This document shows, one piece after another, positions 1-46,758 of a DNA stretch of 46,758 nt (the first letter of the stretch is position 1; every line of letters begins with the position of its first letter). Where the stretch lies: contig JAJYCJ010000015.1 of the NCBI GenBank assembly GCA_021778515.1, forward strand, positions 1 to 46,758, written 5' to 3'. The position numbers and the translations under genes were made by a program. Below the pieces are notes generated by a model. It was not told where the DNA came from and made no database searches. It saw only the letters and a program-made list of their open reading frames with translations. Origin of the DNA: Acidobacteriota bacterium. Its GTDB lineage: Bacteria > Acidobacteriota > UBA4820 > DSQY01.

Positions 1-144
1 GTTGCCGGCGAGGATCTGGGCGTAAGGATCGAGAACGATCTCCTCATCACCGAGACCGGTTCCGCCATCATGACCGACATTCCCATGGAAGCATCTGATA
101 TTGAAAGACTTCTTCTGGTCCCCAGGCGGGACTTCCTTCCCTAG
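1..144 (+). CDS. C-terminal fragment of Xaa-Pro aminopeptidase (aminopeptidase P family), 5'-truncated by window edge
   Basis: Frame 1 reads VAGEDLGVRIENDLLITETGSAIMTDIPMEASDIERLLLVPRRDFLP*; the GVRIENDLLITETG motif is typical of the M24 aminopeptidase P C-terminus. Confidence 0.7.
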   Translation, partial: VAGEDLGVRIENDLLITETGSAIMTDIPMEASDIERLLLVPRRDFLP

Positions 145-157
145 CTCTAGCCCCTCG

Positions 158-1984
<1,827 letters not shown>

Positions 1985-2031
1985 GCGCGCCTCCGGTGCC
2001 GATTATATACCCGGCCCCTCGAAACGAGCCG

Positions 2032-3435
2032 CTAGGCGTGGTCAGGCTTCCGGTCTCTGGCGCGGGCGCGCTTCCGTTCGGCCCATCCCTCGACGATCTT
2101 CTGCGGACTCCTAGAAATGGCGAGGGCCGAGGCGGGCACGTCCTTGGTCACCGTAGTGCCCGCGCCGATGTAGGCGTCGTCACCCACCTTCACCGGAGCG
2201 ACGAACTGGGTGTCGCTTCCCACGAACACTCGCTCCCCCAGGACCGTGGGATGCTTGTTCACCCCGTCGTAATTGCAGGTGATGGTTCCCGCGCCGATGT
2301 TGGAGCCCTCGCCCACGGTGGCATCGCCCAGGTAGCTGAGGTGGTTGGCCTTTACCCGGTCTCCGAGGGAGGCCTTCTTGGTCTCGACGAAGTTCCCGAG
2401 GTGGACGGCGGCGCCCGCCACGGTACCCTCCCGCGTCCTGCAGAAGGGGCCGATGATGCAGCCAGGCCCGCACCGCGTGCCCTCGAGCACACAGTGTTCG
2501 CGAACGAGGGTCCCCTCGCCGAGATGACAGGACCGAAGCACCGAATAGGGCCTCACTTCGACGTTCCGTTCGAGATGGGTTTCACCGCACAGGTGGACGC
2601 CCGAATGGAGGAGGACGCCGGGTTCGAGGCGAACCCCCGGCTCGATCCAAACGCTGGAGGGATCCAGGATGGTGACCCCCTCGGCCATCCAGCCCTGCGT
2701 CAGGCCCTGGCGCAACCGCCCGATGGCCAGGGCGAGCTCCTCCTGTGAGTTGATTCCCCTGTAGAGGTCTGGGTCCGAGGCCGAAAAGGCGGCCGCCGGC
2801 CGACCGCTTCGCCCCAGCTCCGCCACCACGTCGGTCAGGTAATACTCCCCTTGGACGTTATTGGTCCGCAGTTCGTCCAGGAGCCCGAGGATGTCCGGGC
2901 TCCGGAAAAAGTAGACGCCGGCGTTGACTTCCCGGATGGATCGCTGGCGCTGGGTCGCGTCCCTCTCTTCGACGATGCCCTCAACCCTCCCCACGGCGCT
3001 GCGCAGGATTCGTCCGTAGCCGGCGGGATTGGCCATCTCCAGGGTTACCAGCGCGAGCGGGTGCTCCTCTGCGGAGAAAAGGTCCCAGAACTCGTCCAAT
3101 TCAGGGACGGGCAGGAGAGGAGCGTCCCCCGGCACCAGAAGTACCTCGCAGGGGCCGATCTCCGACAGTGTGGGTCTGCACGCCATGAGGGCGTGGCCGG
3201 TTCCCCGCTGGGGCTCCTGGAGAATGGGGACGGTGTCGAAGGGGACGAGCAGGGGGGCGACCCGATCGGCCTGGTGTCCCACGACGACCAGGAGGGGGCC
3301 GTCGTGGATCGTGCGAAGGGACTCCAGCAGATGTTCGAGAATCGTTCTCCCCATGAAGGGGTGCAGGACCTTTGCCCTGGGTGACTTCATGCGCGTGCCC
3401 TGACCGGCGGCCAGCACGATGATGACGCGCTTCAT
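2032..3435 (-). CDS. glmU: bifunctional UDP-N-acetylglucosamine pyrophosphorylase / glucosamine-1-phosphate N-acetyltransferase
   Basis: MKRVIIVLAAGQGTRMKSPRAKVLHPFMGRTILEHLL plus left-handed beta-helix hexapeptides (IGAGTITCNYDGVNKHPT); start taken at the internal Met rather than the ORF-track start. Confidence 0.97.
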   Translation of the reverse strand: MKRVIIVLAAGQGTRMKSPRAKVLHPFMGRTILEHLLESLRTIHDGPLLVVVGHQADRVAPLLVPFDTVPILQEPQRGTGHALMACRPTLSEIGPCEVLLVPGDAPLLPVPELDEFWDLFSAEEHPLALVTLEMANPAGYGRILRSAVGRVEGIVEERDATQRQRSIREVNAGVYFFRSPDILGLLDELRTNNVQGEYYLTDVVAELGRSGRPAAAFSASDPDLYRGINSQEELALAIGRLRQGLTQGWMAEGVTILDPSSVWIEPGVRLEPGVLLHSGVHLCGETHLERNVEVRPYSVLRSCHLGEGTLVREHCVLEGTRCGPGCIIGPFCRTREGTVAGAAVHLGNFVETKKASLGDRVKANHLSYLGDATVGEGSNIGAGTITCNYDGVNKHPTVLGERVFVGSDTQFVAPVKVGDDAYIGAGTTVTKDVPASALAISRSPQKIVEGWAERKRARARDRKPDHA

Positions 3436-3490
3436 GATTCCTCCTTGATCCGCGTGGCTTCGGCAGCTCCTGGGGCGGTAGCCGATTCCT

Positions 3491-4765
3491 TCAAGATCTC
3501 TCCTCCGGTCCGTGAACCGGGGAGGTCGACCAAGACAGGCGGCCATGGCAGATGACGGCACGCAGAGGCGTCTCTCCGTACGGGTAGAAGAGATGAAGGT
3601 AGGAGGGGACGTCCCATAGCGTCAGGTCCGCCCGCCTGCCCACGGCGAGTGATCCGCACTCCTCATGAATCCGGAGCGCGTAGGCCGCATTCAAGGTCAC
3701 GGCCCAGAGGGCCTCCTCCGGCATCAGCCCCATGCCGAAGACCGCGAGGGTGGCCACGTTCAGGAGATTGGTCGTGTAGGAAGAGCCGGGATTGCAGTCG
3801 GTGGAGAGGGCGACGGGGCAGCCGGCCTCGACGAAGTCCCTGGCCGGCGCGTAACCCTTTCGCAGGTAGAAGGAGGTCCCCGGCAGGAGCGTGGCACACA
3901 CACCGGCCCGCGCCATGGCGGCAATGCCCTCCGCCGAGGCCGCCATCAGGTGGTCCGCACTGACGGCCCCCACCTCCGCCGCGAGCGCCGCTCCGCCTGT
4001 GTCCTCGATCTCGTCGGCGTGGAGTCGGGGCAGGAGTCCGGCCGAACGCCCGGCCATTAGAATCCTGCGGCTCTGCTCCACCGTGAAGGCCCCATCCTCG
4101 CAGAAGACGTCGCAGAATCTCGCCAGTCCGGCGGCGGCGATGGCCGGGATCATCTCCTCCACGATGAGATCCACGTAACGGTCGGTCTCTCCCTTGAACT
4201 CGGGAGGAACGAAATGGGCGCCGAGGAAGGTGGGAACCACCTGCTGAGGGCCCCGCTGGTCAAGCCGGCGCAGGACGCGCAGCTGCCTCTCCTCGGCGCC
4301 TGGTTCCAGCCCGTAGCCGCTCTTGGCTTCGAAGGTCGTCACTCCGTGGCGGAGGAAGCCGCGTGCGGTATTGCAGGCAGCGGCGAACAGGGCCTCCTCT
4401 CCCGCCTCGCGCACGCTCCGCATGGTGCTGAGGATGCCCCCTCCCGCCCGTCCGATCTCCATATAGCTCTTGCCTTCCAGTCGCAACCGGACTTCCGCCG
4501 AGCGGTCTCCCAGGAAAGGTATGTGGGTGTGCGGATCGATCAGGCCCGGGAGGACCGTTCTATTGGTCGCATCCAGGCGCATCGTGGCTCGCACGTCGGC
4601 CACCTCGGCCCAAGGACCCACGAAGGCGATTCGCCCCTCGCGCACGCCCACAGCCGCCCCCGACCGCACGGGCAGATCCCGCAAGGACGGGCCGACCCTG
4701 GGGGCGGGTCCGTCGCAGGGGACAAGGCAGCCTATGGGGCCGACGAGCAGGTCGAAAGAGTCCAT
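3491..4765 (-). CDS. hutI: imidazolonepropionase
   Basis: 424 aa amidohydrolase; VLPGLIDPHTHIPFLGDRSAEV, GVTTFEAKSGYGLEPGAEERQL, FLGAHFVPPEF, ALSTDCNPGSS are HutI motifs; TGATG overlap with the upstream gene. Confidence 0.93.
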   Translation of the reverse strand: MDSFDLLVGPIGCLVPCDGPAPRVGPSLRDLPVRSGAAVGVREGRIAFVGPWAEVADVRATMRLDATNRTVLPGLIDPHTHIPFLGDRSAEVRLRLEGKSYMEIGRAGGGILSTMRSVREAGEEALFAAACNTARGFLRHGVTTFEAKSGYGLEPGAEERQLRVLRRLDQRGPQQVVPTFLGAHFVPPEFKGETDRYVDLIVEEMIPAIAAAGLARFCDVFCEDGAFTVEQSRRILMAGRSAGLLPRLHADEIEDTGGAALAAEVGAVSADHLMAASAEGIAAMARAGVCATLLPGTSFYLRKGYAPARDFVEAGCPVALSTDCNPGSSYTTNLLNVATLAVFGMGLMPEEALWAVTLNAAYALRIHEECGSLAVGRRADLTLWDVPSYLHLFYPYGETPLRAVICHGRLSWSTSPVHGPEERS

Positions 4766-5268
4766 CAGCCCTGATCCCGGCCGAAAGAGGCGACGTTCTC
4801 CTTGGCCTTGCTTTCTTCGATGGCGTCCAGGATCGCCTGGGTGCGGTGGAGGAGGTCGCGAAGCGCGCTCATGTGGTGTTCGCGTTCCATCTTCAGGTCC
4901 AGGATGCTGCGATCCACCTGGTGGGCCCTCAACTGCGCCTGCTGAAGGACGGCCTCACTTCGCACCTGAGCCTCCTGGACGATGCTCTGGGCTTCGCGGG
5001 CGGCCTGGGCCTTGAGCTCGTCGGCGAGCTTCTGCGCCGTATAGAGCGCCTCGCGAAGCAGGTCCTCACGGTGCCTGAACTCGTCCAGCGCTGCCTTCTG
5101 GTGCTCAAGCTCCTGGCCCTCTTGGTGGTTCTCGAGCGTCAGGGCCTGGTACGACTCGGCTACGGTCTGAAGGAAAAGGTGCACCTCCTCTGGGTCGAAG
5201 CCTCGGAGCCTTCGATGAAATTCGACCGACTGGATATCGATGGGGGAGAGGGGCTTTCGCATCGTCAT
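4765..5268 (-). CDS. DivIVA-domain protein
   Basis: MRKPLSPIDIQSVEFHRRLRGFDPEEVHLFLQTVAESYQAL matches the DivIVA N-terminal lipid-binding/coiled-coil domain. Confidence 0.88.
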   Translation of the reverse strand: MTMRKPLSPIDIQSVEFHRRLRGFDPEEVHLFLQTVAESYQALTLENHQEGQELEHQKAALDEFRHREDLLREALYTAQKLADELKAQAAREAQSIVQEAQVRSEAVLQQAQLRAHQVDRSILDLKMEREHHMSALRDLLHRTQAILDAIEESKAKENVASFGRDQG

Positions 5269-5969
5269 GGAGCCCTCCTAGGGCCGAAGAGTGCGGTGCC
5301 GATCCGGACCATCGTCGCACCTTCCTCTACGGCCACCACAAAATCGTGGCTCATCCCCATGGAGAGGTGACCGAAGTCGCCCGCCTCCGGAATGGCCCGA
5401 CGTACCTCGTCGAACAGCTCCCGCAGCCGCCGAAAGAACGGGCGGCTCGCCTCAGGATTCTCACCATAGGGTGGAACTCCCATGATGCCGGTCAGCTTGA
5501 GGCCCGGCAAGGGCTGCACCGCCCTCGCCAAATGGAGGAGATCTCCGGCCGCCACGCCGCCCTTCTGGGACTCCTCTCCCAGGTTGACTTCAATCATCAC
5601 GTCGCGCTCGATGCCCTCCTCGCTGGCGATGCGGGAGAGCCGTTCGGCCAGCGAAAGGCTGTCCAGGCTGTCGATGGCCCGAAACGCCAGCAGCGCCTTG
5701 CGGGCCTTGTTGCCCTGAAGTCGCCCGATGAAATGCACCTCCAGGTTTCTTCGCACCTCCAGGGGAAGAGCCTCCAGGTGTTCCACACCCTCCTGCACGC
5801 GATTCTCGCCGATGAGCACTACACCCTCTGAAGCAAGGGCCTGGATCTCCAAGGGAGGGCGCGTCTTGACGGCAGCCATCAGACGAACCGACTCGGCAGG
5901 CCGCCCGGCCCGTACGGCGGCCGCATCAATGGCACCCCGGACAGCAGCGACACGCTCGGTGAGGTCCAC
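5265..5969 (-). CDS. yggS: YggS/PROSC-family pyridoxal phosphate homeostasis protein
   Basis: AAVKTRPPLEIQALASEGVVLIGENRVQE, VHFIGRLQGNKAR, GLKLTGIMGVPPYGE, LSMGMSHDFVVAVEEGATMVRIGTALFG. Confidence 0.95.
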   Translation of the reverse strand: MDLTERVAAVRGAIDAAAVRAGRPAESVRLMAAVKTRPPLEIQALASEGVVLIGENRVQEGVEHLEALPLEVRRNLEVHFIGRLQGNKARKALLAFRAIDSLDSLSLAERLSRIASEEGIERDVMIEVNLGEESQKGGVAAGDLLHLARAVQPLPGLKLTGIMGVPPYGENPEASRPFFRRLRELFDEVRRAIPEAGDFGHLSMGMSHDFVVAVEEGATMVRIGTALFGPRRAP

Positions 5970-6232
5970 CCATTCTCCTCCCTGGCTCGAGGGTAGGTGG
6001 TCGGCCCCCGCAAAGTCAAGGCCGGGCGCCGTCAGGCCTGGTTTTGCCGTTACGGCGCCGCGCGAGTCCCACGCGTCACTCGGCGAAGGGCCCTCTTCGA
6101 GTGCAAGGCATGGAATGTGCCCCAGCCCCAGCGCCCCCGGGAATGGACTGGCGCCACCGCCGATAGCTGCTGGAGGGCCCTCCCGGCAAGCCTGTCCGGC
6201 CAGGGGGCGCTTACGCCTCCACTCCCGAGGGT

Positions 6233-6262
6233 TTGACAGCCACCGGCGACGGTTCCCATACT
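6233..6262 (+). promoter_or_regulatory. candidate sigma70-type promoter for the 6284 gene
   Basis: TTGACA (6233-6238), 18-nt spacer, CATACT (6257-6262). Confidence 0.45.
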
Positions 6263-6283
6263 AGGACTCTAGGGAGGAGCCCC

Positions 6284-7087
6284 ATGCCCGTGGGCACGAC
6301 GCTGCGCTACGACGAGGTTCCGCTGGAGGATTTCCTGCTCGCGTTGCGGCAGCACGAACACGACGTGCGGGTGGGCCACCTGCCCCCCCAACAGCAGCTC
6401 AAGGAGGTTCGCCTTGAGGCGCGATGGACGCCGCCCGGTGCAACGGAGGCATCGCCCCTGACGGTCTACCTGCTGCAGGAGAGAGACGCATTGAGCGAAC
6501 AGGTCGAGGTCTTTTTCCTGCTGCGCGCCCCAAGTGCACTCGCCTCGCCCATGCGCGATATGGCCCTGAAGTTCAGGGTCTTTCTCCAGGGGAGGCAGAT
6601 CCCCTCCCTGTTCAGGATCGACCCCCGGTTTGGTTTGGTCTACGGAAGCACCCTCGATCCCCTGGATGAGACCATCCGCTGGGACAAGCCCTGGTCCTTC
6701 GTGACCCTCTATCTCACGGAGGACCCCTCCTCTCCCTCTCTGGCCGTGATGGACTACGTCTCACAGGGCGCCAGGAAGCGCTATCAGGAGCTCTTCCTGA
6801 AGGTCAACCAGGTGGCGCCTTCATCGCCAGGATTCTTGAAGAACGCCTGGAAGCGCTTGAAAGGCAGCGGGCAGGAGGAGGCCGGCGTGCACCGCCTGAG
6901 CTACCGCCTGGTGGCCGTGCTCTCCTCGTTTTTGCAGAACGAACCCTGCATCAATGCTACTATTTCCCTGATCTTTAAGGAGTTGTCAGCAGTGGCGGGC
7001 CGGCCGAGCCTCCTGGATCCCCGTTTCGCCACCTTCTATCCGTCCGGTCACGACCGGTTTTTTGCCTCACTGGGAGAACTCGCCTGA
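6284..7087 (+). CDS. hypothetical protein
   Basis: ORF 6233..7087; ATG at 6284 preceded by GGGAGGAG; ATGA overlap with the next gene; no family recognised. Confidence 0.75.
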   Translation: MPVGTTLRYDEVPLEDFLLALRQHEHDVRVGHLPPQQQLKEVRLEARWTPPGATEASPLTVYLLQERDALSEQVEVFFLLRAPSALASPMRDMALKFRVFLQGRQIPSLFRIDPRFGLVYGSTLDPLDETIRWDKPWSFVTLYLTEDPSSPSLAVMDYVSQGARKRYQELFLKVNQVAPSSPGFLKNAWKRLKGSGQEEAGVHRLSYRLVAVLSSFLQNEPCINATISLIFKELSAVAGRPSLLDPRFATFYPSGHDRFFASLGELA

Positions 7088-7725
7088 TGCGCGCGCTAGG
7101 GATCGGGGCCTGCGCGGCGCTCGCTCTTCTCTGTTTCTCGGCCCCGCTCAGGGCCATGGAACTCGTGGTATTCCAATCGGACCGCTCGTTGGTGGTGGAG
7201 CGCTACACTCAGGAGGGGGACCAGGTGCTCCTGACCCTTCCGGGGGGTGGCCAGCTCGGAATTCCCCTTCGCACGGTGCGCAACCACTACCCGGGGTACG
7301 TGCCGCCCCCCGGGCTCGCGGACCCAGCCAAAGAGCTGCCCAAGAATTTGCCCTACAGGGAAATCATCGGCAAGTACTGCCAGAAATACAGCATGGACTG
7401 CAAGCTGGTGGCCGCTCTCATCAAGGTCGAGTCCAATTTCAACCCCTCGGCCGTCTCCCCGAAAGGGGCACAGGGGCTCATGCAGCTCATGCCCGAAACC
7501 CAGCGGGAAGAGGGGGTCATAAACCCATTCGACCCGGAGCAGAACATCCGGGGAGGGGTCCACTACCTCCGCCATCTGCTGGACGCCTTCCAGGGGGACC
7601 TCGAACTGACGCTGGCGGCCTACAACGCCGGCATCGGCCGGGTCCAGGCCAATCGGGCCGTCCCGCCCATTCCCGAAACCCAGCTGTACGTTTCGAGGAT
7701 TCTGGCGCTCTACCCCACGCTCTGA
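7087..7725 (+). CDS. lytic transglycosylase (SLT domain), secreted
   Basis: N-terminal signal peptide; CKLVAALIKVESNFNPSAVSPKGAQGLMQLMPET and AAYNAGIGRVQ. Confidence 0.9.
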   Translation: MRALGIGACAALALLCFSAPLRAMELVVFQSDRSLVVERYTQEGDQVLLTLPGGGQLGIPLRTVRNHYPGYVPPPGLADPAKELPKNLPYREIIGKYCQKYSMDCKLVAALIKVESNFNPSAVSPKGAQGLMQLMPETQREEGVINPFDPEQNIRGGVHYLRHLLDAFQGDLELTLAAYNAGIGRVQANRAVPPIPETQLYVSRILALYPTL

Positions 7726-7739
7726 CCCGCGCCGGGAAG

Positions 7740-9992
7740 CTAGGCCTTCTCGTAGAGGTGCGCCATGAGATAGGCCACGGCCTCGGGGGCGCATCGCTGA
7801 CAGTAGCCGAACCGCTTCGCCAGTCGCTCCAGCAGGTTCTTGGCCGCCTCTTGACGGGCGGGGGGCAGCCCCGCGAACGCGGGGGTTCCATAGGAGGTGA
7901 GGGCCTGACCGATCTCTTGCACCTGGTGCTTGACCCTGGCGTGGAATCCCTTTGAGAGCAGCCCGATCTGCGAAGCGAAGAGGATGGACAGGTCCAGCGC
8001 CTCGCCTGGATTTTCCAGCGTCCAGGCGGCCACCTGCCCCATCAGGTCCTCCCGAAATCGCGGGGCCGAGCCCCCGATAGCCAGGTACTCCTCCACCTGC
8101 TCCATGAGCGCCTCGTTGGGCTCCTCCCACTGGCCCGTGGACGCGGACCGCACCTTCTCGCCGCGCAGAAAGGCCCGAACGTGCCGGAAGTAGCGGTCGA
8201 ACAGCGCCGTGTACTGTCCCTCGGGAACCAGCTCCATGGCCGCCAGCACCTCCTGGTCCAGCGTCCGAAGGTACTCCTCCTGCACCGCGGCCACCGCCGC
8301 CTCTGCGTCGTGGTAGCCCTCGTCCGCCTTGAGCTGGAGGAAGAGATAGAGACTCTTGTCCTTGACGAACTCGGCGATTTCTTCGAACAGGAGCGCCGGC
8401 GTCAGGCAGCCGTCCGGCTTCCGGTAGACGGCCCCGTAGAGGATTTCCCGCATCTCCCGGGGAGAGGCCCCGAACCGCCCCTCGTAAATGGGGGTGTCGC
8501 GGAACTCGTCCCTAAGATCGGGCAGGATCTCCCGCAGCAGCCGCAGCTGCTTCGCCGGATAGCGACCCACCTGCGTGGGGAGAACGCCATCGTACAGCAG
8601 GCCCTTCTCATAAGGGGTCAGGCCCCGGATGAGGGCGCGGCTCTCTTCCGGGTAGTGGTCGGGCTCAGGGCGGTTGAGGCGCGAGAGGACGGCCCAGAGG
8701 GCGGCCAGCTCCGCGACGTGGGGAGCCACGTGCTTGGTGCGGCCGATCCGGGTGATGATGGGGCCGTAGATGGCGGCCTCCTTCTTGCGCTCCAGGAGGT
8801 AGGGGACGGTCACGAGGATCATCCGCCCCTTGAACGAGGCGAAGTCGGCGGACTGCTTGAAGGCGTCCAGGTGGCGCTCGTTGGACGTGGCGAACAGAAT
8901 CTCGTTGAGGTAGACGTTGGCGGTGGAGAGGGCCAGTTCGGAGCGCTCGGTGGCCGCGAGCAGATACTTGTTCAGCTCGGGGGCCCTCGTGAGGAAATCG
9001 GAGAACTCCACGAGGCCGTTATTGGCGTCGATCAGATCTCCCGAGAGCTGGATCAGGTTCAGGTGCTGGAGCGTGGTCGGAAGGGTGGAAAGGGAAGAGT
9101 CCAGCGTCAGCTGTCGGCTGGAGGCATCGGGCGTGTCCTGGGGAGAGATGACCACCGCCCCCCTCCGATACCGGCGCGAGAGGTAGCGTCGCCGCACCTG
9201 GACGTGTCGGAGCACCGCCAGAACGTCGCCCGAATATTCCACCATCAAGGCATCGAAGATCTGCTTGCACCGTGGGCAAAGGTTCCCATCCTCCAGGAAC
9301 TGGCTGGCCACGAACTTGGCGTGGGGGGCCTTGTCCAGGAGGGAGCCGAGCAGCGCGAGCCGGTCCCCCGGGGGCAGCAGGAGGATGGGGGAATCGCCGA
9401 GGTCGCAGGGTATCCTGGCCTCCAGTCGATCGGAGGGCCAGTGGGCGAAGGAGTCGGCCGCCGCCTCACCGCCAGGCCGAGCCGCCTCGTCCCCGCCCAT
9501 GAACCCAAGGGTGCGGGCCTCGTCCTCCCTCGGGAAGACCCAGTTGAAGGAGAAGATGGCCCCCTCCGGCCTCCGGCTGTACTCCTCGCAGCCCCTCATG
9601 AACAGTTCCACGATGAGGCTTTTGGCTGACCCGCTGGGGCCATGGAGATGGAACATGCGGTCGGACCGCCCCTCCAGCACCAGGTTTTTCATGGCTTCAT
9701 AAATCGCGAGGACGGGAAGTTCCTGCCCCATCAGGGGCTGGTCGGCCGCACATCCGAACGGGGCGTCGAAGAGTTTGAAGCGGGTGACCTCTTCTCCGAT
9801 CCAGCGGGATTTCTCGCTGCCGAAGTCCTCCATCATGTCCACGACGTATTGCAGGGCGTTGCGCGTCAGCGCATAGGGATGGGCCGCGAGATCGCCCAGG
9901 TACTCCTGGAAGGATTTGATCTGGTGGCTCTCCGCGAAGGACGTCCTGCTCCGGCTCGACCAGGATTCCAACCAGCCGTCCCAATCCGCCAT
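7740..9992 (-). CDS. prkA: PrkA-family serine protein kinase (AAA ATPase N-terminal, PrkA C-terminal)
   Basis: MADWDGWLESWSSRSRTSFAESHQIKSFQEYLGDLAAHPYALTRNALQYVVDMMEDFG; LHGPSGSAKSLIVELFMRGCEEYSR Walker A; long C-terminal PrkA domain. Start inferred at 9992; the ORF-track extension to 10715 is non-coding. Confidence 0.92.
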   Translation of the reverse strand: MADWDGWLESWSSRSRTSFAESHQIKSFQEYLGDLAAHPYALTRNALQYVVDMMEDFGSEKSRWIGEEVTRFKLFDAPFGCAADQPLMGQELPVLAIYEAMKNLVLEGRSDRMFHLHGPSGSAKSLIVELFMRGCEEYSRRPEGAIFSFNWVFPREDEARTLGFMGGDEAARPGGEAAADSFAHWPSDRLEARIPCDLGDSPILLLPPGDRLALLGSLLDKAPHAKFVASQFLEDGNLCPRCKQIFDALMVEYSGDVLAVLRHVQVRRRYLSRRYRRGAVVISPQDTPDASSRQLTLDSSLSTLPTTLQHLNLIQLSGDLIDANNGLVEFSDFLTRAPELNKYLLAATERSELALSTANVYLNEILFATSNERHLDAFKQSADFASFKGRMILVTVPYLLERKKEAAIYGPIITRIGRTKHVAPHVAELAALWAVLSRLNRPEPDHYPEESRALIRGLTPYEKGLLYDGVLPTQVGRYPAKQLRLLREILPDLRDEFRDTPIYEGRFGASPREMREILYGAVYRKPDGCLTPALLFEEIAEFVKDKSLYLFLQLKADEGYHDAEAAVAAVQEEYLRTLDQEVLAAMELVPEGQYTALFDRYFRHVRAFLRGEKVRSASTGQWEEPNEALMEQVEEYLAIGGSAPRFREDLMGQVAAWTLENPGEALDLSILFASQIGLLSKGFHARVKHQVQEIGQALTSYGTPAFAGLPPARQEAAKNLLERLAKRFGYCQRCAPEAVAYLMAHLYEKA

Positions 9993-10056
9993 GGGAGCCT
10001 CCTCATCCATTAGCGTAGTCTCCGGGCGAGGGCCGCGCAAGAAATCGCCCCGCGCT

Positions 10057-10084
10057 TTGTTCCGCGACCCCGCCGGGATACAAT
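10057..10084 (+). promoter_or_regulatory. candidate promoter upstream of the glycosyltransferase gene
   Basis: TTGTTC (10057-10062), 16-nt spacer, TACAAT (10079-10084) in the prkA/glycosyltransferase divergent gap. Confidence 0.4.
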
Positions 10085-10130
10085 CCGCCAGGAGGTGGAG
10101 GTGGGTGGAGGCGCGGATCCCTGCGACTCG

Positions 10131-11207
10131 GTGCACGTCAACACGGAACTTGGTTTTCGTGGCGGAGAGGTGCAAAACCTCGGACTCGTGCGCCATCTGG
10201 AGGGGGCCGGGCTTCCCTGCATCCTGGTGGCCCACGTGCGGGGACCGCTCCTCGCCAGGGCGAGGGCGGAGGGCGTGCGGATTGTCGCGTGGCACCCCCG
10301 CGGAGAACTCGACCCCTTCGCCGTCTGGCGGCTCAGGCGGGTCCTGCGCGAAGCCAGGCCCCGAATCCTGCACGCCCACACCGCTCACGCCCTGACCCTG
10401 GCGCTTCTCGCGGCCAGAGGACTGCCGGGGCTGAGCTTGGTGGCGAGCCGGCGGGTTTCCTTCCCCCTGCGCACCCCCCTTTCCCGTTGGAAATACCACA
10501 GGCCGCAGGCGGTGGTCGCCGTGAGCGGCGAAGTCAGGGATGAGCTGCTCCGTGACGGGCTCTCCGAAGAGAAGGTGCGCATCATTCACAGCGGCGTGGA
10601 TCTCGCCCGCTTCCGCTCGCTGCCCTTGAAGGAGGAGGTCCGCCAGAGGCTTGGACTTCCGGTGGAAGCCAAGGTCGTGGGCGTGGTGGGGGCCCTCGTG
10701 CCCCACAAAGGGCACCGGGTCCTGCTGGAGGCCCTCGGCGGTTGGCCCTCAAACGAGGGGAAGCCGGCCCTGGTGATGGTGGGAGAGGGACCCCTTCGGA
10801 GAGAATTGTCCTGCACAGCCGAACGGATGGGGGTTGCCGCCACCTTCCTGGGCTACGTGGAGGAGCCCGCGCCGCTCTACGCCGCGCTCGACGCGCTGGT
10901 TCTTCCTTCCCTCTCCGGCGAAGGCTCGCCTGGCGTGATCAAGGAGGCGGCGGCCGCCGGTATCCCCGTGGTGGCCACCGACGTGGGAGGGACGGCCGAA
11001 ATCCTGAGGCCTGACAGGGAAGCGCTCCTGGTTCCCCCCGGAGAACCGGTGTCCATGAGAGATGCCCTCGTCAGGTTGTTTCGAGAGCCCGGCTTAGGGG
11101 CGTCCCTCAGGGAGTCGGCCCGCAGGCGGGTCCAGGACTTCAGCATGGAGGCCATGGGCCGGGCCCACGCGCGGCTCTACGAGGAGCTGGCCGCGGCCCG
11201 GCCATGA
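10131..11207 (+). CDS. glycosyltransferase family 4-type protein
   Basis: VHVNTELGFRGGEVQNLGLVRHLEGAG N-terminus, GVVGALVPHKGHRVLLEAL, PSLSGEGSPGVIKEAAAAGIPVVATDVGGTAEIL; start uncertain (GTG 10131 or ATG 10095). Confidence 0.88.
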   Translation: MHVNTELGFRGGEVQNLGLVRHLEGAGLPCILVAHVRGPLLARARAEGVRIVAWHPRGELDPFAVWRLRRVLREARPRILHAHTAHALTLALLAARGLPGLSLVASRRVSFPLRTPLSRWKYHRPQAVVAVSGEVRDELLRDGLSEEKVRIIHSGVDLARFRSLPLKEEVRQRLGLPVEAKVVGVVGALVPHKGHRVLLEALGGWPSNEGKPALVMVGEGPLRRELSCTAERMGVAATFLGYVEEPAPLYAALDALVLPSLSGEGSPGVIKEAAAAGIPVVATDVGGTAEILRPDREALLVPPGEPVSMRDALVRLFREPGLGASLRESARRRVQDFSMEAMGRAHARLYEELAAARP

Positions 11208-11241
11208 CCCCAAGGCCACGCACCGTTTGAGAACCCTTTAG

Positions 11242-11567
11242 CCCAAATTCCGCGATTGAAATGCGGGTGGCTTCGGCTATGGTTCAGGTTCACGGGGGGG
11301 AGACATTGTCTCTTGGACGGGGAGGGCCATGGGCTTCCTCCTCCGATTCGCAGGCAAAGCCTGACGAATCGTCGCGTTGCCCTCCGGGGCCCCGCCCCAC
11401 GGGCAAAGCCCGCTGGGGCCCCACCCCACCCTTGGGGCTTCCTCCCCCGGATCAAGTCCGGGGTCGGAGGCAACCCAAATTCCTTGGCGGGTGAAGACCG
11501 TCTTCCACGGAAACTACCATCCATGAGCCTTCCGGAGCCACTCCAATGTCCAATCGCGGGATTTGGG
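11242..11567. mobile_element. MITE-like non-autonomous element, copy 1 (326 bp)
   Basis: Terminal inverted repeats CCCAAATTCCGCGATTG / CAATCGCGGGATTTGGG (1 mismatch); flanked by direct repeats TTTAG at 11237-11241 and 11568-11572; about 95% identical by eye to 26136-26461, same length. Confidence 0.85.
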
Positions 11568-11568
11568 T

Positions 11569-12162
11569 TTAGCGAAGGCCGCTTCGATTCCATCGGCAGT
11601 TGGGGAACTCGTGCCGCAGGAAGCGAAAGAGATCCCGCCGGTCGAGCGGCGCGGTGAAGCAGTGCTGGACCCCCGAGCTCTCGGCCTCTTCGAGCACCTC
11701 CACGGAGGCGCTTTTGGTCACTCCGGCGAGTCTGACGTGGGAGGTGTCGGGTCCCTCCCGGAGTCGGCGGCAGATGGAGAGACCGTCCCAGGTAGGCGCA
11801 TCCAGGTCCACCAGCAGGAGGTGCGGGTCGAACGAGGTGATCAGAAGACCGCCCTCGAAGGCCGAGGCGGTGAGGGTGACCTGGAGGTCTTCGGACCAGA
11901 GTTCGATCTCCCGGAGCTCCCTCAGAAGCCTCTCCTCGGCGAGGACGAGGACCCGCGTCCGGCCCGATTGGAAATTCTCCGGCAGAGGCATGTGATGGGC
12001 GAGCAGGAAGGTGTCCAGATCCTGTCGGCGGATTCGCCGGTGCCCTCCCGGCGTGGTGTAGGCCGGAAGCCGGCCGGTATTGATCCAGTGGCGGATGGTG
12101 TAGGGGCTGACCTGGCAGTAGCGCCCCGCCTGCCACGTGCTCAATACGCTCCTGCGAGACAT
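11569..12162 (-). CDS. HTH (MerR/excisionase-type) DNA-binding plus receiver-like domain protein
   Basis: MSRRSVLSTWQAGRYCQVSPYTIRHWINTGRLPAYTTPGGHRRIRRQDLDTFL helix-turn-helix followed by a REC-like fold (LLLVDLDAPTWDGLSICRRLREG); start at the internal Met. Confidence 0.8.
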   Translation of the reverse strand: MSRRSVLSTWQAGRYCQVSPYTIRHWINTGRLPAYTTPGGHRRIRRQDLDTFLLAHHMPLPENFQSGRTRVLVLAEERLLRELREIELWSEDLQVTLTASAFEGGLLITSFDPHLLLVDLDAPTWDGLSICRRLREGPDTSHVRLAGVTKSASVEVLEEAESSGVQHCFTAPLDRRDLFRFLRHEFPNCRWNRSGLR

Positions 12163-12182
12163 GGCGGGTTCCCGGGCCTCCT

Positions 12183-12518
12183 TCACCCCACCTCGCGGTG
12201 CACGCCGGGCTCATTCGTCAGGATTCGGCCCTGCAACACGCCGCCGTCCTCCACCCGGAGGTGGCCGGCGCGGACGTCTCCGAGGATCTTGCCCGTGGGG
12301 CCGACAAGGGCATGGCCCGACACCCAGACGTTCCCCTCCAACACGCCGTGGACCGTCACGTCGCGTGCGGTCACTTCACCCTGGACGTGCCCCGCCTGGG
12401 CAATCGTCACCGTGAGTTTGGACCGAACGTTGCCCTCCACGGTGCCTTCGACCACCAGGTCGTCGTCGGTGACAATTCGGCCGGTGAAGCGGGTCGAGGC
12501 GTCGATGAGCGTCTCCAT
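12183..12518 (-). CDS. bactofilin (polymer-forming cytoskeletal protein)
   Basis: METLIDASTRFTGRIVTDDDLVVEGTVEGNVRSKLTVTIAQAGHVQGEVTARDVTVHGVLEGNV, typical DUF583 beta-helix; GGGGGAGG ribosome-binding site. Confidence 0.9.
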   Translation of the reverse strand: METLIDASTRFTGRIVTDDDLVVEGTVEGNVRSKLTVTIAQAGHVQGEVTARDVTVHGVLEGNVWVSGHALVGPTGKILGDVRAGHLRVEDGGVLQGRILTNEPGVHREVG

Positions 12519-12538
12519 GCAGGCGAACCTCCCCCATG

Positions 12539-12566
12539 AGTATACCCGCTCGGCCTTGGCCGACAA
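12539..12566 (-). promoter_or_regulatory. candidate promoter for the bactofilin operon
   Basis: On the minus strand TTGTCG, 16-nt spacer, TATACT, about 20 nt upstream of the bactofilin start codon. Confidence 0.4.
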
Positions 12567-12635
12567 AGGGTAAGCAGGACGACGGGGCCGTGAGGAGCGG
12601 TTTCCCGGGCGACCAGAGTTGGGTATACTTCCCCC

Positions 12636-13085
12636 ATGAAGCGGATGGCCGCGTTGTTGCTCTCGATCCTCTGGCTTCCCCTCCCAGGCCAGGAGCCCCC
12701 AGCCAAACGGCCCGCTCCGGCTCCGGCGAAGGAAGGTAGCCAGGAGCGCCTCTCGACGGCGCTGGAATGGGACCGCGACTTCGACCTCCTGCTCGAGGTC
12801 GAGAATCAGCCTACTCGCGCGCAAATCCTCATCGCCTCCCGCATCGAGGGCCTGGAAAAGCAGGAGGAGAGCCTTTCCAAACAACTGGCCGATCTGAAGG
12901 CGCGCTCGGCGTCGCTGGAAGGTACCTACACCACCGAGGCCCTCCTCAAGGAGATGCTGCGCGAGGGCGTCTCCGACCTCCAGTCGGTGCAGAGGAACCT
13001 GAAAGACGACACCGATCGGACGCAGGCTCGCCTCTTTGAAGTCCAGGCCGAGCTCGCCAGGCTTCGCCGAGAGGCCGGGAGATAG
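12636..13085 (+). CDS. secreted/periplasmic coiled-coil hypothetical protein
   Basis: Signal peptide MKRMAALLLSILWLPLPGQ, then heptad-like helical region; 3 nt before the next gene. Confidence 0.7.
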   Translation: MKRMAALLLSILWLPLPGQEPPAKRPAPAPAKEGSQERLSTALEWDRDFDLLLEVENQPTRAQILIASRIEGLEKQEESLSKQLADLKARSASLEGTYTTEALLKEMLREGVSDLQSVQRNLKDDTDRTQARLFEVQAELARLRREAGR

Positions 13086-13088
13086 TCC

Positions 13089-14453
13089 GTGCGGATCCTC
13101 CTGGCGGAAGATCGGGCCAGTCTCAGGATGGTCCTGGCGGAGACCCTGACCCGCGCCGGTTACCAAGTCGTGGAGGCGGCGGAGGGAAGGGCCGCTATGG
13201 CCCTCGTGGAGGAGGGCGGATTCGACCTCGCCCTCTTCGACCTCAAGATGCCGGTCCACAGCGGAACCCAACTGCTGCTGGCCAGCCGCGAGCGATGGCC
13301 GCTCGTTCCGGTAGTGCTCCTCACGGCCTACGGCTCCGTGGAGGTGGCCGTGTCCGCCATGAAGTCCGGCGCCTTCGACTTCCTCAGCAAACCCATAGAC
13401 ACGGACCACCTGCTCATCGTGGTGGAGAGGGCCCTTGATGCGAGCAGGCAGGAGCGTCGGCAGGAGAGCCTGGAGACCGAGCTGGGGCGCTCCCCGATCT
13501 TTCAAGGAATCGTGGGCGGGAGCGACGCGCTCCGGAAAGTGCAGGAGGAGGCGGCCAAGATCGCCCGCACGGATACGACCTGTCTGATCCTGGGCGAGAC
13601 GGGAGTGGGAAAGGAGCTCTTCGCCCGGGCGATCCACGATGGGGGGCCCCGCCGCGACGAGCCCTTCGTCGCCGTGAACTGCGCCGCCATCCCCGCCACC
13701 CTTCTGGAAAACGAGCTCTTCGGGCACGAGAAGGGCGCCTACACGGGCGCCCATGAATCCCGGATGGGACGATTCGAGCTGGCGCACCGCGGCACGATCT
13801 TCCTGGACGAGATCGGGGAGATGGGCCCCGAACTGCAGGCCAAGCTGCTGCGCGTCATCGAAGAAAAGCGCTTCACCAGGGTGGGCGGGACCCGTCCCGT
13901 GATCGTGGACGTGCGTGTCTTGTGCGCCACCAACCGGGAGCTGTCCGAACTGATCCGGGCCAAGCTCTTCCGGGAAGACCTCTACTACCGGCTGAGCGCC
14001 TTTCCCATCCGCATCCCCCCCCTCAGGGAACGCAGGGAGGACATACCGCCGCTGGCCGCCCACTTCGTGAATCACTTCCGGCAGGAACTCGCCAGACCCT
14101 CCCTGCGCCTGGTGCCCGAAGCGGAGGACTGGCTGGTTTCACAGCCGTGGCCCGGCAACGTGCGGGAGCTCATGAACCGGATCGAGCGGGCCGCCATCCT
14201 GGCGGAGGCCGACGGAGCCATCACGCCGGCCATTCTGGCCGGCGGCGGTGGCGGGACGTCCCCCTCGGTCGGCGTTCCCGAGTTCTCATCCCTGCAAGAT
14301 CCCGAGGAGTGGCTGCGGGAGGAGGAGCGTTGGCGGGCGGTCGAGATCCTTCGCCGGTGCGGCGGAGATAGGCGCCGGGCGGCCAGAATTCTGGGGCTCA
14401 CCCCCGTCCGAATGAACGAACTGCTGGCCCCTCAAGGCCAGGTGGAGCCGTGA
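13089..14453 (+). CDS. sigma-54-dependent NtrC-family response regulator
   Basis: REC domain (LFDLKMPVHSG, VVLLTAYG, LSKPID), AAA+ with GETGVGKELFARAIH and GAYTGA loop, C-terminal Fis-like HTH; GTG start. Confidence 0.93.
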   Translation: MRILLAEDRASLRMVLAETLTRAGYQVVEAAEGRAAMALVEEGGFDLALFDLKMPVHSGTQLLLASRERWPLVPVVLLTAYGSVEVAVSAMKSGAFDFLSKPIDTDHLLIVVERALDASRQERRQESLETELGRSPIFQGIVGGSDALRKVQEEAAKIARTDTTCLILGETGVGKELFARAIHDGGPRRDEPFVAVNCAAIPATLLENELFGHEKGAYTGAHESRMGRFELAHRGTIFLDEIGEMGPELQAKLLRVIEEKRFTRVGGTRPVIVDVRVLCATNRELSELIRAKLFREDLYYRLSAFPIRIPPLRERREDIPPLAAHFVNHFRQELARPSLRLVPEAEDWLVSQPWPGNVRELMNRIERAAILAEADGAITPAILAGGGGGTSPSVGVPEFSSLQDPEEWLREEERWRAVEILRRCGGDRRRAARILGLTPVRMNELLAPQGQVEP

Positions 14454-14504
14454 ACATCTTGGATCTAACTCACGTATACTGACACTCTTGCGTAGGAGCA
14501 AACG

Positions 14505-16286
14505 ATGGATGGTTCCGTAGGCGCAGGGCAGGTTCCGACCAAGCACACCCGATGGGGGCTCTGGATCTTCCTTGCCATCCTGGGGGTCATCGTGTTGGGC
14601 GGGTTCCTTTTGGTGGTGGGTTTCGCTTCGCTCGTGAGCACCAACCAGGTGGCCGTCAAACCGGACTCCACCCTGGTGCTTTCTCTGAGCAGTCCCTTTC
14701 AGGAGTCTCCACCCGATCCGATCGCCACCCAGATCTTCCACGAAAAAATCTACAACGTCTTCGACACCGTGAGGGCTCTCGACCGCGCGGCCAAGGACGA
14801 ACGCATCAAGAGCCTGCTCATCGAACCGGGGATGGGGGGCGGAACGGGCCTGGGGAAGCTGGAACAGCTCCGGTCGGCCGTGGAACGCTTCAAGAAGAGC
14901 GGCAAGCCGGTCTGGGCCTATTACGAATCGGCCAGCACCGGCGGATATTACGTGGCCTCCTGCGCGGACAAGGTCTACGCGCCACCGTCGGGCGATCTCA
15001 TCCTAATGGGACCCGCCATGGCGCTTCCCTTCTTCGGCGGCACCCTGAAGAAGTTCGGGATCGTGCCGCAGCTCTACCACATCGGCGCCTACAAGTCCTA
15101 CTCGGACACCTTCACCCGAACCGATGCCTCCGACGCCGAGAAGGAGGCCACCAACGCCATTCTCGACAGCTTCTACGGCCAGCTCGTGGACGGGATCGCC
15201 CAGGGACGCAAGCTCAGCCCGGACCAGGTCAAGGCGGCCATCGACATGGGATTCCTGTGGGGCGATCAGATGAAGCAGCAGCGCCTGGTGGACGACCTTC
15301 TCTACCAGGACCAAGTGGAACAGGGGCTCAAGAAGATCAACGGAAACAGGGAACGATGGAACCGAATCGACATGGCCGACTACCAGAACGACCACCGGAT
15401 CAACCTCCACGAGGGGGCGAAGAAAACCGTGGCCTATGTGGTGGCCAGCGGGGACATCGTCTCCGGGGAGAAGGGCTCGAGCAACATCGGCTCCGAGACG
15501 CTCATCCGTTGGCTGAGGAAGATCGGAGAGGATAGCGGGATCTCGGCGGTGGTCCTGAGGGTGGACAGCCCCGGCGGAGATGCCCTGGCTTCAGACGTGA
15601 TCTGGCGGCAGGTGCAGGTGCTCAGAAAGTCCAAGCCGGTCGTCGTCTCCATGTCTGACTTGGCCGCTTCTGGTGGGTACTACATCTCCATGGGCTCGGA
15701 CGGAATCGTTGCCGAGCCCGGGACCATCACCGGCTCCATCGGGGTGGTGACGGGGAAGTTCGTCATCAAGGGCCTCCTGGACTTCGTGGATTTCAACATG
15801 GAGATCATGAAGCGGGGTAAGAACTCCGACCTCTTCAGCTCCTACACGCCTTACACCCCCGAGCAGGAGCAGCTCATCCAGGGCCAGATGCAGAGCTTCT
15901 ACAAGACGTTCGTCCAGAAGGCCGCGGAGGGGCGCCATAAATCCTACGAGGCTATCGACCAGGTGGGGCAGGGCAGGATCTGGTCCGGCGAAGATGCCCT
16001 CAAGCTCGGGCTGGTGGACAAGCTCGGCGGGATCGAGGAGGCCATCGCGCTGGCCAAGGAGAAGGCGGGGATACCTCCGAAGGAGGCCGTCCATATCGTC
16101 ATGTACCCGAAACCGAAGACGATCCTTCAGGCCTTCCTCGAGGAGAAGACGGATTCGCTGGTCCGCGCCCGCGAGCGCAGCGAGGTGCCGCCCGAACTCT
16201 GGCAGCTCTATCAAGAATATGAGCAGGTGCGGCCCCTGGTGTCCGAACCCTTCTCGCTGTACACGCCCATCCGGGTGACGATGTAG
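14505..16286 (+). CDS. sppA: signal peptide peptidase SppA, long (67K-type) form
   Basis: 593 aa; STGGYYVASCADKVYA and VVSMSDLAASGGYYISMGSDGIVAEPGTITGSIGV, two ClpP/crotonase-like halves. Confidence 0.94.
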   Translation: MDGSVGAGQVPTKHTRWGLWIFLAILGVIVLGGFLLVVGFASLVSTNQVAVKPDSTLVLSLSSPFQESPPDPIATQIFHEKIYNVFDTVRALDRAAKDERIKSLLIEPGMGGGTGLGKLEQLRSAVERFKKSGKPVWAYYESASTGGYYVASCADKVYAPPSGDLILMGPAMALPFFGGTLKKFGIVPQLYHIGAYKSYSDTFTRTDASDAEKEATNAILDSFYGQLVDGIAQGRKLSPDQVKAAIDMGFLWGDQMKQQRLVDDLLYQDQVEQGLKKINGNRERWNRIDMADYQNDHRINLHEGAKKTVAYVVASGDIVSGEKGSSNIGSETLIRWLRKIGEDSGISAVVLRVDSPGGDALASDVIWRQVQVLRKSKPVVVSMSDLAASGGYYISMGSDGIVAEPGTITGSIGVVTGKFVIKGLLDFVDFNMEIMKRGKNSDLFSSYTPYTPEQEQLIQGQMQSFYKTFVQKAAEGRHKSYEAIDQVGQGRIWSGEDALKLGLVDKLGGIEEAIALAKEKAGIPPKEAVHIVMYPKPKTILQAFLEEKTDSLVRARERSEVPPELWQLYQEYEQVRPLVSEPFSLYTPIRVTM

Positions 16287-16335
16287 GAGGTTCTTGGATA
16301 GGTCGGGCAGTCGCTTGATGGACGGACCCGTCCGC

Positions 16336-16429
16336 CACTCCTGACGTGCGGGTCGGCCGGATGCGGGGACGAAGCCGTTTGTCCCCCATGAGGGAGGCTT
16401 TCCCTCCCTCTGCGAGGCCCGCAGGAGTG
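16336..16429. other. predicted multi-branched structured element (two hairpins inside an outer stem)
   Basis: Outer stem CACTCCTG (16336-16343)/CAGGAGTG (16422-16429); inner GGGGAC (16365-16370)/GTCCCC (16381-16386) and GAGGGAGG (16390-16397)/CCTCCCTC (16403-16410). Confidence 0.45.
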
Positions 16430-16564
16430 AGGTTCGCGCCTCGACAAGAATCAATCGGGCACCGGAGGGCTTTATGGTGCTGTCGCAGCGGAGAACCTCG
16501 CCCAGCCGAGCGGGGAAGCCATCCCCCGCCGCTCGGCTTGAATAGGACCAGAGAAATCAGGGGG

Positions 16565-16593
16565 TTGACTCCTCCCGCTGGATGGGTTAGTCT
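16565..16593 (+). promoter_or_regulatory. candidate promoter for the downstream lytic transglycosylase
   Basis: TTGACT (16565-16570), 17-nt spacer, TAGTCT (16588-16593). Confidence 0.4.
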
Positions 16594-16641
16594 GCCCGCG
16601 ACGCGGGGGGAGTGAACCACCCGCATGGAGGTCCTTGTCGA

Positions 16642-17256
16642 TTGAAAATCCACAACTTTCTGGTAGTTGCAATGCTGGGGGCGTGCGCTCTCCTGGTCAA
16701 CGTGTGGAGCAAGCCCCTCTCCTCTCCCAGCCCCGTGGCGGTGGTCGAGGCCAGGGACGGGTTGCGGCCGCTCAAGAACGAGGTGAGGCGCCTGCTCAAC
16801 GAGGCACTTCGCTACAACGGACAGCGGTGGTCCCAGGCCGACTTTGATCAGGCCTCCGCCGCGATCGTGCGGGTGGTGGTCACCTACCAGTACTCCCCGA
16901 TGCTCGTCCTGAGCCTCATCCAGATGGAGAGCTCCTTCCGGCTCGATGCCGTCTCCAGCCAGGGCGCGGTGGGGCTGACACAGATCCTCCCTTCCACCGC
17001 AGACGCCGTAGCCAAAGCGCTCCACAAAGCACCTTCCACCGCCGAGGAGCTGAAAGATCCCAGCCTCAACATCGAGCTCGGGTTTGCCTATCTATTCCAA
17101 CTGCAAGAGAGCCTGGGGTCTCAGGAGGCGGCCTTGGCCGCCTACAACGCAGGTCCGGCCGTTGTCCAACGCAGGGTGGGCCTGCCCCTTCCCATGGCCG
17201 AATACAGGCGGGAGATCTCGCGGGGTGAGGCGACGGTCTTCCACTGGATGAAATAA
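16642..17256 (+). CDS. lytic transglycosylase (SLT domain)
   Basis: LSLIQMESSFRLDAVSSQGAVGLTQILPSTA, AALAAYNAGPAVVQRR; TTG start with upstream GGAGG. Confidence 0.88.
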   Translation: MKIHNFLVVAMLGACALLVNVWSKPLSSPSPVAVVEARDGLRPLKNEVRRLLNEALRYNGQRWSQADFDQASAAIVRVVVTYQYSPMLVLSLIQMESSFRLDAVSSQGAVGLTQILPSTADAVAKALHKAPSTAEELKDPSLNIELGFAYLFQLQESLGSQEAALAAYNAGPAVVQRRVGLPLPMAEYRREISRGEATVFHWMK

Positions 17257-17345
17257 CCCAGCCCGCGATCGGTACCGGCCTTCAGGGATGATCTAGGGCA
17301 CCGCCCTGCCCTACAGTCTTGGGGTACGGTGTGAAGGAGGTCCGC

Positions 17346-17576
17346 ATGCCCGAAGGTTTTGATGCGCGTGTCCGCGAAGTGATCGCCAGGATCCGCCCCG
17401 CCTTGCAGATGGACGGGGGGGACATCGAAATCGTGGAAATCAAGGAGCCCAACCTGACGGTCCGGCTGGTGGGAGCCTGCCACGGCTGCCCCAGCGCGGT
17501 CTACACCCTCTACCAGGGCGTCTATGGTGAACTGAAGCGGAGCGTCCCCGAGTTCGGCGAACTCTTCGCCGTCTGA
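17346..17576 (+). CDS. NifU-like C-terminal (Fe-S scaffold) domain protein
   Basis: VREVIARIRPALQMDGGDIEIVEIKEPNLTVRLVGACHGCPSA; CxxC; AAGGAGGT ribosome-binding site. Confidence 0.9.
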   Translation: MPEGFDARVREVIARIRPALQMDGGDIEIVEIKEPNLTVRLVGACHGCPSAVYTLYQGVYGELKRSVPEFGELFAV

Positions 17577-17582
17577 ACTTTC

Positions 17583-18149
17583 GTGGCCCCCCCCCTGCCG
17601 CCGACCGTTCGGAAGAACCTGCTGGCCTTGGCCCGCAGGGCCATCGGAGTGTACCTGTCGGAGGGTCGAAGGCTGGTGGTCGGGGTGGACTGCCCCTCCG
17701 TGGCGCCCGAGCCCCGAGGGGCCTTCGTCACGCTGAAGCGCCGGGACGGAGCCCTGCGCGGGTGCATCGGAACTATCCTTCCCTCTGGCCCCCTGGATGA
17801 GACCGTGGCCCGCATGGCGGTGAGCGCCGCCGCTGAAGATCCCAGGTTTCCATCCGTCTCTCCGTCGGAGCTCCAAGAGCTGAACATCGAAATATCCGCG
17901 CTCACAGTGCCCGAGCCCGTGCGCGCCGTGGAGGCCATCGAGGTCGGCCGCCACGGGCTCATCGTGAGCCGGGGAGGCCGAAGGGGGCTTCTGCTTCCCC
18001 AGGTTCCAGTGGAGTGGGGCTGGGGCAAGCAGACGTTCTTGGAGCAGACCTGTCTGAAGGCTGGACTCCCGCGCGGTGCATGGAGGGAGCCCGGCACCCG
18101 CATGGAGTGGTTCGAGGCGGAGGTGTGGGGGGAGGAGGCTCCCGAATAG
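17583..18149 (+). CDS. AMMECR1-domain protein
   Basis: RGAFVTLKRRDGALRGCIGTILPSGPLDETVARMAVSAAAEDPRFPSVSPSELQELNIEISALTVPEPV, LLLPQVPVEWGW. Confidence 0.92.
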   Translation: MAPPLPPTVRKNLLALARRAIGVYLSEGRRLVVGVDCPSVAPEPRGAFVTLKRRDGALRGCIGTILPSGPLDETVARMAVSAAAEDPRFPSVSPSELQELNIEISALTVPEPVRAVEAIEVGRHGLIVSRGGRRGLLLPQVPVEWGWGKQTFLEQTCLKAGLPRGAWREPGTRMEWFEAEVWGEEAPE

Positions 18150-18189
18150 GGAGATGCTCCCGCCTCATGGTGAGCGCACGCGTGCCAGT

Positions 18190-18380
18190 GTGCCGTCCCT
18201 GAAATGGGATTACCATTGAAGCATGCGAAAGACGGCACGCGCAGGGGTGCGGGGAGGAAGCCTCCCCGTTCCTTCGGGGTGACGGCCCGCCGCAGGCGGG
18301 CGCCCTAGGGGCGGAGCCCCTTGGGAAGTGTTGTGTCCCGGGAAGAAGCCATGGTAAACACAAGACGGGGACACAACACT
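18190..18380. other. intergenic hairpin array (five inverted repeats)
   Basis: GTGCCGTC/GACGGCAC (18190-18238), GGGGAGG-aag-CCTCCCC (18251-18267), GCCCGCC-gca-GGCGGGC (18285-18301), AGGGGC-gga-GCCCCT (18307-18321), AGTGTTGTGTCCC/GGGACACAACACT (18327-18380). Confidence 0.65.
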
Positions 18381-18404
18381 GGACTCGGCATGAAAGGAGG
18401 CCTC

Positions 18405-19877
18405 ATGTCCAAACGATTGTTCGCCATCCTCGCGTTGGCCAGCTTGGCCGGGCTCGGTATGTGGGCGAAGGATCCAGCCGCACCGCTGGCCCTGGGCCTT
18501 CAGCAGCCGGAGTATCTCAGCGTGCAGGTGGCCAGCCCCGTCACCGTCCTGGTCACCTCCCCGGCCGATTGTTCCAAGGAACTGACCCTCTCAGTGCGCT
18601 CCGAAGACGGCCTGGTCTCCCAGCCGGTCTGGAAGGAGCAGGTACACCTCCATGCGGGGATGAATCCGGTTCAGGCCTCGATCGCTCCAGCAAAGTTATC
18701 CGCCTTCTCCATTGGCGAGGATGTCCTTCTGACTGCTCAGATCGGGCGGGCCAGCGCGGAAACGGAAGTCACGCTGGCCGCGAAAGCGAAGGCTCCGCGG
18801 GCCAGCAAGTGGTCCATCGCCTTCGCCTCGAAGCCCGCCCTCCTTTACACCACCTCGGACGCTACCCTGAGTTTCGTGGTGGCGAATCACAAGAGCAGGA
18901 CGAAGCAGGCCAAGGTCGTCCTGAAATTCATCACCATGAGGGGCAAGGTGAAGGCGAAAATGAAGGTGGCCACGGTGTTCCAGCCGGGCACGAACCCCCT
19001 GGACATCCAGGTTCCCACCGCGACCGCCCTCCTCGCCAAGTCCCAGGGCGCGACCAAACTGAGAGCGGTCGTGCAGGTGCAGGGGCAATCCCGCGCCAAC
19101 GACATGGCCTACCTGGACTACGATCTCAGCGCCTCGGCGGTTGGAAGCCCGCTGAGCGGGGTCGCGCCCCTTTCGGTCTCTTTTGCGGGGGCGGTTTCGG
19201 GAGGCTATCCCCCCTATAGCTACGACTGGAAATTCGGCGATTCCACCCCCCACTCCTCGGATCTCAGCTCCTCCCATACCTATTCGACGCCGGGCTCCTT
19301 CGCCGCGCAGCTCACCGTGACGGACCTCCTGGGTGGAGTGGTGGAGGCGGCCCCCCTGACCGTGACCGTTACTCCTCCCCTCGGCGTGACCTGCGGCGCC
19401 AGCCCGTCCGGCGGCGCCGCCCCCCTGCCAGTGAACTTCTCGGCAGCGGCCACGGGCGGCTCCGGCGCCTACGCCTACACCTGGAGCTTCGGCGACGGGG
19501 CCTCCTCCTCGCAGCAGAATCCGTCCCACACCTATGCGACCGCGGGAAGCTATGGGGCGAGTGTGACCGTCACGAGCGGGGCCCAGTCCGCCTCCTGTTC
19601 CAAGACCATCACCGTCAGTGCCCCCGCCCTGGCCGTGACGTGCAGCGCCACCCCGGTGAGTGGACCAGCCCCCCTGGCCGTGAGTTTTGCGTGCCAGCCA
19701 TCGGGTGGAAGCGGCTCCTACGTCTTCGACTGGAACTTCGGTGACGGCAGCGCCGACGACGCCTCCCAGAACCCCAGCCACACCTATTCCGGCAACGGAA
19801 CCTTTACGGCGGTGGTGACGGTCACGGTCGGAAGCCAGTCCGCTTCCTGCCAGAAAGCCATTACAGTGGGGGGCTGA
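18405..19877 (+). CDS. secreted protein with PKD repeats (ends at an in-frame TGA)
   Basis: ATG at 18405 after AAAGGAGG; signal peptide MSKRLFAILALASLAGLGMWA; three PKD modules ([80 protein letters not shown]). Confidence 0.85.
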   Translation: MSKRLFAILALASLAGLGMWAKDPAAPLALGLQQPEYLSVQVASPVTVLVTSPADCSKELTLSVRSEDGLVSQPVWKEQVHLHAGMNPVQASIAPAKLSAFSIGEDVLLTAQIGRASAETEVTLAAKAKAPRASKWSIAFASKPALLYTTSDATLSFVVANHKSRTKQAKVVLKFITMRGKVKAKMKVATVFQPGTNPLDIQVPTATALLAKSQGATKLRAVVQVQGQSRANDMAYLDYDLSASAVGSPLSGVAPLSVSFAGAVSGGYPPYSYDWKFGDSTPHSSDLSSSHTYSTPGSFAAQLTVTDLLGGVVEAAPLTVTVTPPLGVTCGASPSGGAAPLPVNFSAAATGGSGAYAYTWSFGDGASSSQQNPSHTYATAGSYGASVTVTSGAQSASCSKTITVSAPALAVTCSATPVSGPAPLAVSFACQPSGGSGSYVFDWNFGDGSADDASQNPSHTYSGNGTFTAVVTVTVGSQSASCQKAITVGG

Positions 19878-20414
19878 ACACTGGTGGCCGTGACTTGCGG
19901 CGCGGCGCCCTCCAGCGGCCCGGCCCCGCTGGCGGTCTCCTTCACCTCCCAGCCTTCGGGCGGTACGGGCTCCTACGCCTACGACTGGGATTTCGGCGAC
20001 GGGAGCCCGCACCTCACCACGCAGAACCCCAGCCACACCTACTCGGCGGGCGGAACGTACACGGCCGCCGTGGCGGTCGTCTCAGGCAGCCAGAGCGGAT
20101 CCTGTAACACCTCCATCACGGTGAGCGGTTCTCCTCTCACCATCGATGACCTGGCTGCGACCAATCTGCCAGATGGCACCTACTCCATCGACTGGCTCTT
20201 GAACGATACCGATTCGGCCGCCACGACCATCGCGTGGAACGCCGCCGTCACGGCTGGCGGCGGAAGTGTCAGCCCCGCTTCCGGCACCGCCGCACCAGGT
20301 GCGCCCGCCGAGACCATCTATGACCCGAAGGGGGCTACGACGGGCACGATCACCATCACCGCCTCCGACGATCAAGGCAATGCAGCCGCCCCGCAGGCGG
20401 TCACCGTGCCATAG
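19878..20414 (+). pseudogene. same-frame downstream continuation of the PKD protein (fourth PKD module plus C-terminal domain)
   Basis: Reads in the same frame after the TGA at 19875-19877: [55 protein letters not shown]; no signal peptide of its own. Confidence 0.6.
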
Positions 20415-20718
20415 GCCTGGCCGGCCCCAAGGGCAGACAAGCTGGGGCCCAAGGGGATTTGTGCACCTCCGACCAGAGCCGTGATCGGAGTATACGGAAC
20501 GCATGGAACGGGGTATTCTTCGCCTAAGTCTTGATATTTCAGCCCGCAAAAGCGTTTCCTCTCTCTCTGGCCAGCCGCCCTGCTAACTGAGTACACGCTG
20601 ATGGTCTCCCGTTAGAAGCGCGCAACTCATTGATAAGGCTAGCCGTTTGGCGATCCGTGCGGGATGGCACCCCTCTTGCTGCATGTGAGGCAGGGAGCAG
20701 AGGGAGGGGCACCTCATC

Positions 20719-21102
20719 GTGGGCAATCGGGTAGCCAAGCTCGTGTTTCTGATCTCGATCATTTGCGCCTTCTGTGCTCTGGGCCTGGGATCGCACGCGT
20801 ACCCATCCTCCTGGCCCTCGCCCTCCCCGTCGGAAGCGCATCCCGGCCGTTTGCAGGCACAGGAGGGCCGGGACCCCATCGAGGCGCTCTCGATGCCCCG
20901 TGCCGACAACGGGCAGATGGGTCCCGACGAGGATGACGATTCCTCCCGGGACAACGATGGTCCTCTGCTTCAACTGATCACATCTCCCCTCGCACCTCTC
21001 CCGCTCCAAGCCCGCTCCTTGGAGCGGCTGGCTCTGCCCGCCGCTCCGTGGATCCCCGGTAGGAGCACCCTCCTCCGAAGGCGAATCCTCAAGAAGCCCT
21101 GA
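20719..21102 (+). CDS. small secreted hypothetical protein with Asp-rich stretch
   Basis: GTG start; hydrophobic N-terminus MGNRVAKLVFLISIICAFCALGLG; GPDEDDDSSRDND; no homology recognised. Confidence 0.4.
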   Translation: MGNRVAKLVFLISIICAFCALGLGSHAYPSSWPSPSPSEAHPGRLQAQEGRDPIEALSMPRADNGQMGPDEDDDSSRDNDGPLLQLITSPLAPLPLQARSLERLALPAAPWIPGRSTLLRRRILKKP

Positions 21103-21188
21103 TAGGGCCACCGTGCCGGCAGACCTCGAGGCCGGCAGTCCCCCGCTAATCCATCGCAGTTCTCGTTCCATTGGCGCAGAGGTTTACC

Positions 21189-21209
21189 GGGTATTGCGGC
21201 GCAATACCC
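21189..21209. promoter_or_regulatory. perfect palindrome upstream of the sedolisin gene (operator-like or 5'UTR hairpin)
   Basis: GGGTATTGCG-G-CGCAATACCC, 10-bp arms, 23 nt before the ATG at 21233. Confidence 0.5.
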
Positions 21210-21232
21210 AAGAGAGACCGGAGGTCGGTGTG

Positions 21233-24200
21233 ATGCAAAGGCGAAGATTATTCCCGTTCGCACTCGGGTTAGTGCTGGCTCTCGCGCTAGTCCCTGGGCT
21301 CTTTGCTCAAGGGGCCAGCCCCGCTTCCTGCGGCACCATAGGACCCATCAACAACAACGACACGATCGTCCTCAGGGGCAACGTGAACCCCCTCGCCCAA
21401 TCCCAGGCGGACTACGGCTTCGCCGACCCGGCGCGGCCGATGGACCGGATCATCCTCACGCTGAAGATGAGCCCCAGCCGGCAGGCCACCCTGGACCGCC
21501 TGCTCGCCGAGCAACAGGACCCCACCTCGCCGCGCTTCCATCATTGGCTGAGCCCCGAGGAATTCGGCAGGCGCTTCGGGCCGAGCAGGCAAGATTTGGC
21601 CACCGTCACAAACTGGCTGAAATCGCAGGGTTTCACCATCGCCGAAGTGGGCAAGGGACGCCTGTGGATCAACTTCAGCGGGAGCGTCGCCGAGGTGGAG
21701 AGCGCCTTCCACACCGAGATTCACCGGTACTACGTGGCGGGGGTGATGCACCACGCCAACGCCACCGATCCCTCGATCCCGAAGGCGCTTTCCAGCGTGG
21801 TGGCAGGCATAGTCTCGCTGGACGACTTCCCGCGCCAGGCCATGAACATGGGCTTCCAGAAGCTGTCTCCCCAGGACGCCGCCGCCGTTTACGCCAAGTA
21901 CGGCAAGATCCTGCCCCAGTGGAGCGGCACCGCCAACGGCACGGCCGGGGTCTACGCCAGCCCCATCGACTGGGCCACGATCTATGACGCGAACGCCTCC
22001 TACAGCGCGAACGGAACCGGCACGGGCGTGACCATCGGCATCGTCGGCCGGACGAATCCCGGCACCACCAACTGGTCGACCTTCCGCAGCGTCCTGGGAC
22101 TTCCCGTGAACACCCCCACGATCATCGTCAATGGCACCAACCCCGGCGACCTGGGCGCCGGCGAGGACGGGGAGGCCGACCTGGACGCCGAATGGTCCGG
22201 CGGCGTGGCCCCGGGGGCTACGGTCAAGTTCGTGGCCTCCGCTTCGACCTCGAGCACAGACGGCGTCGATCTCTCGGCCCAGTACATCGTGAACAACAAC
22301 CTCGCGGACGTGATGAGCACGAGCTTCGGGTCCTGCGAGTCGGCCATGGGGTCGGCCGAGAATACCTTCTACAATAACCTCTGGTCCCAGGCGGCCTCGC
22401 AGGGCATCACCGCCTGCATCTCCACGGGCGACAGCGGTCCCGCCGGCTGCGCCGCGGGCAGCGCCACCACCGGCTCCGGCCAGTCGGGCGTGAACGGCCT
22501 CGCCTCCACTCCCTACGACATCGCCGTGGGCGCCACCCAGCTGAGCAACTCCAGCAGCTACTGGAACGCCTCGGGTGCGGCCACCGGCTACATCCCCGAG
22601 ACGCCCTGGAACGAGAGCGGCACCGTGAGCGGCGGCTCGGGCCTCTGGTCCACGAGCAGCGGGGCCTCCACCACCTACGCCAAGCCCTCCTGGCAGTCGG
22701 CGCCCGGCGTGCCCAGCGCGAACAGCCGGTATTTGCCCGACGTGTGCCTGGACGGTTCCGACATGTTCTTCGGGAACTACGGCATGCTGGTCTACACCCA
22801 GGGCGCCATGGCCACCACGGGCGGCACCTCGGCGGCCTCGCCCTCCTTCGCCGGCCTCATGGCCCTCGTGATCCAGAAGTACGGCCGGCAGGGCAACGCG
22901 AACACGAAGCTCTACCAGCTCGGCACGGCCCAGTACAACGGGACGGGACCGGCTGTCTTCCACGACATCACCTCGGGCAACAACAACGTTCCGGGCCTGA
23001 CGGGCTTCACCGCCGCCACCGGATGGGACGAGGTCACGGGCCTGGGCACGGTGGACGTGGATGCCCTGGTAAACAACTGGAACGGGACCACCACGACCTA
23101 CGGCATCTCGGGGACGGTGAGCCGCGCGGCGACCTCCGGGGTGACCATGACCCTCAGCGGAGCGGCCAGCGCCACGACGACCACGGCCAGCGGCGGGACG
23201 TACAGCTTCGCGGGGCTCGCCAACGGCACCTACACGGTAACGCCGAGCAAGTCCGGCTACACCTTCTCCCCGGCGAGCGCCTCCGAGACGGTGAGCGGCG
23301 CCAACATCACGGGCGTAAACTTCACGGCCACCGCCGTGCCAACCTACAGCATCTCCGGAACGATCACCCTGAACGGGTCCGGCCTCGCAGGGGTGACCGT
23401 CACCTCCGGCACCGCCTCGGCCACGACGAGCAGCGCGGGTGCCTTCACGTTGGCGGGGTTCCCCAGCGGCACCTATACGGTGACGCCGAGCCTGGCGGGC
23501 TACACCTTCTCTCCCACCAGCCAGTCGGTCACCGTCGGCAGCGCCAACGTGACGGGCGTGAACTTCACCGCCTCCGTGGTAACGGGCCCCACGACCCTCT
23601 TCAGCGACGGGTTCGAGAGCCAGTTCACGGGGTGGTCCACGGCCCAGGTCTCCGGAACGGCGGGTGCCTGGACGGCCGTCACCTCTGGCCCCTATCCTTC
23701 GGCCTCTCCCCACGGCGGCTCCTACCTGGCCGACTTCAACTCCTATACTTCCGCCAGCGGAAGCGAGACGCGCTTGTACCGGACGGCGGGCTTCGCCATC
23801 CCCTCTTCCGCCAGCACGGTCACGCTGACCTTCTGGATGTACCACGACACGGGGTACTCCACCTCCAACGACCAGGTGCAGGCGCAGGTCTCCACCAACG
23901 GCAGCACGTGGACCAACGTCGGTTCGGCGGTCTCCCGCTACAGCGGCGGCACGGGCTGGGCGCAGGTCAGCATCGACCTGAGCAGCTACAAGGGGCAGTC
24001 CGTTCAGCTCGGCTTCCTCGGCATCAGCGCTTACGGGAACGACTGCTACATCGACGACGTGGCCGTCGTGATGCAGGGCGGCTCGGCCACCTACAGCATC
24101 TCCGGGACGATCTCTGGAGCCGTGACCAGCGGAGTGACCGTGACCCTGAGCGGCGCGGCGAGCGCGACCACCACCACGGGCACGGGCGGCGCGTACACCT

Positions 24201-26077
24201 TCACTGGACTCGCCAACGGCACCTACACGGTGACGCCGAGTCTCTCCGGGTATACCTTCTCTCCGGCCAGCGCCTCTGAGACGGTGAGCGGCTCCAACAT
24301 CTCGGGCGTGAACTTCACGGCTACGGCCAACCCTCCCGCCACTTACAGCATCTCCGGGACCATCACGCTGAGCGGCTCCGGCCTCTCGGGGGTGACGGTG
24401 GCCGCGGGTTCCGCCTCAGCGACAACCAGCTCGACGGGGGCTTACACGATCAGCGGCCTGGCCAACGGGACCTACACGGTGACGCCGAGCAAGTCCGGTT
24501 ATACCTTCTCGCCCTCGAGCGCGTCAGAGACGGTGAACGGCGCCAGCATCACGGGCGTCAACTTCACGGCCACGGCCAATCCGCCCTCCACTTACACTAT
24601 CTCGGGAACGATCACCTTGAGCGGATCGGGCCTCTCCGGGGTCACCGTCACGGCGGGAACAGCTTCGGCCACCACCAGTTCCACGGGCGCCTACACCCTC
24701 GCCGGCCTGGCGAATGGGACCTACACCGTTACCCCGAGCAAGTCCGGGTACACCTTCTCGCCCACCAGCGCCTCGGAAACGATCAACGGCGCCAACCTGA
24801 CGGGCGTCAATTTCACGGCCACGGCGAGCTCCGGCGGAACGGTCACGCTGCTGAGCGACGGCTTCGAGAACGGCGGCTGGTCCTCGGCCCAGGTCTCCGG
24901 AACGGCGGGCGCCTGGACGGCGCCGACCTCCGGCACTTACCCCAGCGTTTCCCCGCACGGCGGAACCCACCTCGGAGATTTCAACTCCTACACCTCCGCC
25001 AGCGGGAGCGAAACCCGCTACTATCGCGGCGCGGGATTCGCCGTTCCGTCCAACACGACCTCGATGACGCTGACCTTCTGGATGTACCACGACACGGGCT
25101 ACTCCTCGGACAACGACCGCGTGCAGGCGCAGGTCTCCACCAACGGTAGCACGTGGACGAACGTCGGCTCGGCGGTCTCCCGCTATAACGGCGCTACCGG
25201 CTGGGCGCAGGTCACGGTCACCTTGGGCACCACCTATAACGGGGCGGCGAACTTCCAGGTCGGCTTCCTCGGCATCAGCGCCTACGGCAACGACTGCTAC
25301 GTGGACGATGTCGCCGTGGTGGCGCAGACCGGCACGCCTCCGCCCACCTACAGCATCTCGGGCACCATCACCCTGAGCGGCGCGGGCCTCTCGGGAGTGA
25401 CGGTCGCGGCGGGCTCCGCCACGGCCACCACCAACAGCTCAGGCGCCTACACCCTCAGCGGCCTGGCCAACGGAACCTACGCCGTGACGCCCGGTTTGGC
25501 GGGCTACGCCTTCACGCCGGCGAGCGCCTCCGAGACGGTGAACGGCGCCAACATCACGGGCGTCAATTTCACCGCCGCGGTGGCGAGCGGTCCCGCAACC
25601 CTCTTCAGCGACGGCTTCGAAGGAACGGGCTGGTCCACGGCCCAGGTTTCCGGTACCGCGGGCGCCTGGACCATGGTGACCTCTGGCACCTACCCCAGCG
25701 CCTCTCCACACGGCGGCTCCAAGATGGCCGACTTCAACTCCTGGACCTCCGCCAGCGGCAGCGAGACGCGCCTCTACCGGGCCTCCGGCTTTGCCGTGGC
25801 GAGCAACTACACCACGGTGACCCTTACCTTCTGGATGTATCACGACACCCAGTACTCCTCCTACCCCGATCAGGTGCAGGTGCAGGTTTCGACCAACGGC
25901 ACCACCTGGACCAACGTGGGCTCGCCCATCTCGCGCTACACCGGCTCCACCGGCTGGGCCCAGTCCACGGTGGACCTGAGCGCCTACAAGGGCCAGACCG
26001 TCTACCTGGCCTTCGAGGGCATCAGCGGTTACGGCAACGATGAGTATCTCGACGACGTAAGCGTCACCGCACAATAA
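21233..26077 (+). CDS. pro-kumamolisin/sedolisin (S53) serine-carboxyl protease with C-terminal repeat modules
   Basis: Signal peptide; pro-kumamolisin activation domain (DPTSPRFHHWLSPEEFGRRFGPSRQDL); E-x3-D in GEADLDAEW; TGGTSAASPSFAGLMALV catalytic Ser; six carboxypeptidase-regulatory-like (TYSISGTITLSGSGLSGVTV...) and three jelly-roll-like modules. Confidence 0.93.
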   Translation: MQRRRLFPFALGLVLALALVPGLFAQGASPASCGTIGPINNNDTIVLRGNVNPLAQSQADYGFADPARPMDRIILTLKMSPSRQATLDRLLAEQQDPTSPRFHHWLSPEEFGRRFGPSRQDLATVTNWLKSQGFTIAEVGKGRLWINFSGSVAEVESAFHTEIHRYYVAGVMHHANATDPSIPKALSSVVAGIVSLDDFPRQAMNMGFQKLSPQDAAAVYAKYGKILPQWSGTANGTAGVYASPIDWATIYDANASYSANGTGTGVTIGIVGRTNPGTTNWSTFRSVLGLPVNTPTIIVNGTNPGDLGAGEDGEADLDAEWSGGVAPGATVKFVASASTSSTDGVDLSAQYIVNNNLADVMSTSFGSCESAMGSAENTFYNNLWSQAASQGITACISTGDSGPAGCAAGSATTGSGQSGVNGLASTPYDIAVGATQLSNSSSYWNASGAATGYIPETPWNESGTVSGGSGLWSTSSGASTTYAKPSWQSAPGVPSANSRYLPDVCLDGSDMFFGNYGMLVYTQGAMATTGGTSAASPSFAGLMALVIQKYGRQGNANTKLYQLGTAQYNGTGPAVFHDITSGNNNVPGLTGFTAATGWDEVTGLGTVDVDALVNNWNGTTTTYGISGTVSRAATSGVTMTLSGAASATTTTASGGTYSFAGLANGTYTVTPSKSGYTFSPASASETVSGANITGVNFTATAVPTYSISGTITLNGSGLAGVTVTSGTASATTSSAGAFTLAGFPSGTYTVTPSLAGYTFSPTSQSVTVGSANVTGVNFTASVVTGPTTLFSDGFESQFTGWSTAQVSGTAGAWTAVTSGPYPSASPHGGSYLADFNSYTSASGSETRLYRTAGFAIPSSASTVTLTFWMYHDTGYSTSNDQVQAQVSTNGSTWTNVGSAVSRYSGGTGWAQVSIDLSSYKGQSVQLGFLGISAYGNDCYIDDVAVVMQGGSATYSISGTISGAVTSGVTVTLSGAASATTTTGTGGAYTFTGLANGTYTVTPSLSGYTFSPASASETVSGSNISGVNFTATANPPATYSISGTITLSGSGLSGVTVAAGSASATTSSTGAYTISGLANGTYTVTPSKSGYTFSPSSASETVNGASITGVNFTATANPPSTYTISGTITLSGSGLSGVTVTAGTASATTSSTGAYTLAGLANGTYTVTPSKSGYTFSPTSASETINGANLTGVNFTATASSGGTVTLLSDGFENGGWSSAQVSGTAGAWTAPTSGTYPSVSPHGGTHLGDFNSYTSASGSETRYYRGAGFAVPSNTTSMTLTFWMYHDTGYSSDNDRVQAQVSTNGSTWTNVGSAVSRYNGATGWAQVTVTLGTTYNGAANFQVGFLGISAYGNDCYVDDVAVVAQTGTPPPTYSISGTITLSGAGLSGVTVAAGSATATTNSSGAYTLSGLANGTYAVTPGLAGYAFTPASASETVNGANITGVNFTAAVASGPATLFSDGFEGTGWSTAQVSGTAGAWTMVTSGTYPSASPHGGSKMADFNSWTSASGSETRLYRASGFAVASNYTTVTLTFWMYHDTQYSSYPDQVQVQVSTNGTTWTNVGSPISRYTGSTGWAQSTVDLSAYKGQTVYLAFEGISGYGNDEYLDDVSVTAQ
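23096..26074 (+). repeat. intragenic repeat array in the sedolisin gene: modules A-A-B-A-A-A-B-A-B
   Basis: Module A about 83 aa (YSISGTI...GLANGTYTVTPSKSGYTFSPASASETVNGANITGVNFTATA), six copies; module B about 160 aa (LFSDGFE...GWSTAQVSGTAGAWT...SASGSETR...FWMYHDT...GYGNDxYxDDV), three copies. Confidence 0.9.
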
Positions 26078-26098
26078 CCGAGCGATCCGCTCATCCTC

Positions 26099-26135
26099 AA
26101 AGGGGGGTGCCTTCGGGTGCCCCCCTTTCTTTATT
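26099..26135 (+). terminator. Rho-independent terminator of the sedolisin gene
   Basis: AAAGGGGGGTGCC-TTCG-GGTGCCCCCCTTT hairpin (with G-T wobbles) followed by CTTTATT. Confidence 0.85.
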
Positions 26136-26461
26136 CCCAAATTCCGCGATTGAAATGCGGGTGGCTTCGGCTATGGTTCAGGTTCACGAGGGGAAGACAT
26201 TGTCTCTTGGACGGGGAGGGCCAAGGGCTTCTCTCTCCGATTCGCAGGCAAAGCCTGACGAATCGTCGCGTTGCCCTCCGGGGCCCCGCCCCACGGGCAA
26301 AGCCCGCTGGGGCCCCACCCCACCCTTGGGGCTTCCTCCCCCGGATCAAGTCCGGGGTCGGAGGCAACCCAAATCCCTTGGCGGGTGAAGACCGTCTTTC
26401 ACGGAAACTACCCTCCATCTGCCTTTCGGTGCCACTCCCATGTCCAGTCGCGGGATTTGGG
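26136..26461. mobile_element. MITE-like non-autonomous element, copy 2 (326 bp)
   Basis: CCCAAATTCCGCGATTG left end, CAGTCGCGGGATTTGGG right end; flanking direct repeats TTATT at 26131-26135 and 26462-26466; same length and about 95% identical to copy 1. Confidence 0.85.
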
Positions 26462-26488
26462 TTATTGGGCGGGGGAATGCCCGACCCC

Positions 26489-26518
26489 TTGCGGAACGAT
26501 CCCAGGGGCGAGTAGCAT
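26489..26518 (+). promoter_or_regulatory. candidate promoter for tRNA-Ser
   Basis: TTGCGG (26489-26494), 18-nt spacer, TAGCAT (26513-26518), 10 nt before the tRNA. Confidence 0.35.
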
Positions 26519-26527
26519 ACAAGACCC

Positions 26528-26617
26528 GGAGAGATGGCCGAGAGGTCGAAGGCGCCTGACTCGAAATCAGGTTTACCGGTAACGGTAACGGGGGTTCAAA
26601 TCCCTCTCTCTCCGCCA
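26528..26617 (+). tRNA. tRNA-Ser (anticodon CGA)
   Basis: GGAGAGA/TCTCTCC acceptor stem, CTGA-CTCGAAA-TCAG anticodon arm, long variable arm TACCG-GTAA-CGGTA, GGTTCAAATCC T-arm, encoded CCA. Confidence 0.95.
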
Positions 26618-26715
26618 GAAAAAAGAGGACTTACACGGGGGCGGCCAGGGTGCCGCCCTTGATCGTCTGGGGCGGGCCACACCGGGCCACGCCTTGAAGA
26701 GTTGGAGGAACCAGG

Positions 26716-27171
26716 TCAGGGCCGTCTTTCGGCGAAGAATCGCCGGAGCAACAGGCGGGACTCCTCCTCGCACAATCCCGAAGCCACGGGAAATCGGTGG
26801 GGGTACCGCCCTTGGCGCCAGAGCTCCTGAAGCGCTGAGACGCCTCCGAATCGTGGTTCGGGACAGGCGTAGACCAGACCCCCGATGCGGGCGTGCACCA
26901 TGGCGCCAAGGCACATGACGCAGGGCTCCAGAGTCACGTAAAGGGTGCACACCCCCAGGCCGCGGCGGCCCAGGGCGGCTAACCCTGACTGGAGGGCTTC
27001 GAGCTCGGCATGGTCCAGGGGGCCGATCGACTCGCAGCGGTTTCGGCCGGTGAAGATGGCCCCGTCAGGGGACAGGAGGGCCGCCCCCACGGGCACCTCC
27101 CCATCACGGGCGGCTCGTTCGGCGAGGCCGAGCGCCAGTCTCATGCACTCCTCGGGCGTGGGAAGGGACAC
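26716..27171 (-). CDS. tadA: tRNA-specific adenosine deaminase
   Basis: DHAELEAL and TLEPCVMCLGAMVHARIGGLVYAC zinc deaminase motifs; GTG start at 27171 preceded by GGAGGAG. Confidence 0.92.
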   Translation of the reverse strand: MSLPTPEECMRLALGLAERAARDGEVPVGAALLSPDGAIFTGRNRCESIGPLDHAELEALQSGLAALGRRGLGVCTLYVTLEPCVMCLGAMVHARIGGLVYACPEPRFGGVSALQELWRQGRYPHRFPVASGLCEEESRLLLRRFFAERRP

Positions 27172-27286
27172 GGTGCTCCTCCAGTCCTGGTGCCAGCGTA
27201 GGACCTCTGCCCCCACCGGCGCAACCGGGACGCTCCAAACCGCAAAATGTTGAGGTGGTCTCCCCAAAGTGCGTTTTCTTAGGGGG

Positions 27287-27315
27287 TTGACAGCATTGGG
27301 GAAGTCCGGTATGCT
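27287..27315 (+). promoter_or_regulatory. strong sigma70-type promoter for the str/S10 superoperon
   Basis: TTGACA (27287-27292), 17-nt spacer, TATGCT (27310-27315), upstream of rpsL. Confidence 0.7.
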
Positions 27316-27377
27316 ATCCCGGCTTTTCCCCCTCGGGGAAGGCCCTCGTGCAAGGCAAACGCACTAAGGAGGACGTT

Positions 27378-27752
27378 GTGCCGACCATCAATCAACTCGT
27401 GCGCAGGGGGCGCAAGGCGGTTCAGTACAAGACCAAGAGCCCCGCCCTTCAGGCGAATCCTCAAAAGCGCGGCGTGTGCACTCGCGTGTACACCACGACG
27501 CCCAAGAAGCCCAACTCCGCCCTCCGGAAGGTGGCGCGCGTGCGCCTCACCAGCGGGATGGAGGTGACCACCTACATCCCCGGCGTCGGGCACAACCTCC
27601 AGGAGCACTCGGTGGTCCTCATCCGCGGCGGCCGCGTGAAGGATCTGCCGGGCGTGCGGTACCACATCATTCGCGGCAAGCTGGATACGACGGGCGTGGA
27701 GGCCAGGCGCCAGGCCCGCTCAAAGTATGGAGCGAAGCGGCCGAAGTCATAA
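27378..27752 (+). CDS. rpsL: 30S ribosomal protein S12
   Basis: [12 protein letters not shown]...[21 protein letters not shown] start after AAGGAGG. Confidence 0.98.
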
Positions 27753-27798
27753 GAGTTCCCTCGCCACCCGGGCCCCCAGGGGGGCCGTTGCTCTTTGA

Positions 27799-28293
<495 letters not shown>

Positions 28294-28302
28294 GGAGAAG
28301 GC

Positions 28303-30387
28303 GTGGCCCGTTCCGTCCCGTACGAACGACAAAGAAACATCGGCATCATGGCCCATATTGATGCCGGCAAGACCACCACGACCGAGCGGGTGCTCTACTA
28401 CACGGGCGTGAACTACAAGATGGGCGAGGTCCATGAGGGCACGGCCACCATGGACTGGATGGTGCAGGAGCAGGAGCGGGGGATCACCATCACCTCCGCG
28501 GCCACCACCTGCTTCTGGCGGGATCACCGCATCAACATCATCGATACGCCCGGGCACGTCGATTTCACGGCCGAGGTGGAGCGTTCCCTTCGCGTGCTCG
28601 ACGGGGCCGTAGGAGTCTTCTGCGGCGTGGCGGGGGTGGAGCCTCAGTCCGAAACGGTGTGGCGCCAGGCCGACAAGTACAAGGTGCCGCGCATCGCCTT
28701 CGTGAACAAAATGGACCGGCAGGGCGCCGACTTCGAGCGCGCCCTCAAGATGATGGACGATCGCCTGCACGCCCGCCCCGTGGCGCTCTTCCTCCCGTGG
28801 GGCTCGGAAGATTCCCTGGTGGGCGTCATCGACCTCCTCCACATGAAGGCGATCCGCTGGGAGGACGACACTCTCGGTGCGAAGTACGAGGTGACCGAGA
28901 TCCCCCCGGAGTATGCGGAGAAGGCCAAGGCCTTCCGGGAGAAGCTCCTGGAAATGGCGTGCGAGGAAGACGACGTTCTCATGCAGCGCTACCTGGACGG
29001 GGAAGAGCTGGATGACGTGGAGGCCGTCAAGGCCGCCATCCGCAAGGGCGCCATCGCCATGCACTTCACGCCGGTCCTGTGCGGCTCCGCCTTCAAGAAC
29101 AAGGGCATCCAGCCGCTCCTTGATGCCGTGGTGGACTATCTCCCCTCGCCCGTCGAGGTCCCCCCCGTGAAGGGGATCAACCCCGACACGGACGAGGTGG
29201 AGGAGCGGAAGCAGCTCGATGAACAGCCCTTCTGCGCCCTCGTCTTCAAGATCATGACCGATCCCTTCGTGGGGCAGCTGGCGTTCACGCGGGTCTATTC
29301 CGGCACCCTGAAGGCCGGCTCCTACGTCTGGAACGTGACGAAGAAGCGCCAGGAGCGCGTGGGCCGGCTCCTGAAGATGCACGCCAACAAGCGGGAGGAG
29401 ATCGAGGAGGTGCGCGCGGGGGACATCGCCGCCATCGTGGGCCTCAAGGACGCGGTGACGGGCGAGACCCTGGCCACGAAGGACCACCCGATCATCCTGG
29501 AGTCCATGGATTTCCCCGCCCCCGTCATCTCCGTGGCCATCGAGCCCAAAACCAAGGCGGACCAGGAGAAGCTCTCCGCCGCCCTGGTCAAGCTCGCCAA
29601 GGAAGACCCCACCTTCAAGGTGCGGGTGGATTTCGACACCGGCCAGACCCTCATCTCGGGCATGGGCGAGCTGCACCTTGAGATCATCGTGGACCGCCTC
29701 ACGCGGGAGTTCGGGGTCCAGGCCTCGGTGGGCAAGCCGCAGGTGGCCTACCGTGAAACCCTGACCAAGGAGGCCAAGGCCGAGGGCAAGTACATCAAGC
29801 AGACCGGCGGCCACGGCCAGTACGGCCACGTGAAGATCACCGTCGCGCCGCTCGGCGAGGGGGACGGCTTCGTATTCGAGAACGCCATCACCGGCGGCAC
29901 CATCCCCAGGGAGTACATCCCGGCTGTGGAGAAGGGCATCGCGGAGGCGATGGAGACCGGCGTCCTGGCCGGGTTCCCCGTCAAGGACGTGAAGGTCTCC
30001 CTCTACGACGGCTCCTACCACGAGGTGGACTCCTCCGAGATGGCCTTCAAGATCGCCGGTTCCATGGCCTTCAAGGAGGCCGCGCGCTCGGCCTCGCCGG
30101 CGCTGATGGAGCCGGTGATGAAGGTGGAGGTGACGGTCCCGGAAAACTACATGGGTGACGTGATCGGTGATCTCAACTCCCGGCGCGGGAAGATCCACGG
30201 GATGGAATCGCGCGCCAACCTCCAGGTCATCACCGCCTACGTTCCGCTCTCTGAAATGTTCGGTTATGCGACCTCGCTGCGCTCCCTCACGCAGGGCCGC
30301 GGCAATTACGTGATGCAGTTCGAGCACTACGAAACCACGCCGAAGCAGATCTCGGACGAGATTGTCGCCCGCGTGCAGGGCCGTTAG
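28303..30387 (+). CDS. fusA: elongation factor G
   Basis: [59 protein letters not shown]. Confidence 0.98.
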
Positions 30388-30402
30388 TCAAGGAGGCTGA
30401 GG

Positions 30403-31611
<1,209 letters not shown>

Positions 31612-31617
31612 GAGCTC

Positions 31618-31935
31618 ATGCTGAACGAAAAGATCCGGATTCGCCTTTTGGCTTACGACTACTGGATCCTGGACCGCTCCACCAAGGAGATCGTGGAGAC
31701 GGCCAAGAGGACCGGTGCGAGGGTGAAGGGGCCGATCCCCCTGCCCACGGACCGAACCATTTGGACCGTCAACCGGTCCCCCCACGTGGACAAGAAGTCC
31801 AGGGAACAGTTCGAGATGCGCACCCACAAGCGGCTGCTGGACATCTACGACCCCACGCCGCAGACCGTGGACGCGCTCATGAAGCTGAACCTGCCGCCCG
31901 GGGTGGATGTGGAGATCAAGGCCTTCACGAAGTGA
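31618..31935 (+). CDS. rpsJ: 30S ribosomal protein S10
   Basis: [39 protein letters not shown]. Confidence 0.97.
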
Positions 31936-32014
31936 CACTGGCCCCCGGATCCCCGCCGCACCGTGGGCGGGGCGGGCACGTCGCCCTCGGGCGACCTCTG
32001 CTTGAGGAGAGATC

Positions 32015-32638
32015 ATGAAGATCGGAATTTTGGGACGCAAGGTTGGCATGACGCAGATCTTCGACGAGACCAGGGCCGTGGTGCCCGTGACCGTCGTGGC
32101 TGCCGGCCCCTGCGTCGTGCTTCAGAAGAAGTCCCCCAGCACCGACGGTTACCACGCGGTGCAGGTCGGGCTCGTGGAGAAGGTGGGCCGGCGGGCCATC
32201 ACCAAGCCCCAGGCGGGGCACCTGAAGAAGGCCGGAGCCGGCTCCGTCCGGGCCATCCGGGAATTGCGGGGAGAATTCCCAGACCTGGTTCCGGGCAACA
32301 CCATCACCGTGGATCTCTTCAAGGACATCCAGGTGGTGGAGGTGATCGGGACCAGCAAGGGCAAGGGCTTCCAGGGCGTGGTCAGGCGCCACCACTTCCG
32401 CGGCGGCCGGGCAACGCACGGCTCCATGTTCCATCGCGCTCCGGGCTCCATCGGCGCCTCTTCGGACCCCTCCAGGGTCTTCAAGGGCACCAAGATGGGC
32501 GGGCAGATGGGCAACGGCCGGGTGACCGTCAAGAACCTCAGGCTCGTCCTGGTGGACGCGGAGCGGGGCCTGCTTCTGATCCGCGGCGCCGTGCCCGGTC
32601 CCAGGGGCGGACTCCTGACGATCCACGGCATACGGTGA
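32015..32638 (+). CDS. rplC: 50S ribosomal protein L3
   Basis: MKIGILGRKVGMTQIFDE; GSIGASSDPSRVFKGTKMGGQMGN. Confidence 0.97.
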   Translation: MKIGILGRKVGMTQIFDETRAVVPVTVVAAGPCVVLQKKSPSTDGYHAVQVGLVEKVGRRAITKPQAGHLKKAGAGSVRAIRELRGEFPDLVPGNTITVDLFKDIQVVEVIGTSKGKGFQGVVRRHHFRGGRATHGSMFHRAPGSIGASSDPSRVFKGTKMGGQMGNGRVTVKNLRLVLVDAERGLLLIRGAVPGPRGGLLTIHGIR

Positions 32639-32649
32639 GGGGTTGAGCA

Positions 32650-33279
32650 ATGGCTAACATTCCAGTGATCAACGCATCCAATGAAGTGAGCAGGGAGCTC
32701 AACCTGCCCGAGGAGGTCTTCGCGACCCCCTACCGCCGCGACCTCATCTACGAGGCGGTGCGGAACTTCCTCGCCAACCAGCGCCTGGGGACCCACTCCA
32801 CCAAGCGGCGCGACGAGGTCTCGGGCTCGGGCAAGAAGCTGTGGAAGCAGAAGCACACGGGGCGGGCCCGCATGGGCGAGATCCGTTCCCCGCTCTGGTA
32901 CCACGGCGGCATCGTTTTCGGCCCCAAGCCGCGCGACTACTCTTACTCGATCCCGAAGAAGATCCGCCGCGGCGCCATGCGCAGCCTCCTGTCGGAGCGG
33001 ATCCGCCGGGGCATGCTGGCGGTGATGGACAGCCTCACCGTGGAGAGCCACCGCACGAAGGAGTTCCTGACCCGCTACGCTCCCATCCTGGACGCCCACA
33101 AGACGGTGCTGTTCGTGGACTCGACCGTCTCCGAGCCGCTCCGGCTGGCCAGCAGGAACGTTCCGGGCGTCAAGGTGACGGGCGTGGACGAGGTGAACAT
33201 CTACGACCTCGCTCGCTACGAGATGGTCGTCTTAACAGAGCCGGCGCTCGCGCGCCTCTCGGAGGTTCTCAAGCCATGA
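32650..33279 (+). CDS. rplD: 50S ribosomal protein L4
   Basis: RLGTHSTKRRDEVSGSGKKLWKQKHTGRARMGEIRSPLWYHGGIVFGPKPRDY. Confidence 0.97.
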   Translation: MANIPVINASNEVSRELNLPEEVFATPYRRDLIYEAVRNFLANQRLGTHSTKRRDEVSGSGKKLWKQKHTGRARMGEIRSPLWYHGGIVFGPKPRDYSYSIPKKIRRGAMRSLLSERIRRGMLAVMDSLTVESHRTKEFLTRYAPILDAHKTVLFVDSTVSEPLRLASRNVPGVKVTGVDEVNIYDLARYEMVVLTEPALARLSEVLKP

Positions 33280-33569
33280 GGAGCCCCCACACCATCATCC
33301 TCCGCCCGCTCCTGACGGAAAAGAACCTCATCGCCAAGGAGCGCGCCCAGACGGTCGCTTTCCAGGTCGATCCGAAGGCCAACAAGATCGAGATCGCCTA
33401 CGCCGTGGAGAAGATCTTCGGCACCAAGGTGGAGACCGTGCGGGTCGTGAACGTCCTTGGAAAGAACAAGAGGGTCGGCCGGTCCGAGGGCAAGCGCCCC
33501 GACTGGAAGAAGGCCTACGTGAAGCTCGCCAAGGGCGCCAAGCCCATCGAGTACTTCGAGGGAGTGTAA
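33276..33569 (+). CDS. rplW: 50S ribosomal protein L23
   Basis: [22 protein letters not shown]...[23 protein letters not shown] overlap with rplD; start moved downstream from ORF-track 32841. Confidence 0.95.
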
Positions 33570-33579
33570 GGGGACATCC

Positions 33580-34401
33580 ATGGGCATCAAGACCTATAAA
33601 CCGGTTACCCCCAGCCGCCGCTACATCACCACCTCGACCTTCGAAGAGGTGACCAAGACCGAGCCCGAAAAGCGGCTTTTGGAGAAGAAGACCCGGACGA
33701 GCTGCCGCAACGCCCACGGCCACATCACCGTGCGCCGGCGGGGCGGCGGCCACAAGCGCCGGTACCGCATCATCGACTTCAAGCGCGGCAAGCACGGGAT
33801 CCCGGCCAAGGTGGCCGCGGTGGAGTACGACCCCAACCGGACCTGCCGCATCGCGCTGCTGAATTACGCCGACGGCGAGAAGCGCTACATCCTCTGCCCC
33901 GAGGGACTGCAGGTGGGCCAGACGATCATGGCGGGAGAGGAGGCCGAAGTGGTGGTGGGCAACGCGCTTCCCCTCCGCAAGATTCCCGTCGGCACCATGG
34001 TCCACAACATCGAGCTCCACGAGGGAGGCGGCGGCCAGATGGCGCGGGCGGCGGGAGCCGCGGCCCAGCTGATGGCCAAGGAGGGCCGCCTGGCCACCCT
34101 CCGCATGCCCTCGGGTGAGATGCGCTACGTCAGCGTCAACTGCTACGCCACCGTGGGACAGGTCGGCAACCTGGATCACCAGAACATCAGCCTGGGGAAG
34201 GCCGGACGCAACCGCTGGCTCGGCCGCAGGCCGAAGGTCCGCGGCACGGCCATGAACCCGGTGGACCACCCCCACGGCGGCGGCGAGGGCAAGTCCAAGG
34301 GCGGGCGCCATCCCGTGACCCCCTGGGGCGTCCCCACCAAGGGCTACAAGACCCGCCGGAACAAGCGGACGGCCCGGTTTATCGTCAAGAGGAGAGCCTA
34401 G
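33580..34401 (+). CDS. rplB: 50S ribosomal protein L2
   Basis: [56 protein letters not shown]. Confidence 0.98.
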
Positions 34402-34402
34402 A

Positions 34403-34684
34403 ATGTCGCGGTCCCTGAAGAAAGGCCCCTTCGTGGACGACCACCTGATGCGCAAGGTGGACGCCCTGAACGCCTCGGGCAAGAAGAGCGTCATCAAGAC
34501 CTGGAGCCGCCGTTCGATGATCGTGCCGGCCATGCTGAACCACACCATCGCGGTCCACAACGGCAAGAAGTTCGTGCCGGTATACGTCACGGAAAACATG
34601 ATCGGTAACCGGCTCGGCGAGTTCGCCCCCACGCGCACCTTCCGGGGGCACTCGGGAGACAGGAAAAAGGGAGAGGTCAAGTAA
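34403..34684 (+). CDS. rpsS: 30S ribosomal protein S19
   Basis: [19 protein letters not shown]...[13 protein letters not shown]. Confidence 0.98.
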
Positions 34685-34685
34685 G

Positions 34686-35042
34686 GTGGCCGCCATGATC
34701 GTAAAAGCCGTCGCCAAATACGTGGACAGCTCGCCCCAGAAGGCCCGCCTCGTGGCGGACATGATCCGGGGCCGTTCTGTCGGGGATGCGTTGGCCATCC
34801 TGCGCTTCACCAAGAAGCGCGCCGCCCGGCACCTGCAGAAGCTCCTCAAGGCGGCCGTGGCCAATGCCGAGAGCCTGCCGAACCGGCAGGTGGACGTTGA
34901 TAATCTGGTGGTGTCGACGATCTTCGTGGACGGCGCCTCGCTGAAGTTTCGGAAGCGGACCCTGCCCGCCCCCATGGGCCGGGCCTACCGCTTCGTGAAG
35001 CGCCAGAGTCACATCACCATCGGTTTGGACGAGAAGAGGTAG
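34686..35042 (+). CDS. rplV: 50S ribosomal protein L22
   Basis: VKAVAKYVDSSPQKARLVADMIRGRSVGDALAILRFTKKRAA; start may be ATG 34695. Confidence 0.95.
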   Translation: MAAMIVKAVAKYVDSSPQKARLVADMIRGRSVGDALAILRFTKKRAARHLQKLLKAAVANAESLPNRQVDVDNLVVSTIFVDGASLKFRKRTLPAPMGRAYRFVKRQSHITIGLDEKR

Positions 35043-35049
35043 CGGTCAG

Positions 35050-35077
35050 GACTGAGGAGTGAGCACTGAGGACTGAG
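35050..35077 (+). repeat. 4 x 7-bp tandem repeat (GACTGAG/GAGTGAG/CACTGAG/GACTGAG) in the rplV-rpsC spacer
   Basis: Direct reading of the 115-bp spacer 35043-35157. Confidence 0.75.
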
Positions 35078-35157
35078 CCAGGCAGGCTGTGAGGGCTAGC
35101 GGGAGTGATACCGCGCCTCAGTATTCGGCTCTCGGCACTGGACTTTGGAGGTGAGCT

Positions 35158-35787
35158 TTGGGTCAGAAAGTTAACCCCGTAGGCTTCCGGGTAGGATTCA
35201 ACAAGGACTGGGAGTCCCGCTGGTTTGCGAAGAAGGATTACAAGTCCCTGCTCCACGAGGATCTCAAGCTCCGGAAGGAGCTCCTGGGGCGCCTGCGGCA
35301 CGCCGGGGTCTCCCGCGTCGATCTGGAGCGGGCCGGCAAGAAGCTCACCATCACGGTGTTCACCAGCCGCCCCGGCATCATCATCGGGAAGAAGGGCGCG
35401 GAGGTGGACCGTCTCAAGGAAGAGGTCCAGCGCCGCCTCGGCCGCGAGGTCTACATAAAGATCGAGGAGATCCACCGGCCCGAGATCGAATCCCAGCTGG
35501 TGGCCGAATCCATCGCCCTCCAGCTGAACAAGCGCGTGGCCTTCCGCCGGGCCATGAAGCGGGCCATCGAGATGGCCGGCAAGTTCGGGGCGCTCGGCAT
35601 CAAGATTCGCGTGGCCGGCCGCCTGAACGGGGCCGAGATCGCGCGGTCCGAGTGGTATCTTGAAGGGCGCCTGCCGTTGCAGACGCTGCGCAGCGACATC
35701 GACTACGGCTTCGCCGAGGCCAGGACCACCTACGGGGTCATCGGCGTCAAGGTGTGGATCTACAAGGGCCAGAAGGTCGGCAAGTAA
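35158..35787 (+). CDS. rpsC: 30S ribosomal protein S3
   Basis: [27 protein letters not shown] start after TTTGGAGGTGAGC. Confidence 0.97.
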
Positions 35788-35805
35788 GCCGCCGGGAGCA
35801 GCACC

Positions 35806-36231
35806 ATGTTGATGCCAAAGAAGGTCAAGTACAGGAAACAGATGAAGGGGCGCCGCGCCGGAGTGGCCACCCGCGGGAGTCACGTGGACTTCGGCGATTA
35901 CGGCCTGATGGCCCTGGAATGCGCGTGGATCACGAACCGGCAGATCGAGGCGAGCCGCGTCGCCATCAACCGCTCCATCAAGAGGGGCGGCAAGCTCTGG
36001 ATCCGCATCTTCCCGGACAAGCCCTTCACCAAGAAGCCCCTTGAAACCCGTATGGGCAAGGGAAAGGGCAATCCGGAGGGGTGGGTGGCGGTGGTCAAGC
36101 CGGGCCGCGTCCTCTTCGAGCTGGAGGGAGTGACCCTGGACATCGCCCAGGAGGCCTTCCGTCTCGCGGCCCACAAGCTTCCCATCAAGACCCGGTTCGT
36201 GGCCCGGAAGGACCAGGAGTTCTCGCTATGA
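35806..36231 (+). CDS. rplP: 50S ribosomal protein L16
   Basis: [19 protein letters not shown]...[22 protein letters not shown]. Confidence 0.97.
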
Positions 36232-36452
36232 TGAAGCCACAGGACCTCAAGAGACCGGCCAAGATCCGCGACCTGGGGGTGGATGAGCTCAGGCGCGAAG
36301 AGCAGGAGATCACGGAGCACCTCATGAAGCTCCGCTTCCAGCTGGCGTCCGGCCAGATCGAGAATCCGCAGCTGATCCGCGCCTACCGGCACGGCCTGGC
36401 ACGGGTGAAGACAGTCTTGGCCGAGAAGCAGCGGGCGGCCCAGGGGAGTTGA
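36228..36452 (+). CDS. rpmC: 50S ribosomal protein L29
   Basis: [52 protein letters not shown]; overlaps the rplP stop. Confidence 0.94.
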
Positions 36453-36454
36453 GC

Positions 36455-36727
36455 ATGGACGCGAATGCCACGAAGGAGACCCGCCACCACGCCACCAAGG
36501 TGGGGCTGGTGGTGTCGGACAAGATGGACAAGACGGTGGTCGTGCAGGTGGAACGCCGCATCTTCCATCCAGCCTACAAGAAGGTGGTCAAGCGGACCAA
36601 TCGCTTCAAGGCGCACGACGAGAAGAACCAGTGCGGGGTGGGAGACACGGTCCTCATCGTGGAGACTCGCCCCCTGAGCCGGGACAAGCACTGGGCCGTC
36701 AAGGAAGTCCTGGAGAAAGCCCGCTGA
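36455..36727 (+). CDS. rpsQ: 30S ribosomal protein S17
   Basis: [41 protein letters not shown]. Confidence 0.96.
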
Positions 36728-36746
36728 TCGGCCTTAGGAGACAGCC

Positions 36747-37118
36747 ATGATCCAGATGGGGACCATCCTGCAGGTAGCGGACAATTCCGGGGCCAAGAAG
36801 CTCTTCTGCATCCACATGAAGGGGGGCTCCACGACCGGGCGCTACGCCGGCCTCGGCGACATCATCACGTGCTCCGTCAAGGAGGCGGCGCCCCAGGGCA
36901 ACATCAAGAAGGGGAAGGTGGTGAAGGCCGTCGTCGTGCGCACCGTCAAAGAGACGCGGCGCCGGGACGGCTCCTACATCCGTTTCGACAACAACGCGGC
37001 CGTGCTGGTGGACGACAAGGGCGAGCCCATCGGTACCCGCGTCTTTGGACCTGTCGCACGGGAGCTCAGGGAGAAGCGGTTCATGAAGATCGTTTCCCTG
37101 GCCCCCGAGGTGATCTGA
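36747..37118 (+). CDS. rplN: 50S ribosomal protein L14
   Basis: [22 protein letters not shown]...[23 protein letters not shown]. Confidence 0.98.
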
Positions 37119-37130
37119 GAGGGGCGCGCC

Positions 37131-37448
37131 GTGGGCAACCGAATTAAGAAAAACGACCAAGTTTTGATTCTCTCCGGCAGGGAGAAGGGCAAGCGCGGGC
37201 GCGTGCTGAGCGTGGACCCGGGCAAGGCCATCGCCGTGGTGGAGAACGTCAATTTCGTGAAGCGGCACACCAAGGCCAACCCGCAAAAGAATATCAAGGG
37301 AGGCATCCTGGAGAAGGAGGCGTCGCTTCCGCTCTCCAAGCTCATGGGCGTCTGCAAGGAGTGCCAGGAGCCCACCCGCTTCTCCTTCCAGACCCGCGAG
37401 GGCAGGAAGATGCGCGTCTGCAAGAAGTGCGACGCCGCGCAGGACTAA
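37131..37448 (+). CDS. rplX: 50S ribosomal protein L24 (with CxxC...CxxC C-terminus)
   Basis: [51 protein letters not shown] start. Confidence 0.96.
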
Positions 37449-37458
37449 GGGGACAGTC

Positions 37459-38007
37459 ATGAAGAAGCAGCCGCGTCTCAGAGAGTTCTACGGGAAGGAG
37501 GTCCTGCCGCACATGCAGCAGGAGTTCCAGTATCCCAACGTCATGGCCGTTCCCAAGCTCACGAAGGTCACCATCAACATGGGCATGGGCGAGGCCAAGA
37601 GCGAAATCAAGCTGCTGGACGAGGCGGTGGAGACGCTCACCACCCTCTCCGGCCAGAAGGCGGCCGTCCGCCGGGCCCGCAAGTCGATCTCGAACTTCAA
37701 GCTGCGTCAGGGCCAGCCCATCGGCGCCATGGTCACCCTCCGCGGCAACCGCATGTACGAGTTTCTGGACCGGCTCATCTCCCTGGCCATCCCCCGGATG
37801 CGCGACTTCAGGGGGCTGTCGGACCGCTCCTTCGACGGGCACGGCAACTACACCCTCGGAGTGAAGGATCAGCTGATCTTTCCCGAGGTGGAATATAACA
37901 GGATCACGAAGGCCATGGGAATGAACATCACGATCAGCACCACGGCCAAAACGGACCCCGAAGCGAAGGCCCTCCTTCGGCATTTCGGGATGCCATTCCG
38001 CAAGTAG
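37459..38007 (+). CDS. rplE: 50S ribosomal protein L5
   Basis: [56 protein letters not shown]. Confidence 0.97.
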
Positions 38008-38017
38008 GAGACCAAGG

Positions 38018-38203
38018 ATGGCCAGCATTCGCATGTTCGCCAAGATGGAAAAGAAACCCAAGTTTGCCGTTCGCTATCGCAATCGTTGCCGGCGGTGCGG
38101 AAGGCCCCGCGGGTACTACCGCAAGTTCGCCCTCTGCCGGTGCTGCCTGCGCGAGCTAGCGCTGGCGGGCCAGCTTCCGGGCGTGACCAAGGCGTCGTGG
38201 TGA
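38018..38203 (+). CDS. rpsN: 30S ribosomal protein S14 type Z
   Basis: 61 aa; [40 protein letters not shown]. Confidence 0.97.
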
Positions 38204-38212
38204 GGTGACGCG

Positions 38213-38611
38213 ATGACGATGACCGATCCCATCGCCGATTTCCTGACCCGCATCCGCAACGGACTCTCCAGCCGCAAGGCCTACGTGGAGATGCCCTCCT
38301 CCAACCTCAAGGTGGAGGTGGCCAAGCTCCTCAAGGAAGAGGGCTACGTACTGAACTTCAAGGTGACCGAAGACGCGAAGCAGGGGATCCTCCGGGTCGA
38401 CCTCAAGTACACCAACGAGGGACGCCCCGTGATCGCCGGCATCGAGCGGGCCTCCCGCCCGGGCCGCCGCCTATACATGCGGCGGGATGACGTGAAACCG
38501 GTCCTGGGAGGGCTGGGGATCTCCATCCTGAGCACCTCCCATGGCGTCCTGACGGACAAGACCGCCCGCCGCGAAGGCGTGGGCGGCGAGCTCCTGTGCA
38601 GGGTCTGGTAG
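38213..38611 (+). CDS. rpsH: 30S ribosomal protein S8
   Basis: [43 protein letters not shown]. Confidence 0.97.
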
Positions 38612-38620
38612 GAGGGGAGC

Positions 38621-39157
38621 ATGTCGCGCGTCGGAAAAATGCCCATCCCCGTCCCTGACAAGGTTCAGGTGGTCATCGGCGAGGACCACGTGGAGGTGAA
38701 GGGCCCCAAGGGGTTCCTCCGCACGCCGGTTCTCCCGGGCATCTCCTGCGCCCTGGAGGGCAAGGAGCTGCGGATCAATCGCGCGGACGACACGCAGTCG
38801 TGCCGGGCCTTCCATGGCCTGACCCGCGCCCTTTTGGCCAATGCCGTTCACGGGGTCACGCAGGGATACAAGAAGGAGCTGGACATCGTGGGGGTGGGGT
38901 ACAAGGCCAACGTGGAGGGCCGCAGGGCGGTCTTCAACCTGGGCTATTCGCATCCCATCGAATTTCCCATCCCCGAGGGGATCGAGATCGCGGTGGAGAA
39001 ATCCACTCACGTGGTGGTGACCGGAGCCGACCGCCAGTCGGTAGGCCAGGTGGCCGCCCAGATCCGAGCCATGAAGAAGCCCGAACCGTACAAGGGCAAG
39101 GGCGTCATGTACACGGGTGAAAAGATCATCCGCAAGGCCGGCAAGGCCGCGAAGTAA
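38621..39157 (+). CDS. rplF: 50S ribosomal protein L6
   Basis: [55 protein letters not shown]. Confidence 0.97.
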
Positions 39158-39175
39158 AGGCACGGGGAAGAAGCC

Positions 39176-39553
39176 ATGTCGAAATGGACGCATGCGGACC
39201 GCAGTGAGAAGAGAGCGTGGCGAAAGCTCCGCATCCGGAAACGGATGGAGGGCACGCCGGAGAAGCCCCGGCTCTGCGTCTTCAAGAGCACCCGCTACAT
39301 TTACGTGCAGGCCGTGGACGACAGCACCGGGGCTACGGTGGCGGCCGCTTCCTCCCTCGAGCCCGAGCTGAAGGCCAAGCTGAAGACCTCCGGGAAACAC
39401 CTCTCGGTGGCCGAGCAGCTCGGCCAACTGGTCTCGGAGCGCCTGAAGGCCAAGGGTATCGAGGCCGTCGTGTTCGACCGCAGCGGATACATTTTCCACG
39501 GACGGATCAAGGCCGTCGCCGAGGGCGCCCGCAAGGGCGGTCTCCAGTTCTAG
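39176..39553 (+). CDS. rplR: 50S ribosomal protein L18
   Basis: [66 protein letters not shown]. Confidence 0.97.
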
Positions 39554-39563
39554 GAGCGCGGGC

Positions 39564-40064
39564 ATGGAAGAGAGAAACTCCAGCGAATTAGAGCTGCGGG
39601 AACAGGTGGTCTCCATCCGCCGCGTCACCAAGGTCGTCAAGGGCGGAAAGAACTTCTCGTTCTCGGCCCTCGTGGTCGTGGGAGACGGCAACGGCAAGGT
39701 GGGATTCGGCCTGGGCAAGGCCCGCGAGGTGCCATTGGCGATCTCCAAGGGGATCGAGCAGGCGAAGCGATGCATGGTGAGGATTCCCCTCCAGGGCAAC
39801 ACCATCCCCCACTACGTGGAAGGCCGCTTTGGCGCCGGCCACGTGATCCTCCGGCCCGCATCGAAGGGGACGGGCGTGATCGCGGGCGGGGCCATCCGGG
39901 CCGTCATGGAGGCCGCGGGCATCCAGGACATCCTGACCAAGTGCGTGGGCACGAACAACCCGCAGAACGTGGTGAAGGCGGCTGTGGAGGGCCTTCTGCG
40001 GCTCCAGAGCCCCGAGAGCGTCGCCCGCAAGCGCGGCAAGTCCCTTGAAGAGATCGTGGGGTAA
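39564..40064 (+). CDS. rpsE: 30S ribosomal protein S5
   Basis: [46 protein letters not shown]. Confidence 0.97.
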
Positions 40065-40067
40065 GCC

Positions 40068-40274
40068 ATGGCCGAGAGAAAGAAAAAGGCGACCAAGGAA
40101 AAGCAGTTGGTGGTGACCCTGATCCGCCGCCCGGGCACCGAGAAGCTCCGCCGCGTCACCTGGAGCATGGGGCTCAGAAAACTCAACCGCACCCACAGGT
40201 ACCCCGACCGGCCGGAGATCCGAGGCATGATCTTCGCGGTCAAGCACCTGCTCAGGGTCAGCGAAGAAGCGTAA
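40068..40274 (+). CDS. rpmD: 50S ribosomal protein L30
   Basis: LVVTLIRRPGTEKLRRVTWSMGLRKLNRTHRYPDRPEIRGMIFAVKHLLRV. Confidence 0.93.
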   Translation: MAERKKKATKEKQLVVTLIRRPGTEKLRRVTWSMGLRKLNRTHRYPDRPEIRGMIFAVKHLLRVSEEA

Positions 40275-40284
40275 GGAGGCCCCG

Positions 40285-40727
40285 ATGTTTCTCTCCGAGT
40301 TGCGACCGGCGAAAGGCGCCAAGAAGAGCCCCAAGCGGATCGGCCGCGGCCCAGGCTCCGGCAAGGGCAAGACGGCCGGCAAGGGCGAGAAGGGCCAGAA
40401 GTCCCGCTCCGGGTTCCATCAGAACCCCGGCTTCGAGGGCGGCCAGATGCCGCTCCAGAGGCGTATCCCCAAGCGGGGGTTCACCAACCTCTTCGCCCAT
40501 CGGTACGAGGTGGTCAACCTGACCCGGCTGGCCGGGTTCGAGGCCGGCAGCGAGGTCAACGCCAAAGTGCTCAAGCACGCGGGCCTCATCCGCAAGGAGA
40601 GCTCCGCCGTAAAGATTCTGGGCGGCGGATCACTGGACCGCGCCATCACGGTCGTGGCGGATGCCTTCTCGGACAGCGCCCGCAAGGCCATTGAGGCCGC
40701 GGGCGGCCGGGCGGAGGTGAGGAAGCC

Positions 40728-40731
<4 letters not shown>
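40285..40731 (+). CDS. rplO: 50S ribosomal protein L15
   Basis: KRIGRGPGSGKGKTAGKGEKGQKSRSG; GFEGGQMPLQRRIPKRGFTN. Confidence 0.97.
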
Positions 40732-42136
<1,405 letters not shown>

Positions 42137-42137
<1 letters not shown>

Positions 42138-42787
42138 TGAGCCAGAAGAACCTGGTGCTGTTGGGACCGCCTGGAGCGGGGAAGGGAACCCAGGCCAAGG
42201 AGTTGGCGGCGCGCCTGCGCGTACCGCACATCTCCACGGGCGACATGCTGCGCGAGGCCGTTCGCGAAGGCACACCGCTCGGGCTGAAGGCCAAGGCCGT
42301 CATGGAGTCGGGCGGGCTGGTCTCCGATGAGCTGCTCACCGGCATCGTCAAGGAGCGGCTGGCCAAGGCCGACTGCGGCCCGGGGTTCATCCTGGACGGC
42401 TACCCCCGCAACCTCTCCCAGGCTTCGATCCTGGAGGGGATCCTCACGGAACTGGGCAAGCAAGACGTGCTGGCCCTGGAACTCGAAGTGGCCGACGAGG
42501 TGATCGTCAAGAGGCTGTCGAGCCGGCGGAGCTGCCCCGGCTGCGGCACGGTCTACAATCTCGTCTTTTCCCCCCCCAAGCGGGAGGGGCTTTGCGACAA
42601 GTGCGGCACGGGCCTGGTGCAGCGCGAGGACGACCGGGAAGACGTGATCCGCGAGCGGCTGCGCGTGTATCACGAGAAGACGGCCCCCCTGTCCGACCAT
42701 TACCGTCGCCGGGGACTTCTGAAAACGGTCCCGGGAGACCGCGAACCTTCGCAGGTTCTCACCGCCCTGGAGAGAGCGATTGGATGA
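42137..42787 (+). CDS. adk: adenylate kinase
   Basis: LVLLGPPGAGKGTQAKELAARLRVPHISTGDMLREAV; zinc-type LID CPGCGTVYN...CDKCG. Confidence 0.98.
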
Positions 42788-43536
42788 TTCATTTGAAGGC
42801 GCCTGAAGAGATCGAGATCATGGACCGGGCCAACCGGATCGTCCATACGATCCTGGACCGCCTGGGCGAGGAACTCGCGCCCGGCGTCGTGCTCCGGGAT
42901 CTGGACCGGCTGGCCGAGTCCCTGACCAAGGAGATGGGCGGCAAGCCCGCTTTCAAGGGATACGGCGGATTCCCGGCCTCGGTCTGCATCTCCGTGAACG
43001 ACGAGGTCGTGCACGGCATCCCGGGGCCCCGGGTGATTCAGCCGGGGGACTTGGTCTCGCTGGACTTCGGCGTCATTGTGGACGGATACTACGGCGATGC
43101 GGCCCGCACCTTTCCGGTGGGGGACGTGGATCCGGAAGGCGTCCGCCTCCTGACCGTGACCCGGACCTCCCTCGAGAAGGGGGTGGAGCAGGTCCGCGTC
43201 GGGAGTCGCGTCTCGGATGTGTCCCACGCCGTCCAGGAGTACGCGGAGGGCCACGGCTATTCGGTGGTCCGCGACTACGTGGGCCACGGCATCGGGCGCG
43301 CCCTGCACGAGGAACCCCAGGTGCCGAACTTCGGGGAGCCCGGACGGGGACCGCGCCTGCAAGAAGGCATGGTGCTGGCCATCGAACCCATGATCAACGA
43401 GGGTGGCCACGGTGTGACGGTGGACGAGGACGGTTGGACGGTGCGGACCGCAGACGGAAAGCGCTCCGCTCATTTCGAGTACAGCGTGGCCGTCACCGCG
43501 AACGGGCCCAGGATCCTGGGGATTGAGGGGGCATGA
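42784..43536 (+). CDS. map: methionine aminopeptidase type I
   Basis: [72 protein letters not shown] at 42784 overlapping the adk stop. Confidence 0.97.
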
Positions 43537-43754
43537 GCAAGGACGACGTAATCCAGATGAAGGCGACAGTGAAGGAGGCCCTCCCCAACGCCATGTTCCG
43601 GGTGGAGCTGGAGAGCGGCCACAGGGTGCTGGCCCACATCTCGGGCAAGATGCGAAAGCACTTCATCCGCATCCTGCCGGGCGATCAGATTCTGGTCGAG
43701 CTGTCTCCTTATGACCTGAACCGCGGGCGCATCGTCTACCGGTTCAAGAGCTGA
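43533..43754 (+). CDS. infA: translation initiation factor IF-1
   Basis: [52 protein letters not shown]. Confidence 0.97.
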
Positions 43755-43768
43755 GCGGAGAGAGAACC

Positions 43769-43882
43769 ATGAAAGTGAGACCTTCGGTCAAGAAAATCTG
43801 CCCCAAGTGCAAGATCATCAAGCGCAAGGGCGTGGTCCGGGTGATCTGCGACAACCCGAAGCACAAGCAGAGGCAAGGTTAA
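43769..43882 (+). CDS. rpmJ: 50S ribosomal protein L36 (not in supplied ORF track)
   Basis: [37 protein letters not shown], 37 aa, between infA and rpsM as expected. Confidence 0.97.
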
Positions 43883-43893
43883 GGAGGCGGGCC

Positions 43894-44274
43894 GTGGCGC
43901 GTATTGCTGGAGTCGATCTCCCCCTGAACAAGCGGGTCGAAATCGGGCTGACCTACATCTATGGGATCGGCCTGTCCAGGGCCCAGGAGATTCTGGGCAA
44001 GGCCAACGTGAGCCGGGACGTCCGGGTGAAGGACCTGACCGAGGATGAGGTCTCCCGCATCCGCAAGGTCATCACCGACGAAGGCAACGTCGAGGGCGAT
44101 CTGCGCAAGAAGATCCAGATGGACATCCGCAGGCTCATCGACATCGGGTCCTACCGCGGAATCCGCCACCGTACGGGCCTTCCCGTGCACGGCCAGCGGA
44201 CCCACACCAACGCCAGGACCCACAAGGGCCCCAGGCGGGCCATCGCGGGCAAGAAGAAGGCCACCAAGAAGTAG
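43894..44274 (+). CDS. rpsM: 30S ribosomal protein S13
   Basis: [63 protein letters not shown] start 43894 after AAGGAGG. Confidence 0.97.
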
Positions 44275-44295
44275 GCGGTCGCAAGGAGAAGATTC

Positions 44296-44691
44296 ATGGC
44301 TAAGGGAAGCGGTGGAAAGCGGACCCCCCGGCGCGAAAAGAAGAACGTACCCATGGGGATCATCCACGTCAACGCCACGTTCAACAACACCCAGATCACT
44401 ATTACCGATATGGAAGGCAACACCGTCGTGTGGGCCACGTCGGGGGGCAGCGGCTTCAAGGGCACGCGGAAGGGCACTCCCTTCGCCGCCCAGGTGGCCG
44501 CCCGGACCGTGGCGGAGAAGGTCATGGAGCACGGCATGCGCGAGGTGGACGTGCGCGTGAAGGGGCCTGGCGGCGGCCGCGAGTCGGCCATTCGGGCCCT
44601 GCAGGCGTCGGGCCTGAAGATCCGCTCCATTTGCGACGTGACGCCCATTCCACACAACGGTTGCCGGCCGCCCAAGCGCCGGCGCGTGTGA
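44296..44691 (+). CDS. rpsK: 30S ribosomal protein S11
   Basis: [49 protein letters not shown]. Confidence 0.98.
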
Positions 44692-44706
44692 GATAGGAGG
44701 ACTGCC

Positions 44707-45333
44707 TTGGCTCGGTACCATGCTGCCGTTTGCCGTCTTTGCCGCCGGGATGCCGTCAAGCTCTTCCTCAAGGGCGACCGCTGCTTCAAGGAGAAGTGCG
44801 CCATCGAGAAGAGGAACACGCCCCCAGGCCAGCACGCGAGACGTCGCGGGAAGCTCAAGGGCTACGGCCTCCAGCTCCGCGAGAAGCAGAAGATGAAGAG
44901 GATCTACGGCGTCCTCGAGCAACAGTTCCGCAACTACTTCAAGGAGGCCGACCGGCTCCGCGGCGTCACCGGCGAGAACCTGATCGGCCTGCTCGAAAAG
45001 CGCCTGGACAACGTGGTCTACCGCCTCGGATTCGCCTCCTCCCGCCAGCAGGCGCGGCAGTGGGTTTCCCACGGTCACATCCGTGTGAACGGCAGGCGCG
45101 TGGACGTGGCCAACTACCAGGTGCGACCCGGGGACGAGATCGGCCTCACCGCCAACCTCGCCAAGAACGTCTTTCTGCTCGCCTCCGTAGAATCCTCCAG
45201 CGGCCGGGGCGTCCCCGAGTGGCTGGAGCTGGACCGGGAGAACCTCAAGGGCCGCGTGGTCCGGGAGCCCCAGCGGGCCGACGTGACCTATCCCATCGAA
45301 GAGCAGCTCATCATCGAGCTCTACTCGAAGTAA
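44707..45333 (+). CDS. rpsD: 30S ribosomal protein S4
   Basis: CRLCRRDAVKLFLKGDRCFKEKCAIEKRNTPPGQHARRRGKLKGYGLQLREKQKMKRIYGVLEQQFRNYF; TTG start. Confidence 0.97.
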   Translation: MARYHAAVCRLCRRDAVKLFLKGDRCFKEKCAIEKRNTPPGQHARRRGKLKGYGLQLREKQKMKRIYGVLEQQFRNYFKEADRLRGVTGENLIGLLEKRLDNVVYRLGFASSRQQARQWVSHGHIRVNGRRVDVANYQVRPGDEIGLTANLAKNVFLLASVESSSGRGVPEWLELDRENLKGRVVREPQRADVTYPIEEQLIIELYSK

Positions 45334-45355
45334 GGTCTAAGGAGAGCGGAAGCCC

Positions 45356-46303
45356 ATGCAAGAATTTCAAATGCCCACTCTCATCGAGTGCAACATAGAG
45401 ACCCTCACGGACCGCTACGGCGAGTTCGTGGCACAGCCCCTCGAGCGGGGGTGGGGCATCACGCTCGGCAATACGCTGCGGCGGATCCTCCTCTCCTCCA
45501 TCGAAGGGGCGGCGCTCACGGCGGTGCGGATCGAGGGGATCCTCCACGAGTTCACCTCCGTCCCCGGCGTGATCGAGGACGTGACGGACATCGTCCTGAA
45601 CCTCAAGGCCATCCAGTTCATCCAGCACTCCGACGACCCCAAGACCCTCCGCCTGTCGGTCAAGGGCCCCGCGACGGTGACGGCCAAGGACATCCAGCAC
45701 GACGGCACCATCCGGATCCTGAATCCCGACGCCCCCGTCGCCACGCTCAACGAGGAGGGCTCCCTCACCATGGAGCTCCTGCTCAACAAGGGGCGCGGCT
45801 ACGTTCCGGCGGAGGCGAACGGTGTCGCGGATCCCAACTTCATCGCCATCGACTCCATCCATTCTCCGGTCCGGAAGGTGAACTACGAGGTGACCGAAAC
45901 GCGCGTCGGGGAGGCCACCGACTACGAACGCCTGAAGCTCGAGGTGTGGACCAACGGGGCCATCACCCCCCAGGACGCCGTGGCCAGGGCTTCGCGTCTG
46001 TTGACGGCGCACATGGAGCTGTTCGCCGCCCTCACGGGGCCGGACGCGGCGGTCATCCCGCAGGGGACCAAGCTCCCCGATCCGAACGAACTGGAGCGTC
46101 TGCTCTCCCGCCCCATCGCCGAGTTGAACGTCTCCCAGACTGTGGCCAAGAGGCTGGAGTCCATGAAGTTCCAGACCCTCAGGGACCTGGTTCAGAAGAC
46201 CGAGGGGGACTTGCGAAGCGTCAAGGGCTTTGGCGAGAAATCCCTCAAGGAGGTCTCGGCCGCCCTTGAGAAGATGAACCTGACCCTCGGCATGAACGTG
46301 TGA
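45356..46303 (+). CDS. rpoA: DNA-directed RNA polymerase subunit alpha
   Basis: [66 protein letters not shown]. Confidence 0.98.
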
Positions 46304-46310
46304 GGACGCT

Positions 46311-46758
46311 ATGCGCCATCAGATAGACCATCGAAAGCTCGGCCGCACCACCGAACATCGGATCGCCATGCTCCGCAACCAGGCCGCGAGCCTGGTGCGG
46401 CATGACCGGATCCAGACGACCCTCGAGAAGGCCAAGGAGCTCCGCCGTTTCGTCGAGCGCCTCATCACCCTGGCCAAGAAAGATACGCTCCACGCCCGGC
46501 GGACGGCCGCCCGGCACGTCCAGGACCCCGCGGTCCTGAAGAAGCTCTTCTCCACGCTCGGCCCGCTCTATGCGCAGCGCCCAGGGGGCTACACCCGCAT
46601 CGTGAAGCTCGGATTCCGCAAGGGCGACGGGGCGCAGGTCGCGCTCATCGAGCTCGTGGACCGCGAGCCCAAGGTGGAAGAGCCCAAGAAGGGCAAGGGG
46701 AAGGGCAAGGCCGAGAAGGCCGCCAAGCCCGCGCCCGAGCCGGCCGCCGAAGAGGCGG
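46311..46758 (+). CDS. rplQ: 50S ribosomal protein L17 (3'-truncated by window edge) with Lys/Ala/Pro/Glu-rich C-terminal extension
   Basis: [57 protein letters not shown]... open to end of window. Confidence 0.95.

Follow-up and report, generated by a model that had tools for sequence, protein, structure and literature searches.

The window analysed here, a stretch of 46,758 nucleotides from an Acidobacteriota bacterium (contig JAJYCJ010000015.1), contains the same 326-bp repeat at two places, which raises the question of what this repeat is, how it reached both sites and which transposase could have moved it. The window is chromosomal, as it holds genes for elongation factor, SecY and bactofilin and one tRNA-Ser. 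In the original prediction the repeat was read as a MITE mobilised in trans, and its description is reproduced in full: both copies are placed exactly to the base and are 95% identical, the 17-bp inverted ends are CCCAAATTCCGCGATTG and CAATCGCGGGATTTGGG / CAGTCGCGGGATTTGGG, the weaker second inverted block inside them is real, and TTTAG (copy 1) or TTATT (copy 2) is found on both sides (Table 1). The interior is free of genes; only chance-like ORFs overlap the element, too short for a transposase. Copy 1 sits between two convergent genes, and copy 2 lies within the T-rich stretch trailing a strong terminator-like hairpin (window 26100-26135), upstream of the tRNA-Ser. A 1654-aa ORF elsewhere in the window (21113-26077) combines a pro-kumamolisin activation domain with repeated carboxypeptidase-regulatory-like domains.

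Table 1. Coordinates of the two 326-bp copies, their flanks and folded core, and of elements with a second interior. Positions refer to the window unless a locus is named.
Feature	Position	Strand	Remark
MITE copy 1	11242..11567	+	326 bp
Target-site duplication TTTAG, left of copy 1	11237..11241	.	single TTCAG at L159 empty site
Left terminal inverted repeat of copy 1, CCCAAATTCCGCGATTG	11242..11258	+	
Hairpin H2, CGATTCG-CAGGC-AAA-GCCTG-A-CGAATCG	11344..11371	+	compensatory changes in relatives
Hairpin H3, CCCCA-CGGGC-AAA-GCCCG-C-TGGGG	11395..11418	+	plan as in H2
Hairpin H4, GCTTCC...GGAGGC, inner CCCCGGA/TCCGGGG stem	11437..11471	+	
Internal box CCCAAATTCC, complementary to right end	11474..11483	+	co-varies with right end across genera
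Right terminal inverted repeat of copy 1, CCCAAATCCCGCGATTG read on - strand	11551..11567	-	identical to right end of IS1380-family partner
Target-site duplication TTTAG, right of copy 1	11568..11572	.	contains TAA stop codon of regulator gene
Convergent regulator gene adjoining copy 1	11569-12186	-	
MITE copy 2, 95% identical to copy 1	26136..26461	+	326 bp
Target-site duplication TTATT, left of copy 2	26131..26135	.	right after terminator-like hairpin
Left terminal inverted repeat of copy 2	26136..26152	+	
Right terminal inverted repeat of copy 2, CCCAAATCCCGCGACTG, one base off	26445..26461	-	
Target-site duplication TTATT, right of copy 2	26462..26466	.	L187 ortholog without element
Second MITE family	L172, L173, L174, L175 (G001); L159 5458-5606		

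Searching the organism's own genome (3.34 Mb in 176 contigs) with the 326-bp query returned 40 long matches of 88-100% identity. Allowing for at most two mismatches, the 17-bp end motif occurs 108 times forward and 107 times reverse, compared to 0 and 3 occurrences of the reversed control pattern; chance is thereby excluded, and the counts translate into about 107 related elements. The terminal inverted repeats are located at fixed ends across copies, and the further copies sought show the same end bases and flanking duplications. Length classes of 326, 295, 284, 272 and 161 bp were distinguished, with 326 bp the commonest, and whole hairpin modules account for the differences between several of them. 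Of the elements collected from this genome and its relatives, 54 have an exact target duplication of 5 bp, 12 one of 4 bp and 8 one of 6 bp, while 31 have none. None of the 47 scored sites falls into the interior of a predicted gene, compared to 80% of random nearby positions (approximate figures, obtained with a simple codon-usage gene finder). Many contig ends lie inside MITE copies. The unpaired ends at C89 and C115 are solo ends, and the one at C36 proved to belong to the IS described below. A minisatellite of ~120-bp units (CTTTCACTTTTCACTTTTCAC..., GTGTCTTGGTG...) adjoins a solo MITE end (L140 300-790, G000:C115).

Empty sites in relatives, which had been suggested as a check on mobility, were found at the orthologous loci of both copies. 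In the sister species Acidobacteria bacterium DBS2-1.bin89 (L159) the copy 1 locus carries no element and a single TTCAG: CCCTTCAGCGAAGG stands in place of CCCTTTAG-element-TTTAGCGAAGG in the window, and the flanks are 95% identical. The copy 2 site is empty in a sister species as well (G001:C63, ortholog L187), with the single target copy blurred by small indels. The reverse case was also observed, as the window lacks an element of 149 bp with these ends that is present in L159. Furthermore, elements have inserted into one another: GAAAG is duplicated within an older copy at C130, and GCAA at C3, again with an older copy as target. Element-in-element nests are located at L142 2035-2660, L070 616-871 and L080 972-1567. 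The 326-base repeat is a genuine, recently mobile miniature transposon.

The autonomous partner, left unnamed in the original prediction, was sought as a full IS with shared ends and a transposase. A PF13701 search of nine genomes of the bacterial family yielded a candidate in G007:C503, where a 1604-bp IS (L182 1348-2951) is intact. It has the ends CCCGCCTTCCGCGATTG / CCCAAATCCCGCGATTG, with CTATT duplicated on both sides, and encodes a transposase of 503 aa that scores 308 bits against NF033539 (cut-off 180) and matches PF13701. The right end of this IS equals the right MITE end over 17 bases, the left ends differ at 3 of 17 positions, and position 8 is T on the left and C on the right in both elements. 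The partner is likely this IS1380-family insertion sequence. Pieces of it, 97-98% identical, were located in the organism's own genome at contig edges, namely a right end in C36 and left ends in C51 and C3. Every one is cut by the contig edge and hence partial; their flanks are mutually unmatched, and they probably represent three copies. The piece at G000:C36:1-544 (L190) is without bases 994-1186 of the relative's copy, attributable to an internal deletion or an assembly join. The MITE was also considered as a deletion derivative of the partner IS and rejected, as the alignment of the two stops after the 17-19 terminal bases and the interior is not IS-derived. Seven of the nine MITE-carrying genomes of the family contain no detectable copy of the partner IS; in these, either the partner has been lost or another element served.

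These data suggest a scheme in which the separate 1604-bp IS with the same 17-bp ends would make an IS1380-family transposase, which would recognise the MITE ends and move the MITE to new intergenic sites, leaving 5-bp (4-6-bp) duplications. We infer both the action of the transposase in trans, from shared ends and matching duplications, and its chemistry. Two other histories of the copies have to be weighed against this scheme. Their full-length identity of 95% would also follow from segmental duplication or gene conversion, yet the flanks and duplications differ between the copies, about 107 dispersed elements share the exact ends and a sister species has empty sites, of which that of copy 1 already refutes this origin; its probability is negligible. 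The original preference for transposition is thus upheld by the empty sites, the nested insertions with their duplications and the differing 4-6-bp duplications. Alternatively, a transposase of a different family (IS1634, Tn3 or IS5) might have moved the same MITE, and the IS1380 element might share its ends through convergence or capture. The 5-bp duplications fit several families, and the relatives contain IS1634-like transposases. However, the IS1634-like copies end differently (CCCAGGTGGATCTTC...), and the PF01609 elements of the own genome are without these ends. Only the IS1380 element combines the ends and the duplication in the right places, which renders this alternative very improbable. 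Other candidates for the partner were discarded along the way. PF01609 transposases are present in the own genome and in relatives, with other ends, and the IS1380-like element L181 in G006 has other ends too. Apparent elements of 5.3 kb and 1.5 kb, suggested by paired end positions in G001 and G006, resolved into pairs of distinct short elements, or remnant or chance ends around ordinary genes. We conclude that the two copies are very probably a non-autonomous MITE moved by the IS1380-family transposase of a separate IS, with a separate, long-kept folded core as interior.

The core was characterised in an alignment of 35 diverse members. H2 and H3 are built alike: each has an outer stem and a tip stem of 5 bp that closes on AAA, and a single base bulges out on the 3' side. 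Across four genera, 94.5% of the cells in H2, H3, H4 and the pair of internal box and right end are paired, and sliding the pairing partners by one column collapses all pairing measures. Double changes were counted in 84 cells versus 29.2 (sd 4.7) in shuffles, although shuffle counts do not equal probabilities for related sequences. The internal box tracks the right end (CCCAAAT/ATTTGGG, CCCCAAT/ATTGGGG) better than the left end does. Comparison of the strands outside the ends and the internal box gave 31 G-U versus 16 A-C cells, mostly from one inherited pair. The folding z-score is -7.1, and Rfam gave no match above the gathering score. The covariance model of the core finds its matches mostly between the ends, or else in copies that have decayed or lie at contig edges, and thus gives no indication that the MITE picked up a free-standing RNA gene.

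The compensatory changes seen over four genera, both in three hairpins and in the pairing of the internal box with the right end, could be taken, together with the folding score, to mean that selection maintains the element primarily as a structured RNA or terminator-like module, with mobility merely its means of spread. We consider this unlikely: the insertion places are lineage-specific, decayed copies are many, and palindromes can also acquire compensatory changes through DNA foldback or template-switch repair. A related idea can be entertained alongside the preferred reading of a transposase-moved MITE, namely that the interior might be a conserved structured RNA carried by an IS1380-type MITE through the radiation of the bacterial family, e.g. 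with a role in the control of its own transposition or at mRNA 3' ends. This idea draws on the paralogous hairpins with a GGC-AAA-GCC tip and 3' bulge, and on the internal box, which competes with the left end for pairing with the right end; it is speculative and doubtful at present. An RNA function is not claimed, because foldback repair can produce compensatory change as well and the shuffle counts cannot be read as probabilities.

The MITE is confined to its bacterial family in the genomes searched: the covariance model of the core finds it in 9 of 9 family genomes and in none of 190 further genomes, and a DNA query gave the same split between family and non-family (100 genomes). Plasmid and phage records gave no matches to the element, and viral contigs contained six single end motifs, none of them paired and probably due to chance. 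The ends themselves serve a second interior. Those copies of the ends that were read in G001 mostly bound a different 150-bp interior consisting of one long hairpin. This second MITE family measures 149-151 bp, has GTAGGAGCGGCGCC-type arms and 5-bp duplications and shares the ends; L172 contains four copies within 7 kb. The ends are thus common to two or more unrelated interiors.

With regard to known systems, the partner resembles IS1380-family elements such as IS1247 (1672 bp, IR 16/13, DR 5; PMC3281130) in its length of 1604 bp, 17-bp ends, 5-bp duplication and single NF033539/PF13701 transposase, whereas the 326-bp element has no transposase and only the ends in common with them. Like bacterial MITEs, e.g. 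Coxiella QMITEs, Correia/NEMIS and ERIC (review PMC10969869), it is shorter than 500 bp and intergenic, has short inverted ends, target duplications and a very stable predicted fold, and presumably moves in trans. It differs from them in being GC-rich, in its IS1380-type ends, and in an interior that is conserved with compensatory changes across several genera instead of being left over from the parent IS. Tn3 elements also leave 5-bp duplications; their ends start with GGGG, in contrast to the CCCAAAT at which the ends of the 326-bp element start. Tn3-derived TIMEs (PMC4133298) are likewise non-autonomous and moved in trans, as we propose here, but the partner in the present case is IS1380 and not Tn3. 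The 326-bp element represents a new family of MITEs, of a known kind. A search of one literature library returned no paper on IS1380-linked MITEs or on such elements in Acidobacteria; priority is not claimed.

In summary, a MITE with a named, probable autonomous partner can be assigned to a little-studied family of Acidobacteria. The number of copies and relatives suffices to test end recognition by the transposase. As the 150-bp MITE has another interior and the same ends, the interior is not needed for the use of the ends; since it is also not IS-derived and shows compensatory changes over several genera, selection of MITE interiors for structure becomes directly testable. The MITE copies explain part of the fragmentation of the assembly, and the layering of nested elements could be used to place the subfamilies in a temporal sequence.
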